Below are positions 1 through 64,000 of a stretch of 64,000 nucleotides of DNA, in pieces. How positions within the stretch are numbered: position 1 is the stretch's first letter; the number at the start of each line of letters is the position of its first letter. The translations under genes were made by a program, and so were the position numbers. The stretch is from positions 1 to 64,000 of the forward strand of contig JASGUU010000044.1 of assembly GCA_030057555.1 (NCBI GenBank), read 5' to 3'. The notes below the pieces were generated by a model. That model was not told the origin of the DNA and did no database searches. It worked only from the letters and a program-made list of their open reading frames with translations. Source of the stretch: Bacillota bacterium (GTDB taxonomy: Bacteria; Bacillota; Clostridia; Saccharofermentanales; Fastidiosipilaceae).

Positions 1-110
1 AACCCGTCCTCGCGGACTAAGGCTCCAAGGCTATGTACCGGCTGGGCGCTACCCCTTTACCAGGTGAGGAATTTCACCTCACTATCTCCCTTGCACCGAA
101 CTGGCGCACG
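1..110. other. Unassigned sequence at left window edge
   Basis: No gene is recognised here. One plus-strand frame is open from base 1 and runs into the repeat array, but its translation resembles nothing I know and the frame owes its length to the repeats. A short inverted repeat (GGTGA-GGAATT-TCACC, about 64-79) can be seen. It could be the end of a mobile element lying outside the window, but nothing here proves that. Confidence 0.3.
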
Positions 111-452
111 CCAAATCATTTTTTGGATTACTCTTCGTTTTGACCAGAAACCACCCTTTTGTGGTCAAGATGGGGACTTTGCCAAATCATTTTTTGGATT
201 ACTCCTCGTTTTGACCAGAAACCACCCCTTTGTGGTCAAGATGGCGACTTTGCCAAATCATTTTTTGGATTACTCTTCGTTTTGACCAGAAACCACCCTT
301 TTGTGGTCAAGATAGCGAGTATTCCAAATCGTCTTTTGGAAAACTCCTCGTCTTGACCACCAGAAGTCCGCCAGCTGCTTTTCTCCCCATGCCGGCCGCC
401 CTCCTGACGTGCTCACCCGCTCCCGACAGTCCTGACGTGCACCCGGACCTCC
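111..452 (+). repeat. 71-bp palindromic repeat array with conserved tail, copy 1
   Basis: The motif CCAAATC recurs at 111, 182, 253 and 324, an exact 71-bp period. Three complete imperfect palindromes (25-base arm, 6-base loop, 25-base arm) occupy 162-217, 233-288 and 304-359, preceded by a truncated one. They are separated by 15-base spacers of near-identical sequence. After the last palindrome comes a tail of about 90 bp (360-452) that is also found beside copies 2 and 3. The array lies just past the stop of tgt, in antisense orientation to that gene. Arm mismatches at arm positions 8, 10 and 12 are mostly G.U wobbles when the plus strand is read as RNA. Confidence 0.85.
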
Positions 453-461
453 CCCGGGTGC
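439..461 (-). terminator. Stem-loop after tgt
   Basis: GCACCCGG (439-446) and CCGGGTGC (454-461) form a perfect 8-bp stem with a 7-base loop, about 20 bases past the tgt stop. There is no T-run after it on the minus strand, so intrinsic termination is uncertain. It also sits at the distal end of the repeat tail and may belong to that element. Confidence 0.4.
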
Positions 462-479
462 AGCATACTTCCCCCGCTA

Positions 480-2688
<2,209 letters not shown>

Positions 2689-2837
2689 GGTAGCGCAAGC
2701 CTCTGTTTTCATGCAAATCACACGCCGGGACGAAACAAAAACGAACGAATCGGGGCAGCCATCTCGTATACGCTGACGCATCAGAGTGCTAAAGTAATGG
2801 GTATTCCTCAACAAGGCGCACGACAGGAGACGAGACG

Positions 2838-3758
2838 ATGAGAGACAGAATCTTCAGCGGGACGGCGGTTGCCATCGTGACCCCCTTCAAAGGCACCGGG
2901 ATTCATACCCCGGTGGACTACGCCCGCCTCGAGCAGCTGATAGAGCGCCAGATTCAGGCGGGCTCGGACGCCCTGGTGATCTGCGGCACCACCGGCGAAG
3001 CCTCGGCCATGCCGGACGCTGACCATGTCGCCGTGGTCGCGGCGGCGGTGAAGACAGTCGCGGGCCGCATCCCGGTCATCGCCGGCGCAGGCTCCAACGA
3101 CACCGTCCACGCGATCGACCTCGCCCGCATGTGCGAGGCCGCCGGCGCCGATGCCCTGCTCTGCGTCACCCCCTACTACAATAAAACGTCGCAGGCCGGC
3201 CTCGTTGAGCACTTCCGCATCGCTGCCCAGGCGACCGGACTGCCCGTCATCCTCTACAACGTACCGAGCCGCACCAACCTCAACATACAGCCCGAGACCT
3301 ATGCCCGCCTCGCCGAGGTGCCCAACATCGTTGGCACGAAGGAATGCAATCTGGCCCAGGTTGCCGAGACACGCCGTCTCTGCGGCCCGGATTTCCTCCA
3401 CTATTCCGGTGAGGACGGCCTCGTGCTCTCGATGATGGCGCTGGGCGCGAGCGGCGTCATCTCGGTCGTCGCGAACCTCGTCCCGGAGCGCATGCGCGAG
3501 CTGACCCATGCCTTCCTCGAAGGCGACATCTCCCGGGCGACCGAGATTCAGATCGGGCTCGAAACCCTGGTCCGCGCCTGCTTCTCGGATGTCAATCCCA
3601 TCCCGGTGAAAGAGGGCCTGCGCCTGATGGGCCTCGACGCGGGCCCCTGCCGTCTGCCTCTCGTCGCACTCTCGGAACCCAACCGCCTGCGTCTCGCAGC
3701 CGAGCTCGACCGTCTCGGCCTGCTGGCGGACGAATACAGGTATCTCCTTCATGACTGA
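2838..3758 (+). CDS. dapA: 4-hydroxy-tetrahydrodipicolinate synthase
   Basis: DapA condenses pyruvate with aspartate semialdehyde, the first committed step to diaminopimelate and lysine. Its 306 residues form the aldolase-type barrel. Seen are CGTTGEA at 49-55, the catalytic Tyr140 in YNVPSRT, and the Schiff-base Lys168 in GTKEC. An AGGAG lies about 10 bases before the ATG. Its stop overlaps the dapB start by 8 bases, so the two products are made from one message. The family includes sugar-acid aldolases, but pairing with dapB settles the role. Confidence 0.95.
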   Translation: MRDRIFSGTAVAIVTPFKGTGIHTPVDYARLEQLIERQIQAGSDALVICGTTGEASAMPDADHVAVVAAAVKTVAGRIPVIAGAGSNDTVHAIDLARMCEAAGADALLCVTPYYNKTSQAGLVEHFRIAAQATGLPVILYNVPSRTNLNIQPETYARLAEVPNIVGTKECNLAQVAETRRLCGPDFLHYSGEDGLVLSMMALGASGVISVVANLVPERMRELTHAFLEGDISRATEIQIGLETLVRACFSDVNPIPVKEGLRLMGLDAGPCRLPLVALSEPNRLRLAAELDRLGLLADEYRYLLHD

Positions 3759-4557
3759 GGCAAAGTCCGCCGCTTCCCGCCCGGCCTCCGTTCTCGTGAT
3801 CGGCTGTCTTGGCCGCATGGGCCGGGCCGTCATCGCAGCTCTCGCGGAGACCCCTGATCTCGTCTACCGCTATGGACTCGATCTGGGAGCTTCCCCCGAA
3901 GCCGCCGGCGGCGAAGTGCCGGTCTTCAGCAGCGTCGCCGCTGTTCCAGGTGACTATGACGTCGCCATCGAGTTTACCGGTGCCGCTGCCACCGCTGACC
4001 TGATCGCACTCCTCAAACGGGACCGGAAACCTCTCGTCAGCGCCTCCACCGGTCGCAGTCCCGAACAGACGGCGGCGCTGGAGGCTGCCGCAGCCGGCGT
4101 AGCGCTCTTTCGCTCCGCCAACTTTTCGCTTGGCATCGCGATGCTGCAGGACCTCGTCGCCCGTGCCGCCGGACGGCTCTGGCCGCTCTCCGACATCGAG
4201 ATTCTCGAGGAACATCACCGCCACAAGCTAGACGCCCCCTCCGGGACGGCCCTCGCAATCGCTGACCGCATTCAGACAGCGCTGGAGGAGAAGACAGCGG
4301 AGAAGCTGCCTCTGGTGCACGACCGCAGTTCACGCCACTGCGCCAGACCGCGCGAGGAGATCGGCATGGCGGTTCGCCGCGGAGGCGGCATAGCCGGACG
4401 GCACGAGGTGCTTTTCGCCCTGCCGCAGGAAAATCTGCGCATCTCACACGAGGCACTGGACCGCTCCGTCTTTGCCGAAGGTGCCGTCCAGGCTGCACGT
4501 TTCATCGTCGGGAAACCGGCAGGCTTCTACAGCATGGAGGATCTCATCCGCGCCTAG
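3751..4557 (+). CDS. dapB: 4-hydroxy-tetrahydrodipicolinate reductase
   Basis: DapB reduces the DapA product with NAD(P)H to tetrahydrodipicolinate. The 268 residues carry the nucleotide-binding GCLGRMGR at 18-25 and the family signature EEHHRHKLDAPSGTA near 153-167, which holds the catalytic His and Lys. The ATG at 3751 lies inside the last codons of dapA, so translation is coupled. A pair of 25-bp tandem repeats begins at the base after its stop. The N-terminus has about ten more residues than many DapB proteins. Confidence 0.95.
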   Translation: MTEAKSAASRPASVLVIGCLGRMGRAVIAALAETPDLVYRYGLDLGASPEAAGGEVPVFSSVAAVPGDYDVAIEFTGAAATADLIALLKRDRKPLVSASTGRSPEQTAALEAAAAGVALFRSANFSLGIAMLQDLVARAAGRLWPLSDIEILEEHHRHKLDAPSGTALAIADRIQTALEEKTAEKLPLVHDRSSRHCARPREEIGMAVRRGGGIAGRHEVLFALPQENLRISHEALDRSVFAEGAVQAARFIVGKPAGFYSMEDLIRA

Positions 4558-4607
4558 AGCGGCTTCCGGGCTATCGGCTGAAAGCGGCTTTCGGGTTATC
4601 GGCTGAG
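4558..4607. repeat. 25-bp tandem duplication
   Basis: Two adjacent 25-base units (4558-4582 and 4583-4607) differ at only three positions; both contain CGGG, then C or T, then TATCGGCTGA. The first begins directly after the dapB stop. Function is unknown. Confidence 0.75.
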
Positions 4608-4805
4608 AAAACCGGTATGCTTCTGCCGGAAAGAAGCCTGAGTCGCCCGGGTCAGTCCGAACTGCCTGCCTGTGGATCTGGCGGGCAGTGCTCTGCCTGC
4701 TGCATAGAGAGGTCGTGAGCACTAAATCTACTTGTGCACGGACACCCGTGCGTAAATCGCGATATTGAGCCGCAAACCACCACTCGCAGCGAATTTTGTC
4801 CCAGT

Positions 4806-4845
4806 AATTCGAGTTATGCACGCCGCAGAGTGTATAACTTGAATT
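4806..4845. repeat. 16-bp inverted repeat
   Basis: AATTCGAGTTATGCAC (4806-4821) and GTGTATAACTTGAATT (4830-4845) are reverse complements at 14 of 16 positions, around an 8-base centre. It is AT-rich in a GC-rich neighbourhood and is not followed by a T-run, so an operator or recombination-type site is as likely as a terminator. It lies between two converging genes, where an operator is not expected. Confidence 0.6.
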
Positions 4846-5121
4846 TCCGTGCACTGCATACCGTACCCATGTCGATGAAAGCGGCAGAACCAGGGAGAGG
4901 CGGTATGATGATCGCCCTGGTCAGATGAATGACAGATCCTCCGAAGCTCTGTAAACCGCCTGTGAAAAACGGCCAAAACGCACCTGTCTCAGGCGTTTCG
5001 ACCGCATGTCCCGGCACGGTCCGGAGAGTCCCGCCGCCCGAGGCCGGCCGGATTCACGCGAACCGGGCGGCGACATCCGGACAGGAAAGCGCGCCGCTGG
5101 CTCCGGCGCGGCTGTCAGGCA

Positions 5122-6180
5122 TCAGGCTGGCGAGTGATTCGGTTCGGGGAGTCCGATGGCGTCATCCCCGCTCTCTGCCGTTCCCTCATCCTTCTCTTCC
5201 CTGTCATCCGGGATCAGCTCGACGTCATAGTCGTCCTCTGCATAGACATAGTCGTCCACCGGCTCCTGCGACTCCTCCATGGGACGGATCATGAAGCGCA
5301 TGACCTGGCGGTTGACGAAGAAGTTGACCAGCAGCAGATTCGCGCCATAGCCGAAGAGAATCATATAGAGAGCCGAGATAAAGACGCCGAGTCCCCCGAG
5401 CATATACATGATTAATGCGGGGATTAAGCCGATGATGAAAAGCTGCCCGATGACGGCCAGCACATTGAAGGGCAGGCGCAGGATCGAGAAGAGGAAGGCG
5501 TTCTTCAGCAGCTGGCGCACGGTCAGTTCGAAGGTCACCATCATCTGGTAGATGTACATCAGCATGATGGTAAAAATAACGCCGGCAATGGTGAGGAAGG
5601 AGACAAGCAGCAGACGGAGGATGTTATTGCCTATCGAATCAGAGTAGAAGCGAATGGCAACCGGAACCGTGACAACAGCCAGCAGGGTCAGGAAGCTGAC
5701 GGCCAGCGACTGCTTCAGATTTTTCCGTGCATGCTCGACAAAGTCGGACCAGACGAAGGCATGCTCCTCGCGGCTGTAGTTGCGCAGCAGATATGTCACG
5801 CCGGCCTGTGTCGGGCCGACCACAACATAGCCCAGGCCCGTGATGAGATAGGTGAAAATCAGAGTCATGATGAGGAAGAAGAGGGCCGAGAGCTGCTCGG
5901 GCGTGACCCCCTCCCCGAGCTGTACTCCCTTGAAAACCTCCGTCATGTTCTCGATGGTCAGCAGGGGCAGAAAGCTGCTGTAGAGAACGTTGGAGACGAA
6001 GAATGCCAGGACGAGCGAGGGTATGGAGAAGACGGAATACATGATACTGATCGTGCAGATCTTCCAGAACTTGCGTCCCAGAACACCGAAAAAGACAGCG
6101 ACTGGCCCCTTCGGCGGCGCATCCGGATCGACGCCCGGACCTTCCTTCGTGTAGTCAAACAATCCAAATAGACCGGCCAT
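5122..6180 (-). CDS. YesL/DUF624-like membrane protein
   Basis: This 352-residue integral membrane protein begins GLFGLFDYTKEGPGVD, the hallmark opening of YesL (DUF624) proteins. Several hydrophobic segments follow (around 40-70, 100-130, 155-200 and 215-275), and the C-terminus is a charged acidic tail of about 60 residues. YesL proteins often sit near carbohydrate genes in Firmicutes, but their function is unknown. I chose the ATG at 6180, which has AAAGGA about 7 bases before it; the frame continues upstream to 6222. It stands alone between dapB and trmFO, so context gives no further hint. Confidence 0.75.
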   Translation of the reverse strand: MAGLFGLFDYTKEGPGVDPDAPPKGPVAVFFGVLGRKFWKICTISIMYSVFSIPSLVLAFFVSNVLYSSFLPLLTIENMTEVFKGVQLGEGVTPEQLSALFFLIMTLIFTYLITGLGYVVVGPTQAGVTYLLRNYSREEHAFVWSDFVEHARKNLKQSLAVSFLTLLAVVTVPVAIRFYSDSIGNNILRLLLVSFLTIAGVIFTIMLMYIYQMMVTFELTVRQLLKNAFLFSILRLPFNVLAVIGQLFIIGLIPALIMYMLGGLGVFISALYMILFGYGANLLLVNFFVNRQVMRFMIRPMEESQEPVDDYVYAEDDYDVELIPDDREEKDEGTAESGDDAIGLPEPNHSPA

Positions 6181-6254
6181 GTGTACATCCTTTCCCAGAG
6201 AGGCGGAATGCTTCGTCACCACGGCGGCAGGCCGCCGGCGCAGCTATCCGAGAA

Positions 6255-7604
6255 TTATAGCGGAAAAGCCGCGCTCTCCGCCACCAGCTGCCGGATGCTC
6301 TCGAGGCTGCGTGCCACCTGGGCCTGGATACGCTCCTCGCGGCGCTGTTTGCGGCCCCGGGCGGACGGCATCTCCGCGAGCGGGCTGAGGAGGCCGAAAT
6401 TGGCATTCATCGGGGCGAAATCGCGGTCGGTGGGATTCGCAACATAATGCAGCAGAGCGCCCGTCATCGTTTCCGGCCCGGGAAGGAAGCTGCTTTGCCT
6501 GCCCAGAAGATCCAGAGCGGCGTTGATCCCCGCCACGAGGCCCGAGGCGATGGACTCGACATAGCCCTCAACGCCGGTAAGCTGGCCGGCGAAGCGCAGG
6601 CGCGGCTCACGGATCAGGCGGCAGGCCACGTCGATCTGGCCCGGGGAGCGCAGATAGGAGTTGCGGTGCATGACGCCATGGCGGGCAAAGACCGCCTGCT
6701 CGAGTCCGGGAATAAGACGGAAGACGCGTTCCTGTTCCGGGAAGGCGAGGCGGGTCTGAAAACCGACGAGGTTATAGAGGCTGTCGGCCGCATCGTCCTG
6801 GCGCAGCTGGACGACAGCCCAGGGGCGCCGGCCGCTGCGCGGATCGCGCAGCCCCACCGGGCGCAGGGGGCCGAAGCGCAGTGTGTCCTCTCCCCTCGCT
6901 GCCATCGTCTCGATGGGCATGCAGCCCTCGAAGACGAGACGGTCCTCGAAGCCATGGACCTCGGCCCGGCGGGCTGCGAGCAGCTCGCGGACAAAGAGAT
7001 TGTACTGTTCGCGGTCGAGCGGGCAGTTCAGATAGTCGGCCTCGCCGCGCTCATAGCGGGACTGGCGGAAGGCTATCTCCTGATTGATGCTGTCCGCCTC
7101 CACGATGGGGGCGACGGCATCATAGAAGGCGAGGCCGTCCGTGCCGAGACGGCGGGTCAGTGCTGCAAAGAGAGCGCCGTCGGTCAGCGGTCCGGTGGCG
7201 AAGAGTACGACTCCCGAGCCGGGGATCTCCTCTACCAGATCTTCTTTTACCGTGATCAGGGGATGCTCCCGGAGCGCGGCCGTGACCCTTCCGCTGAAGG
7301 CCTGACGGTCGACCGCCAGAGCGCTGCCGGCCGGCACGCGGACCCCGTCCGCCACCCGGATCAGGAGTGAGCCCAGCTGGCGCAGCTCAGCCTTCAGCAG
7401 TCCCGCCGCATGTTCGACACTGTCGCTGCGCAGGGAATTGGAGCAGACCAGCTCGGCGAAGGCCGGCTCGCGGTGTGCCGGACTCGTTCTCCCGGGCTTC
7501 ATGTCAACGAGTGTTACCCTGACACCGCGGGAGGCCGCCTGCCAGGCGGCTTCGGAACCGGCGAGGCCGGCTCCGACGACAGTCAAATGCGGCGCCGCTG
7601 TCAT
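6255..7604 (-). CDS. trmFO: Folate/FAD-dependent tRNA (uracil-54-C5) methyltransferase
   Basis: TrmFO makes ribothymidine at tRNA position 54 using methylenetetrahydrofolate and FAD. The N-terminus has the FAD-binding VVGAGLAGSEAAWQ and the family signature FAELVCSNSLRSD near 50-62. The C-terminal half carries GQLTGVEGYVESIASGL. Length is 449, the usual size. Its start overlaps the end of topA by 4 bases (ATGA), so it is the last gene of the topA transcript. TrmFO is typical of Firmicutes and helps place the organism. Confidence 0.96.
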   Translation of the reverse strand: MTAAPHLTVVGAGLAGSEAAWQAASRGVRVTLVDMKPGRTSPAHREPAFAELVCSNSLRSDSVEHAAGLLKAELRQLGSLLIRVADGVRVPAGSALAVDRQAFSGRVTAALREHPLITVKEDLVEEIPGSGVVLFATGPLTDGALFAALTRRLGTDGLAFYDAVAPIVEADSINQEIAFRQSRYERGEADYLNCPLDREQYNLFVRELLAARRAEVHGFEDRLVFEGCMPIETMAARGEDTLRFGPLRPVGLRDPRSGRRPWAVVQLRQDDAADSLYNLVGFQTRLAFPEQERVFRLIPGLEQAVFARHGVMHRNSYLRSPGQIDVACRLIREPRLRFAGQLTGVEGYVESIASGLVAGINAALDLLGRQSSFLPGPETMTGALLHYVANPTDRDFAPMNANFGLLSPLAEMPSARGRKQRREERIQAQVARSLESIRQLVAESAAFPL

Positions 7605-9751
7605 TCGGCGGTATCGGCCTTTTTCTTATTGCGCTCGTTGGTCGGACAGTCACGGTTGCTGCAGCGCTCGTAGCTGCGGCCGCGGAAGCGCTTCTCCACC
7701 ATGTAGGAGCCACAGGTCGGACAGTGCCTGTCGGCGAGCGGCAGATCCCAGGAGCGGAAGTCGCAGTCGGGATCCTCCCCCTTCTGATCGCAGACGTAGT
7801 ATCTGGCATTGCGCCGTGTTTTGCGTTCGAAGAGGCCGGAACCGCATTTGGGGCATCTACCGGGAGCCTCGACATCGATGTTCTTCGTGAACGTGCAGTC
7901 CGGAAAGCCGGAGCAGGCGATAAAGCGGCCGTAGCGCCCGGTCTTGATCTGCAGAGGCTTCTGACATTTGGGGCAGAGTTCACCGGTTTCCACGATCGGC
8001 ATCTCAACCTTCTCGATGTTGACCTTCGCCTCTTCCACGGCCTCGTGGAAGGACGGATAGAAGCGGTCGAGGACCTCGACCCAGTCCGCATCTCCGCCCT
8101 CGACGGTATCCAGCTGCTCTTCCATGTTGGCGGTAAAGGAGATGTCGACGATATCGCTGAAGTGTTCCTGGAGCATGCGGGTGACGAGCTCGCCGAGCTC
8201 GGTCGGCAGGAGATACTGGCGTTCCTTCTCTACATAGCGGCGCTGCTGAATGGTGGAGATCGTCGGGGCATAGGTTGAGGGGCGGCCGATGCCGGCCTCC
8301 TCAAGGGCCTTGATCAGGGAGGCCTCGGTATAGCGTGCCGGTGGCCTGGTGAACTTCTGCTCCGGCCGGATGCCGCGTTCGGTCAGCTTCTCGCCGGCCG
8401 TGAGAGCGGGGATCAGCTGGCGCGGGTCCTCGTCGTCGTCCGCTGCCTCAGCCTCATCACGCCTGGCCGGCAGATCCTCGTAGACGCGCAGAAAGCCCGG
8501 GAAAGTGATGGTTTCGCCGTTGGTCCGGAAGAGCCGGGCGGCGGCGACCGTATCGACCACCAGCGTCGCGAACTCCGCCGGCTTCATCTGCGAGGCGATG
8601 AAGCGCTCCCAGATCAGTCGATAGAGCCGGTACTGCTCATTTGAGAGCTGACTCTTCAGGCTCTCGGGATCGAGTTCGAAATGCGCCGGACGGATGGCCT
8701 CATGGGCGTCCTGCGAGGCGTTACGGTTGCGGTAGCTGCGCGGCGAAGCGGGCAGATATTCGCGGCCGTAACGCTCCTCGATGTGAGCCCGTGCCGCCGT
8801 CACGGCTTCCTGTGAGACACGCACCGAGTCGGTGCGGATGTAGGTTACGAGGGCTGTCGGTCCCTGGCCGGCGAGGTCAATGCCCTCGTAGAGCTGCTGG
8901 GCAACGCGCATGCTGCGCTGAGCCGTGAAGCCGAGGCGGCGCGAGGCCTCCTGCTGCAGCGTCGAGGTGGTAAAGGGGGCCTGCGGCTGGCGCCTGCGCT
9001 GTCCGCGCCGTATATCGTGGACGGTGAAGGTCTGCCCGCGCACGTCATTCACGACCGCCATGGCGGCTTCTTCGTTCGCCGGCTTTTCGCGCTGCAGCTT
9101 CCCGTCCGCGCCCAGACTCCCCTGATAGCGTGCGGTGAAACGCTCAGCGGCCGCCGTCTCGAGCGTGGCCGTGATGACCCAGTATTCCTCCGGGACAAAG
9201 GCACGGATCTCATCCTCGCGGTCGACGATCATACGGGTAGCCACCGACTGCACACGCCCGGCGGAGAGACCGCGGCGGATCTTCGCCCAGAGCACGGGGC
9301 TGAGCTCATAGCCGACCAGACGGTCGAGGATGCGCCGGGCCTGCTGCGCGTTGACCAGATCCATGTCGATCGGTCGCGGATCAGCCACGGCTTCGCGGAC
9401 GGCGCGGGCCGTGATTTCATTGAACGTGATGCGGCAGGGGCTCGCCGGGTCAATGCGCAGCAGAGTTGCGATATGCCAGGCGATCGCCTCGCCCTCGCGG
9501 TCAGGGTCGGTGGCGATCAGGATATCCTCGTACAGCTTGCCGAGTTCCTTGAGTTCGCGGATGACCTTTTCCTTGCCACGCATGTTGATATAGAGAGGCT
9601 TATAGCGGTTGTTGACGTTGACACCGAGAGTGCCGGAGGGCAGGTCACGGATGTGGCCGACCGAGGCCGCGAGACGATAGTCGTCGCCCAGGTAGCGGCC
9701 GATGGTCTTGGCCTTGGCCGGAGATTCTACGATGACGAGGGTTTGAGGCAT
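7601..9751 (-). CDS. topA: DNA topoisomerase I
   Basis: This type IA topoisomerase relaxes negative supercoils. In order it shows the Toprim domain with Glu9 in VIVESPAKAKTIG and the TDPDREGEA acidic triad at 81-89, the nucleophile Tyr304 in TYIRTDS, and three C-terminal four-cysteine zinc modules (from about residue 585 to 705). AAGGAAGGA precedes the ATG. Upstream is a good promoter at 9865-9895, so topA-trmFO can be transcribed apart from comM-dprA. The 716-residue length is normal. Confidence 0.97.
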   Translation of the reverse strand: MPQTLVIVESPAKAKTIGRYLGDDYRLAASVGHIRDLPSGTLGVNVNNRYKPLYINMRGKEKVIRELKELGKLYEDILIATDPDREGEAIAWHIATLLRIDPASPCRITFNEITARAVREAVADPRPIDMDLVNAQQARRILDRLVGYELSPVLWAKIRRGLSAGRVQSVATRMIVDREDEIRAFVPEEYWVITATLETAAAERFTARYQGSLGADGKLQREKPANEEAAMAVVNDVRGQTFTVHDIRRGQRRRQPQAPFTTSTLQQEASRRLGFTAQRSMRVAQQLYEGIDLAGQGPTALVTYIRTDSVRVSQEAVTAARAHIEERYGREYLPASPRSYRNRNASQDAHEAIRPAHFELDPESLKSQLSNEQYRLYRLIWERFIASQMKPAEFATLVVDTVAAARLFRTNGETITFPGFLRVYEDLPARRDEAEAADDDEDPRQLIPALTAGEKLTERGIRPEQKFTRPPARYTEASLIKALEEAGIGRPSTYAPTISTIQQRRYVEKERQYLLPTELGELVTRMLQEHFSDIVDISFTANMEEQLDTVEGGDADWVEVLDRFYPSFHEAVEEAKVNIEKVEMPIVETGELCPKCQKPLQIKTGRYGRFIACSGFPDCTFTKNIDVEAPGRCPKCGSGLFERKTRRNARYYVCDQKGEDPDCDFRSWDLPLADRHCPTCGSYMVEKRFRGRSYERCSNRDCPTNERNKKKADTAE

Positions 9752-9864
9752 TCGATCCTTCCTTCAGGTTGAGCTGCTCATGGAGCATTTTCGCGCGGCA
9801 GCAATGAAACCGTGTCCACCGGGGTATCCGCACCGACGGCTGCGGGCGGGCGAAAACAGGTGTC

Positions 9865-9895
9865 ATTATATACACGCGCCTTCATGCTCTGTCAA
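9865..9895 (-). promoter_or_regulatory. Promoter of topA-trmFO
   Basis: On the minus strand TTGACA (9890-9895) is followed 17 bases later by TATATA (9867-9872), or 19 bases later by TATAAT (9865-9870). It overlaps the last codons of dprA and lies about 115 bases before the topA ATG. Confidence 0.7.
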
Positions 9896-11086
9896 AGCCC
9901 GCACCGGACTCCGACGCACATAGCGCCCTCTGCGCAGCTCCGCCAGACCGGCCGATTCCAACTCCTGCAGGCAGGAAAGCAGACACTCTTCGCCGCAGTT
10001 CATGATGCTCTCCAGTTCGCGCAGATTCGCCGGCCGCTGTCCGAGAATCTCGAGCAGGCGCCCGGCCTGTGGGCTCACGTCTTTGCGCGGAAGCGACAGC
10101 TTCCCCGCCTCCGGGCTGCGCAGCTGCCGCAGTCTTCCGGCGACCCGGACAGCCTGCTGACCCGCCGCTCCGGCCGCGAGGTTTTCGAGGAGCTGCTCCA
10201 CATCGAGAAGGACTCCCGCCCCCTCACTCAGCAGATGATTCGGTCCGCGGCTCTCCGGCGAGAAGATGGAACCGGGAAGGGCGTAGACATCGCGTCCCTG
10301 TTCGAGCGCATGTTCCACCGTGATCAGCGTACCACTTCTGCGGCCGGCTTCCATCACGAGAGTGGCGGCACCGAGCCCGGAGAGGAGACGGTTACGCGCC
10401 GGGAACCAGGAGCGTCTAGGTCTGCTGCCGGGAGGGAACTCGCTCAGAATGAGGCCTCTCTCTTGAATGGCTGCATAGAGGCCGACATGCTCAGGCGGGT
10501 AGACGTGGTCCACGCCGCAGGCCAGCACGGCAACGGTCCTGCCGCCGGCCTCAAGCGCGGCGCGGTGGGCGAGCCCGTCAATGCCCAGAGCCATGCCGGA
10601 AACGATACTGCATCCCGCAGCAGCCAGAGGGCGCACGAAATGCTCGGTCGCCGCCTGTCCATACCAGCCGGGTGAGCGCGTCCCGACGACGGTCAGGATC
10701 AGCCGCCCGTCAGCCAGCGCCTGGCGTCCCCTGCCGAGCAGAAACAGGGCGGCAGGCGGCTCGGCTATGGATGCGAGCCCGGAGGGATAATCCGGATCGC
10801 CCCAGAGCCAGATGTCGTGCCCTTCCAGCTCCATCCAGTCACAGTCCCGCTCGAGAGCGCGCCAGAAGCGGCTGTCAGCGACAGTTTCAAGCACGCGGCC
10901 GCTCGCCCGGTCATGGCGCCCCTTGAGCTGTTTCCGCAGAGCGCTGTCCAGCGATTCTCTCCCTTCCTGCCAGAGACCGGCTTCCAGCAGCGCTCGGGCA
11001 TCTGCATGACGATAGCCGCGCTCGACGATAAGACGGGCAATAAGTACCGCAACCCTGGCCCGCTGTCGAGCGCGACCACCGTTCAT
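9866..11086 (-). CDS. dprA: DNA-processing protein DprA/Smf
   Basis: DprA binds incoming single-stranded DNA during natural transformation and loads RecA. The 406 residues contain the extended Rossmann core with VVGTRSPGWYG near 138, IVSGMALGIDGLAHRAAL and the VYPPEH loop. A C-terminal winged-helix segment follows from about 335. The start overlaps the comM stop by 4 bases (ATGA). Together with comM this hints at transformation ability, but both genes also persist in bacteria not known to be competent. Confidence 0.94.
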   Translation of the reverse strand: MNGGRARQRARVAVLIARLIVERGYRHADARALLEAGLWQEGRESLDSALRKQLKGRHDRASGRVLETVADSRFWRALERDCDWMELEGHDIWLWGDPDYPSGLASIAEPPAALFLLGRGRQALADGRLILTVVGTRSPGWYGQAATEHFVRPLAAAGCSIVSGMALGIDGLAHRAALEAGGRTVAVLACGVDHVYPPEHVGLYAAIQERGLILSEFPPGSRPRRSWFPARNRLLSGLGAATLVMEAGRRSGTLITVEHALEQGRDVYALPGSIFSPESRGPNHLLSEGAGVLLDVEQLLENLAAGAAGQQAVRVAGRLRQLRSPEAGKLSLPRKDVSPQAGRLLEILGQRPANLRELESIMNCGEECLLSCLQELESAGLAELRRGRYVRRSPVRALTEHEGACI

Positions 11087-12741
11087 GTGCGCACCGCCGG
11101 GCGGTCGAGGTAGACGGCCGTATCGGGGTCGAGGCTCGCGAGAACGCGTTCGTGGCGAAACTGGCTGACCCGCAGGATGTCGGCCCGCGAGACCTCCTCT
11201 CGCCCGTCCAGATCGGCCGCCGTTCGTGCACAGGCGAGCAGCTGGCGGTAGCCGCGGACGGAGAGTCCGAGAATCGCGGCCTCCTGCTCTGCGCAGGCGA
11301 GAGCTTCGTCTGTCAGGGCGAAGTCGTCGAGCATCCGGGCCCAGGGCCAGTCAGCGTTCGCCGTGGGCCCGAGGCCAGCCCGCTCTGCACGGTTGTCCTG
11401 CAGCTTTCTGGCAGCGAGGATACGGGCCCGCTCGCAGCTGAAATCGAGACGACCGGATTCTCCGAGGCTGCGCCGCAGCTGCTCCGGAGGAATGCGCTCG
11501 AGAACACTGAAGAGTTCGATGCGCTCGGCGAAAGGACCGGAAAAGCGGGAAATGCGCCGTCGGATTTCATGCGGACGGCAGCGGCATTTCCCATCGGCTT
11601 CCAGCAGCTGGCCGCAGGGACAGGGATTAGCCGCCGCGACGAAGATGAAGTCCGCCGGATAGAGAGCCTGACGGGCCTGTCGGATGACGGAGGCTTCGCC
11701 CTCACCCAACGGCACGCGCAGCATGTCGAGGAGTCCTGCCGGGACTTCGGCGAGCTCGTCGAGGAAAAGAACGCCACGATGGGCGAGGGAGATCTCGCCC
11801 GGCTCGGCGAACTGTCCCCCGCCAAGCAGGGCCACACTGCTGATGCCTGGATGAGGATGGCGGAACGGCGGGCGCCGGTCGGCAAAATCGGGCCGTTCAC
11901 CGCCGCGCCGCGCGGCATAGATCAGACGCAGTTCGCGCCGCTCTTCCTCCCCGAGATCGGGAAGCAGCTGGACCAGCAGAGAGGCGAGGAAGGTCTTTCC
12001 GCTGCCGGGTCCGCCGAGGAAAAGGAGGCCGTGCCTGCCGGCTGCCGCGAGGCGCAGGGCGTCGAGGGCCGGGCGCTGCGCGGGCAGATCAGCAACCTGT
12101 GGCAGGCCGGGGTCTGTTCTCTCCCGTACCTCTCCAGGCGCGGAATTCGCCGGCAGAGGCAGTCTGGCGGCATCGGCGATCGGGTAGCGGGCCAGATAGC
12201 GGTAGATGTCTGAGAGATTAATGAAGGGCAGCAGCCTGGCGCTGCCATTCACATCTTCATCTGCCTGCTGCGGGCAGAGAATACAGCCGATATCGGGTTC
12301 CATGAGGCTCTGACCGAGGGCGTAATGCTCCGCGGCTGGCTGCAGATCACCGAGCAGGTTCAGTTCGCCGAAAGCAGCGAGGCCTCTGGGCAGAGGCAGC
12401 TGATCGCTCGCCTCGAGCAGGGCCAGAGCCAGTGGCAGGTCGAGAACCGAGGCATCCGAGATCGCCAGTGGCGGCGTTACACTGGCAACAATACGCTGGT
12501 CGGGATAGAAGAAACCGAGATTGCGCAGCGCCGCTCGCACGCGGGTACGGCAGGCCACCGCCTGACCGGCAGGGATGCCTACGAGATCTGTATAGGGCAG
12601 ACCCGGATGGAGACTGACCTCGACTTCCACACGGCGCACCCCGGCTCTGCCGTTAACTGCGCTCGTTACATGCCCGTAACGAGGCCTGTGACGCTGTTTG
12701 TCCGCCGTCTGTCCTGACATCTGCCTGCTGAGATCTGCCAT
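11083..12741 (-). CDS. comM: ComM/YifB-family Mg-chelatase-like AAA ATPase
   Basis: ComM-family proteins are hexameric AAA helicases that aid branch migration of transforming DNA. The 552 residues show the N-terminal YifB domain (VEVEVSLHPGLPYTDLVG), Walker A GGPGSGKT, Walker B VLFLDELAEVP, a cysteine cluster CPCGQ...CRC, and the C-terminal Mg-chelatase domain with SVRGYRQLL. I set the start at the ATG at 12741, which has GAGAGGA upstream. A TTG at 12771 is in frame but lacks such a site. It is the first gene of the comM-dprA-topA-trmFO run. Confidence 0.92.
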   Translation of the reverse strand: MADLSRQMSGQTADKQRHRPRYGHVTSAVNGRAGVRRVEVEVSLHPGLPYTDLVGIPAGQAVACRTRVRAALRNLGFFYPDQRIVASVTPPLAISDASVLDLPLALALLEASDQLPLPRGLAAFGELNLLGDLQPAAEHYALGQSLMEPDIGCILCPQQADEDVNGSARLLPFINLSDIYRYLARYPIADAARLPLPANSAPGEVRERTDPGLPQVADLPAQRPALDALRLAAAGRHGLLFLGGPGSGKTFLASLLVQLLPDLGEEERRELRLIYAARRGGERPDFADRRPPFRHPHPGISSVALLGGGQFAEPGEISLAHRGVLFLDELAEVPAGLLDMLRVPLGEGEASVIRQARQALYPADFIFVAAANPCPCGQLLEADGKCRCRPHEIRRRISRFSGPFAERIELFSVLERIPPEQLRRSLGESGRLDFSCERARILAARKLQDNRAERAGLGPTANADWPWARMLDDFALTDEALACAEQEAAILGLSVRGYRQLLACARTAADLDGREEVSRADILRVSQFRHERVLASLDPDTAVYLDRPAVRT

Positions 12742-14079
12742 ATTCCACTGATCCTCTCGTCGCCTGTCCAAACCCTGTTGACACTTTCTTCCACGTATTG
12801 GGCTTCAGCTTAGGCGTCTGATCGGACATGAAGCCGGCGGATATTCCGCCCTGTTTTACCGCGATATGCCGTCAGCTGCCGGTATCGAGCTGATTCGCGG
12901 GAATTCCGGGAACAGGGAGGCCGCTGCCCTGCTGTACGGGTCAATTCTGAGATGCATCATGAAACGAAAAACATGAAAAGCAGAACCATGAGGCAGTTTC
13001 TGTGAACAGATGGATTTTTCCCAGCTATCCGGAAACCCATGGTGTTTTATATGAGCGAGGAGAGATCCTGCAACAACGAAGGAATTTCATCTTCAGGAGC
13101 ACGGAAAGCCTCGCGGGAGAACGGTTTATCATGATGAACATGCTGCCAAAGAGATGTTCATGGTTCAAGTGACGTAATATGCTCTTCTAAATGATCTGAG
13201 GTCTTCCGGCTTATAGCTCCCTCGAAACAGAACTCCCAAATGTGTGCGTACAACCTCATATCTGAAACAGAAGCCTTGAGGGAGATGATATAGAAATAAA
13301 GTATCCAGACAGTTCCCCTGACCCAATCCGCACAAATCACATCTGCGGCTGCGATGAAGTGGATGAAGTACTGCAGCAGAATGGCGACAGCGTCAGGAGT
13401 GCACGGCAAAATGTTGGAAAGCGGGTGAGCATGCCAGAAGGACGACTGGCAGGGGAAGAAAACAGCCTGCGGATTTCTGGTGGTCAAAACGAGGAGAAAT
13501 CCAAAAAGCGATTTGGATTACTCGCCATCTTGACCACGAAGGGGCCATTTCTGGTCAAAACGAGGAGAAATCCAAAAAATGTTTTGGCAAAGTCCCCATC
13601 TTGACCACAAAGGGGGCGTTTCTGGTCCAAACGAGGAGTAATCCAAAAAGTGATTTGGATTACTCGCCGTCTTGACCACGTGGGGCACCGAGACCGGGTG
13701 TGTCTGGACCAGCATTATCTTACGGCATCAGAGCAATGGAACCTGGACCACTTTACTGCATCCTTGAAAGTGCCAGGTCGTGCCTGTCATCCTCGTCGCT
13801 CGCTCTCCTATTCCTGTGCCATTCACATATCGGCCTTTATGAGGCAGATCGTTACGCAGGCGATTGGAGAAGTGATCTTCCCTTACGCCTGAGTACAAGC
13901 TGCGCTAAAACCACGGTGTTTCAGGCGTTTGAGGAAGATTCGAAAAAGGGTTTTGCTCGTCCCGACAAATATGACGTGCACCCCCAGCGTCAAGGTCATA
14001 TGGCGTATTTTGCCGCTTTGGTGCAAACTACCGGGATGAAGGCCAGCTGCTGTTTGCACAAAAGGAGATATGGAAACAA
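12742..14079. other. 1.3-kb intergenic region between comM and ychF
   Basis: No credible gene was found between these divergent genes. Short frames at 13158-13487 (minus) and 13700-14083 (plus) lack ribosome sites and recognisable sequence, and the first one begins inside the repeat tail. The region contains repeat copy 2 at 13389-13680. The part from 12742 to 13388 looks like unconstrained sequence and could be the remains of a lost gene. Confidence 0.6.
13389..13680 (-). repeat. 71-bp palindromic repeat array with conserved tail, copy 2
   Basis: Three palindromes lie at 13481-13536, 13552-13607 and 13623-13678, again with an exact 71-bp period, a 6-base loop and 15-base spacers. The order is inverted relative to copy 1: the tail occupies about 13389-13480. 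The arms of the third palindrome match at 21 of 25 positions. Wobble pairing again favours the strand read from array to tail, here the minus strand. It stands alone in a non-coding region. Confidence 0.85.
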
Positions 14080-15171
14080 GTGAAACTGGGAATTGTGGGA
14101 CTGCCCAATGTAGGCAAATCCACGCTCTTCAACGCACTGACCGAGGCCGGGGCCGAAGTAGCCAACTACCCCTACTGCACGATTGAGCCGAATGTCGGCG
14201 TCGTCGCCGTGCCCGACCGCCGCCTCGACTGGCTCTGTGATCATTACCATCCGGTCAAGCGTACACCGGCAACCATCGAATTCGTGGACATCGCCGGCCT
14301 CATCGCCGGTGCCAGCCAGGGTGAGGGACTCGGCAATCAGTTTCTCGCCAACATCCGCGAGGTCGACGCCGTCGTCCACGTCGTGCGCTGCTTCGAGGAC
14401 GAGAACGTCATCCATGTCAGCACCACTACGGACGCCGCGCGTGATATCGATGTCATCGACATCGAACTGATGCTGGCCGATCTCGAGCACATCGAAAGGC
14501 GCCGCGAACGCCTCAGCCGCCAGCTGAAGGGCGACCGCTCCGTCGCAGCGGAGCTGGAACTCGCAGAACGCATCTCCGCCGCCCTCGAGGCCGGAAAGCC
14601 GGCCCGCTCGCTCGACTTTGAGGAGGATGAACTGCCCCTGCTGCGCAACTTCAGCCTGCTCACCCTGAAACCGATCCTCTATGTCGCCAACGTCTCCGAG
14701 GACATGCTCGCCGCTCCCATGGCCGATCCCCATGTCCAGGCGGTGGCTCGGGCAGCCGCGCGCGACCGGGCCGCGATGCTGGCCATCTCGGCCGCCATCG
14801 AGATGGAGATCGCCTCCCTGCCGCCGAACGACCGCGAAGCCTTCCTCGCCGACCTCGGTCTCGAGGAGTCCGGCCTGGTACGCATGATTCAGGCGGGCTA
14901 CCGTCTCCTCGAGCTGATTTCCTTCCTGACCACGGGCGAGGACGAGGTGCGTGCCTGGACCGTGCGCCGCGGCACAAAGGCACCGCAGGCGGCCGGGAAG
15001 ATCCACAGCGACTTCGAGCGCGGCTTCATCCGGGCGGAAATCGTCTCCTTCGCGGACCTCGAGCGCCTGGGCTCGGTGGCCGCGGCACGCGAGCACGGCG
15101 TCTACCGCTCCGAGGGCCGCGACTACGTCGTGCAGGATGGCGACGTCATCCACTTCCGCTTCAATGTCTAG
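14080..15171 (+). CDS. ychF: YchF/OLA1-type redox-regulated ATPase
   Basis: YchF is a translation-associated P-loop protein of the Obg family that prefers ATP. The 363 residues begin [20 protein letters not shown] (P-loop at 7-15). They contain the G3 region DIAGLI and the NVSED stretch that replaces the guanine-specific NKxD, with a coiled-coil insert at 130-190 and a C-terminal TGS domain. The start is a GTG with AAGGAG about 12 bases upstream. Its last codons overlap the coaE start by 8 bases. Confidence 0.95.
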
Positions 15172-15892
15172 CCTGGCACCTCTTAAAAAGCCAAAGCCCT
15201 TCGTCATCGGGATCACCGGGGGCATCGGCTGCGGGAAGTCGACCGTGGCCGCCCTCTTTCGCGAGTGGGGCCTCGAGGTGCTGGACGCCGACGCCATGTC
15301 GCACGCCCTGACCGCGCCCGGCGGGGCGGCCGTGGACGAAGTGGCGGCGGTCTTCGGCGAGGAGATGCGCGCGCCCGGCGGCGGCATCGAGCGCGGGAAG
15401 CTCGCGGCCCTCGTCTTCCGCGACAAAAATGCGATCGACCGCCTCTCCTCGATCATTCATCGCCACGTCATCGCCGGCCTCATTAACGGCGTCGCGGATG
15501 CCGGTCGGCGGGGGCTCGGCGCCATCTGCCTAGATGTGCCCATCCCGGTGCGCGAAGGCTTCCTGGACCTGGCGGACTATGTCATCGTGGTCTGGGCGGA
15601 CGAGGCCATCCGCCTCGAACGTCTCGCGGCGCGGGGCATGGAGCCTGGCGAAGCCCGGCGGCGCATCCGCATGCAGATGACCGAGTCGGAGTACAGTTCG
15701 CTCGCCTCAACGGTGCTGCGCAACGACGGCAGTCAGGCCGAGCTGCGTGAGCGCGTGGCCGAAATCGTCCGCGAGCAGCTCCACGCCCGCGGCATCCGCC
15801 TACTTCGCACTGAACCAGTCGGCGGCCCGGCGGACCTCGGCGACGAGGGGAACATCGAGGGCGACGACGTCGACCATCGCCCGCTCGAGTAG
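15164..15892 (+). CDS. coaE: Dephospho-CoA kinase
   Basis: CoaE phosphorylates dephospho-CoA in the last step of coenzyme A synthesis. Translation begins at the ATG at 15164 inside the ychF end. The P-loop GITGGIGCGKST is followed by VLDADAMSH and by the lid region RLERLAARG. At 242 residues it is about 40 longer than usual. The extra C-terminal tail (from roughly residue 212) is read from DNA that encodes the end of polA on the other strand, so the two genes overlap tail to tail by 93 bases. Confidence 0.92.
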   Translation: MSSLAPLKKPKPFVIGITGGIGCGKSTVAALFREWGLEVLDADAMSHALTAPGGAAVDEVAAVFGEEMRAPGGGIERGKLAALVFRDKNAIDRLSSIIHRHVIAGLINGVADAGRRGLGAICLDVPIPVREGFLDLADYVIVVWADEAIRLERLAARGMEPGEARRRIRMQMTESEYSSLASTVLRNDGSQAELRERVAEIVREQLHARGIRLLRTEPVGGPADLGDEGNIEGDDVDHRPLE

Positions 15893-18541
15893 TTCGGCAG
15901 CCGCCTCGGCGTCAGCGAGGTCAACCTCCAGAATCAGCTCGTCGTGGACCTGGGAGACCAGGTGTCCGCGGATCTTTTCACGCTCCAGGGCCCCGGCGAT
16001 CGCCACCATCGCCATGCGGATGATGTCGGCGGCCGTCCCCTGCACCGGCGCGTTCATCGCGGCGCGCTCGCCGAACTGGCGCAGGTTGTACTGGCGGCTC
16101 TTGAGCTCCTCGATATAGCGGCGGCGCCCGAAGAGGGTCTCGGAATAGCCCCGCTCCTTCGCGAGCCGGACAGATTCCTCCATGAAGCGGCGCACCTCGG
16201 GATAGAGGGCATCGTAGTCCTCGATGTAGCGCCTCGCCTCGGCGATAGAGATGCCGAGGTCCTGGGCCAGACTGAAGTCCGAGATGCCGTAGACGATGCT
16301 GAAATTGACCGTCTTCGCGGCATCGCGCATGGGGCCTGTCACCCTGTCTTCCGGGCAGGCGAAGATGCGCGCGGCGGTGCGCCGGTGGATGTCGCGCCCG
16401 CTGCGGAAGGCCTCAATCATGTGGGGGTCGCCGGACATGTGGGCCAGCAGGCGCAGCTCGATCTGGGAATAGTCGGCGTCGAGGAGCACGCAGCCCTCCC
16501 GGGCCACGAACGCGCGGCGGATCTCGCGCCCGATAGCCTGTCTGACGGGAATGTTCTGGAGATTGGGATCGCGGCTCGCGAGGCGGCCGGTATTGGTGAA
16601 GCTGGCATCGAAGGTCGAGTGCACACGGCCGTCACGGGGGCTGATCCAGCGCCGGATGCCCTGCAGGAAGGTCGAGTCGAGCTTTGTCAGGAGGCGGTAG
16701 TCCTCCACATACGAGATGATGGGGTGCAGGTGGCGCAGGCGGTCGAGTTCCTCCTGGGCGGTCGAATAGGCGCCGGATTTGCCCTTCCGCCCCGGGGGCA
16801 GGCCCAGATCCTCGTAGAGGACCTCGGCGAGCTGTTTCGGCGAGCCGATGGTGAACTCGCGGCCGGCGGCCTGATGGATAGCCGTGGCCAGTTCGCTGCT
16901 GCGCGAGGCAAAGTCCCGGCTGAGCTCCTCGAGCACGTCCGGGCGCACGAGAAAGCCGCGCGCCTCCATCGCCGCCAGTACCGGCACCAGAGCCTGGTCC
17001 GTCCGGTTCAGGGCCTCAAGCCCGCGTTCGGCGATCTCCCCGCGCAGGCGCGGCGCGAGAACGGTGGCGGCGGCGAGCTCGCGGCCGGCCCGGAGACGGC
17101 GCCCGTCGAAGGCGGCCTGCGCCTCATCCTGAAGCCCAGGCGCCGCCGGCGCCGTCACAGCCGGCACCTGTCCACCGAGACTCTCAAGCAGTGCCGCCGC
17201 CCCGTCAACCGCCCGCAGCGGATAGGAGAGCAGATAGGCAGCCGACTCGAGGTCGAAGACGGCGAGCCCCGCCGGTACCACGCCGAAATGCAGCCAGCCC
17301 TTGAGCCCGTAGCCGGTGAGGGTCTCCCCCATCCTGCCGACACGTCCGGCCACGAGTTCAGGGAGTTGTCGGATGGTTTCCTCATCGTCCAGCCGCGTTT
17401 GGCAGAGGCGGACCTGTCCGGCATCCCCGGCCACGTCGCTTTCGAGCCAGGAGACCAGGGCCGCACCCTCGGGCGAGGCGAAGCCGCTGTCGGCGACATC
17501 GACATGGAAGTACAGCGGCCGGCCGGCCCTCTCCCCTGCCACGCCCGGCGCTGCGAGGAAGTCCCGGAGCCTGTCGGGATCCAGCAATCCGGCGCAGCAC
17601 CAGCCCGTCCCGGCCGCCGCACCCCGCGTCGAATCCGGATCCGTCCCCGCACCCGGCTCGAGTCCGATGCGCTCGATCAGGGTCTGGAAGCCATAGGAGG
17701 CGAAAAGGGCGTAGGCGCCGGAGCGGGCGAGGTCGGGCAGGACGAGGTCGGCCGGCTCCAGCGTCACCGGCACCCCGCGCTTGATGGTCGCGAGCTCCTG
17801 CGAGAAGCGGGCGCGGTCCTGCTGCTCGAAGAGGTTGCGGCGCTGACGCGGCGTGAGTTCGTCGCGGTGGGCGATGACGGACTCGAGATCGCCGAAGCGG
17901 CGGATCAGGCCGAGGGCCCCCTTCTCCCCGATCCCGTCGACGCCGGGGATGTTGTCGGAGGGGTCGCCCATCAGCGCCTTCACATCGATGAACTGGCGCG
18001 GCTCGATCTCATAGCGCCGACGGAAGAGGGCCTCGTCGTAGAGCGTGTCGCCAGCACCGCGACTGCCCGGCACAAGAACGCGGGTGCGCGCATCGATCAG
18101 CTGAAAGGCATCCTTGTCCCCCGTCATGATGATCGACTCGAAGCCCCAGCCGGCCGCGAGCAGGCTGACCGTGCCGAGGAGGTCGTCCGCCTCGAAGCCG
18201 GGAGCCGTCAGCCAGCGGATGCCAAGCGCCTCGAGGCAGTCGCGGAGCACCGGCAGCTGCCGTGCGAGCTCCTCCGGCATGGATTCGCGCTGTACCTTAT
18301 AGTCGGCAAAGGCCTCATGGCGGAAGGTCGGCTCCGGGAGGTCGAAACAGATCGCGAGGTGGCTCGGGTCGAGTTCGTCCAGCTGCTTCAGCAGCGTGCT
18401 CAGAAAACTGTGCACCGCGCCTGTCGGCGTACCGTCGGCATCCGTCATGACCACGCCGCGCAGGCCGTAAAAGGAGCGGTAGAGGAGGCTGTGGCCGTCC
18501 ACCAGCAGGAGACGTCCCGTCGGCTCTTTGTTCTCTGTCAT
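15800..18541 (-). CDS. polA: DNA polymerase I
   Basis: This 913-residue protein has an N-terminal 5' nuclease domain (LLVDGHSLLYRSFYG, MTGDKDAFQLI, IPGVDGIGEKGA). A central domain follows where the usual DxE proofreading motif cannot be seen, so 3'-5' activity is probably lost, as in many Gram-positive PolA proteins. The polymerase domain has motif A DADYSQIELRLL near 690, motif B KTVNFSIVYG near 743 and motif C VHDELILEV near 865. It overlaps the downstream end of coaE by 93 bases. Confidence 0.97.
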   Translation of the reverse strand: MTENKEPTGRLLLVDGHSLLYRSFYGLRGVVMTDADGTPTGAVHSFLSTLLKQLDELDPSHLAICFDLPEPTFRHEAFADYKVQRESMPEELARQLPVLRDCLEALGIRWLTAPGFEADDLLGTVSLLAAGWGFESIIMTGDKDAFQLIDARTRVLVPGSRGAGDTLYDEALFRRRYEIEPRQFIDVKALMGDPSDNIPGVDGIGEKGALGLIRRFGDLESVIAHRDELTPRQRRNLFEQQDRARFSQELATIKRGVPVTLEPADLVLPDLARSGAYALFASYGFQTLIERIGLEPGAGTDPDSTRGAAAGTGWCCAGLLDPDRLRDFLAAPGVAGERAGRPLYFHVDVADSGFASPEGAALVSWLESDVAGDAGQVRLCQTRLDDEETIRQLPELVAGRVGRMGETLTGYGLKGWLHFGVVPAGLAVFDLESAAYLLSYPLRAVDGAAALLESLGGQVPAVTAPAAPGLQDEAQAAFDGRRLRAGRELAAATVLAPRLRGEIAERGLEALNRTDQALVPVLAAMEARGFLVRPDVLEELSRDFASRSSELATAIHQAAGREFTIGSPKQLAEVLYEDLGLPPGRKGKSGAYSTAQEELDRLRHLHPIISYVEDYRLLTKLDSTFLQGIRRWISPRDGRVHSTFDASFTNTGRLASRDPNLQNIPVRQAIGREIRRAFVAREGCVLLDADYSQIELRLLAHMSGDPHMIEAFRSGRDIHRRTAARIFACPEDRVTGPMRDAAKTVNFSIVYGISDFSLAQDLGISIAEARRYIEDYDALYPEVRRFMEESVRLAKERGYSETLFGRRRYIEELKSRQYNLRQFGERAAMNAPVQGTAADIIRMAMVAIAGALEREKIRGHLVSQVHDELILEVDLADAEAAAELLERAMVDVVALDVPLVAEVRRAADWFSAK

Positions 18542-19314
18542 TTCACTTCTCCCTCCAGAGGAATCAGCTGCCCAATCGTTTGGGCAAAGTCCCGCCAGAC
18601 ACCCGTCACAGGGGGGCGGCTGAGAATCTCGAGCGCTTCGCGGCGCGTCGGATGTTCGAGGGCGAGGCGCCAGGCATGGAGGGCCGGTGCTTCGCCGAGC
18701 TGCGCAATGTCCGCCGGGGCATAGCGGCGGTCGCCGAGGATCGGATAGCCGCGGGCAGCGAGCTGCGCCCGGATCTGGTGCCGGCGTCCGCTCCCGAGGT
18801 CAACGGCGAGGAGGCAGCGGCCGTTCCCGGCATCCCGGGCCAGCAGCCTGACATCCAGACTGGCCTCCTGCCCGCCGCTGTCTGTGACCCGCACCGTCCG
18901 GCCGTCCTCTTCCCGTTCGAGGCTGTCCGTCCAGAGGCAGCGTTCTCCGACCGCGAGCGGCGGGGCCGACTCCGTGGCGGCCACCACCGCCAGATAGGAG
19001 CGCTCCACGCGGCGCTCGCGCAGGGCGGCCGCGAGGCGGGCAGCGGCCTTCGAGGTGCGGGCAAAGAGCAGCACGCCCGCCACCGGCTGATCCAGGCGGT
19101 GCACCGGGCTCAGCCAGACATGGCCGGGCTTCGCAAAGCGCTCCTTCACCCAGCCGCGCAGCAGGGTGGTCGCATCCTGCTGCCGGGCAGAGCCCGGCTG
19201 GCTCGGCATGCCGGCCGGTTTGCGCACGGCCAGCAGATGGTTGTCGAGATAGAGGATGTCGGCCGCCTGCGGCCAGGCGGCGGTGGATGGCGGGGGTTTG
19301 GCATGAGAAGACAT
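18538..19314 (-). CDS. RluA-family RNA pseudouridine synthase
   Basis: The 258 residues carry the RluA-family catalytic signature HRLDQPVAGVLLFARTSKAA around 90-109 with its catalytic Asp, and an N-terminal LDNHLLAVRKPAGMPSQPG. There is no S4 RNA-binding domain, which suits the short RluA/YqcB-like subgroup rather than RluD. The substrate RNA cannot be told from sequence. It precedes polA with a 4-base overlap and is divergent from the response-regulator gene. Confidence 0.88.
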   Translation of the reverse strand: MSSHAKPPPSTAAWPQAADILYLDNHLLAVRKPAGMPSQPGSARQQDATTLLRGWVKERFAKPGHVWLSPVHRLDQPVAGVLLFARTSKAAARLAAALRERRVERSYLAVVAATESAPPLAVGERCLWTDSLEREEDGRTVRVTDSGGQEASLDVRLLARDAGNGRCLLAVDLGSGRRHQIRAQLAARGYPILGDRRYAPADIAQLGEAPALHAWRLALEHPTRREALEILSRPPVTGVWRDFAQTIGQLIPLEGEVK

Positions 19315-19359
19315 GGACCTATCATATAATAGTTACAGCAGCAGTTGACAGGAGGAAGC

Positions 19360-20049
19360 ATGGCACAGATCGCTCATATTCTCATCGCGGATGACGATCC
19401 CGTCGTCCACGAATCGCTGGGTCTCTACCTCGATGCCGAACACTATACGCACTCGTCGGCCTTTGACGGCAATCAGGCGCTGCGCATGGCGCTCGATGAC
19501 AAGCCCGACCTCGTCATCCTCGACCTGATGATGCCGGGGCGCTCCGGCATGGATGTCTGCCGCGATCTCAGGCGTGAATCGAATGTCCCGATCATCATGC
19601 TGAGCGCCCGCGGCGAGGAGATCGACCGCGTGCTGGGCCTCGAGCTCGGCGCCGACGACTACATCACGAAGCCCTTCAGTCCCCGCGAGGTCCTCGCCCG
19701 GATCAAGGCCGTCCTGCGCCGCATTGACGAGCCGCGGGAGACGCGGCCCCCGCTGCGCTTCGACGGCCTCGAGATCAGCCTCGACAACTATCAGGTCAAG
19801 GTGGGCGGCGAGAGCGCCGGCTTCACGCCGAAGGAGGTCGAGATCCTCTATCTCCTGGCCTCGCATCCGGGCGTGGTGCTCGGCCGCGAGCAGATCATGA
19901 CGCGGGTCTGGGGCTACGAATATGTCGGCGACACGCGCACGGTGGATACGCATATCAAGCGCATCCGCCAGAAGCTGCAGCTCGAGGATGCCGGCTGGGG
20001 CCTGATCACGGTCTATGGAGTCGGTTACAAGTTCGAGGTCTTTGCCTAG
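19360..20049 (+). CDS. OmpR/PhoB-family response regulator
   Basis: This is a 229-residue transcription factor. The receiver domain has the acidic pair in ADDDP, the phosphoacceptor Asp in LVILDLMMPG, the Ser in MLSARG and the Lys in YITKPFSP. The C-terminal winged helix carries FTPKEVEILYLLA and DTRTVDTHIKRIRQKL. AGGAGG lies 5 bases before the ATG at 19360; the frame also opens at 19345. A TATAAT is present at 19325-19330 without a convincing -35 box. Its stop is directly followed by the kinase start, so the two form a pair. The target is unknown; PhoP/WalR-like sequence is only a family resemblance. Confidence 0.92.
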   Translation: MAQIAHILIADDDPVVHESLGLYLDAEHYTHSSAFDGNQALRMALDDKPDLVILDLMMPGRSGMDVCRDLRRESNVPIIMLSARGEEIDRVLGLELGADDYITKPFSPREVLARIKAVLRRIDEPRETRPPLRFDGLEISLDNYQVKVGGESAGFTPKEVEILYLLASHPGVVLGREQIMTRVWGYEYVGDTRTVDTHIKRIRQKLQLEDAGWGLITVYGVGYKFEVFA

Positions 20050-21921
20050 ATGCGCGGCAGCGTCTTTCTGCGCCGCATCATGATTCTGCTGGTCAGCGCC
20101 ATCGTCCTGACGGCTGCCCTGACCATGCTTTTCTACAGCCAGTTCACCTCGGACATCGTCTACATCAACGCCGCCCAGAGCGACTTCCGGCGCAAGGGCT
20201 CGTACCTCGCCGAAGAGGCCGGGGCCTGGCTGCAGGGAGAGCGCTCGGAGGAGTTCTGGCTCGCCACCCTCGAGGCGGCTCCGGAGATGCTGAACGCGAC
20301 CCTCCTCGTCTCGCTGACGGACGCCGCCCGCAGCAGTCCCGCGGCCCGGCGCGCGTCGAGCTTCGACACCACGGAAGCGATCACGGTCTACCAGCCGGCG
20401 GCCCCCGACCTCGACCCGGCGGCCCTCGAGGCCATCCGCGCACGCATGGTCGAACTCGAGCCGGAGCTGCTCTCCGGCTCGCCCGTGCAGGAGCGCGAGG
20501 CCTACGGCACATCGCGGCTGGACGCCCTCCTCGCCGGCTACCCGATCAGCGTCTATGACGCCGACACGGGTCGTCGCCCGGTCCTCGGTGCGATCTACAT
20601 CGCACAGTCGATGGAGCGCCTGCGTACGGGACTCGGGAGCTTCAACTTTGCTCTGATTTTCGCTTCCGCCCTCGCCATCCTGCTGATGCTGCTGCCGACC
20701 TGGTTCGCGATCTCGCGTCTGACACGGCCCCTGAAGCAGGTGAAGGACGTGGCGACGGCCATGTCGGCCGGCAATTTCAGCCTCAGGGCCGACACCGGGA
20801 CCGCCGGCGAAATCGGTGAGCTCGCCCGGGCCGTCAATGAACTCGCCGCCGATCTCGACAGCTCGATCGCCGCCCTGATGCAGGAGCGCAACCGTCTGCA
20901 GCAGATCCTTGACGGCCTCGGCGAGGGCATCATCGCCGTCGACCGCGAGCTCGAACTGACCCACATCAACCCGATGCTGGCTGTCCTGCTCGGCGAGAGC
21001 GGCATCGAGCAGCTCATCCGCAGCGGCGACTTCCGGCAGGCCATGGAGCGGCGCAAGCCCGTGACCCGTTCGCTCAAGCGCAATGAGCGCGTTCTCGAGC
21101 TCGAGATCACCGCCCTCGAGGACGGCGACCAGGATGTCATCGGGGCTGTCGGCCTGGTCCGCGACATCACCGCCGCCGAGCAGCTGGAGCAGACCCGCCG
21201 CGACTATGTCGCCAACGTCTCCCACGAGCTGCGCACGCCCCTGACCGCCCTGCGCGGCCTCATCGAGCCGCTCTCGGATGGCCTCGTCAGCCGCGAGGAG
21301 GACCGCCACCGCTACTACGGCATCATCCTCAACGAGACGCTGCGCCTCTCGCGCCTCATCGACGACATGCTCGAGCTCAGCCGCCTGCAGGCCGGCCGCA
21401 CTGCCATCCGGCGGACCAGTTTCCGTCTCGCCAGCATCCTCGACCCGCTCGCGGAACGCTATCAGCAGCTCGCGGAGGAGGCAGGCGTGACGCTGCACTT
21501 TGCAGAGCTCGAGAACAGACAGCTGCGCGTCTATTCGAATGCCGACCGCATCGAGCAGGTCCTCGTCATCCTGCTCGACAATGCCCTGAAGTTCACGCCG
21601 GAGGGCGGCGAGATCAGCCTCAGCGTCAACGACAGCGGCGAGCGCGTCGTGGTCACGGTCCGGGACAGCGGCATCGGCATGTCGGCCGAGGATCAGCAGC
21701 ATGCCTTCGACCGCTTCTATAAGGCCGACAAGGCCAGGGGCCGCGGCGGCACCGGGCTGGGACTGTCCATCGCCAGGGAGATGATGCAGGCTCTGGGCGA
21801 ACGGATCTGGGTGCGCAGCCAGCCGGACCAGGGCTCGAGCTTCCATCTGACCATCACCCGGGCCCAGTCCGAAATCAAATCGTCCGTTTCAAGTCACAGT
21901 CGCGTCACAATGGACCGTTAA
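20050..21921 (+). CDS. Membrane sensor histidine kinase (HAMP-PAS)
   Basis: The 623-residue kinase has a membrane helix near 8-28, an extracytoplasmic sensor of about 165 residues, a second helix near 200-220, a HAMP domain (220-275) and a PAS domain (about 280-370). The HisKA motif VSHELRTPLTALRG is near 395. The ATPase domain has N-box LLDNALKF, G1 DSGIGMS and G2 GGTGLGLSIA. The arrangement matches PhoR/WalK kinases. The start codon directly follows the regulator stop. The sensor domain shows no motif I recognise, so the signal is unknown. Confidence 0.92.
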   Translation: MRGSVFLRRIMILLVSAIVLTAALTMLFYSQFTSDIVYINAAQSDFRRKGSYLAEEAGAWLQGERSEEFWLATLEAAPEMLNATLLVSLTDAARSSPAARRASSFDTTEAITVYQPAAPDLDPAALEAIRARMVELEPELLSGSPVQEREAYGTSRLDALLAGYPISVYDADTGRRPVLGAIYIAQSMERLRTGLGSFNFALIFASALAILLMLLPTWFAISRLTRPLKQVKDVATAMSAGNFSLRADTGTAGEIGELARAVNELAADLDSSIAALMQERNRLQQILDGLGEGIIAVDRELELTHINPMLAVLLGESGIEQLIRSGDFRQAMERRKPVTRSLKRNERVLELEITALEDGDQDVIGAVGLVRDITAAEQLEQTRRDYVANVSHELRTPLTALRGLIEPLSDGLVSREEDRHRYYGIILNETLRLSRLIDDMLELSRLQAGRTAIRRTSFRLASILDPLAERYQQLAEEAGVTLHFAELENRQLRVYSNADRIEQVLVILLDNALKFTPEGGEISLSVNDSGERVVVTVRDSGIGMSAEDQQHAFDRFYKADKARGRGGTGLGLSIAREMMQALGERIWVRSQPDQGSSFHLTITRAQSEIKSSVSSHSRVTMDR

Positions 21922-21972
21922 ACTGAGGTTACGGGACGGTCATGTCCCGCCTGCGAGGAGGCATTCCCAGTT

Positions 21973-22398
21973 ATGGTCATCAGCTGCATAGCCGATCCCG
22001 AGCGCGCCGAACGACGCATCCGCTCCGGACTGCGTCTGGCGGAGAGCCTCGATACCGATCTGGTCGTACTGACCAGCGTACGCCTGGGCGATGCCCGGAC
22101 CATCGCCATGCAGCTCAACAGCGCCGCCATCGACAGTCTCCTCGATATCTGCCGCGAACTGCGGGTCGAGCTGCAGCTGTTCTCCAGCGACGACCAGATG
22201 GAACCGATCAGCGGCTGGGTGGATGAGCAGCTGGCCGCCGGCGAAGTCATCGACGCCGTCCTGATCGGCACACCGGGCCTGTTCTATGATTCCGGCTTTC
22301 TCGACCGCTTCCAGCAGCGGCATCCTGATCTGCCCGTCTATCTCGTTGACGACTCCGGTATAATTAATCCCGTTCACGAACAGCGCTTTATCGTCTAG
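21973..22398 (+). CDS. USP-like small protein downstream of the sensor kinase
   Basis: This 141-residue soluble protein has the alternating strand-helix pattern of the universal stress protein fold: a first strand VISCIAD, LVVLTSV, a helix, then VLIGTPG and VYLVDD. It resembles the USP domain found in KdpD. No complete ATP-binding signature is seen. AGGAGG lies 11 bases before the ATG. A small hairpin (CGGGAC 21932-21937, GTCCCG 21944-21949) sits between the kinase stop and this gene. It probably shares the two-component transcript and may tune that system, but this is inference from position only. Confidence 0.6.
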   Translation: MVISCIADPERAERRIRSGLRLAESLDTDLVVLTSVRLGDARTIAMQLNSAAIDSLLDICRELRVELQLFSSDDQMEPISGWVDEQLAAGEVIDAVLIGTPGLFYDSGFLDRFQQRHPDLPVYLVDDSGIINPVHEQRFIV

Positions 22399-22477
22399 GG
22401 ATTCACCTTCGCCAGAGCGCATTTCTCCCCGGAGACCGTCCGCTTTTGCGCTGTCAGAGAGGAGTACCTTCTCCCGC

Positions 22478-23299
22478 ATGAGCCTTCCCAATGAACCAGC
22501 TTCTCCCGTAGCGGAGAACAGCCCTTCCCTGCTGCGCCTCAATAAATACCTCGCCGAGCGGGCCGGCGTTTCCCGCCGCGGGGCCGACCGCCTGATCGAG
22601 TCCGGGCGCGTCAGCGTCAATGGGCGCATGGCCGAGCTCGGGCAGCATGTCTCTCCGGAAGATCTGGTTGAGCTCGATGGCTTCAGTATCGATCCCAGGC
22701 GCACCCGTCTTCACTATCTGGCCTTCAACAAGCCCGTTGGTGTCGTCTGTACGACCGACCGCCGTGAGCCGCGCAACATTATCGACTTTATCGGCTTCCC
22801 GGCGCGCATCTTTCCCATAGGCCGCCTCGACGCCGACTCCGAGGGCCTCATCCTGCTGACCAACGACGGCGACATCGTCAATCTGATTTTGAGGGCCCGC
22901 TACGGCCACGAGAAAGCCTATGATGTCTGGGTCAACCGCCCCATCGATACGGACTTTGTTGAGCGGATGGCAGCCGGTGTCCCGATTCTCGGCACCGTCA
23001 CCAAAGCCTGCGAGGTCCGTCAGGTCGGCAGAAAGCGCTTCCACATCATCCTGACCCAGGGCCTCAACCGCCAGATCCGCCGCATGTGCGAGGCGCTGGA
23101 CTACGAGGTCGTCCGGCTCAGGCGGCGGCGCATCATGCATATCGAGCTGGGGCGGCTCCCGGTCGGCTCCTGGCGGGAACTCAGCGAGGACGAGCTCTCC
23201 CGCCTGTTCGAGGATGTTGAAGCGACGCGGCTGCGGGTTGACGGCCCGGCCGGCGAGACATATGCGCCTCTGGAAAGCGATGAGGACTGGGAAGAATGA
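22478..23299 (+). CDS. RluF-like rRNA pseudouridine synthase
   Basis: This 273-residue protein has an N-terminal S4 RNA-binding domain (LNKYLAERAGVSRRGADRLI) and the RsuA/RluB/E/F catalytic motif PIGRLDADSEGLILLTNDGD with its catalytic Asp. It also has GVPILGTVTKACEV and LTQGLNRQIRRMCEALDYEV, features that fit RluF (23S rRNA uridine-2604 region) best. The last 60 residues are acidic and less conserved. The next gene starts within its stop (4-base overlap). Subfamily assignment is likely but not certain. Confidence 0.9.
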   Translation: MSLPNEPASPVAENSPSLLRLNKYLAERAGVSRRGADRLIESGRVSVNGRMAELGQHVSPEDLVELDGFSIDPRRTRLHYLAFNKPVGVVCTTDRREPRNIIDFIGFPARIFPIGRLDADSEGLILLTNDGDIVNLILRARYGHEKAYDVWVNRPIDTDFVERMAAGVPILGTVTKACEVRQVGRKRFHIILTQGLNRQIRRMCEALDYEVVRLRRRRIMHIELGRLPVGSWRELSEDELSRLFEDVEATRLRVDGPAGETYAPLESDEDWEE

Positions 23300-24210
23300 T
23301 TGCGGATCGCCGTCCTGTACTGCTGCTGGTCAATTTCCATGCCGGCCGCTTCACCGGGGGCGCTGCGGTCGCCCATGTGATCGACGAACTGACCCTGGAC
23401 GGAGAGCGCGAGGTGCTGGTGCGCCAGACGCCCGCCGAATTCTCAGGCGATCTCGACTGGATCCGGCCCGGGCGCTATCAGCGTGTCGTCGTCATGGGCG
23501 GCGACGGCAGCCTCAACAGCGTCATCAACGCCTTTTCTGCCCGCGGTCAGCTGCCGCCCCTGGCCCTGATTCCGGCGGGAACGACAAGTGATTTTGCCAG
23601 GAGCCTCGGCCTCCCGCGGGGCAGTTACCGTGACGCCGCCCGCATCGCCCGTGATGGTGAGATCAGCTATCTCGACCTTGGCCGCATCAACCGGCAGTTC
23701 TTCAGCTATATCGCCTGCTTCGGCGCCTTCGCGACGGTGGCGAGCGAGACGCCGCGCGAGCTCAAGCGCACCCTAGGGCATTTCGCCTACATGATCGAGG
23801 GCCTGCGCCGAGTCTCGACGATCCAGCCCATCCGGACCCGCATCCACCATGAGGGCGAGGTCTGCGAGGAGGACATCCTCTTCGGCGCCATCGCCAACAC
23901 GACCTCCATCGGTGGCCTGCTGCGCCTGCCCTCAGCACAGGTGGACATGGCTGACGGCAAGTTTGAGGCTCTCTTCGTCCGGGCTCCGGCCAATCCCCTG
24001 GAGGTCCCGGCGATCCTGAACACCGTTCTTGCCGGACGCCTCGACGACCGCAACCTGCTCTTTTTCACCGCCTCCAAACTGGAGCTCGAATTCGACGAGG
24101 CGGTTGAATTCGTTGCCGATGGCGAGTCCGTCGGCAAACTGGACTCAGTCTGCATCCAGAATCTGCACCGTGCCCTGCCCTTTGTTTTGAATCTGAAGAG
24201 AGACTCCTGA
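23296..24210 (+). CDS. Diacylglycerol kinase-like lipid kinase
   Basis: The 304 residues match the YegS/DgkB family, which phosphorylates diacylglycerol or related lipids. The catalytic domain shows VVMGGDGSLNSVINAF near 65-80 and LIPAGTTSDFARSLGLP, and the C-terminal part holds the all-beta half. The usual GTxND reads GTTSD here, a variant in the nucleotide-binding loop. It overlaps the RluF-like gene by 4 bases and ends opposite brxL, just before the BREX block begins. Confidence 0.88.
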   Translation: MIADRRPVLLLVNFHAGRFTGGAAVAHVIDELTLDGEREVLVRQTPAEFSGDLDWIRPGRYQRVVVMGGDGSLNSVINAFSARGQLPPLALIPAGTTSDFARSLGLPRGSYRDAARIARDGEISYLDLGRINRQFFSYIACFGAFATVASETPRELKRTLGHFAYMIEGLRRVSTIQPIRTRIHHEGEVCEEDILFGAIANTTSIGGLLRLPSAQVDMADGKFEALFVRAPANPLEVPAILNTVLAGRLDDRNLLFFTASKLELEFDEAVEFVADGESVGKLDSVCIQNLHRALPFVLNLKRDS

Positions 24211-24222
24211 AGCCCGGGAGCG

Positions 24223-24236
24223 GAGCCGGCCGGCTC
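24223..24236. terminator. Palindrome between convergent genes
   Basis: GAGCC-GGCC-GGCTC is a perfect 14-base palindrome in the 31 bases between the stops of the lipid kinase gene and brxL. It could fold on either strand, but no T-run follows, so a role as bidirectional terminator is only a guess. Confidence 0.3.
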
Positions 24237-24241
24237 ATTCA

Positions 24242-26287
24242 TCAATCCACCATGGCCTTCAGCAGAGCATCCCTGCTGTCCGAATAAAACTGGATGTCCA
24301 CCTTTGTGGCCATATCATCCGACAGATCAATCAACTGGCGTCTGCAGGATACCGGCATCAGCAGAGCTGTCGCGCCCTTCTCAACCGCGATCTCTGCGAT
24401 CGTGACAGGATTGTGAATCGCTTCAATCGAGCCGCCGAGGTTCACCTCTCCGACGACAATCAGGCCACCACGGATACTCTTCTTCAGCAGAGCTGTACAG
24501 AGTGCGACGAGGGACGCCACGCCCAGCTTCGCACCGGACTTTGAAGCATCGAAGGCGCGGAGCTGGACGGTAAACTCGTGCTGGCGGGGATCCTTATCCC
24601 CTACGAGCTGCAGTGCCCGGGCATAGAGATTCTGCTCGGCGTAGCTGATGCTTTCGCGGAAGGCGGGTGGCGCCGGTTTGTTGAGAATCCTGACGCCGGA
24701 ACCTGGCCCTTCGTTGATCTCGATGCGGTAAAGTCCCGGGTGCTCATCCGCGTCACCCGGCGAGATGGTCCAGATCTGGCCCGGCTCGAGGGGGTCGCTG
24801 CCGATGCTGTTCTCGCTTTGCAGTTCAGGTGTCGAGACGAACTTTTCCACGCCATCGGCACCCATCACATAGCTGAAGTGGGTATTGCGGAATTCGGCAG
24901 CGCCAATGCGCTTCTGTTGCTCCTTCACGCGGCGTCTTGCTTCCATGGCGATCCGCACAGCCCACTCGATATCGTCAGAAGCGATCTCTGCTTCGCCGGG
25001 ATAGAGGAGTTTCAGCAGCCCGCTGACGGTTTTATTCACGGCATTGGTATCACGTCCCGACAGTGCGCCACCGTAGAAGACGCGGTTCTGGAGTGCACTC
25101 AGCCGGCTCTGATTGCGCAGCTGACTCCAGCACTCGGAGAGGAAATCACTGACCAGGCCGAAGTGATCCGTCAGCAGTTCTCGGTCAATCTTGGGAACAT
25201 CCCAGCCGGGCAGATAGGCGTGGATGCGGTCCATGAAGGCGGTGTCGTCGCGCATCTCCGGCGGCAGCGGGCCAAAGAGGTGTGAGACCCGCTGCTGGTG
25301 TTCGACATCGACATCGAAGTTGCCGACCAGGACGATGCTGCCGTCAGCCCGGATGCTCTCCTTGCCACGGCTGAATTCGCCGGACTCCATGTAGCCCTTC
25401 ATGATGTTCACGCCATCCTTCTGATCGAAGGAGACGCCCGATACCTCGTCGAAGCAGACTACATCGTACTGGCAGACCAGTCCCCGCTGGCCGGTGGCGT
25501 TGTTGACAAACATGCGCGCCACCGTGGCCTTGCCACCTGAGATCAGGTGGGCATACGGGGAAATCTGCTGGAACAGATGGCTCTTTCCCGTGCCTCTGGG
25601 GCCGAGCTCGACCATGTTGTAGTTGCGTTCGACAAAGGGAACCATGCGCAGCAGGAAGGCATCACGCTGGCGCGGCTCGAGCCGGGCCGGCTCGATACCA
25701 ATCGAGCGCAGCAGAAAGTCCTTCCATTCAGCAGTTGTAAATGCTGCACGTGCCTCAGCGAGCTGGTCAAGCACATCGCGGCTGGACAGCTGGATTTCCC
25801 GCAAAAATTCAACGCCGAAGGGCCTGCCCCTGTTCTCCAGGGCGATCGCAGGATCGTAGTCCAGGGTAATCTCAGCGTAAAAGCCCCCGGTCAGCATGCG
25901 CTCATGCCGTGTCACGAGCTCGGGGCTGATGCGTACATCGTTCAGGCGCAGGCTCGGCAGTGTGGCAACATAGGAATCCGTCCTCGCATCCAGGCGTGCC
26001 GTGATGAGATCGATGATCTTGACGGAGCCGCGTTCTCTGGCCCTGGCCTTAAAGAGCTCCTCTTCTCCGGCCTTGACCGTTCGCGATGCGAGCTGCCGCT
26101 GGACAATCTCGAGTCCTTCCTCGATCTCCTCCTGCCTGGTGCTGGCACAGTAGCGGCCGAGCAGAAACTCGACGACATAGGTGGGTACTGGAAACTGCCG
26201 GCTGAACGTGCGCACCAGATCCTTGCGGACCAGGTAACCCTCGAGTGATGCAGCAGCCTTTTGATCGATCCGGTCCATTTCCATCAT
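24242..26287 (-). CDS. brxL: BREX protein BrxL (Lon-like AAA ATPase)
   Basis: BrxL is the last gene of type 1 BREX operons. The 681 residues contain a P-loop GPRGTGKSH near 230, a Walker B region VCFDEVSG near 280, and a C-terminal Lon-like domain from about 555. Where Lon proteases have the serine of PSAG, this protein reads KLGVASLVAL, so classical Lon proteolysis is doubtful. That agrees with reports that BrxL acts as an MCM-like DNA-binding motor. The start overlaps the pglZ stop by 4 bases. It lies convergent to the lipid kinase gene and marks the left border of the BREX block. Confidence 0.94.
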   Translation of the reverse strand: MMEMDRIDQKAAASLEGYLVRKDLVRTFSRQFPVPTYVVEFLLGRYCASTRQEEIEEGLEIVQRQLASRTVKAGEEELFKARARERGSVKIIDLITARLDARTDSYVATLPSLRLNDVRISPELVTRHERMLTGGFYAEITLDYDPAIALENRGRPFGVEFLREIQLSSRDVLDQLAEARAAFTTAEWKDFLLRSIGIEPARLEPRQRDAFLLRMVPFVERNYNMVELGPRGTGKSHLFQQISPYAHLISGGKATVARMFVNNATGQRGLVCQYDVVCFDEVSGVSFDQKDGVNIMKGYMESGEFSRGKESIRADGSIVLVGNFDVDVEHQQRVSHLFGPLPPEMRDDTAFMDRIHAYLPGWDVPKIDRELLTDHFGLVSDFLSECWSQLRNQSRLSALQNRVFYGGALSGRDTNAVNKTVSGLLKLLYPGEAEIASDDIEWAVRIAMEARRRVKEQQKRIGAAEFRNTHFSYVMGADGVEKFVSTPELQSENSIGSDPLEPGQIWTISPGDADEHPGLYRIEINEGPGSGVRILNKPAPPAFRESISYAEQNLYARALQLVGDKDPRQHEFTVQLRAFDASKSGAKLGVASLVALCTALLKKSIRGGLIVVGEVNLGGSIEAIHNPVTIAEIAVEKGATALLMPVSCRRQLIDLSDDMATKVDIQFYSDSRDALLKAMVD

Positions 26288-28632
26288 CTACGACCTCCAC
26301 CTATCACTGTCGATATCTGCGCGACGAGGGCTCCGCTGGCGTCAAGCAGGACGATGCTTGCCTCTTCACCCTCCAGATCCTCATCTTCGACGATGACTGA
26401 GGCCGTCCCTTCCTCATCAATCTCTTTTCTGCTCAAGACGACACTCGTAGAAGGATTGCCGGCCTGGCTGCGGATGTCGACTTTGATGCCTGAGTAATCC
26501 CCGTCTACGAAGACCTGACAGCGCAATCCTCTCCACACGATGTCGCTTATTTTGACTAAAACCACCTGAGCAGCTTCGTCAGCAGTTACGGTCAGCTGCA
26601 GTGTCAGACACTCCTGCAGGCTGAGGCCGCCATGGGCATAGTCCTCCCCTCTTCGGTAGCAGCTCACGCCAGCGGCGAGGGCGACATAGCGGTTGGGGTT
26701 CCAGTACCAGGGCAGCAGCAGCTCATCGGAACGGACGCCGGGCTTGAGTGAAGCGAAGCGTCTCCATTTGTTCTCGGTCAGAACACTGGGGAGTTCTGTC
26801 TTTGGCAGCCCTCCCGGCAACAGCAGCCAGCCGTGGTCCGTGACGACTCTGACACGCTTCCAGCCTGCCGCGAGGAGACTTGAGATGCGTTCACCAATGT
26901 CCCGGATGAGGGCATCGATCTGCCAGGCCAGCTTCCAGCCGCGGTGATGGCCTTCGCCATCGAGATCGCCGAATTCGCACCAGGCCATGCCCTGGCCATC
27001 TCCACGTTCATCGGTATCCAATAGCGACCAGCCGGCGTCAGCAAGCAGCCGCTTCAGGTGATGGCCGGCCCTTGATGTGCTTTCTCTTCCAGTCACATAG
27101 GGCTCAAAATCCGGGCTGTCGACAGCACCGATAAACTGCCCCCGCACCGGACTCACAGCAGGCTTTCCGGTGGCTGTCAGACTGGGCAGGGCTGCCCAGG
27201 TGCTGGTCTCGGAGACATTCAGATTTCTGTCTGTCAGGGCAGATCCAAGGCGTTTCGCCGTATCAAAGCGCAGTCCGTCCACAAAGAGGACGCAGTCACC
27301 CTGGCGGCAGTCATCGCCCAGGCTCGTCTGATCACGGCCTCCGGGATATGGGCCGTCGGCCACCAGGTTCTGGAGGCTGCGGGCGGAGTCTTCGAGCCAG
27401 GGCAGATAGACTGCACGGACGGCTGCGATGACAGCGTCGACATCATCAGGGCGCTGCACCGCTGCCAAGGCACGAAGTACAGCGTCATCGACACGCCAGC
27501 CGTAAAGGCGATATCCCTCTTCGAGGTCATCGATCGATGTGGCAGGCAGGCTGCTGGACGTGTTCTGGGCCATCGAGGCGAGATGTTCCAGAGCGAAAGC
27601 CAACGGTGCTTCCCCCAGCCTGGCCCAGATGAGGGAGCGCCTGCTTTTATGTTTGTCTTCGAGGCTGATGATCCGCTCGCGGGCTTCATGCGCCGGCAGT
27701 CCGTCCAGCTGCAGCAGCTCACCGCGAAGACCTGTCTCCATTTCTTCATTACACTGTGGCCAGCCTTCTACGGACTGGTGACCTAAATGCCAGACGATGG
27801 TGTCGTGTGGCGGCATGCAGCGACGGATCTGTGCCGGAATTCCATGGTAGCGTTCAGGCGCTTCACAGTAGCGTTCCCAGACATCACGCCAGACCCCTTC
27901 GTGATTCGCAAGCTTTTCTGCTCCGGTTAAGACGCCTTCGTTCTGCGGATTGAACTGCAGTTGTGACTCAATGATTTCGACAAAGGCCTGCCACTCGTTC
28001 TCGTCGCGACTCTTCCGGAAGGAATCTCCCTGATCCAGCCACTGCAGCAGATCGCGTATGGGGTCTCCAGTGAACAGAGAGTTAAAGTAGTCCCTGTCGA
28101 GGCGTTTTCCTTCCAGCAGGGATATGTCCTCGTAGATGAGCTGCGGGAGTGAGCGCTGCATGGCCTCTTTCGTCGCGTTGTCCTGGGCAACGTCAAGCCC
28201 CAGTCCCCCCTGCCCGGACTTGAGGAAAGCCAGGGTGGTCCAGTCTTTCGTGTTGATTTGCGACCAGATGACTCCCCGGTATTGCAGTTCCAGCAGGGGC
28301 TTGAGCTCATCAGGACAGTTTTCGACAGCCCTCAGATCCTGACGGCTGAAGCCTGATATATAAATAACGGGCGTCAAACCCTCCGGCAGTGAAACACTCT
28401 CAATCTGATCGGCGATGACGCAGCGCAGCCAGATGGCCGGACCTCTGCGTTGCTCCGGGGCGTAGTCTCCGAGAACAAAGAGTTCAGGCATTTCCTGCTG
28501 CAGGACGGGAATGACATCTCCCCACTGGCCGTCCAGATCCGGCCAGAGAATAACGGCCGGTGCGACCTGGACATCCGGATTATGGATGTCAGCAGCTCGA
28601 ATCCTGTCCCTGAGTTGATCCATCACTCGCAT
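26284..28632 (-). CDS. pglZ: BREX protein PglZ (alkaline-phosphatase-like)
   Basis: PglZ is a core BREX component with an alkaline-phosphatase-superfamily fold. The 782 residues carry the metal-site motifs VLFVDGLRFDTAKRL near 447 and VVTDHGWLLLPGG near 597. The layout, with GLTPVIYISGFSRQDLR near 80, fits the PglZ subtype that accompanies long PglX proteins. It lies 21 bases after pglX and overlaps brxL by 4. PglZ is needed for both methylation and phage exclusion in the systems studied. It appears intact. Confidence 0.93.
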   Translation of the reverse strand: MRVMDQLRDRIRAADIHNPDVQVAPAVILWPDLDGQWGDVIPVLQQEMPELFVLGDYAPEQRRGPAIWLRCVIADQIESVSLPEGLTPVIYISGFSRQDLRAVENCPDELKPLLELQYRGVIWSQINTKDWTTLAFLKSGQGGLGLDVAQDNATKEAMQRSLPQLIYEDISLLEGKRLDRDYFNSLFTGDPIRDLLQWLDQGDSFRKSRDENEWQAFVEIIESQLQFNPQNEGVLTGAEKLANHEGVWRDVWERYCEAPERYHGIPAQIRRCMPPHDTIVWHLGHQSVEGWPQCNEEMETGLRGELLQLDGLPAHEARERIISLEDKHKSRRSLIWARLGEAPLAFALEHLASMAQNTSSSLPATSIDDLEEGYRLYGWRVDDAVLRALAAVQRPDDVDAVIAAVRAVYLPWLEDSARSLQNLVADGPYPGGRDQTSLGDDCRQGDCVLFVDGLRFDTAKRLGSALTDRNLNVSETSTWAALPSLTATGKPAVSPVRGQFIGAVDSPDFEPYVTGRESTSRAGHHLKRLLADAGWSLLDTDERGDGQGMAWCEFGDLDGEGHHRGWKLAWQIDALIRDIGERISSLLAAGWKRVRVVTDHGWLLLPGGLPKTELPSVLTENKWRRFASLKPGVRSDELLLPWYWNPNRYVALAAGVSCYRRGEDYAHGGLSLQECLTLQLTVTADEAAQVVLVKISDIVWRGLRCQVFVDGDYSGIKVDIRSQAGNPSTSVVLSRKEIDEEGTASVIVEDEDLEGEEASIVLLDASGALVAQISTVIGGGRR

Positions 28633-28653
28633 TTCAACATCCCCATCCTGTTT

Positions 28654-31600
28654 TCACGATGTCAACGCTTCTCGGGCCGCGCGTTTCTCAGCCAGTGACA
28701 GGTGATGGTCGTTGATCCGGTCACCTTTCAGGCCTCCGTATTCCGGCCCGAGCTCATACCAGGGAGCAGACTCCACATCTCGGCCGCGGTCCTTGTTCCA
28801 GTTGATATTGGGTTTGTTGCGCAGACAGCCCGCGCCTCTATAGCGGACATCCGGTACGGTCATAAACGGACGGATGTTGAGGCGTACCCCGTCGTTGAGG
28901 TCGGGATTCCAGCCGCTGGGCTGCTGGGCCAAAGGCTTCCAGCGCACGAAGATGTCGTAGGGTCGTTCACCTTCAAGGATCAGCTCAAGTTTCGTTTTGA
29001 GGCTTTCAGCTGCAACCAGACGCTCCCCTGCTCCGTCTACCTTATTCTCCTGGTCGCGTTTCTGCCGCATGATCCAGTCGCCGAGGTAGGTGTAGATGAG
29101 GGCTTCGAGCTTCTTCCGGTCGAGCATATGGTAATTCACCAGGACAGAGAAGCCGTCTCGGAGACCATCCCAGATCTGCCAGATAAAGGGGCGCTGCTGG
29201 AAGAGCTTCAGGTGCTGGGAGAAGAACTTATCCCGCAGCCAGGATTCAAGTGTCTTTCCCGCGTGATCTGCATTCTTCAGCAGTGTCGCCAGGATCTCAC
29301 TGCTCCAGGCATCACCATAGGATTCGGCCAGGAGATTCAGCAGACGCTCGGATGCACGAGCTTCGCCTCGGACCGGCGGAATGCAGACGATGCCGTCGAG
29401 GTCGGCATAGCTGGTCAAGAGCTCAGAGCGTCGCACCCACTCACGCTGCTCGTCGGCCAGCTCCATATCCTCATCGAGCTCAGCGGGCCAGCGGTAGCCC
29501 AGGAGGCGCGCTACTGCGATATGGAGAACGGTCTCGTCAGTACGCAGCGGACCGTGAGCAGTCCATTTCTTCTCCTCGTCCCAGACGACTGAACCGCAGG
29601 GATGTCCATGAAAGAGCCATTGTGTAGGGTCATCGGTATAGGGCTTTGGCAGGCCGTGGGGGTATTTTTCTTCAGCGACTTTAGTCCAACGCTCGAGGTC
29701 GAAGGGGACTTTAGCGAGAGTTGCGTTGGTGACATTTAGTTTTTGATCAATCCGGCGCACTGCCTCATTGTATTCGGGTGAGGAGCAGAAACACCAGAGA
29801 GCAGGAAGGTTGGTTTGGTCGATTACAGTTATAACCGATGAGTTGTTGTCAAATTTAGTCCCTTTGTACAATGTTACAGGCAGCTTCCTCATTTGAGCAC
29901 ATACTATACCGTTTTTATCCCAAGCGCTTGAACCTCTAAATGTAGCACCTTTTTGACAAACCTCTGTCATTTGCCCGTATCCATCTTCCCAAAAGAGAAC
30001 ATTGGATCGACCACCATATAAAATATTCGTTTTGATCGTGCTCTGCTGTAAGACCCATCCATTCTCTACTTGTGTAATTTCCCAAAAAGAACGTCCGAAT
30101 CGGAGGTAATCTGAAGAAGCAATTCCTTGCCAACCATTTCCATATTTCCCAAGCAACTCAACTTTTTCAGCTTCTTCCAACGTTACCCTTGCATCTGGAT
30201 TTTCCAATTGCTTCGCCTGCTCTACACTCTTGATATCTGTTGTTATCAACTGCGAGGCTTTCTCAACAGATGTCTGGAGTTCGGAAACATCCAGACCATG
30301 CATCAGGTGATTGCTCTCATCACTTCCGTGTAAGTCGGCCTCAGAAATAAACGATTGCTGCCCCTTGTTGGTGGATATGCCAGCATGAGAAATCCCCCTG
30401 CTGATATTGATCAGGATGGCCTTTACAACCTCACCACTTATGGTTTCAAAAGCTCCTGCTCCCAAGCGTGCTAGCAGATTCCATGTGTGATTCTCCAATA
30501 GTCTCTTGCGAAACTTCTTGTAACGTTTAAGGAAGAGCCAGTTTTGCGGCAACACAAGGCTGCATGTGCCACCATATACGCAAAGCTCCAAACAACGTTC
30601 AAGAAAGACAGTTGCCAGATCATTTTTTGCTTCAGAGTAGTGTAGATCGCAAAATTCCCGCAACTGCTCACTTTGTCTACCGCGCGCCAGATAAGGCACG
30701 TTGGTTATGACCAGATGGTAAGTCCCAGCTAAAAGGATTGCTGCCTTGGCAAGTCCATGGGCGACGACAGCAGCCTCCAGCTGCTCATCACTTAGCTCAA
30801 GTTCCAGCGCACGCTCCATAGCACTGTGGAGCTTATTCCAGCCCACCAATTTAGCGGCATCGCTCTTGGCGGGATTGATTAGACTGCCAAGAACAGGAGC
30901 GTCCTGAAAACTGTCATACATAGACCCCAGAGCGATACTGAGGTTCTTGTCACCCTGTCCCAGTTTTCTCCATTCCTCTTTCGCTACGCTTACTGAGAGA
31001 CCCGAACAGGCAATGTTCAGCTCCGGCAATACGCGATAGCCGCCAGTTCCAGGGTAGGTCCATGCTGTCAATGCCAGAGCAAAAGCGGCCAGCGCCACAC
31101 AGCGCTGATCCAATTCCAAGCCATGAATGTTTTCTCGGAGAACTGCATCCGCCGCTTCCTGAGCAGATAAACCTTCAAGATGCATGCGCAGCGGAACCAA
31201 CATCAGAAAGGCTGCAACCAGAAAATGGCCCGAACCGCAACAGGGGTCGATTACTTTCAGTTCTGAGAGTTCATCCGGCCAGGCAGCAAAGATGCCGGCT
31301 GCCGGTTCCCAGCCCTTATCCTCAGCTCGCACAAAGCGTAAATATTGTAGTGGCACAGTCGGAAGCGAAAAGAACGCTCTCAGCTCGTCCTCCGTCTCAG
31401 CGGTCTGCAGAATCTGACGCGCACCGGGTATAAGCTCATCGCTCTCGGCAGCCTCTCTTCTGAGACCGGCAACCTTCCCCACCCACCAGGCGCCAAGGGA
31501 GTTATCAAGCAGGAAGTCAACCATGTAGGGCTCAGTGAAAAGCTGTGTGACAGCAGGCAGCTCCCTCGCACCAATCTTAACCTCAGAAGCGTTGACTTCA

Positions 31601-32187
31601 TCTTTTCTCTTCGCCTGCCAGAACTGATAGACCCAGCCGAGGCTGTCAGAAGCCGTAAAGATTTCAGCCGGGAGCTCGGTCAGGAGGCGTTCGAGGCTCT
31701 GCTGATGCTCAGGAGGAAAGCTCAGACGAAATACCGGTGAATCAGGGCGGAAGATCTGCGGCAGCATCTGAGCCGCAAAGCGGGCGGCGAGCTCCCAGCC
31801 GTTTGCTGCGCCTTCTTCTGCAGCAAGGTCATTACACTCTTCAAGTGTAATCGGGACCGGTTCATCCGGATCCGGATACATCAGCAGATGGTTCTCAGCC
31901 AGAAAACGGGCGAAGAGCATGCGATGCCAGTGCTCGTAGGCGGTCTCCTCAACCAGACGCTCCATGGACTGGATCTTCTCTGGAGCGAGAGGATCCCCGA
32001 GTTGACGACCATGCGCACGCAGCCTGCGGCGCAGTTCCTTTTCTTCTTCGCCGAGGTGTTTATATGGCTCAGTCTTATCAACAGCAAGCTGTTCCAGAAC
32101 AACACGAGCTGCTGTTTCAGCGATCTCCCGTGCGCTCCTGACAGCGCGCTCAAGTTGATTTCTTAATATCCTGTCCAGAGCTGGCAT
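28654..32187 (-). CDS. pglX: BREX adenine-specific DNA methyltransferase PglX
   Basis: PglX methylates adenine in the host recognition site and so marks self DNA. The 1177 residues have the SAM-binding motif I DPCCGSGHF at 314-322 and motif IV as NVPY at 496-499, where most adenine methylases read NPPY. A long C-terminal half probably holds target recognition. AGAGGGA precedes the ATG, 22 bases after brxC. Bases about 29720-30610 (residues roughly 526-822) are clearly richer in A and T than the rest, as expected if the specificity region was exchanged. No frameshift or stop interrupts it. Confidence 0.95.
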   Translation of the reverse strand: MPALDRILRNQLERAVRSAREIAETAARVVLEQLAVDKTEPYKHLGEEEKELRRRLRAHGRQLGDPLAPEKIQSMERLVEETAYEHWHRMLFARFLAENHLLMYPDPDEPVPITLEECNDLAAEEGAANGWELAARFAAQMLPQIFRPDSPVFRLSFPPEHQQSLERLLTELPAEIFTASDSLGWVYQFWQAKRKDEVNASEVKIGARELPAVTQLFTEPYMVDFLLDNSLGAWWVGKVAGLRREAAESDELIPGARQILQTAETEDELRAFFSLPTVPLQYLRFVRAEDKGWEPAAGIFAAWPDELSELKVIDPCCGSGHFLVAAFLMLVPLRMHLEGLSAQEAADAVLRENIHGLELDQRCVALAAFALALTAWTYPGTGGYRVLPELNIACSGLSVSVAKEEWRKLGQGDKNLSIALGSMYDSFQDAPVLGSLINPAKSDAAKLVGWNKLHSAMERALELELSDEQLEAAVVAHGLAKAAILLAGTYHLVITNVPYLARGRQSEQLREFCDLHYSEAKNDLATVFLERCLELCVYGGTCSLVLPQNWLFLKRYKKFRKRLLENHTWNLLARLGAGAFETISGEVVKAILINISRGISHAGISTNKGQQSFISEADLHGSDESNHLMHGLDVSELQTSVEKASQLITTDIKSVEQAKQLENPDARVTLEEAEKVELLGKYGNGWQGIASSDYLRFGRSFWEITQVENGWVLQQSTIKTNILYGGRSNVLFWEDGYGQMTEVCQKGATFRGSSAWDKNGIVCAQMRKLPVTLYKGTKFDNNSSVITVIDQTNLPALWCFCSSPEYNEAVRRIDQKLNVTNATLAKVPFDLERWTKVAEEKYPHGLPKPYTDDPTQWLFHGHPCGSVVWDEEKKWTAHGPLRTDETVLHIAVARLLGYRWPAELDEDMELADEQREWVRRSELLTSYADLDGIVCIPPVRGEARASERLLNLLAESYGDAWSSEILATLLKNADHAGKTLESWLRDKFFSQHLKLFQQRPFIWQIWDGLRDGFSVLVNYHMLDRKKLEALIYTYLGDWIMRQKRDQENKVDGAGERLVAAESLKTKLELILEGERPYDIFVRWKPLAQQPSGWNPDLNDGVRLNIRPFMTVPDVRYRGAGCLRNKPNINWNKDRGRDVESAPWYELGPEYGGLKGDRINDHHLSLAEKRAAREALTS

Positions 32188-32209
32188 GCGGTCTTCCCTC
32201 TTATGTCAT

Positions 32210-35200
32210 TCAGAGAATCACGACAGGTCCGCTTTCGAGGGCGGATCTGAGCTGCTGCTGTACGTCGCGAATCCAGGCGTCAATGTCGGCCTCTGTCTCC
32301 AGCGTGCGGCGCGGCAGTGTAATGAACTGAGCCTTGGGTTCACAGAGTTTGGCGGCACGCCTCAGTACATTGCCGAAGCGGGCTGGCAGTGCAGCCAGCC
32401 GGTCGTGCAGTGCCTCGAGGCTCATGTTGTCCAATGTCTTTAAGATTGATTCAGTACTGTCCACCTTGATCTGCGGCACTGAAGCCTTGGTTAACTGCTG
32501 CTCCGTCCGCAGACTTTCACGCTGAGCGGCTTCCAGTTTCTGCCAGTTCGGATCCAAATGGAGACTCGTTTCCCCTGCACGCCACAGCTCATCCCACTTT
32601 TCTCTGACTCTGTTCAGTTCATCACGCAGCTGCTGCGTCAGTCCGTTGATCAGGGGCGTGATGGGGTCGGGCTCAACGAGAAGCTGGCGCTGCTGTCTGA
32701 TGGTCTCGAGCTGCTCCTGATAGCCTTCTGCCCCCACCAGGCCTGAAGCGTGCACGGCCAGGCGCTCCAGAAGTTCCCAGCCGGGCAGACGCCTGTCGAT
32801 ACGTGTAGCGAGGTCCGTCCAGCTGTCGAACAGGCCTTTCAATTCATCGCGTCGGTTGTAGAGCACCAGGAGCTGTTCATTCCCTGACAGGCGGTTCAGA
32901 TCATCCAGTGAACGGGTGTCAGGTCGCTCAGGCTTAGGCACCTCACCTCCTGCACGATCGGCGAGTTTATTCATGATATCCATGAACTGGGGTACAAAAC
33001 GAAGTTCTTCTCCCTGCCGGGAATTAAGGCCGGCCCTTTGGAGTAACTTTCTGATTTCAATTCGCTGCCCGACACTGATGGTGATGGACTCCACCCTGAA
33101 CATCGTCTTCCCGATCGATTTGCGCTCGAGTTCGTCAGGCTTGATCTGCCTGCCCCGTTCATCACGGGCTATGAGCTGCTCGGCTACCAGGAGCACCTGC
33201 AGGGCGCCGTCAACTGCATCACGGGACCAGCCATAGGGTGAAGACTCAAAGTGCTCTCGAATCTCTGTGCCACTTCTGGCCTGGCCAATAAAGCCAAGGA
33301 TGGCACGACAGACCGGATTGTTCGCCGGCTCGCCCAGGTCACCAACAGCGCGAAGTGCGTCCGGAGCCCCCTTCCGGGCATTCTCGTAAACTTTGGACCA
33401 GCCAGGATGGTCAGCCGTTTCAAACTGCGGATAAAGACGCGCCAGTGCGTTGCTGCCGGCTTCAAGCAGCATCTCCCGCAGATCACTGCCATGGACTTCA
33501 CTGCCTCCGCCCTGAAAGACGCGGGCGCCGGACAGGGCTTCCCTGAGCAGTTCGTTGATCCTGCCCTCAGCTGCCCGCCGTCTCGTCTCCATCGCCGCAT
33601 GTGCCTCAATCCCTTCCGGAGTATTGGGCATGCCGCGTCTGTTGAGCGTGGCATCGGCAGCTTTATAGTCGCCGAGAGAATGACGCAGCTCATCCGCAGA
33701 GCGTCGGGGTATATAGACGAAAATGATCGGTGAAGTGTTGCCAGCCTGCATGGCATCTGCATGCACGGTGTTTCTCTCCACATTCCAGCCATCACGAACC
33801 CAGACACAGATACGCTGGCTGGCATTGGCTGGCAGCTCCTGGTCATAAACTGTGTGAATCTCACGGCTGATTTTCGAGTCTCCGTGCGTCAGGCTCAGTC
33901 GTCCCACCTGCTCTGCGAAGCATCTGCGGATGCGGTCATTACGTTCAGCCTCGATGCGATGCAGGCCATCCGCGAGGACCTGGCGCTGGCTTCGAAACTC
34001 GTCATTCCAGGCTGTACTCTCTTCCGTCTGGATGCGGTATTCATCTTCTACCTGCATCAACAGTTCGCAGTTGTCCAGCAGAGCAGGCAGCTTACTGCGC
34101 AGACTGCTGCTGCCACTGGGGAGATCCTCGACCAGCAGATCGGCGAGGCTGTCGATGGTGGCACGGATGCCAAGTTCCTCTCTCTGGCTGCCCAGCTTGT
34201 TGATGAGAAAGACCAGACCACAGGCACGGGCCATAAGTTTTTCGTCATCCGACCCTTCAATCCAGATCATGGTTTTCTCATGAAGCTTGCGCGGCAGAAT
34301 GCTTGACTGAAGCAGTTTGTCAGCGGAGTCGAAATAGAGATAGTCCGTCGGAACGACGTGCCCCAGCTCTTCATCGAGGTTGGTCTGAATCACCCTGTGA
34401 ACGAGACTGAGCTGATTGCGCAGCTGGCTGTCCGTGCCGGTCTGGTCCATGACCCGCAGTGTGCTTTCCCAGAAGCGCCGCCGCACCGGCAGGATGGGGT
34501 AATCCTGCGGGAAAAGCGGGATATCCTCCTGCCGGTGACCTATACCTGTCCCTGCGAGGTGGCGCGAGATCTCGCCGAGGTTTCTGCCCATGACCTCTTC
34601 GATGGGCTTTTGCGCCTCGGCCTTTTTTCTCAGAATCACCTGGCGAATGACTGCATCGACATCGGCATCGGAGAGTTCCACTCGAACCGTGAAGCGTCCT
34701 TCCAGTTTCTTCAGATTGCTGGTACCGGAAACAGCCGTCTGACCGGTGCCGATAAAGAGCAGCTTGCCTCCGAAGGTTTTGCTGCAGGCCTCCACCATTT
34801 CCTGAACAGCAATTGAGCGCTGGCTGTCCTCGCCGATATACTGCTGCACCTCGTCCAGCGCCACCAGAGTCAGCGGGAATTTGCCTTCTTTTGTCAAAGC
34901 AGCACGGATGGCCTTCAGCATCTCATCGCTGGAAATATCCTCGACATTGGGAAACATGTTGATCAGGATTTCGGCACAGGCTGACGCCTCCGGGAAGGTC
35001 TCCGGCCTGACATGAACCAGGGCCTCGTGGAGATCATGTGAGACGTATAAGTTGTCAAGTTCCTCCTCCCAGTCAGAACCCTTCTCGTTCAGAAAAGAAT
35101 GCACCTGCCTGGCGATGCCTTCTTTCTCAAGCCAGATAACAAAGCGCCCGTGTGGATACTGTTCCGGCAGACCGGCAGACTTGAAGATAATGCGTAGAAG

Positions 35201-35647
35201 TGCCAGCCGTACACTGCCGCTTGCACCAGCCCCCAGTGTTCCGGAAGCGGCGTGCAGGCCACCATGGCGCCTGCCCTCGGTATCAAGCTCTTTCAGCAGG
35301 TCATTAATGGACTGTGGCAGGTTCGCCAGGCCCCGGGCCCTCGCTCCGTCAGCAAAACATGTATCGTCCCACAGGGCCCGCAGCATCTTGACAAAGTGAG
35401 ATTTGCCGGAGCCGTAGAAACCACTGACCCAGACGGCTGGCTGTTGTGGCTGATCAATATTACTCAGAAATGTTTCGAGGATATGAATCAGGCCCTTCTC
35501 ATACTGGCCCTCACAAACGAACGTCTCGAGCTCGTAGCGGAGCACTTCCAACGCACGGTCGCTGGTATCGTCGTTGACGCTGGCAACCCCTTCGTTGACC
35601 AGTTTTCGGGCAGCAGGATCAACCAGGTAAATATCGCGATTTCTCAT
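32210..35647 (-). CDS. brxC: BREX P-loop ATPase BrxC
   Basis: BrxC is the large ATPase of BREX. The protein has 1145 residues, with Walker A GFYGSGKSHFVKML at about 76-89 and Walker B LTLVALDEVQ at about 259-268, followed by LLFIGTGQTAV. Long helical and coiled segments make up the rest. I chose the ATG at 35647, which has GGAGG 8 bases upstream. An ATG at 35671 overlaps the brxB stop by 4 bases and would add eight residues, so it cannot be excluded. It sits third in the operon. Confidence 0.93.
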   Translation of the reverse strand: MRNRDIYLVDPAARKLVNEGVASVNDDTSDRALEVLRYELETFVCEGQYEKGLIHILETFLSNIDQPQQPAVWVSGFYGSGKSHFVKMLRALWDDTCFADGARARGLANLPQSINDLLKELDTEGRRHGGLHAASGTLGAGASGSVRLALLRIIFKSAGLPEQYPHGRFVIWLEKEGIARQVHSFLNEKGSDWEEELDNLYVSHDLHEALVHVRPETFPEASACAEILINMFPNVEDISSDEMLKAIRAALTKEGKFPLTLVALDEVQQYIGEDSQRSIAVQEMVEACSKTFGGKLLFIGTGQTAVSGTSNLKKLEGRFTVRVELSDADVDAVIRQVILRKKAEAQKPIEEVMGRNLGEISRHLAGTGIGHRQEDIPLFPQDYPILPVRRRFWESTLRVMDQTGTDSQLRNQLSLVHRVIQTNLDEELGHVVPTDYLYFDSADKLLQSSILPRKLHEKTMIWIEGSDDEKLMARACGLVFLINKLGSQREELGIRATIDSLADLLVEDLPSGSSSLRSKLPALLDNCELLMQVEDEYRIQTEESTAWNDEFRSQRQVLADGLHRIEAERNDRIRRCFAEQVGRLSLTHGDSKISREIHTVYDQELPANASQRICVWVRDGWNVERNTVHADAMQAGNTSPIIFVYIPRRSADELRHSLGDYKAADATLNRRGMPNTPEGIEAHAAMETRRRAAEGRINELLREALSGARVFQGGGSEVHGSDLREMLLEAGSNALARLYPQFETADHPGWSKVYENARKGAPDALRAVGDLGEPANNPVCRAILGFIGQARSGTEIREHFESSPYGWSRDAVDGALQVLLVAEQLIARDERGRQIKPDELERKSIGKTMFRVESITISVGQRIEIRKLLQRAGLNSRQGEELRFVPQFMDIMNKLADRAGGEVPKPERPDTRSLDDLNRLSGNEQLLVLYNRRDELKGLFDSWTDLATRIDRRLPGWELLERLAVHASGLVGAEGYQEQLETIRQQRQLLVEPDPITPLINGLTQQLRDELNRVREKWDELWRAGETSLHLDPNWQKLEAAQRESLRTEQQLTKASVPQIKVDSTESILKTLDNMSLEALHDRLAALPARFGNVLRRAAKLCEPKAQFITLPRRTLETEADIDAWIRDVQQQLRSALESGPVVIL

Positions 35648-35667
35648 CTTAAAATCCTCCAGAGCCA

Positions 35668-36216
35668 TCATTTCCTGTCTGCAGTAATCGGCACGGCGAG
35701 ATAGTTCCAGCCGTCGTAGCCGTCCAGAAGCCTGTAGTTGTTGTTTTCATAACTGCCGGGGAAGAAAATGAGCAGCCTCCCATTCACAAGCGGTGCCAGC
35801 CGGTCAACCAGATCCTTCACTTTCAAAAAGCCAAACAGCGAACCCACTCCCTGAATGGCAACAACATGATCCGGCCCAACCGTCTGCTCTTCAAGGAAGT
35901 CCTCGAAAGACGCGCAGATGTGGTCCAGATATCTTGGGAGGAGTGTCGACAGAAGATGCGGCTTTCTGAAGTAGCTTTCAGCATATTTCTGTGAAGCCAG
36001 CCAGACGGCAAAACTGTCGGTCAGATCAAACAGCGCCCACTGGTGTTCTGCCTTCTGCGTGACGAGTTCAAACTCTGAAACATTGGCCCGCATCCGGCGC
36101 TCATCCGCCTCGTCATAGACGCAGAAGATCACACGCTGCGCGGCGGCGACATCATCTCGCCAGGGGACACGAATATAACGTTCATAGCCCTGTATCAGGC
36201 GCCTTATCTTATTCAC
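35668..36216 (-). CDS. brxB: BREX protein BrxB (DUF1788)
   Basis: The 182 residues match DUF1788, including VNGRLLIFFPGSYENNNYRL and LDGYDGWNYLAVPI at the C-terminus. Its biochemical role is unsettled; it is required for BREX. The start chosen is the GTG at 36216, which overlaps the brxA stop as GTGA and has GGAG 8 bases upstream. The frame also extends to an ATG at 36243. Translation is thus tightly coupled to brxA upstream and brxC downstream. Confidence 0.92.
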   Translation of the reverse strand: MNKIRRLIQGYERYIRVPWRDDVAAAQRVIFCVYDEADERRMRANVSEFELVTQKAEHQWALFDLTDSFAVWLASQKYAESYFRKPHLLSTLLPRYLDHICASFEDFLEEQTVGPDHVVAIQGVGSLFGFLKVKDLVDRLAPLVNGRLLIFFPGSYENNNYRLLDGYDGWNYLAVPITADRK

Positions 36217-36995
36217 CGCAGCCACTCCAGTTCTGCCTGACAAATCAGTTTGGGAAACTCAAGTTCCATGACATCGCCCAGACGCTTGAAGACAATCCAG
36301 CCCCTGCCCGATGCTTCCCCGGCGAGCTCAATGGCTCTGTCGCTGGTGCAATCCAGAAGCCTGATGTATTCATGATCAAAAAGCCCCTGCCCTCTGGCAC
36401 CTGTGAGATAGCCAAGAAATAAGGCGTAAGAGACACTCCCGACAGTGGGCAAAGCGCGCGAGCGAACTTTCACGTTGCGGCCAGTAAGGTGGCCGGACTT
36501 GGTCCAGGTGGAATTGATATTCTGCGCCGTGGACTTCAGCGTCGCAGCACTGAACCGGCCTGGCTCCCGGGCATCAATAAGCTCTTCCAGGGACACGCGC
36601 GAAACGGTACTGCCTTCCGGAACACTCAGGATAAAGGATGCAGAGGAGCGAAAGATCGTGTCTCTGGCATAGGTGCATAGCAGTGCCAGCAGCGCCTGGC
36701 CATCGACATCGCGGTTCCAGAAATAGAGGAGGCTGCGAAACAGAACAACGCCTGGATCGAGTGAGTATAGATCAACCAGATGGTTATAGCTGAGAACTCG
36801 AGTCTCAGCGGAACGCTTGCCTAGACAGTTATCGTCGACAATCGCCTGGCGATAATCGCTTTTTTCGGCATCCGGATGATTGACACAGGCGAGCAGAGTC
36901 TTAAGCTCATCCAGCATCATGGTGCGTGAATTATGGGCACCACCTCGTTTAAAGCTGAATCCAAAGCGGGACAGTGTTGTTTCACTTGTTGTCAT
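36213..36995 (-). CDS. brxA: BREX protein BrxA (DUF1819)
   Basis: BrxA is the first core gene of type 1 BREX, a small helical protein reported to bind DNA. The 260 residues start MTTSETTLSRFGFSFKRGGA, which fits the DUF1819 beginning, and continue with VLFRSLLYFWNRDVDGQAL. The ATG at 36995 lies inside the tail of the preceding broken helix-turn-helix gene, with which it overlaps by 14 bases. It has no strong ribosome site of its own, so it may have depended on coupling to that gene. Longer in-frame starts exist at 37040 and 37157, but these read through the other gene and look wrong. Confidence 0.87.
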   Translation of the reverse strand: MTTSETTLSRFGFSFKRGGAHNSRTMMLDELKTLLACVNHPDAEKSDYRQAIVDDNCLGKRSAETRVLSYNHLVDLYSLDPGVVLFRSLLYFWNRDVDGQALLALLCTYARDTIFRSSASFILSVPEGSTVSRVSLEELIDAREPGRFSAATLKSTAQNINSTWTKSGHLTGRNVKVRSRALPTVGSVSYALFLGYLTGARGQGLFDHEYIRLLDCTSDRAIELAGEASGRGWIVFKRLGDVMELEFPKLICQAELEWLR

Positions 36996-37185
36996 GATAA
37001 GCGCTCGTTTCACATGTATTGCCCTTGCAAGCCCACGCATCGACTTCGTCTCTTTTGAGCTTCCGGAGACGACCCAGTTGCCTGGCCGGCATGGTCTTTT
37101 AGCGGATCCTCCTGGAGACCAGATCCCGCTTGATGCCGGGATCGTCTCCGATTTCATCTGCCAAAAGCCAGCTCGTTTCCATCAT
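36982..37185 (-). pseudogene. Broken excisionase/MerR-type HTH regulator gene heading the BREX operon
   Basis: A 68-codon frame starts with a double ATG (37185 and 37182) after GGAGAGAG and ends in TGA at 36982. It reads METSWLLADEIGDDPGIKRD, then after an in-frame TAA (37099-37101, codon 29) MPARQLGRLRKLKRDEVDAW. This matches small AlpA/excisionase-type DNA-binding proteins, whose usual pattern is ADEIAxYLGIKRDTVYxWI, GMPA, GRLWKFKxxEVDxW. Besides the stop, the conserved Tyr, Leu and Trp residues are replaced by changes explained by single bases. Such genes often head restriction and BREX operons. It overlaps brxA by 14 bases. I infer a decayed autoregulator; a sequencing error would explain the stop but not the other losses. 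Confidence 0.65.
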
Positions 37186-37472
37186 CTCTCTCCAGGGCAG
37201 CTTGTTTCACTGTTTGTGCCTATAAGCTGGGTCTATCAGAGCCGGATAGAAGATTGGCGTTTCTATCATGCTTTGTTAGAGCAAATCATAACAGAGCATA
37301 TGGCATTTCTTTTAAAACCAGAACCGTAAACGCTTTGTGCTCCTGCTCATGGGCCTCCGCCAGAGTCCAGTTCCTCCTAATTGTACTCACGTCACGATTC
37401 CTGCTATAATCAGAACGATTCCTGTGAATCCGCCGATAACGGACGGCGCCTTTGACAAGTGAATCTGAATGC
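37186..37472. other. Divergent spacer between the BREX operon and ssrA
   Basis: About 290 bases separate the BREX leader gene from ssrA. The ssrA promoter is clear (37381-37410). For the BREX side I see a TATGAT-like hexamer but no good -35 box. No protein-coding frame is convincing. Confidence 0.5.
37381..37410 (+). promoter_or_regulatory. Promoter of ssrA
   Basis: TTGTAC (37381-37386) and a perfect TATAAT (37405-37410) are separated by 18 bases. The start would fall near 37417, leaving a leader of about 55 bases to be removed by RNase P. Confidence 0.7.
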
Positions 37473-37870
37473 GGGGACGTACTGGTTTCGACAGGGTCGT
37501 CAACGCGGGACAAGCGGGTAGTGGATTCTCGTTGGCCACTTTAAAAAACGGGAACCTGCAAATAAATGCAGACAATTCTTATGTAGCTGCACCCAGCTAC
37601 GCCTACGCTGCTTAATCTAAGTCAGCGTCATCGCCCCATCCGATCTGCAGGATGGATCAGCGGTGTCAGTTGCAGACCTTAACGTCAGGGAGGTCAAAGA
37701 CGTGAATGGGACGGTACCAGCTCCGACACCGTCCGGCACCAGGAGCTACCGGATCGTACAGGGGTCGGCCAACTGTGCGTGAGGGGGAATCCTCATCTGG
37801 TCGACTGCACCCGGAGAAAACCCCGCCGCGGCGGTTTTGGACAGGAGTTCGACTCTCCTCGTCTCCACCA
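37473..37870 (+). ncRNA. ssrA: tmRNA
   Basis: tmRNA rescues stalled ribosomes and tags the incomplete protein. The 5' GGGGACG pairs with the 3' CGTCTCC before the encoded ACCA end, forming the acceptor stem. The 3' T-arm reads GGACAGGAGTTCGACTCTCC. The tag frame (37568-37615) encodes ADNSYVAAPSYAYAA followed by TAA. Length is 398 bases. It has its own promoter and an intrinsic terminator. The BREX block lies on its 5' side. Confidence 0.96.
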
Positions 37871-37874
37871 GCAA

Positions 37875-37904
37875 AGCCTGTGAGCATCTGCTCGCAGGCT
37901 TTTT
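37875..37904 (+). terminator. Intrinsic terminator of ssrA
   Basis: AGCCTGTGAGC and GCTCGCAGGCT form an 11-bp stem (one wobble) with the loop ATCT, directly followed by TTTT. Confidence 0.88.
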
Positions 37905-38089
37905 CTACGCTTCTCAGCAGGGCTCTCTCTCCGTCCCGCCAGGATCCGACATATCCTGACCGCCCCTGCTTCTGCTTTTGCCGTTTTAACAACAATCTAG
38001 TAAACTTTCTTCTAAATGTCCTGCCGGATGAGATATGCTCTCCTGGGCTCGGGACATCTTTTCATGTCAACCGGCATTCAGGAGGCTAC

Positions 38090-39427
38090 ATGACCAAGCG
38101 AACGAATCACCCGGCAACGAGCGGCCTGCGGCGTGTCCTGCACGCCATCCGCCAGCACCCCCTGATTGACAACCTCGTCAGCCTGCGCGGTAATCCCCGT
38201 GCCTGTGTCTATACCGAGCCGCTCTGGGGCATTCCCCATGCTCTCTATTTCCCCTACATGTCTGTCTACATGCTGGCTCTCGGGGTCGGTGACGTCAGCA
38301 TCGGCCTGCTGCTGACCATCGGCATGGTTCTCCAGGTTGTTTCGGCTTTCCTGGGCAGCTTCATCACGGACCGCCTGGGACGGCGCCGGACGACATTCCT
38401 TTTTGACTTTGTCTCCTGGAGCGCCCCGGTATTTGTCTGGATGATCGCCCAGAACTTTGCCTTCTTCCTCGTGGCCACCATTCTCAACTCGACCTGGCAG
38501 ATCACCAGCATCTCCTGGTCCTGCCTGATGACCGAGGACGCCCGGGAGGACCAGCTGGTCGGCATGTACACCTGGTGCACCATCGCCGGTCTGCTGGCCG
38601 TCTTTGTGGCGCCCATCTCCGCCTGGCTGGTCGAGACCCGCGGCCTCGTTCCGGCGATGCGCATGATGCTCCTCTTCGCCCTGATCTCCATGTCGACGAA
38701 GTTCATCGTGCTTCATATATTTTCCGAAGAGACAGAAGTGGGCAGACAGCGGATGGCGGAAACGAAGGGCCAGCCCCTGAGAGCTCAGCTGGTAGAATAC
38801 ATCCCCGTCATCCGGCAGATGGCGGCCTCACGTCCGCTGCGCTCCATGCTCCTGCTGATGGTCCTCATCAATGCGACAATGTCGATTACCTCGAGCTTCT
38901 ACTCGCTCTACGTGACCCAGGACCTCGGCATAGCGGACCAGTGGCTCGCCTATTTTCCCATGCTGCGCTCCATTATCATGCTGGTTTTCATTTTTACCGT
39001 ACAGACGATGCTGAACCGGCTCCATTACCGCATCCCGATGAGCGTGGGATTCGTACTCTTCAGTCTCAGCCAGGTGCTGCTGCTCGTCTCACCACCCAGA
39101 CAGCTGGTCACGCTCTTTCTCTATGTGGCCTTTGAAGCCTTCGGCCACGCCCTTGTCATACCGCACCGCGACAGCCTGCTGGCCCGCGTTGTCGATCCCC
39201 ACGAGCGCTCGCGCATGTATTCGGTGATTTACATCACGGTGATTTTCCTGACCTCTCCCTTTGGCTATATTGCCGGCCAGCTCTCGAACCTTGACCGCCG
39301 CCTGCCCTTTGCCCTGAATACCATCCTCTACCTGCTGGCTCTGCTCCTCATACAGCGCGTGCGCCTGCTCGAGAGCGATGTGTCCGGGTCAGAGCCAAAG
39401 CTTTCCGAGCCCGGGACAGAGGCCTGA
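38090..39427 (+). CDS. MFS-family transporter
   Basis: This 445-residue protein has about twelve hydrophobic segments and the MFS loop 2-3 signature in degenerate form (GSFITDRLGRRRTTFLFDF near 91-109). The N-terminal 40 residues are cytosolic and basic. GGAGG lies 4 bases before the ATG at 38090; the frame extends far upstream through ssrA, but that part is not coding. The substrate is unknown. It stands alone, convergent with corA. Confidence 0.82.
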   Translation: MTKRTNHPATSGLRRVLHAIRQHPLIDNLVSLRGNPRACVYTEPLWGIPHALYFPYMSVYMLALGVGDVSIGLLLTIGMVLQVVSAFLGSFITDRLGRRRTTFLFDFVSWSAPVFVWMIAQNFAFFLVATILNSTWQITSISWSCLMTEDAREDQLVGMYTWCTIAGLLAVFVAPISAWLVETRGLVPAMRMMLLFALISMSTKFIVLHIFSEETEVGRQRMAETKGQPLRAQLVEYIPVIRQMAASRPLRSMLLLMVLINATMSITSSFYSLYVTQDLGIADQWLAYFPMLRSIIMLVFIFTVQTMLNRLHYRIPMSVGFVLFSLSQVLLLVSPPRQLVTLFLYVAFEAFGHALVIPHRDSLLARVVDPHERSRMYSVIYITVIFLTSPFGYIAGQLSNLDRRLPFALNTILYLLALLLIQRVRLLESDVSGSEPKLSEPGTEA

Positions 39428-39451
39428 ATCCTGATTCGCACCCGGCCTGAA

Positions 39452-39471
39452 GCAGGCGGATTTCCGTCTGC
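39452..39471. terminator. Hairpin between the convergent MFS and corA genes
   Basis: GCAGGCGG and CCGTCTGC (one wobble pair) flank an ATTT loop midway between the two stops. There is no T-run on either side, so termination is only suggested. Confidence 0.35.
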
Positions 39472-39487
39472 CGCCGACGTGCCGGCA

Positions 39488-40423
39488 TCAGAACATGTGC
39501 TTGCGCCAGAGCAGAATGGTGGTAACCAGCACCAGAATCAGAGTCGCGGCAACGATCTGCCAGAAACCGTACTGCTGGCTGACAGGCAGTCGCACGTTCA
39601 TGCCCATCAGGCCTGAGATGAGTGTCGGAATCGTCATGACGATGGTCGCGCTCGTCAGAATCTTCATCACGTTGTTCTGGTTGTTGCTGATGATGGAAGC
39701 GAAGGACTCGGTCGAGGCAGCCAGAATCGTGCTGTAGATAGTCGCCATTTCGATCGCCTGTTTATTTTCGATGATGACGTCCTCAAGCAGGTCTTCATCT
39801 TCAGGGTAATTCTTGATATAGGGGTTGCGCATCATGCGCTCGAGCACGACACCGTTGGCGCGCAGCGAGGTCAGCAGGAAGACCAGCGATTTCTCGAGCC
39901 GCAGCATCTCAAGGATCTCCTTGTTCTTCTGCGCCCGAATCAGGTGTTCCTCGAGTCGATTCGCAGCCCGTTCAATCTGGCGCAGGCAGCTCAGGTAGCG
40001 GGTGGAGTTGCGGAAGAGGATCTGCAGCACGAAGCGCGAGCGAAACTGCGTCTGGAAGCCCTTGATCGGCTGCTGGATGAAGTCGTTGAGGAAGGTATCC
40101 GACTCGAGACAGATCGTGATCAGCATCTGGTCGAGAATGATAATGACGAGAGGGATGGTGCTGTAGATGGCATCCCCGAGCGAGGCACTGGGCGTGACCA
40201 GGGGGATGTCGACGATGATCAGCGTCTGATCATTCTCCTTCTCGACACGGGCGCTCTCCTCCTCGTCGAGGGCGGCGAGCAGGAAGGTCTCTTCGATCTG
40301 ATGCGCCCTGCCGATGGCCATGAGTTCTTCATAGCCCGGCTTGGTGATGTGAATCCAGCAGCCAGGTTCAGGTTCCGGGATCCGGGTCAAAACATTCTGC
40401 TCCGATTTGAAGATCTCGATCAT
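39488..40423 (-). CDS. corA: CorA-family divalent cation transporter
   Basis: The 311-residue protein has a long soluble N-terminal domain and two C-terminal membrane helices. Between them is the family signature GMN in ISGLMGMNVRLPV. CorA pentamers carry Mg2+ (sometimes Co2+ or Ni2+) into the cell. GGAGG lies 9 bases before the ATG at 40423; the frame opens further upstream into the tRNA, which is not plausible. It follows tRNA-Thr on the same strand after a terminator. Confidence 0.9.
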   Translation of the reverse strand: MIEIFKSEQNVLTRIPEPEPGCWIHITKPGYEELMAIGRAHQIEETFLLAALDEEESARVEKENDQTLIIVDIPLVTPSASLGDAIYSTIPLVIIILDQMLITICLESDTFLNDFIQQPIKGFQTQFRSRFVLQILFRNSTRYLSCLRQIERAANRLEEHLIRAQKNKEILEMLRLEKSLVFLLTSLRANGVVLERMMRNPYIKNYPEDEDLLEDVIIENKQAIEMATIYSTILAASTESFASIISNNQNNVMKILTSATIVMTIPTLISGLMGMNVRLPVSQQYGFWQIVAATLILVLVTTILLWRKHMF

Positions 40424-40452
40424 GATCTGGAACCTCCAGGACAAATATTCAT

Positions 40453-40483
40453 AAAAAGAACCGGCCTGCCTTCGCCGACCGGT
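40453..40483 (-). terminator. Intrinsic terminator after tRNA-Thr
   Basis: On the minus strand ACCGGTCGGC pairs with GCAGGCCGGT (one wobble, one mismatch) around GAAG, then comes TTCTTTTT. It lies right after the CCA end of the tRNA. Confidence 0.75.
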
Positions 40484-40486
40484 CCA

Positions 40487-40561
40487 TGGAGCCACAGGTG
40501 AGGATCGAACTCACGACCTATTCATTACGAGTGAATTGCTCTACCACTGAGCCACTGTGGC
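40487..40561 (-). tRNA. tRNA-Thr(CGT)
   Basis: A 75-base cloverleaf: acceptor GCCACAG/CTGTGGC, D-arm GCTC...GAGC, anticodon stem ATTCA/TGAAT with the loop CTCGTAA (anticodon CGT), T-arm GTGAG-TTCGATC-CTCAC, and an encoded CCA end. Confidence 0.96.
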
Positions 40562-40607
40562 GCGACACGTCGAATATGTTAGCAGACCGACGCATCTTGT
40601 CAAGCGA

Positions 40608-40633
40608 AGGGCCGCTCCATCCGGAGCAGCCCT
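40608..40633 (-). terminator. Stem-loop after the rubrerythrin gene
   Basis: AGGGCTGCTCC and GGAGCGGCCCT (minus strand, one wobble) form an 11-bp stem around GGAT, about 50 bases past the rubrerythrin stop. No T-run follows, so it may equally protect the message end. Confidence 0.4.
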
Positions 40634-40684
40634 CCCGTCTGTTTACACATGTCCCCGGATAAGAGCCCTGCAGGGCAGCAGCTC

Positions 40685-41239
40685 CTACCAGTTCTCCTGA
40701 CGGCGGAAGAAGTAGGCCTTCGGATGCGAGCAGACCGGGCAGAGCTCGGGCGGCTTGACGCCGATGACGAGGTGGCCGCACTCCTCACACTGCCAGACGG
40801 TCTCGGCGACATCCTCGAACACCGTTTCCCCGTTGACCCTGTCAAGCAGCTTCAGGTAGCGTTCCTCGTGGTTCTTCTCGATCGCGGCGACGAGCTCGAA
40901 TTTAGCTGCGACCTGCGTGAAGCCCTCTTCACGGGCCTCGGCGGCCATGCGTACATACATGTCGGTCCACTCGAAGTTCTCACCGGCTGCGGCGTCCTTC
41001 AGGTTGACTGCTGTCGTCGGCACGCCACCGTCGTTCAGGATTTTGAACCACTCCTTCGCGTGCTGATTCTCGTTGCTGGCGGTCTCCGCGAAAAGCTTCG
41101 CGATCTGGACATAGCCATCCTTCTTCGCCTGGGAAGCATAGAACGTGTACTTTGTGTTCGCCTGCGATTCGCCGGCAAAAGCTTCGCGGAGGTTGGCCTC
41201 CGTCTTTGTACCCTTAAGTTCCTTGAGATCTCGTGCCAT
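40685..41239 (-). CDS. rbr: Rubrerythrin
   Basis: Rubrerythrin reduces hydrogen peroxide in anaerobes. The 184 residues have a four-helix ferritin-like domain with diiron ligands ([23 protein letters not shown]) and a C-terminal rubredoxin domain with the pairs CEEC and CPVC. The ATG at 41239 has AAAGGA 6 bases upstream. A strong promoter lies at 41310-41339, so it is probably a single-gene unit induced by oxidative stress. A PerR-type operator may lie in the AT-rich promoter, but no clear box can be claimed. Confidence 0.95.
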
Positions 41240-41309
41240 TTTTAGTCCTTTCGTGTCACCGTTCATGACGGTTGTCGGCCTGCTTCACAGCCGCGAAGCG
41301 TGCGACGAA

Positions 41310-41339
41310 AATATACCACAATTGTTAAATTAATTGCAA
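41310..41339 (-). promoter_or_regulatory. Promoter of the rubrerythrin gene
   Basis: On the minus strand TTGCAA (41334-41339) and TATATT (41310-41315) are 18 bases apart, in an AT-rich spacer that stands out from its surroundings. Confidence 0.65.
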
Positions 41340-41371
41340 TGAGCTATCAATAAGCATCTGTTTAGGCAAGG

Positions 41372-44212
41372 CTAGCGGCCGTGGCAGTTCTTGTACTTCT
41401 TTCCACTGCCGCAGGGACAGGGATCGTTGCGTCCTACATGACGGTTGTCACGGCGCACCGGCTCTGTGCGTTTCGGAGCCGCTTCAGCGCCGGGGGCCTG
41501 GCCTCTTCCCTCGACCATGCGCTTCACGGGCTGGCGCCTCGGACGGGCCGGTTCCTCGGCAACGGCATCGGCATCAGCCTTTGTCGCCGCGGTCTCCCTG
41601 ACGGTCTGACGGCGCTCGGGCGGTGCCTGCTCGCTGAATTTGGCCCGCATCATCATGCGCACGGCGCCCTCCTGAATCGACTCGGTCATGGTGTCGAACA
41701 TTTCAAGGCCTTCGCGCTTATACTCGATGACCGGATCATGCTGGCCGTAGGAGCGCATGCCGATGGAACCGCGCAGATCGTCCATGGCGTCTATGTGATC
41801 CATCCAGTGCTGGTCGACAACCCGCAGCAGGACGACACGCTCGGCCTCGCGCATGAATTCCGCAGAGCCCATTTCTGCCTCTCTGGCCTCGTAGCGTTCG
41901 AGGGCGGCGGAGGAAATGGCCTCGGTCAGCTCCTCGGCGCTCATGTCGACCTCGCCGTTGGCGGCACGCAGCTCCACGAGAACGGGCAGCGGACCCAGCA
42001 GATCCGCCAGACGCGTCGACAGCGCCAGCGTGTCGATCTCGCTGCTCTCTTCAACGCCGGCGAACTGGCCGTGAACGATGCGCCCGACAACCTCCTCGAT
42101 CGTCCGTCGATAGTAGCCGTGCAGATCTTCGCCTTCGAGGACCTGACGGCGCTGGCCGTAGATGACCTCACGCTGCTGGTTCATAACATCGTCATATTCC
42201 AGCACGTGCTTGCGGATGCCAAAGTTGCGGCCCTCAACCTTCCGCTGGGCGCTTTCGATGGCACCCGTCAGAATGCGTGCCTCGATCGGCATGTCCTCGT
42301 CAACGCCGAGACTCTCGAACATCTGCTGCATGCGCTCGCCGCCGAAGAGGCGCATGAGGTCGTCCTCAAGCGAGAGATAGAAGCGGCTCATGCCGGGGTC
42401 GCCCTGACGACCCGCACGGCCGCGCAGCTGGTTGTCGATGCGGCGGGATTCATGCCGTTCGGTACCGATGATGTAAAGACCGCCGACTGCCAGCACCTTC
42501 TCGCGCTCGGCGAGGGTGCCCTTGCGCAGCCCCGCCACGAGTTCGGCGAACTTCTGCCGGATATCGAGGACATTCTGGTCCGTGGTCTCGTTGTGTGCGT
42601 CGGCCTCGTCGATGAGGTCGTCCGGATAGCCGAGCTTGCGCAGCTCCTGCCGCGCCATCAGCTCGGGATTGCCGCCAAGGATAATGTCGGTACCGCGGCC
42701 GGCCATGTTGGTCGCGATGGTCACGGCGCCATAGCGGCCCGCCTGAGCGACGATCTCGGCCTCGCGCTCATGCTGCTTGGCGTTGAGGACATTGTGCTGT
42801 ATGCCGAGGCGGCGGAAGATCGAGGACAGCTGCTCGGATTTCTCGACCGATACCGTACCGATAAGGACAGGCTGGCCGCGCCGGTTCGCTTCCTGGACCT
42901 CGGCCGTCAGGGCCCTGGTTTTGCCGGCGATGGTCTTATAGACCACATCGGGCAGGTCCTCGCGGATTACGGGGCGGTTTGTCGGAATCTGCACGACGTC
43001 GAGCGAATAGATGTCGCGGAACTCCTCCTCCTCGGTCTGGGCGGTACCCGTCATGCCCGAGAGCTTGCCGTACATGCGGAAGTAGTTCTGGAAGGTGATG
43101 GTGGCGAGAGTCTTCGACTCGCGTCTGACGTGGACGCCCTCCTTCGCCTCGATGGCCTGGTGCAGACCGTCGGAATAGCGGCGCCCGGGCATCAGACGTC
43201 CGGTAAAGTCGTCGACGATGACGATCTCCCCGTCCTTGATTACATACTGGTCGTCGAGACGCATGGTCCCGTGGGCCTTCAGGGCATTGTTGATGTAGTG
43301 CTGCAGCGAATAGTTTTCCTCGTCGGCGAGGTTCGGCACGTTAAAGTGCTTCTCGGCCTTCGCGACGCCGCGTTCGGTGAGCGTCGCCGTGCGTGCCTTC
43401 TCGTCGACAATGTAGTCGGCGTCCGCGGAGACCTCGCTGTGGTCCATCTTGTCATCGCGCTCGGCGACGACGAAGGCCCGCAGCTGTCTCGCGAAGCGGT
43501 CGGCACGCTGGTACATGTCGGTGGACTCGTCACCCTGACCCGAGATGATGAGCGGGGTCCGGGCCTCGTCGATGAGAATGGAGTCGACCTCGTCGACGAT
43601 GGCAAAAACGAGTTCCCGCTGCACGCGGTCCGCGCCGTAGGTCACCATGTTGTCACGCAGATAGTCGAAGCCAAATTCGTTATTGGTGCCGTAGGTGATA
43701 TCGGCGGCGTAGGCCGCGCGGCGCTCGGCGGTCGACAGCCCATGCACGATCAGGCCGACCTCGAGGCCGAGGTAGCGGTAGACCTTCCCCATCCACTCGC
43801 TGTGGAAGCGGGCGAGGTAGTCGTTGACAGTCACCAGGTGGACGCCGCGGCCGCCGATGGCGTTGAGGTAGATCGGCAGCGTGGCGACGAGGGTTTTGCC
43901 CTCACCGGTCTTCATCTCCGCGATCCGGCCCTGATGGAGGACGATTCCTCCTATGACCTGGCAGCGATAATGCCGCATGCCGAGCACCCTGTCCGCCGCC
44001 TCAGTGACAGTGGCAAAGGCCTCCGGCAACAGGTCGTCCATGCTCTCGCCACGCTCGAGGCGGGAGCGAAAGTGAGCGGTCTTCCCGCGCAGGTCGGCCT
44101 CGCTCAGGGCGCGATATTCGCGCTCAAGGGCGAATACCCGGTCGACCAGAGGCCGCAGTCGCTTAAGTTCGCGATCGGAATAGGTCCCGAACAGTTTGCT
44201 GAAAAGTCCCAT
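41372..44212 (-). CDS. secA: Preprotein translocase ATPase SecA
   Basis: SecA drives protein export through SecYEG. The 946 residues show Walker [15 protein letters not shown] near 102, the DEVD box in [17 protein letters not shown] near 205, the second helicase domain with [10 protein letters not shown], and a C-terminal zinc-binding SEC-C motif [15 protein letters not shown]. The ATG at 44212 (MGLFSKLFG) matches the family start; an upstream ATG at 44251 would overlap the preceding gene. A low-complexity linker rich in Pro, Ala and Arg precedes the SEC-C motif. Confidence 0.97.
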
Positions 44213-44238
44213 GTATTCTGTATCCCTGTTTTGATCCT

Positions 44239-44574
44239 TCAATCCCGGCACTGGTCCCGGCGACGATCATCAGCCTCTTCCAAAGCGGCTGCGTCGAGCA
44301 GGGCCAGCACCTGTTTATAGCCATCGGCTCCGTATTCGAGACTGCGGTTGACGCGGCTGATCGTCGCGGAGCTGGCTCCGGTACGCTCGGCCACATCGGC
44401 GTAGGTCGCGCCGCCGGCGAGAAGTTCGGCCACCTCGAGCCGCTGACTCATGGAGCGCAGCTCGGCCACGGTGCATAGATCTTCAAAAAAAGCGATCGCC
44501 TCTGCGCGTGTCCGAACCGCAACGACGGCTGCAGCGAGACGGTCCAGTCCTCGGATTCGTAAACGGTCATGCAT
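44239..44574 (-). CDS. TrpR-like protein of the YerC/YecD family
   Basis: The 111 residues match the YerC/YecD family of TrpR-fold regulators: [20 protein letters not shown], then a helix-turn-helix [23 protein letters not shown]. The target is unknown. AGGTG lies 7 bases before the ATG at 44574. It ends 26 bases before secA on the same strand, so co-transcription is likely; whether it regulates secA cannot be said. Confidence 0.85.
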
Positions 44575-44877
44575 ATTGGTCACCTGATTCGCCGCTGTTA
44601 TGCCCTGACGACAAGTCCTGCCGCAGCTTCCGGTATCATACCGGATGCCCTGAAAGCACGCAAGAATCACCGTTTTCAGTGTCCGCCTTCCGCCGCCTCA
44701 CAGCAATGGTCCCGGCAGTCAGAAACAAGCGGCCAACAACGGTAAGACCATCAAAACCTGGATCAACTGAAAGACTCAACCAGTCAGCTGACAGGATAGA
44801 TGAAGACTCACCTGTGTTCTCCCCTATACTTCATTGGCTTTAAACGAGGGAATAGTAGCATCCGGCGATTGATTCGG
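44575..44877. other. Intergenic region left of the sugar cluster
   Basis: About 300 bases with no coding frame of note. It contains a 35-base copy of the 3' end of the TadE-like gene (44675-44709). No terminator with a T-run was found after the GH120 gene. Confidence 0.5.
44675..44709. repeat. Left direct repeat flanking the sugar cluster
   Basis: This stretch matches 50319-50353 at 30 of 35 positions, and all five differences are transitions. On the minus strand it reads as the C-terminal end HCCEAAEGGH plus stop, like HRYEAAEDGY plus stop in the intact gene at the other end of the cluster. Confidence 0.6.
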
Positions 44878-46872
44878 TCAGTCTTCGTCCACCCAGACTA
44901 CGAACTCGCTGTCGCCTTTCTCAAAAGGACCGGGCAATGGGTGGCAATCTCTGGGGTTACCAAGGTAGTCTTCATTTACGAAGATGGGAGACCCATCCGG
45001 ATTCTCATAAGCCATCTCGGGTTGAAAAGCTATACCTAAAAATGCGGTGGAAATGAACTGGGTTTTCATATCCCTGGGCAGGAAATCATAGAGGTTGGTT
45101 TTGAGAATGTATTTGCCGTCTTTCTCAATGAGCTCAATGCTAACCACGTTCTCGTTGTCCACATGGTTGTCAGTTTCTTTTTTGTAAGGTTGAGCTCCGT
45201 TGTAGTAAACGTTCCCGCTCACATACATGGGTAGTGCAGCACTGTAATCGTATTGGCGCCCCCAGGTTGTCTTTTTGGAACCCTCGTCAGTGAAACCATA
45301 GTAGTATTCGTCATGCAACGGAAAGTCATTATATATCTGAAGACCAGTCTCGGTGTTGATGGATGTGTTCATGCCCTCAATGGCCACAGCATCTTCGAGA
45401 TTGCGAACCGTTCTGAACTCCTCCGGGATATCCCTCTGAATGAAAACATTGTTGTAGAAGCGGTTATCACCATTAAGGATGGTCATGAAGCCCATAACAT
45501 CGGTTTCATGGTGAAAGTGATAAGGGGTAAATCGGCCGCCGGATGAGCCAATGTCAATGGGACCGGCAATGATGTTGTGAACAAAAGCAAGACCCTGAGA
45601 ACGCTCCCGAAGAGCAAAATTGGACAGAAACAGGTTATTATCAACCAGTGCCGGACCGTGGGAAACCTCAATGTAAAGATCCTCGGATACACGAACTCCT
45701 TCGATACCGTCATTATCATGGAAGAGATTCTGGGTAACACGCGTACCCTGAGTCTGCCAGTCAAGCCAGATGCCGCGATGGCAATGGTGTATATGGTTAC
45801 GGCGGATGATGGTATCAATAGGTGCGTGAAGCTTGATCCCTCCCAGTTCGGAGCCCGAAAACTCACCGCAGGTATTGATATCGTGAATATCGTTATCCTC
45901 AATCACGGAGAACACGCCGCCCAGGTGACCGCAGATACCTGTTTGACCGCAATTATAGATTTTACAGCGGCGAACCACATGAGAACCGACGGTTTCCTTG
46001 CTCCAGCCAGTATGCTGGGCGTAGAGGATGATATCGCGTTCAAGCTGTGTCCCGTCTTTTACTTTGTCACTGGTCCAGCGGTTGTTGGAAGGATGCCAGC
46101 ACTTGCCCAAAGAAATACCAGAACAACGGGAATCACTGATTTCACAGTCTTCGATCACCCATCCTTTTGACCAGTGGGGTCCGATAAGTCCCTCCTGGAA
46201 AGCAGTTGGAGGAGCCCACTGGGTAGCCGCCTGCTTCAGCACAAAACCCTGAACCGTGATGTAGTTAATTCCTGTCTTTTCCGGGAAGAATACGCGACGT
46301 CGTACATTTATCTCAACGCAGTTCTCATTGGGATCACCTTCGGGAAAGCGGGCGTAGAGTACAGTGTTGTCACCATCCTGTTCCGTAAACCATTTATGGT
46401 TTTTTGAATATTCTTTGTCCCAGGCCCACTCAAGAGCTTTCCCATTCACCATTTTTACATAGGAGTCTTCCTCAACCAGCGCTTTGCCGTTGAAGTAGAT
46501 CATGCCGAGGTGGTTAATGCGGTCAAGTCCGCGATACCAGTCGCCATAAATGACTTCGGTATAAGGATTGTAGCCACCAAAAAAGCTGTTCGGAACGGTA
46601 GTTTTCCACACATCACCTTCCGTGTTCACCCAGTTTTTGATGATTTCAGCACCGGTAATGACGGTCCTGCCGTACTCGCTCGCGCGGTATACAATTGGAG
46701 CTTCATCGGTTCCGGCAAACTTGGGATTGACTAGTTCACGGTATATGCCGGGCAAGACGATAACTTCATCGCCTGGTCTGGCAACTTCAGCAGCCTGCTG
46801 TATTTTGCGGAAGGGTCTGTCTTTGGTGCCATAACCTTTCAGGGGACCGCATGCAGATACATAGTATCTCAT
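44878..46872 (-). CDS. GH120-type beta-xylosidase (right-handed beta-helix)
   Basis: This 664-residue protein resembles the glycoside hydrolase family 120 xylosidase of Thermoanaerobacterium, as I remember that sequence. Shared blocks are VPNSFFGGYNPY, VEINVRRRVFFPEKTGINYI, WAPPTAFQEGLIGPHWSKGW and IWLDWQTQGTRV. The family's catalytic pair corresponds to Asp371 in WLDW and Glu402 in YIEVSHGP, both present. The middle is a beta-helix with repeated short strands and Asn-His turns. No signal peptide is present, so it acts inside the cell on imported xylo-oligosaccharides. AGGAG lies 8 bases before the ATG. It follows the importer genes on the same strand, after 72 bases. Confidence 0.85.
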   Translation of the reverse strand: MRYYVSACGPLKGYGTKDRPFRKIQQAAEVARPGDEVIVLPGIYRELVNPKFAGTDEAPIVYRASEYGRTVITGAEIIKNWVNTEGDVWKTTVPNSFFGGYNPYTEVIYGDWYRGLDRINHLGMIYFNGKALVEEDSYVKMVNGKALEWAWDKEYSKNHKWFTEQDGDNTVLYARFPEGDPNENCVEINVRRRVFFPEKTGINYITVQGFVLKQAATQWAPPTAFQEGLIGPHWSKGWVIEDCEISDSRCSGISLGKCWHPSNNRWTSDKVKDGTQLERDIILYAQHTGWSKETVGSHVVRRCKIYNCGQTGICGHLGGVFSVIEDNDIHDINTCGEFSGSELGGIKLHAPIDTIIRRNHIHHCHRGIWLDWQTQGTRVTQNLFHDNDGIEGVRVSEDLYIEVSHGPALVDNNLFLSNFALRERSQGLAFVHNIIAGPIDIGSSGGRFTPYHFHHETDVMGFMTILNGDNRFYNNVFIQRDIPEEFRTVRNLEDAVAIEGMNTSINTETGLQIYNDFPLHDEYYYGFTDEGSKKTTWGRQYDYSAALPMYVSGNVYYNGAQPYKKETDNHVDNENVVSIELIEKDGKYILKTNLYDFLPRDMKTQFISTAFLGIAFQPEMAYENPDGSPIFVNEDYLGNPRDCHPLPGPFEKGDSEFVVWVDED

Positions 46873-46943
46873 TCTTATTTCTCCTGTTTTATTGATCTTG
46901 CTATATTATTTCTGTGATGTTCACGTATTTATATGTTCAAGGC

Positions 46944-47780
46944 TCAACCTTTAACAGCACCGCTTACCATGCCTTTAACTAGCTTTTCAGACGAAAAAGC
47001 ATAAACAATGAGCATCGGCAGGGTGGAAAGTGCAAGGACAGTTAAAATAGCGGCAGTATTGGACGTGTACTCGGTACGGTAATCCCACGGCGCCAAAGGC
47101 AGAGTTCTGTTTTCCAGTTTGTTGGTGAGAATCATGGCAAAAGAGAACTCATTCCATACATGACAGCCAACATAAATACCCAGTGTCACAAAAGCAGGTC
47201 TTGAAAGTGGCAGTGCCACTTCCAGATAGGTGCGAAAGAGGGAAGCGCCGTCAATCTGAGCAGCTTCTTCAATTTCACGCGGTATGGTTTTCATGAAGCC
47301 GGTCATGATAAAGCAGGCAGCCGGTAAATTGAAGGTTACATATACCGGTATCAGCACCCAAATCGTATCGTATATACCCAGTTTTCGAGCCAGGATGAAT
47401 ACCGGAATAAAGGCAACATGGATCGGGATGGACATGCAGGCCACCACGACGGCGTTGGCCTTGCTTACCACACCATTGGATAAACGGGCAAATACATAGG
47501 CAGCCATGGAAGCAAACATCAGGGTAAGGAAGACGCTGAGTCCGGTTACGATGATGGAGTTCTTAAGATACAACGGGAAACGGCCGCTGAGAACCTCAAT
47601 GTAGTTGCCGATAAAGAAGTCTTTCGGTAACCCGAACGTGTTACCGCTCATGAACTCACTGTTTGACTTAAAGGAAGTGATGAACATGAAAAGATACGGA
47701 TACAGAGTAAGAAAGGACCAGAGAACGGCTACAAGATAGATGAAAACAGAGAGCGGAGTAATATTCTTTTTCATAGTCAA
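46944..47780 (-). CDS. Sugar ABC transporter permease (MalG type)
   Basis: The 278 residues have six membrane segments and the ATPase-docking EAA loop EEAAQIDGASLFRTYLEVALPLSRP near 185-210, as in CUT1 sugar importers. It overlaps the upstream permease by 4 bases (ATGA). With the second permease and the lipoprotein it forms an importer; no ATPase gene is present in the cluster. Confidence 0.93.
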   Translation of the reverse strand: MTMKKNITPLSVFIYLVAVLWSFLTLYPYLFMFITSFKSNSEFMSGNTFGLPKDFFIGNYIEVLSGRFPLYLKNSIIVTGLSVFLTLMFASMAAYVFARLSNGVVSKANAVVVACMSIPIHVAFIPVFILARKLGIYDTIWVLIPVYVTFNLPAACFIMTGFMKTIPREIEEAAQIDGASLFRTYLEVALPLSRPAFVTLGIYVGCHVWNEFSFAMILTNKLENRTLPLAPWDYRTEYTSNTAAILTVLALSTLPMLIVYAFSSEKLVKGMVSGAVKG

Positions 47781-48658
47781 TCTTCCCCCCTTCTTTCGAG
47801 AAGCTTGACCGTGATCAAGGCAAGAGCTGTGATAATGAGGAACATGACTGCGGCAATAGCTGAGCCGTAGCCCATACGGGTACTCTGGAAAGTCATCTTA
47901 TACATGTAAGTTGCCATCAATTCCGTTTTTTGCGCGCCTTCAGTCATTACATAGACCAAATCAAAATACTTCAGTGAGCCGATAAGTTGCAGAACGATGG
48001 CATTTCTGATGGTAGGTGCAATCATGGGAATTGCACACCTGAATGTGTACTGGATGCGGGTTGCTCCGTCGATTACCGCGGCTTCGTAAAGATCAACCGG
48101 TATAGTGGACAAGCCCGCCAGATAGTAAATCATGTAGAACGACACGTATTGCCAGATAACAGCAGCAGCAACCACGGAGAAAGCATATTGGGGATTGCCT
48201 AATAGAGAGGGCATCTTGATACCAAAGAATGTTTTCAGCATGCCTGCAATGGGACCGGTGTAGTTGTTGACGAGATAGGAAAACAGAAGGCCGATGGTTG
48301 AGCTGCTCATCAGGTACGGCAGGAACCAGACAATTTTGAAAAACTTGGCTCGCTTACCATAATGATCAATGAATAGAGCCATCAAAAGACCAATCGGAAG
48401 CTGACCCAGAATAGAGATGAAAATCATCTTTATGTTATTTTTGGCAGCGCTCCAAAACTCGCCGTCATTTACGAGGTTCTTCCAATTACGCAATCCGCTG
48501 AATTTGTCGGCAGCCAGGGGACCAACGCCGTTCCAGTCATATAGGCTAGCCCGAAAGCAGAAATAAATCGAGTAAACAATAAAGACAATGAATAGAACAA
48601 ATATTGGAAGCAAAAAGAGAATGCGAATGGTGTTTTTTTCACGTTTCAGGGTATTCAT
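47777..48658 (-). CDS. Sugar ABC transporter permease (MalF/UgpA type)
   Basis: The 293-residue membrane protein has six segments and the EAA loop YEAAVIDGATRIQYTFRCAIP near 195. I chose the ATG at 48658 (MNTLKREKN), with AAGGAAA upstream. The frame stays open to 48760, but that stretch reads through a perfect 17-bp stem-loop between this gene and the binding-protein gene. It is translationally coupled to the MalG-type permease. Confidence 0.93.
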   Translation of the reverse strand: MNTLKREKNTIRILFLLPIFVLFIVFIVYSIYFCFRASLYDWNGVGPLAADKFSGLRNWKNLVNDGEFWSAAKNNIKMIFISILGQLPIGLLMALFIDHYGKRAKFFKIVWFLPYLMSSSTIGLLFSYLVNNYTGPIAGMLKTFFGIKMPSLLGNPQYAFSVVAAAVIWQYVSFYMIYYLAGLSTIPVDLYEAAVIDGATRIQYTFRCAIPMIAPTIRNAIVLQLIGSLKYFDLVYVMTEGAQKTELMATYMYKMTFQSTRMGYGSAIAAVMFLIITALALITVKLLERRGED

Positions 48659-48714
48659 GGTAGTTCGTATTTCCTTGCCAGAAAACTCCTTTCCCGCTTC
48701 GATAAAAACTGCTT

Positions 48715-48756
48715 CTGTTACTCTCCCGTACACCAGAGAGTACGGGAGAGTAACAG
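48715..48756 (-). promoter_or_regulatory. 17-bp perfect stem-loop between binding-protein and permease genes
   Basis: CTGTTACTCTCCCGTAC (48715-48731) and its exact reverse complement (48740-48756) flank the 8-base loop ACCAGAGA. It lies between the stop of the binding-protein gene and the start of the permease gene. Such hairpins usually halt 3' decay or part of transcription, so the binding protein is made in excess over the membrane subunits, as with malE-malF. Confidence 0.8.
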
Positions 48757-48776
48757 ACAAGCTTCAGCCAGAAGGG

Positions 48777-50135
48777 CTACTTGCCGTATTCCTCAACAGC
48801 GGCATCTTCCATTATTTTGTTTATTTCTTCAGGTGTTTTCTCAAGACCGATCAACTGCTGAACGGTGGTCTTGTGAGCCTCGCCAAGTGCGGGAGGGAGA
48901 TACTGATCCCAATAGAGCTGAATATTATCAGCACCGCTCATGATATCGAGCAGTTCTCTGGTCAGCGGGTCTTCCTGAGCATCGATAGCGCGCTGTACAG
49001 GAGGTGTGTTGCCAAGCTCAATCATGCCGTCGATAAAGGTATCTGAAGTCAGATAGGTAAGGAATTCCCAGGCAGCGTCAGGATGTGCGCAGTTGGATGA
49101 AATGGAGAAGAAGTTGGAGCCGGGAGACCCCAGAACTGATTTTCCGCCTTCGCCGCCATCAGCTGCAGGGAAGGGACAAACGCCGAGTTTCGTGTAAAAC
49201 TCGGGGTTGTCATTCTTGATTTTGACAGCACCGGGGTAGAGCCATATACAGGCCTGCTCTGTGTAAAGCAGCTGTAAGTCTTCGTTATTGGAATGATTCA
49301 AGCCATTGCAACCGTCCGGGAAATAGCCTTTATTAACCCACTCAACAAGTTTGTTACCTGCGACTGTGAAGCCTTCGTCAAGGAAAGAGCCAGTACGGGC
49401 AGCAGCATCAGGAAGCAGATTGGGGCCGCCAAGACGGTCAACGAGATACATGTAATAGATAGTACCAGTCCATTTACCCGCATTGGCCAGGGCAAAGGGT
49501 ATGATGTCGTTCTCAACAAGGGTGTCACAGATAGCTTCTAGATCGGAGATCGTTTTTGGCTCCTCGAGACCGTATTTCTCAAACATCTCGGCATTATAGT
49601 ACATCGGTTCGGCACCCATGGTTACGCCTCCAAAGGCGTACTGCCTGCCATTATATGAACAAATCTGGTTCGTGCTGGGGATATAGAAATCTTCTAAACC
49701 GGAATTCTTGATGTAATCAGTCAAGTCGATGCAGGCACCGGCCTCAATGTAGGAGATCATGGGGCCACCTGCCCAGTGCATAAACACGTCGGGAAGAGCA
49801 TCGCCGGCAGCGACGAGAATTTTCAGCTTATCCTTATACGGGGTGGAATCCATGCTGGAAACTTCAGCTGTGTTGCCGGTAGCATCATGGTATTCCTGAG
49901 CAATTGCGGCCATGACTGCCTGCTGCTGTTCGTTAAATGCAGCACAGGCGACCTCGATGGTCACAGGGCCATCCTCTTTCTCTGCAGCAGTTGTGGATGG
50001 TGCGGCAGTGGCTGTGGATGGTGCGGCAGTAGTTGTGGGGGCTGCGGTAGCGGGGGAAGTTTTTTCAGTTGTACAGGCAGTGAAGCAGCCCAGAAGCATC
50101 GTCAAAGCCAGTACCAGGACAAGTACCTTTTTCAC
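48777..50135 (-). CDS. Sugar-binding lipoprotein of an ABC importer
   Basis: The 452-residue protein begins at a GTG with AGGAGG 6 bases upstream; the frame opens further at 50162. It has a lipoprotein signal peptide ending LLGC or FTAC, then a Thr/Ala/Pro linker of about 35 residues, then a CUT1-type substrate-binding domain. Typical stretches are QEYHDATGNTAEV, YKDKLKILVAAGDALPDVFMHW and PDAAWEFLTYL. The neighbouring GH120 enzyme suggests xylo-oligosaccharides as ligand. It is the first gene of the cluster. Confidence 0.92.
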   Translation of the reverse strand: MKKVLVLVLALTMLLGCFTACTTEKTSPATAAPTTTAAPSTATAAPSTTAAEKEDGPVTIEVACAAFNEQQQAVMAAIAQEYHDATGNTAEVSSMDSTPYKDKLKILVAAGDALPDVFMHWAGGPMISYIEAGACIDLTDYIKNSGLEDFYIPSTNQICSYNGRQYAFGGVTMGAEPMYYNAEMFEKYGLEEPKTISDLEAICDTLVENDIIPFALANAGKWTGTIYYMYLVDRLGGPNLLPDAAARTGSFLDEGFTVAGNKLVEWVNKGYFPDGCNGLNHSNNEDLQLLYTEQACIWLYPGAVKIKNDNPEFYTKLGVCPFPAADGGEGGKSVLGSPGSNFFSISSNCAHPDAAWEFLTYLTSDTFIDGMIELGNTPPVQRAIDAQEDPLTRELLDIMSGADNIQLYWDQYLPPALGEAHKTTVQQLIGLEKTPEEINKIMEDAAVEEYGK

Positions 50136-50209
50136 GTTTTTCCTCCTTTTACTGTCTGTCAATTTAGTAGTGAAAGCGTCCCTTGAGCCTGTGTCTCCGA
50201 ATGCAGATG

Positions 50210-50320
50210 ACTAACTTCATACTAAGTCAACAGAACCTTTGGTAGTACACACCTGCAGAGCAGGTGCTTGAAGCCAGTCTAGCATCATTAAGTTAGTTTG
50301 TACACAGAACGAACTAACTT
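50210..50320. promoter_or_regulatory. Operator-like repeats upstream of the sugar operon
   Basis: ACTAACTT occurs at 50210-50217 and 50313-50320, and its reverse complement AAGTTAGT at 50290-50297; the last two form an inverted repeat with 9-base arms. A short hairpin CACCTGC-AGA-GCAGGTG lies at 50250-50266. The group lies between the binding-protein start and the stop of the TadE-like gene. Binding of a local repressor is a guess. Confidence 0.4.
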
Positions 50321-50353
50321 CAGTATCCGTCTTCTGCCGCCTCATAGCGATGG
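50319..50353. repeat. Right direct repeat flanking the sugar cluster
   Basis: This is the 3' end of the TadE-like gene, matched at 44675-44709 with 30 of 35 identical bases. Repeats of a gene's 3' end at both borders are typical of site-specific integration into that end. Confidence 0.6.
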
Positions 50354-51354
50354 CTCACTCCATGACGGTGAATCTCGACCCTGATTCCCTGAGCTGTGGC
50401 CTCGCACACCGCCCTGTCGAGAACGGCGAGGACATCAGCGGGACTGTTTTCCGGGATGATGAGACTCAGCAGCCGCCCCTCCGGCAGCTCCGATACCTCT
50501 GAAAACAGTCCGTCATGTACGAGTGACTCGGCATCAAAGCCCTGCAGGCGCGAGATTTCCCGTTCCAGTTCACGGTTCAGCGCGGACTCGAAGCGATAGC
50601 CCGGAGCCGTCAGGTCGAGGCTGCGGATCGAGAAGATGCTGTCGTGGTCAAAACCCGAGATGCCGGGATAGTTGGGCGGCAGATTCGCCCCGTAGGCATC
50701 CTGGAAGTACCGCCCGCGCTCAAAGTTGCTGCGCGACCAGATGCTGTCGCTCTCCTCTCCCCCCTCCCCGTCCTCCGCTGCCTCACCCTTGAAGGAAAAG
50801 GGGATCTCGCGCTGCCAGAGTGCGACGGGAACGCGCATGCTGCGTTCGACATCAAATAAGGGAAAGGCGAGGCGATAGTGGTAGATCAGCTCAATCTCCG
50901 CGGCCTCGCTGTCGAGGCTCATGTCGAGACTGAGATCGCGGACCAGATGAGCCGCCGTGCCCGGACGCAGGGCCGATGCCGAGGCAATCTCCTGCGTGCG
51001 TCTCAGGATCATGGGAGCGCTGAGGCGGCCCACGACATCACCGGCGATCCGGTCGCCCAGTTCCCCGTCCATGCCGGCGAAGAACTGCTGGATCAGGAAG
51101 GCTTCGAGACGGCCAAGGCCAAGCTCCCTGGCGAGATCAAACGACTCGAGATGTTCGCTCGCCACCAGCAGCCCCTCATACTCGCTCGCCGTCTGCTCGG
51201 CGGCGGAGCGCAGCAGCCGTTCGGCACCCCGGGCCCGGATGAGCAGCACCAGCAGCAGAAGAAGCAGCAGGACGGGAGGGAGCGTGAGAGCCGCTTCGAG
51301 CGTGAGGCTGCCGCGCCGGGAGCGTTTCCGCCGGATGGTTTCAGCGTCTCTCAT
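50320..51354 (-). CDS. TadE-like envelope protein
   Basis: The N-terminus of this 344-residue protein has the pilin-like pattern of TadE proteins: a basic stretch, GSLTLEAALTLPPVLLLLLL with the conserved Glu, then a single helix. The remaining 300 residues lie outside the membrane and are not recognised. It is the third of three overlapping genes of this kind and overlaps its upstream neighbour by 14 bases. Its last 35 bases are duplicated at 44675. Confidence 0.65.
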   Translation of the reverse strand: MRDAETIRRKRSRRGSLTLEAALTLPPVLLLLLLLVLLIRARGAERLLRSAAEQTASEYEGLLVASEHLESFDLARELGLGRLEAFLIQQFFAGMDGELGDRIAGDVVGRLSAPMILRRTQEIASASALRPGTAAHLVRDLSLDMSLDSEAAEIELIYHYRLAFPLFDVERSMRVPVALWQREIPFSFKGEAAEDGEGGEESDSIWSRSNFERGRYFQDAYGANLPPNYPGISGFDHDSIFSIRSLDLTAPGYRFESALNRELEREISRLQGFDAESLVHDGLFSEVSELPEGRLLSLIIPENSPADVLAVLDRAVCEATAQGIRVEIHRHGVSHRYEAAEDGY

Positions 51355-52849
51355 GGCAGCGCCTCTCCTCGCTCATGTAAATGGGCTCGCCGCCGCGGCG
51401 GGGATCCAGCCAGCCGAGGCTGAGACTCATGGCAGTGTGAAAGCTGCGTCCGAGGTTCGTCTCAATGCGCCTGGCGATGCGTTCGAGCAGGAAGTTTTCT
51501 GGAACGGCAAGCAGGAAGAGATAGAGGTAGTCCGAGTAATGGGTGTCAATGCCGAACCGGTTCTGATACGGCAGCAGCTTCACTGCCTGTCCGCGCACCA
51601 GCTTCTCCGTATCCACCAGGGCCTCGAGCTGCGCCTCGACGAGCAGCACAACGTAACGCAGCAGCTCGGGATCCAGATAGACCTCGCCGGCCGATGCGAT
51701 CAGGATCGCGAGCGAGAGGAGGCGGGCCCGGCGGCCGTGTTTGGCCATCTGCGAGGGACTGAGCAGATGTGAGGACGCATTGAGGGCCAGCCGGACGGTA
51801 AGGACGGAGGCGAAGGAGATGACCCGGGCCGCCGCCTGATTCTCAATGCCAAAGGCGAGATGCTCGACCTCAAGGCGGTTCTCGAGTTCGAGACTGCGCA
51901 GCTTCTTTCCGCGCAGACTGCGTTCGACGGGATAGTCCTTCGCCCCGTGGATATGCGGCCAGTGAGAGAACATGTTGAGACCGTAGCCAGCGAGCAGGAG
52001 ACGCCCGGGAACGAGCTCGCCGGCACCCCCGATGAGCTCAAGCGAGTTCTCAAGGAGCGCTGCCACGTCAGCAAAGGAGCTGCCGCCACAGGCTTCCGGA
52101 TCCACGCCCAGTTCAGCAATCGTCCCGCTGTGGCCCTGCAGGCTGAAGATGCGCGACAGCAGGTCGGAGGCCTCCGCGGTTTCACTCTCCGTCAGGACGA
52201 CTGTTGTGTCCTGTTCCTCTCCGTCCATGTCAGGTGCAGCGCTCGTGTCCGTCGGCTCCGCATCGCGGTTCAGAAAGCGCAGTCCCCAGTCGCGGATCCG
52301 AAGCCAGAGTGACTGGATGACATCCGAACTCATCAGGGCCGCGAAGTCGCCCAGTCCAGCAAAATCGGAGACGGCTTCCGTACCAAGCGAGCGGAAATCC
52401 TTCAGCCCGCGGAACACCGTCAGCAGGTCGGTGATGAGACTGCCGCGCAGGAGCTCGGGATAGAGCGGCTCCATATAGTCCCGGATCTGGGCGCCCAGCA
52501 CCTCAGGGTCGGACAGTGGATCCGACAGTTCCCGCTCGAGAGTGAACCGGCCCCCGAGCGCCGCCATCTCACGGGCGGCCCAGGGACCCGGGAGAGAGGG
52601 CAGCTTCGTCTCCGAGACGGCGAGCAGACCGTAGTTCTCAAAGAGCTTACTGTCGTAGGCGGCGAGCTGGCGGTCGGCCTCGTGAGCGAGAAGGGCCCTG
52701 ACCCGCAGCTCATCGTCGCGCTGACGGCTGCCGCGGATGAAGAGCCATTCACAGGCGATCAACGCGAGCAGAACCAGGGCCAGGAAAAGACTGATCGAGC
52801 CCAGACAACGCTGTTCCCGCCGCGTTCTCACGGACCAGCCTCCCCGCAT
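51341..52849 (-). CDS. DUF5702-like envelope protein
   Basis: The 502-residue protein has one N-terminal membrane helix (GSISLFLALVLLALIACEWL) after a basic stretch, then a large extracytoplasmic part containing RALLAHEADRQLAAYDSKLFENYGLLAV. This start resembles DUF5702 proteins, which commonly accompany TadE/TadF-like proteins in Firmicutes. It overlaps both neighbours (14 and 22 bases). Function is unknown. Confidence 0.6.
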   Translation of the reverse strand: MRGGWSVRTRREQRCLGSISLFLALVLLALIACEWLFIRGSRQRDDELRVRALLAHEADRQLAAYDSKLFENYGLLAVSETKLPSLPGPWAAREMAALGGRFTLERELSDPLSDPEVLGAQIRDYMEPLYPELLRGSLITDLLTVFRGLKDFRSLGTEAVSDFAGLGDFAALMSSDVIQSLWLRIRDWGLRFLNRDAEPTDTSAAPDMDGEEQDTTVVLTESETAEASDLLSRIFSLQGHSGTIAELGVDPEACGGSSFADVAALLENSLELIGGAGELVPGRLLLAGYGLNMFSHWPHIHGAKDYPVERSLRGKKLRSLELENRLEVEHLAFGIENQAAARVISFASVLTVRLALNASSHLLSPSQMAKHGRRARLLSLAILIASAGEVYLDPELLRYVVLLVEAQLEALVDTEKLVRGQAVKLLPYQNRFGIDTHYSDYLYLFLLAVPENFLLERIARRIETNLGRSFHTAMSLSLGWLDPRRGGEPIYMSEERRCHERR

Positions 52850-53139
52850 CCTGCCCCTGCCGACTCCTTCACGTGCCGATACATCAGGCGAATGAGGTCC
52901 TCGATAGCGGCGCCCTGGCGCAGGAGCAGCTCCGGCCGCGTAAAAGTGCCCGCGATATGCCCGCTGTCCGTCCGCTCCACATAATAGACCACGGCCGGAG
53001 CCTCGCGGGCGAGGCGTCGGGCGTCACATTCCGCGCTCTGCCTGAAATGACCATAGGCCGAGATGCCGGTTGCGAGCAGCCCGACTGTCAGACCGACAAC
53101 GGTCGGCACCGTGATCGCGGCTTCCAGTGTCTGTGCCAT
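52828..53139 (-). CDS. Small TadE-like pilin protein
   Basis: The 103 residues start MAQTLEAAITVPTVVGLTVG, a pilin-type N-terminus with Glu at the position typical of TadE-family segments. About 60 exposed residues follow the membrane helix. GAGGAGG lies 7 bases before the ATG at 53139; the frame stays open to 53277 but without support. It leads a three-gene operon. No Tad secretion ATPase, membrane or peptidase genes are present in this window. Confidence 0.6.
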   Translation of the reverse strand: MAQTLEAAITVPTVVGLTVGLLATGISAYGHFRQSAECDARRLAREAPAVVYYVERTDSGHIAGTFTRPELLLRQGAAIEDLIRLMYRHVKESAGAGCGEAGP

Positions 53140-53554
53140 CCTCTGCCACCTCCTCTCAGGCAGCAGTCTGCCGCGAAAGGGCTTCCCTGTGGCCTGCCCA
53201 ATTCCGCCCGGATGCGCCCGGCGGAGGACTGCCGGCTGAAAGCAGCAGCGATGAGGTCCTGAATGCTCAGCGGTCACACAGGAAAGCAGTCGAGAGGGCG
53301 TATCCGCGCCACGAATTTGCCGCGGTGAATCACAGGATCAGGCCAGGGCACGGCGTCGGCGGGACAGGCCTCTTCGCGGCGTTCTTCCCCCCTGCTGCCG
53401 GAACGTGCAGTCAGGTCAGCAACGCCTCACGGCTGGCTGAATGGAAACGGCCCTGAAACAGGACGCACAGGCGGTCGCTGTCAGGGCCTGTTCCGGCATA
53501 TGGCACCGGAAGATATTTGCAGTGTCTTCCCCGCTGCGGCGGCAGGGACCGGGT
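53140..53554. other. Intergenic region between the TadE-like operon and the MGS-like gene
   Basis: About 415 bases without a convincing gene. The open frames found here are short, have no ribosome sites and resemble nothing known. No promoter with two good boxes was found for the TadE-like operon. Confidence 0.5.
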
Positions 53555-53944
53555 TCAGGGCAGCAGACTGCGCCAGTCGAGGTCGCCGCGGTCGATAGCG
53601 AGGATGAGAATCTCGGCGGCGGCAATATTCGAGGCGTAGGGGATGGTGTTGTCATCGCAGGCGCGCATCAGCAGAATCTGCTGTTCGTAGTCGGACGAGT
53701 TGGGGTCGCGCAGGTAGATGACAGAATCGATCTCGTTGTAGCGGGCGCGGGAGGTGAACTGTTCCAGCCCGCTGGCGATGTCCGTGGCGACACCGTTCAC
53801 CGACAGTCCCGTACCCGTCTCCAGCAGTAGAGCCGTGTGCTGAAAGGAATACAGATCATGCTTACCGAGGATCTGGCTGTAGGCGATACAGAAATTAATG
53901 AGTAATTCGTTCTTGGCATGATCTGCCAGCACGACAATTTTCAA
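53555..53944 (-). CDS. Methylglyoxal-synthase-like protein, divergent
   Basis: The 129 residues align along the whole length with MgsA, including ILGKHDLYS, ATDIASGLEQ, IDSVIYLRDP and IPYASNIAAAEILI. Key residues differ: the catalytic Asp of GGDQ is Glu in GLEQ, the N-terminal AHDH is shortened to ADH, and the later active-site His (PHDPD) is missing. It may therefore bind a ligand rather than make methylglyoxal. The start is a TTG at 53944 with GGAGG 7 bases upstream; the frame opens to 54031. A promoter lies at 54003-54031. Confidence 0.65.
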   Translation of the reverse strand: MKIVVLADHAKNELLINFCIAYSQILGKHDLYSFQHTALLLETGTGLSVNGVATDIASGLEQFTSRARYNEIDSVIYLRDPNSSDYEQQILLMRACDDNTIPYASNIAAAEILILAIDRGDLDWRSLLP

Positions 53945-54002
53945 CGCGGTTCCTCCCTTTCGAAGCGACGAGCGGGCCGCATTCGTTGTAGATACTGGCG
54001 GC

Positions 54003-54031
54003 ATTTTACTCATTTTCCCAACAAACAACAA
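54003..54031 (-). promoter_or_regulatory. Putative promoter of the MGS-like gene
   Basis: On the minus strand TTGTTG (54026-54031) and TAAAAT (54003-54008) are exactly 17 bases apart, in an AT-rich patch between the PBP2 stop and the MGS-like gene. Confidence 0.5.
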
Positions 54032-54063
54032 GCTTTACGGAGTTTTTTTCAGCACTATGTATG

Positions 54064-56427
54064 TTAATCGCCCTCAGGCAGGCCAAAAGCGGATACGCCA
54101 ATCTCAAGATAGCCCGTTTCGCCGAAGTACAAGTCAAAGAGCGTGCGGGCGAGATAGGAGGTCGAGGCACCGCGCACATCGTTCTCAAAGCAGACCGCCA
54201 CGGCGACCTCGGGATCCTCATAGGGGGCAAAGGCTATATAGAGGCCGTCGGTGGTCAGGCCATAGTCCGCGAGCAGTGTTTCGGCGGTACCCGTCTTCCC
54301 TCCCGAGCTGTAGTTGGCGGTGCGGAAGCTCGAATAGGCGGTGGAGGCCTCGTCGGTCGTGGTCAGATGCATGGCATCGCGAACCTGCTGCAGTGCGCTG
54401 TGGGTATAGGGCAGAGGATCGTTGTGGATCTCGGTCTTCATGGTCACCGAGCCGTCGGCGGCGATGATGGAGTCGATGACATGGGGGTGCAGCTCGAGAC
54501 CGGAGGCGATGGAGCCCGTAGCCTGGGCCATTTCCAGCATGGTAAAGGCGCTGATGCCCTGACCGATTGCCGTCTGCGCCGTATCGGCGGGGAACCAGAT
54601 CCGGTCTCCGGGATTGCGGTTGTACTGCGCCTTCGTCGCCCGCGAGGGCACGATGCCCAGGGCCTCGCCGGCGAGCTCGATGCCCGAGGGCCTGCCGAGA
54701 CCAAGCGACTCGAGAACCGGTGTCAGGCGGTCAATGCCGAGCCGGATGCCCATCTCATAGAAATAGACGTTACAGGAATAGGCGATGGCGTGGTTGAGAT
54801 CGACCTTGCCGTGCTGGCCGCGGCAGTAGAAGGGCATCCCGTGCACGAGATAGACGCCGGTATCCTCGACCAGCTCGTAGGGTGAGGCGACCTCGTTCGC
54901 GGTGATGCCGAGGGCTGTGAAGACCTTGAAGGTGGAGCCGGGCGCCTTTCTGTTGTTGATCGCGCGGTTCATCATAGGCTTGTTCTCATTGTCGGTCAGA
55001 TAGGTGTGAACCCTGGCCGCCGCCTCCTCGTCATAGGCCATGGCGATGAAGTCCTGCGGATCAAAGCCGGGCCAGTTGAGCATGGCGATGACGGCACCGT
55101 CCTTCTTCAGGTCCAGCATCACCGCCTGCCCCTTCACTGGGGGCAGCTCGGGATCGCGGCCGGGCTGCGTGTTGTAGAAATGGACCATCGTCTCCATGAT
55201 CTCCAGCGCCGCCTTCTGGATGCGCGAATCGATGGTCAGACGCACGGAGTCGCCGGGAACGGGGGCCTTCCCGATGGCTTCGGAGGCGAAGTCGCCCTCG
55301 ATGCCCTCGGCCGGCCAGATATTGTAGGCGCCGAAGCCGCTGGTCGGATGCAGATAGCGCTCGGCCGAGGCCTCGATGCCGTACTTCCCGACGATGTCAT
55401 CCTGCGTGTAGCCCTGCTTTTCGAGGCGCTGATACTCCGCTGCCGAGATGCTGCCGACATAGCCGACCACCGCCGCCATGGTGCTCGCGTCCTCGGTGTA
55501 GCTGCGGCGGTAGTCCTTTGAGGTCAGGGCCCCCTGATAGCGGTAGTTCATCTCGCTGAAGCGCGTCACGAGTTCGTCGGGAATGTCGCGGGCGATGAGG
55601 ACCGGAGTGCCCTGCAGGAAGGCCCAGTTATTGAGATAAACCTCGAAGCGCAGACGCAGGATGCGGCGCACGTCAGCTTCCGGGTAGTCCTGGTTGATGC
55701 GGAAGCGGGTGTAGGCGAGATAGCGGTAGAAGGCCTCGGGTGTCCGCTTGGCGTAGCGGGTGTTGGTCCAGTCGTCTTCCTCATCCGCAGGCGGCATTTC
55801 GAGCGCGAGGTAGTTGCGGTCGCGCTGCCAGTAGAGCACCTCGTCGGCCGGACGGGAAAAGGACATGCTGTCGAGATCCAGGTACTGATCGATGGCATGA
55901 CCGTAGTCGACATCGAATTCCTCCAGTGTGATGGCAAAGTCGAGCAGCATGCGGTTGAAGTCCTCGTCCTTGAGACCCGCATAAGCCAGTGAGAGGGTGT
56001 TGACCGACTCCGAGACGGCGAGAGGCAGTCCGTTCACGTCATAGATATCGCCCCGCGGCGCCGTGATCACATGCTGGCGGCGGGCGCCGGCATCCGCATC
56101 GGGCTTCTCGGCCATGACCTGGCTGAGCTGGAGCTGGCTGGTGCGGACGAGAAAGAGAACCGCCAGGATGACGAGGATGACTGCGATCAGGGCAAAGCGC
56201 AGCCAGATCCCGCGCGGCAGGTGCCGTTTCTTCACCTCGCGCATCTGCCAGAGGGAGGAACTGGGAGCCGAGACCTCCTCCTCCGCACCGGTCTCAAGTC
56301 CGTCGATCTGGTCGCGCTCACGCAGACGGCGAGCCAGCTCACGCTCGCTCCGCCGCCGTTCCCGCCTCTCGGAGCGCGGTTTCCCCTTCGCTCCCTCCGG
56401 CATATCCTGTTGACGTCGCATGGACAA
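54064..56427 (-). CDS. mrdA: Penicillin-binding protein 2 (transpeptidase)
   Basis: This class B PBP cross-links peptidoglycan for cell elongation. The 787 residues have a basic cytoplasmic start of about 70 residues, one membrane helix near 75-95, the PBP dimerisation domain, and the transpeptidase motifs STFK near 500, SCN near 552 and KTG near 712. The start given is a TTG with AAGGAG 7 bases upstream; an ATG two codons later is possible. It follows mreD after 22 bases, the classical mreC-mreD-mrdA order. MreB is not in the window. Confidence 0.94.
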   Translation of the reverse strand: MSMRRQQDMPEGAKGKPRSERRERRRSERELARRLRERDQIDGLETGAEEEVSAPSSSLWQMREVKKRHLPRGIWLRFALIAVILVILAVLFLVRTSQLQLSQVMAEKPDADAGARRQHVITAPRGDIYDVNGLPLAVSESVNTLSLAYAGLKDEDFNRMLLDFAITLEEFDVDYGHAIDQYLDLDSMSFSRPADEVLYWQRDRNYLALEMPPADEEDDWTNTRYAKRTPEAFYRYLAYTRFRINQDYPEADVRRILRLRFEVYLNNWAFLQGTPVLIARDIPDELVTRFSEMNYRYQGALTSKDYRRSYTEDASTMAAVVGYVGSISAAEYQRLEKQGYTQDDIVGKYGIEASAERYLHPTSGFGAYNIWPAEGIEGDFASEAIGKAPVPGDSVRLTIDSRIQKAALEIMETMVHFYNTQPGRDPELPPVKGQAVMLDLKKDGAVIAMLNWPGFDPQDFIAMAYDEEAAARVHTYLTDNENKPMMNRAINNRKAPGSTFKVFTALGITANEVASPYELVEDTGVYLVHGMPFYCRGQHGKVDLNHAIAYSCNVYFYEMGIRLGIDRLTPVLESLGLGRPSGIELAGEALGIVPSRATKAQYNRNPGDRIWFPADTAQTAIGQGISAFTMLEMAQATGSIASGLELHPHVIDSIIAADGSVTMKTEIHNDPLPYTHSALQQVRDAMHLTTTDEASTAYSSFRTANYSSGGKTGTAETLLADYGLTTDGLYIAFAPYEDPEVAVAVCFENDVRGASTSYLARTLFDLYFGETGYLEIGVSAFGLPEGD

Positions 56428-56449
56428 AGAGCCGCTCCTTTCCGTCAGC

Positions 56450-57028
56450 CTAAATATGGGTCACATCGATCTGCATATCGATACTGCTGCGGCCCGAACG
56501 GCGGCGATATGGCCCGGCAAAATAGAGCAGCAGATACATCGGCGCCGCCGCGAACAGGGTCGGTACCAGGGGAGCGGTGAGTTCCTGCAGCAGCGGCAGA
56601 GGCTCGTAGCCGGGCAGCGGCAGATCGGCGAGGTATATCGCCAGGGCGATGGCGGCATGGGAGAAGACCGTGAAGAGCATCTGGACTGTGGCCACCGCCA
56701 GCAGGGCGAAGATGAGGTTGCGGCTCGCCCGGCGGCGCAGAAAACGCGAAGAGAGAATGCCGCCCAGCATCAGCAGCAGCATGCCGAGTCCGATCGCCCG
56801 GCCGTGAAAAAAGTCCATTATGAAGCCGGCCACCAGACCCACCCAGAAGCCGTCGCCGGTACCGAAGAGAAAACCCGACAGGGAGGCCAGGGCGAGGAGA
56901 AAGTTGGGTTTTTGTCCCTGGCTGCCCAGAGGCGGCCAGACAGTCTGGAGAAGACCCATGAGCAGCAGCCAGAGGGCATAGACCATGAGGCGCCGTACGC
57001 GGCTGCGCCGTACCTCAATCAGCCGCAT
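56450..57028 (-). CDS. mreD: Rod-shape protein MreD
   Basis: The 192 residues form about five membrane helices and carry the MreD-typical GFLFGTGDGFWVGLVAGFIM and DFFHGRAIGLGMLLLM. MreD is a membrane part of the elongasome. I set the start at the ATG at 57028, overlapping the mreC end by 14 bases; the frame is open to 57076. Identity rests on hydropathy, these motifs and position between mreC and mrdA. Confidence 0.88.
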   Translation of the reverse strand: MRLIEVRRSRVRRLMVYALWLLLMGLLQTVWPPLGSQGQKPNFLLALASLSGFLFGTGDGFWVGLVAGFIMDFFHGRAIGLGMLLLMLGGILSSRFLRRRASRNLIFALLAVATVQMLFTVFSHAAIALAIYLADLPLPGYEPLPLLQELTAPLVPTLFAAAPMYLLLYFAGPYRRRSGRSSIDMQIDVTHI

Positions 57029-57884
57029 CGCTCTGCCCGTCCTCCGCCGGCTCATCGGCCACGAGAATGAAAACATCCGTCAACGTATCCAGCTGTGTGT
57101 AGGGTTCGAGTTCAGCCCAGATGCCGATTTCGTCATCGTGCAGCGCGGTGATCACGCCCACCGGTATGCCCGGCGGAAAAAGACCGCCGTCGCCGGAGGT
57201 CAGCACTTCATCGCCGACGGCGATGTCGGCGCGCGGCGGGATGCGGTCGACCATGCACAGGCCGCGGTCCTTGAGCAGGGCGTCACCGTGGACACGGACC
57301 GTTACGCCGTCCATGCGGTTGATCCTGCCCGCGAGCGTCGCGCCTTCGGCGACCAGGGGCAGGACCTTCGCCGAAACCTCATCTGCGGAAATGGTTCTGC
57401 CGATCAGGTTCATGTCGACATCGACGACAGCGGCGGCGTCCATCTCACCGAGGGCGAGGCCATCGCGGCGGCCGCGGTCGACACGCAGGACGTCAAACCA
57501 GGTGCCGAAGCTGTCCGAGAGTATGTTTGCATGGAGGACATTCATTTCCTGAAACGTTGTCTTTATCGAGATGGCCTCGCGGAGCTGATTGAACTCGCGG
57601 TTTTCCTCCTCGAGACGCTGCAGCTGCTGGCGCAGGTTGGCGTTCTCCTCGCGCAGCTCGGCGTTCTCCCGCTGGATCAGGGCACCCTCCCTGATGGACA
57701 GGAGCATCCCGTCAAAACGCTGGCGAACGGACATCACGGCGTTCTGGGCCGGTTCCAGGATGAAGGAGATCGGCGAGAGCAGGCGCGAGAGGATGCTGCC
57801 CGGGATCAGCGACCAGACAAAGAGGGTCACACAGACAACAATCGCGACAATGACGATGGTCAGACGGCTGCGGCGGCGCGCCAT
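57015..57884 (-). CDS. mreC: Rod-shape protein MreC
   Basis: The 289-residue protein has an N-terminal membrane helix (LTIVIVAIVVCVTLFVWSL), a coiled coil from about 65 to 105, and two beta-barrel domains with IGRTISADEVSAKVLPLV and VGDEVLTSGDGGLFPPGIPV, which are MreC hallmarks. It scaffolds the elongation machinery outside the membrane. It is followed by mreD with a 14-base overlap and preceded at 16 bases by the VanY-like gene. Confidence 0.94.
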   Translation of the reverse strand: MARRRSRLTIVIVAIVVCVTLFVWSLIPGSILSRLLSPISFILEPAQNAVMSVRQRFDGMLLSIREGALIQRENAELREENANLRQQLQRLEEENREFNQLREAISIKTTFQEMNVLHANILSDSFGTWFDVLRVDRGRRDGLALGEMDAAAVVDVDMNLIGRTISADEVSAKVLPLVAEGATLAGRINRMDGVTVRVHGDALLKDRGLCMVDRIPPRADIAVGDEVLTSGDGGLFPPGIPVGVITALHDDEIGIWAELEPYTQLDTLTDVFILVADEPAEDGQSDAAD

Positions 57885-57900
57885 GTCCTAGACTTCCCTC

Positions 57901-59010
57901 TCAGTCAACACCGAGGTATTCCTCGAGCGTGAGTGTGTTGTTGGGGCCGAAGTCGGCGGCAACGGCCTTCCCCACATAACGATAGTGCCAGGGCTCAAAC
58001 TTGTAGCCGGTAATATGTTCCTTCCCCCGCGGGTAACGCAGAATCCAGCCAAAGCGCCAGGCGTTGGCATGCAGCCATTTGCCGACCGGGGTTTCGGCGA
58101 GATCTTCGGAGAAGGTCACGCCGTCGCCCGTGATGTCCAGGGCCAGTCCCGTCTGGTGCTCGCTGCGGCCGGGCCTGGCCGAGGAGCGGTCCGCCTGCTC
58201 CTGACCGTGGGTGCGCACATAGTTATCATAAAGATAGGCCTGATAGTCGTAGCTGCGGTAACCGCTGGTGAAGACAAGGTAAATGCCCTCTTCGGCAGCG
58301 GCGGCCTTCATCTCCTCCCAGGCCGTCCAGGCCTCGGGGGCGAGCTTCCAGCGGTCCTCGAAGTACTCCGCCTGCACCGGGGCATAGTTGCGGCTGACCC
58401 AGTGGGTTTTGTTGACGAGTATCACTCCGTTGATCACGGCGGGGTAGTCGAGTTCGCTGCCGCTGCGCCCATCCGGAGACTGCACGAGGGCCGTCGTTTC
58501 GGGAGGGGCGGTGGTGACGGGCGCCGTAGTTGTGGGCGGAGCTGTCGTCTCAACAGCGGCCGTGGTCGTGGTCGTGGGCTGCTCGGGAGCAGCCGTGGTC
58601 GGCGCCGCAGTTGTGGTCGGCGCTGCAGTTGTGGGCACCACGGCCGTGGTTGGCGTCTGGGTTGTCGTGGGGATCGCGGTAGTCGCAGGCGCGCTGGTGG
58701 GAGCGTCCGTCACCGGACTGACCAGTGGGAGAGTCAGTTGCTCACCCGACGCTTCCGGCTCCGTCACGGCAGTCTCAGGCAGCGTGATCTCAGCCGTACC
58801 CGGGGCCGTGGCAGCCGCTGCGGCGGTGGTCGTCTCCGGGCCGTCCGAATTCTGATGCAGCATCTTGAGCTCCTGACTTTCACCGGGATGCACCCGCTGG
58901 CAGGAAGCCTGCACAGCGGCCGCCAGGCAAAGAGCGACCAGAACGGCGGGTCCCCGGAACAGCCGGGACCGCCGCCGGGAGGTGGTCATCGGGGCAGCAT
59001 AAAAAGTCAA
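57901..59010 (-). CDS. VanY-like D-alanyl-D-alanine carboxypeptidase
   Basis: This exported protein has 369 residues. A signal peptide near 20-36 ends in QASC, so it may be a lipoprotein. A Thr/Ala/Pro-rich linker from about 60 to 175 contains repeated TTAAP units. The C-terminal VanY/DacB metallopeptidase domain carries SEHQTGLALDI and EPWHYRYVG, which supply the zinc ligands. It trims the terminal D-Ala of muropeptides. The start used is a TTG with AGAGGA 8 bases upstream; an ATG at 58989 lacks such a site. It probably heads the mreC-mreD-mrdA operon. Confidence 0.88.
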   Translation of the reverse strand: MTFYAAPMTTSRRRSRLFRGPAVLVALCLAAAVQASCQRVHPGESQELKMLHQNSDGPETTTAAAAATAPGTAEITLPETAVTEPEASGEQLTLPLVSPVTDAPTSAPATTAIPTTTQTPTTAVVPTTAAPTTTAAPTTAAPEQPTTTTTAAVETTAPPTTTAPVTTAPPETTALVQSPDGRSGSELDYPAVINGVILVNKTHWVSRNYAPVQAEYFEDRWKLAPEAWTAWEEMKAAAAEEGIYLVFTSGYRSYDYQAYLYDNYVRTHGQEQADRSSARPGRSEHQTGLALDITGDGVTFSEDLAETPVGKWLHANAWRFGWILRYPRGKEHITGYKFEPWHYRYVGKAVAADFGPNNTLTLEEYLGVD

Positions 59011-59565
59011 TGTATCTATCCTCTAGTCATGGCATTTCGCATGGGCGCGTGCGGTGCCGGCAGGGGCACACGGCGTCCCAATATGATAACAGACGGAAAA
59101 CGGGCGTGACACAGATAGCGTTACGGGAGGGGTGCACGTCATATATGCCGGGAAGAGTAAAACCATTTTCGAGTCTTCCTCAGACACCTGATACACAGAT
59201 GCTTTAGCGCAGCTTGTGTGCAGGCATATGGATGATCACTTCAATCATGGCCTGCGCAGCGTTCGGCCTCACAGGATGCCGGAATGTGAACGGCAAGCGA
59301 CAGGACAGCGGGCAGTGAGGATGACTGGAACGACCTGGCACGTTCCAGAAGATTCTGAGGCGATCCTGACAAGCAGCGCACCACGCTGCGGCGCGCCCTT
59401 CTTCGTGGTCAGGATGGCGAGTAAGGCAAATCACGTTTTGAATCTCTCTTCGTTTTGACCACCATAAATCCGCGAGCTGCTTTTCTTCCCCTGCCAGCCG
59501 CACTCCTGGCAGCAAACCCGCTTCCCGACATTCCTGACGAGCACCCCTGTACGGGATCGCGACGG
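59011..59565. other. Intergenic region between radC and the VanY-like gene
   Basis: The region holds repeat copy 3 (59406-59553). The rest has no credible gene; open frames here overlap the repeat or lack ribosome sites. Confidence 0.55.
59406..59553 (+). repeat. Palindromic repeat with conserved tail, copy 3 (single unit)
   Basis: One palindrome (59406-59461; arms of 25, loop TCACGT) is followed by the same tail of about 90 bases that follows the arrays of copies 1 and 2. The tail ends about 12 bases before the radC stop, again at the 3' end of a minus-strand gene. The arms have decayed more here: four wobbles and five mismatches. Confidence 0.75.
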
Positions 59566-60312
59566 CTACTGCCCGTCTCTGAAGCGCTCCTGCTGGCGCC
59601 AGAGTGTGGTCTGCTCGCGCAGCGAGACGTAGCCCTCGTGTCCGATAATCATGTGGTCCTGCAGACGTACACCCAGCAGGCGCGAGGCGGCCAGCAGAGC
59701 TTCGGTGGCCTTGATATCCTGAGCCGAGGGCGACGGATCGCCGCTCGGATGATTGTGGACCAGAATCAGCCCGGCGGCATTGGCGCGGATGGCCTCCCGG
59801 AAAACATCGCGGGGGTCAATCATGAGCGATGCCAGCCCGCCCTCGCTGACGCGGGCGCTGCGGATCAGGCGGTTCTTTGCGTCCAGCAGGAGGACGCGCA
59901 GCTGTTCGTTGACGAGCCCACGCATGTCGGGAGCGACCACCGCGGCGACCTGTTCCGGCGAGGAAAGCTGTGCACTGCGGTCAGGCTGCGACCGCGATGT
60001 ACGGCGCCCGAGCTCGACGGCGGCCAGCAGCTGCAGTGATTTGATGCGGCCGATACCGGGCAGGCTGCGCAGTTCCTCGGCGGACATATGATTGAGACGC
60101 TCAAGGCCCTCCTCATGTCCGGGCAGGGTCAGAAGGGTGTAGGCGAGGTCGAGGGCGTTCCGCCGTCGATCTCCCGAGCGCAGGATGAGGGCGAGGAGCT
60201 CGGCGTCGGTCAGTTCGCGCACACCGACACGCTCGGCCCGCTCATAGGGCCGCTCGCCGGGCGGGAGGTCCCGCATGCGCGGCCGCTCACGCCGCCCGCT
60301 CTCCGCTGCCAT
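59566..60312 (-). CDS. radC: RadC/JAMM-domain protein
   Basis: The 248-residue protein has an N-terminal helix-hairpin-helix region (LRSLPGIGRIKSLQLLAAVELG) and a C-terminal JAB1/MPN metal domain with HNHPSGDPSPSAQD near 187. Despite its name, a repair role is not established for the family. The gene follows asnS after only 2 bases. Its stop lies next to the tail of repeat copy 3. Confidence 0.93.
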   Translation of the reverse strand: MAAESGRRERPRMRDLPPGERPYERAERVGVRELTDAELLALILRSGDRRRNALDLAYTLLTLPGHEEGLERLNHMSAEELRSLPGIGRIKSLQLLAAVELGRRTSRSQPDRSAQLSSPEQVAAVVAPDMRGLVNEQLRVLLLDAKNRLIRSARVSEGGLASLMIDPRDVFREAIRANAAGLILVHNHPSGDPSPSAQDIKATEALLAASRLLGVRLQDHMIIGHEGYVSLREQTTLWRQQERFRDGQ

Positions 60313-60314
60313 GC

Positions 60315-61709
60315 CTAAAACAGAGCCGTTCCGGTCGTGCGGGGGAAGGCCGCGACGTCGCGGATGTTGCCGACGCCGGTCAGGTACATGATCATGCGCT
60401 CGAAGCCGAGCCCATAGCCGGCATGCCGGGTCGTGCCGAAGCGCCGCAGATCGAGATACCAGTCCAGCGCCCCGAGGTCCATGCCGAGCTCGGTCAGCCG
60501 CGCCTCGAGACGGTCGAGGCGCTCCTCGCGCTGACTGCCGCCGACGATCTCGCCGACGCCGGGAACCAGGCAGTCCATGGCGGCCACCGTGCGGCCATCC
60601 TCGTTCTGGCGCATGTAAAAGGCCTTCAGATCGCGCGGCCAGTCGGTGACGAAGACCGGGCCGCCGATCACTTCTTCAGTCAGATAGCGCTCATGTTCGG
60701 TCTGCAGATCAGAGCCCCAGAAGACCGGGTACTGGAAGCGCTCCTTAACAGTCTCGAGACGGCTGATGGCCTCCGTGTAGCTCATGCGGGCGAAGCTCGC
60801 CGCGGCCACCTTTTCAAGGCGCTCGAGCAGGCCGGGGGCGACAAAGCGGTTGCAGAAGGCGATCTCGTCCGGGCAGCGTTCGAGAGCCGTCCGGATCAGG
60901 TGGCGCAGCATATCCTCGGTCAGCTGCATGATGTCCCCGAGATCGGCGAAGGCCACCTCGGGCTCTACCATCCAGAACTCGGCGGCATGGCGCGGCGTGT
61001 TCGAGTGTTCGGCGCGGAAGGTGGGGCCAAAGGTGTAGACGCGGCCGAAGGCCTGGGCGAAGGCCTCGGCACCGAGCTGGCCGGTGACAGTGAGAGAGGT
61101 TTTCTTCTCGAAAAAATCCTGGCTCCAGTCCACTCCACCGGCCGCGGTCAGGGGCGGTTCCTTCTCGTCCAGCGTCGTAACCCGGAACATGTCTCCCGCT
61201 CCCTCCGCATCAACACTCGTAATCAGGGGCGTGTGGACGAGGAGAAAGCCGCGGTCATGGAAGAACTCGTGAATGGCATGCGCCGTTTCCGAGCGTACCC
61301 GGAAGACGGCGGTAAAGAGCCGGGCGCGGGGGCGGAGATGCGGAATGGAACGCAGAAACTCGGGGCTGTGGCGTTTGGGCTGCAGAGGATAGTCGGGCCT
61401 CGTGGCGCCCTCGAGCAGGATCTCTGTGGCCTCGAGCTCGCAGGGCTGTCTCCCTCCCGGTGTGGCGCGCAGGATACCGCGGATGCGGAAAGCCGCGCCG
61501 GAACCCTCGGCGACGATTTCGGCAAAGTTGCTGACGCGTTCGGGCGTCAGCACGATCTGGAGGCCGGGAAAGGCGGAGCCGTCGGAGAGATCGATAAAGG
61601 CCAGATTCTTCAGATCGCGGATGGTTCTGGACCAGCCGGCGACGACGACCTCGCGTCCGTCATGGGCGGCGATATCCGCCAGTATCGTACTGATCTGCTG
61701 CGGCAGCAT
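60315..61709 (-). CDS. asnS: Asparaginyl-tRNA synthetase
   Basis: This class II synthetase has 464 residues: an N-terminal OB-fold anticodon-binding domain (VVVAGWSRTIRDLKNLAFIDL), motif 2 FRAEHSNTPRHAAEFWMVEPE, and motif 3 GYGLGFERMIMYLTG followed by NIRDVAAFPRT. The motif 2 region favours Asn over Asp. No T-box leader is present, as it follows the SEC-C gene directly (1-base overlap). With its own AsnRS the cell need not make Asn-tRNA by amidation. Confidence 0.95.
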   Translation of the reverse strand: MLPQQISTILADIAAHDGREVVVAGWSRTIRDLKNLAFIDLSDGSAFPGLQIVLTPERVSNFAEIVAEGSGAAFRIRGILRATPGGRQPCELEATEILLEGATRPDYPLQPKRHSPEFLRSIPHLRPRARLFTAVFRVRSETAHAIHEFFHDRGFLLVHTPLITSVDAEGAGDMFRVTTLDEKEPPLTAAGGVDWSQDFFEKKTSLTVTGQLGAEAFAQAFGRVYTFGPTFRAEHSNTPRHAAEFWMVEPEVAFADLGDIMQLTEDMLRHLIRTALERCPDEIAFCNRFVAPGLLERLEKVAAASFARMSYTEAISRLETVKERFQYPVFWGSDLQTEHERYLTEEVIGGPVFVTDWPRDLKAFYMRQNEDGRTVAAMDCLVPGVGEIVGGSQREERLDRLEARLTELGMDLGALDWYLDLRRFGTTRHAGYGLGFERMIMYLTGVGNIRDVAAFPRTTGTALF

Positions 61710-62254
61710 CAGCTTCCCTCCTCCCCGTCCAGAACCGCTCCCGGGCGGCCGTGACAGTTTTTATATTTCTTCCCGCTGCCGCAGGGGCAGGGCTCGTTGC
61801 GGCCGACGCGCATCTCATCGCGGCGGGCGATGTTCTCGCGGCGGAAGCGTCTGCCGATCTCCTCGCGCTTCTCAGCGTCAAAGACGAGATCCCAGGCCTC
61901 GAGGCCGTAGAGCCAGCGCGCACCCGCCTTATGCATGTTGTAGAGCAGCTTCTCGTAGTCGATGTCGAGCGAGATCAGGGTCTCGTCCGTCATCTCCTCA
62001 AGCGGGATCGGCTGTCTGAGGCTCTCGCGGATGCCGTCGAGGAAGCCCGCGAAGATGACCATGTCGCCGTCAAAGCCGAGCGCGTCCTGCAGCTCGGCGG
62101 CGGCGCCGCTCCACACGCGGCCCTCGGGACAGGCCTCGAGAATCCTGCGGTAGGCTTCCGTCTCCAGCTCGTAGTAGCGGTCGACGAAGGCGTTGTACGC
62201 CGCCTGGTCTGAAGTATCGTTGATTTTTCCGTTCCAGAGAGAGAAATATTCCAT
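61709..62254 (-). CDS. SEC-C motif protein
   Basis: The 181-residue soluble protein is mostly helical and acidic, ending in a zinc-binding SEC-C motif ([18 protein letters not shown]) nearly identical to the SecA tail in this window. The body is not recognised. The motif may bind the ribosome or SecB-like partners, as in SecA; this is inference. It sits between icd and asnS and overlaps asnS by one base. Confidence 0.8.
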
Positions 62255-62291
62255 CCCGTTTCCTCCTGATCCGCCCGGATCCGCCTGAAGC

Positions 62292-63506
62292 TCAGGCGAA
62301 GCGCCGTGCGAGACGCTCTTTTATCGCGGCAATGAAGGCCGTGCTGCTCAGGGTGCGGGCACCCGGCAGGGATGTGACAGCGGCGAGGTCTCCGGTCATC
62401 TCGCCACTCTCGACGGTCTCGCGCACAGCCGCCTCGAGAGCGTCGGCAAAGCCCACGAGTGCGGGGAGGCTGTCGAGCTCGCCGCGCTTGCGCAGGGCGC
62501 CGCTCCAGGCAAAGATGCTCGCGATGGGATTGGTCGAGACATCCTCGCCGGCCTGCCAGCGGCGGTAGTGACGGGTAACGGTTCCATGTGCGGCCTCGTA
62601 CTCCCAGGCTCCCCGGGGCGAGACCAGCACCGAGCTCATCATCGAGAGTGAGCCGTAGACGGTCGCCACCATATCGCTCATGACGTCGCCGTCATAGTTT
62701 TTGCAGGCCCAGATCATACCCCCGGAGGAGCGCACGATGCGGGCCACGGCATCGTCAATCAGGGTATAGAAGTATTCGATACCGGCGTCTGCGAAGCGCC
62801 CGGCATATTCGTTCTCGTAGATCTCGGCGAAGCGGTCCTTGAAGTGGTGGTCGTAGGTCTTTGATATCGTATCCTTTGTCGCGAACCAGAGGTCCTGTCC
62901 CGTCTCGAGGGCATAGCGGAAGCAGCTGTGAGCGAAGGCATCGATGGAGGCATCGGTGTTGTGCATGGCCTGGGCGATGCCGCCGCTGCCGGCAAAGCTG
63001 TGAATTTCCTGCCGGATCTCAGAACCGTCCTCCGCCACGATCACGAGTTCGGCACGGGAGCCGGCCGCGGCCCGGGCTTCCACGGCCTTGTACACATCGC
63101 CGTAGGCATGACGCGCGATGGTGATCGGACGCGTCCAGCGCGGGATGAGGGGTTCGATGCCGCGCATCAGGATGGGAGCACGGAAGACCGTGCCATCGAG
63201 CATGGCGCGGATGGTCGCATTGGGACTCGGCCACATTTTCTTCAGCCCGAACTCCCGGACGCGGTCGGCATTCGGGGTGATCGTCGCGCACTTGACCGCA
63301 ACCCCGAGTTCCAGGGTGCGCCTGGCGGCCTCGCGGGTCACCTCGTCATCGCTGGCGTCGCGGGCCTCCATTCCGAGGTCAAAGTCCTCGGTCTTCAGCG
63401 CAACAAAGGGCTCAATCAGCTCACGCCGGATCTGACTCCAGAGCACACGCGTCATTTCATCGCCGTTCATATCGACGAGAGCCGTCTTCATTTCAATCTT
63501 GGCCAT
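62292..63506 (-). CDS. icd: NADP-dependent isocitrate dehydrogenase
   Basis: The 404-residue protein fits the type II (eukaryote-like, homodimeric) isocitrate dehydrogenases: start [25 protein letters not shown], the substrate loop [23 protein letters not shown] and NYDGDVMSD with metal-binding aspartates, and the NADP-binding [11 protein letters not shown]. It makes 2-oxoglutarate, here probably for glutamate synthesis, since no other Krebs-cycle gene is nearby. It lies 37 bases from the SEC-C gene. Confidence 0.95.
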
Positions 63507-63547
63507 AACTGTCCTTTCTCAGCAGCCGTCCCCGGATCGGGACGACA

Positions 63548-64000
63548 TCATCCTGGCGTTCCACGCTGGCTGCGCCGCGACCAGGATGCCGCACGGCCGG
63601 TCTGCGCCAGCAGTATTTCAAGTGCCACCCGTTCGGCGAGCTTCCCGGATTTTACCGCCTGGTCCGTAGCGGCACAAGCCGCGATCAGGGCCGCGAGACG
63701 GCGGCGATCAAAATGGCTCGCCTGCCGGCGCAGGCGTTCAGCCACAAAAGCCGGCAGTCCGAGCTGCTGCTGGATCTCCTTCTCATCCATTTCCAGCGCA
63801 CAGAGAAGCTGACGGAAATGGCGCGCCAGCATCATCAGGATCACCAGCGCAGGCTGGCCTCCCTCGAGGAGAATATGGAGCAGACGCAGGGCAGCCAGTG
63901 TCTGTCCGTTCGAGAGCAGGTCGGTCAGGTCAAAAATGGATCCCCTCTGATCCCGGATGGCGATCCGGTTGACCTCTTCCCCGCTGAGGCGATCACGCCC
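63548..64000 (-). CDS. holA: DNA polymerase III delta subunit, C-terminal part
   Basis: The frame is open from 63548 to the window end, giving the last 150 residues of a longer protein. RLSGEEVNRIAIRDQRGSIF, FDLTDLLSNGQTLAALRLLH, LMMLARHFRQLL and a C-terminal helical domain (QQLGLPAFVAERLRRQAS) match HolA, the clamp-loader subunit that opens the beta clamp. The start is outside the window. Identity rests on pattern and length rather than on a unique motif. Confidence 0.8.
   Translation of the reverse strand, partial: GRDRLSGEEVNRIAIRDQRGSIFDLTDLLSNGQTLAALRLLHILLEGGQPALVILMMLARHFRQLLCALEMDEKEIQQQLGLPAFVAERLRRQASHFDRRRLAALIAACAATDQAVKSGKLAERVALEILLAQTGRAASWSRRSQRGTPG

Follow-up and report, generated by a model that had tools for sequence, protein, structure and literature searches.

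To our knowledge, MITEs that carry minisatellites have rarely been described in bacteria. BOX elements, known from Streptococcus pneumoniae and S. suis, are modular (A-Bn-C): the stem-loop modules in the middle vary in number, and a fixed 5' and a fixed 3' module flank them; in S. suis other flanking modules occur around the same BOX core, and no clear target-site duplications have been reported (PMC3049150). BrickBuilt of Porphyromonas gingivalis is a MITE with a leader, a tail, terminal inverted repeats, and a tandem array of variable length; it is multicopy, intergenic, and limited in host range, its 23-nt units have no spacers between them, and its duplications vary in length (PMC4596501). 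These two systems are the closest in layout to the repeats described here, which occur at three loci in a window of 64,000 nucleotides from a Bacillota bacterium (contig JASGUU010000044.1). An earlier note on this DNA held that the repeats resemble no known family, which is too strong, as both BOX elements and BrickBuilt have a head-repeat-tail layout (PMC3049150, PMC4596501). The likeness is one of layout. With BOX elements, the repeats have in common a modular layout with a variable stem-loop middle, but their terminal inverted repeats are clear, their target sites show duplications of 9 bp, and they belong to an unrelated Bacillota genus. With BrickBuilt, they have in common the MITE layout, in which terminal inverted repeats surround a variable tandem array present in multiple intergenic copies, and a narrow host range, whereas their units are 71-bp palindromes, their 15-bp spacers are conserved, and their duplications measure 9 bp. 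What sets them apart from both is a long, palindromic unit, a duplication fixed at 9 bp, and an association with a group II intron.

The palindrome seen in the earlier note, with 25-nt arms and a 6-nt loop on a 71-bp period, is present at all three loci and on the strands given there, and the sequence bears out its unit numbers: three plus a partial one in copy 1, three in copy 2, and one in copy 3 (Table 1). A single hairpin arm, with up to three mismatches allowed, matches the window nine times, compared to 0.00 matches expected from shuffles. The dismissal of a CRISPR array also holds, since the 15-bp spacers are nearly identical across units and loci rather than unique. The elements are larger than stated there, as a head of ~300 bp had been overlooked; with the head included, copy 2 extends over 13397-13984 and copy 3 over 59129-59547. 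The first unit of copy 1 is indeed partial, being in fact a unit interrupted by a group II intron (window 1-109). The genes next to copies 1 and 3 are tgt and radC, as proposed (Pfam), and the stop codons of these genes are 35 and 18 bp, respectively, from the tail ends; tails facing gene ends are, however, no genome-wide rule, and genes beside the copies face both directions.

Table 1. Positions of the three hairpin-element copies and of the intron end in the window
Feature	Positions	Strand	Basis or detail
Group II intron 5' end (apparently endonuclease-less), within copy 1 hairpin array	1-109	-	Contig begins inside intron; ten genome copies 98-100% identical, junctions read
Copy 1 hairpin array	110-359	+	Partial unit 110-146 cut by intron; hairpins 162-217, 233-288, 304-359
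Copy 1 tail	360-444	+	Right terminal inverted repeat 421-444 at its end
Copy 2 target-site duplication, first copy, CAGCGTCAG	13388-13396	.	Flank comparison
Copy 2 tail	13397-13479	-	Degenerate right terminal repeat
Copy 2 hairpin units, three	13480-13679	-	13481-13536, 13552-13607, 13623-13678
Copy 2 head	13680-13984	-	Left terminal repeat 13960-13983
Copy 2 target-site duplication, second copy, CAGCGTCAA	13985-13993	.	8/9 match
Copy 3 target-site duplication, first copy, GTTACGGGA	59120-59128	.	Flank comparison
Copy 3 head	59129-59405	+	Left terminal repeat 59130-59153
Copy 3 hairpin unit, single	59406-59461	+	Palindrome matches
Copy 3 tail	59462-59547	+	Right terminal repeat 59523-59546
Copy 3 target-site duplication, second copy, TGTACGGGA	59548-59556	.	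7/9 match

Aligning the copies revealed the conserved head of ~300 bp, and the same alignment shows that the conserved tail stops sharply at GACGTGCACCC. In a full copy, terminal inverted repeats of 23-24 bp enclose this head, the palindromic units (1-7 of them), and the tail, which measures ~85-95 bp. The repeat, GGGTGCACGTCANNNNTGTCGGGA, occurs inverted at both ends. The ends read GGGTGCACGTCA; the outermost bases are GGGTGCACGTCATATTTGTCGGGA on the left and, as the reverse complement, GGGTGCACGTCAAGAATGTCGGGA on the right, and each element is bounded by a left and a right end that pair in inverted orientation. We catalogued 44 copies with array and tail. Both ends are readable in 26, which measure 362-743 bp and hold 1-5 units; arrays reach 7 units. 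Nothing obvious is encoded in the copies, and none of the 44 lies inside a predicted coding frame.

A search of the whole genome, as the earlier note had proposed, located the 71-bp array at more than 40 places in the host, whose assembly (G000) is a 90-contig draft broken at these repeats. Matches to the terminal repeat pattern number 68 in the host and 64 in a congener (G001; "Bacillota bacterium MAG87_KBP," GenBank JASGUW01), compared to 0 for reversed-pattern controls, and ten other genomes of the family gave one match only, with three mismatches. For the array, 56 other relatives from the family and order gave nothing except one 30-base match, there was no match in phages, plasmids, or viral contigs, and Rfam holds no family for the hairpin array itself. 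The exact inter-hairpin spacer pattern was found, among 84,980 species, in the congener's species alone, in a collection from which the host's own records may be absent. As far as seen, the family is limited to one genus.

The elements have the features of a MITE: terminal inverted repeats, a fixed (though often decayed) 9-bp duplication, and short, transposase-less, multicopy, intergenic copies. Across 19 independent insertions, the 9-bp flanks match at a mean of 4.37 of 9 positions, compared to 2.22 for re-paired flanks (z 6.5). The duplication is perfect (9/9) at C66, where it reads GCAGTATTT, and equally so at C6 once shifted by one base (CGTGCGCGT); individual duplications often match at just 5-7 of 9 positions, and some copies have none. 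At C6, the congener has both genes and the intergenic sequence but lacks the hairpin element, which makes this an empty orthologous site. It is the one clean empty site obtained; of five other flank pairs, four were not usable, three being split over contigs and one (C36) having a different element in the congener. The comparison at the radC border is not decisive because the congener carries its own element at a different place, ~190 bp past radC. One intergenic region (G001:C209:7327-8170 and G000:C36:25065-25658) is occupied in both species, but by distinct members of the family, which apparently inserted independently. The terminal repeats, the 9-bp duplications, and the empty site point to a cut-and-paste element that is moved in trans. 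Together with the lack of coding capacity and the dispersal of the copies, of which there are dozens, they support the suggestion of a non-autonomous mobile element. We conclude that the repeats are, very probably, a MITE-type family of non-autonomous DNA transposons with an internal tandem-hairpin array.

Elements of this kind would have been cut and inserted via their ends alone by a DDE-type transposase supplied in trans, and the element interior would be free to change because the enzyme would use only the ends. Among ends within 3 mismatches, we saw no copy with a transposase gene and no autonomous partner. A congener locus of 1.8 kb with both ends (L125) was considered as an autonomous copy and rejected, as it has no long transposase-like frame and contains another palindrome array; an IS256-type mobilizer was rejected because that transposase family is absent from the host genome. 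One host locus (L167, G000:C20 near 131700) has an IS3-like frame pair, recognized by eye, inside a hairpin-element remnant. Slippage at the palindromes, or unequal exchange there, may have raised and lowered the number of units locally; most of the elements are probably old and decaying by now. Units are more alike within arrays (0.896) than between them (0.856), as expected of local duplication followed by decay.

Other repeats occur beside or within these elements. A second repeat, of ~450-1480 bp and with ends ACACGTCCGGCACCC, was observed at L011, L019, L022, L026, L049, L054, and L085. Several hairpin-element copies lie at one fixed point of this repeat and were apparently transported with it, the two forming a composite mobile unit. 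Tandem-palindrome arrays of other, unrelated kinds, repeating every 60, 70, or 92 bp, also occur in the congener (L067, L098, L113, L122, L125, L133, and L184); those at L098, L122, and L125 are in elements with the same terminal repeats, and others look like separate nested repeats.

In Sinorhizobium meliloti, the endonuclease-less group II intron RmInt1 usually homes to a site within an insertion sequence. The intron that interrupts copy 1, of which the window holds the reversed 5' end, likewise homes to a resident multicopy mobile element, with the difference that its home is a noncoding, hairpin-bearing MITE. Near-identical copies occur in hairpin units on host contigs C15, C21, C31, C34, C38, C41, C50, C62, C63, C65, and C87, and many contigs of the host assembly start or stop inside this intron. 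One near-identical copy (L189) matches the Rfam group-II-D1D4-6 model with 62 bits, and the model for group II domains V/VI is matched by the intron 3' ends. A reverse transcriptase/maturase is encoded in one assembled copy; the protein appears to be without an endonuclease domain, and of the solved structures GsI-IIC is nearest to it, other group II proteins being almost as near. Wherever the 5' junction is readable (9/9), it is at the same hairpin position: the exon ends with TCCAAA-loop-TTTGG(C/A), which is the unit's apical stem-loop, placing the insertion point after CCAAA-N6-TTTGGC. The readable 3' exons (4/4) start with AAAGTCC and continue the unit. For group IIC and IIC-attC introns, the insertion point follows a terminator or attC stem-loop (PMC7923331, PMC4424553), and the domain V triad of group IIC is CGC (PMC7923331). 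The intron here has in common with them an apparently endonuclease-less protein, a fixed short junction, and insertion directly after a stem-loop, as seen in 9/9 readable 5' exons; in contrast, its hairpin belongs to a MITE and is neither terminator nor attC, and its domain V (GAGCCCGGTGCGG) has AGC in place of CGC. The intron has spread recently, with the apical stem-loop of the unit as its insertion site; a possible reason is that the hairpin, when the DNA is replicated, offers it a suitable single-stranded target.

Three other explanations of the arrays deserve consideration. Repeats of the REP/BIME type, to which the earlier note likened these loci, are palindromic, multicopy, and intergenic as well, and would be mobilized by a REP-associated tyrosine (Y1, RAYT) transposase. 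REP/BIME units, however, measure 20-40 bp and not 71 bp, and neither the 9-bp duplications nor the long terminal repeats, with ends of the DDE-transposon type, are in keeping with this origin. Y1 transposase (Y1_Tnp, PF01797) has no match in the host genome, whereas control genomes do match, and we give the explanation almost no credence. Alternatively, the array could be mainly a platform on which the group II intron lands, array and intron having coevolved. All nine readable 5' junctions fall within units that make up, by a rough estimate, well under 1% of the genome, as such a platform would lead one to expect. Yet the introns are 98-100% identical and the arrays old and diverged; therefore, the arrays predate the intron, which exploits them. 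The congener is rich in arrays and has one weak RT match only. Coevolution as a platform is thus very improbable.

The third explanation sees in the hairpin array a functional module of RNA or DNA (e.g., a transcribed regulator of neighboring genes or an mRNA stabilizer) that is selected and only incidentally mobile. Spacers are conserved between the two species, and units fold better on the head-to-tail strand than on its complement in both host (89 of 99) and congener (128 of 174). That strand would fold better as RNA because many of its non-Watson-Crick cells are G-U (in the host, 275 G-T versus 62 A-C). This bias is a hint of a transcribed role of the array, but the G-U excess depends on few positions. 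The apical stem covaries in the congener, where it occurs in three matched versions (TCCAAA/TTTGGA, TGGCAA/TTGCCA, and TACAAA/TTTGTA) and the double-change score is 0.081, compared to 0.024 when shuffled and 0.029 at best when slid. However, this covariation derives from few subfamily switches, and quasi-palindrome correction in replication could yield the same pattern without selection. Host arms pair at 0.851, and column composition predicts 0.848; there is therefore nothing to suggest that pairing is maintained in single units. Orientation relative to neighboring genes is mixed, and on balance we consider a selected module unlikely. A role of the hairpins as terminators was rejected, as there is no orientation rule and no terminator-like site at copy 3.

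Within the MITE reading, we tentatively raise the possibility, itself rather doubtful, that the intron represents a lineage outside canonical IIC whose sole target is the tandem-palindrome hairpin of a MITE, the array being a dispersed platform that absorbs the retroelement away from genes. The elements join clear transposon ends and duplications to tandem 71-bp hairpins in two species, which makes it possible to trace how arrays grow and are lost. A young group II intron that keeps strictly to the hairpin provides a natural test of whether a DNA hairpin is read or only base-pairing sequences. One mobile element can thus become the safe harbor of another.
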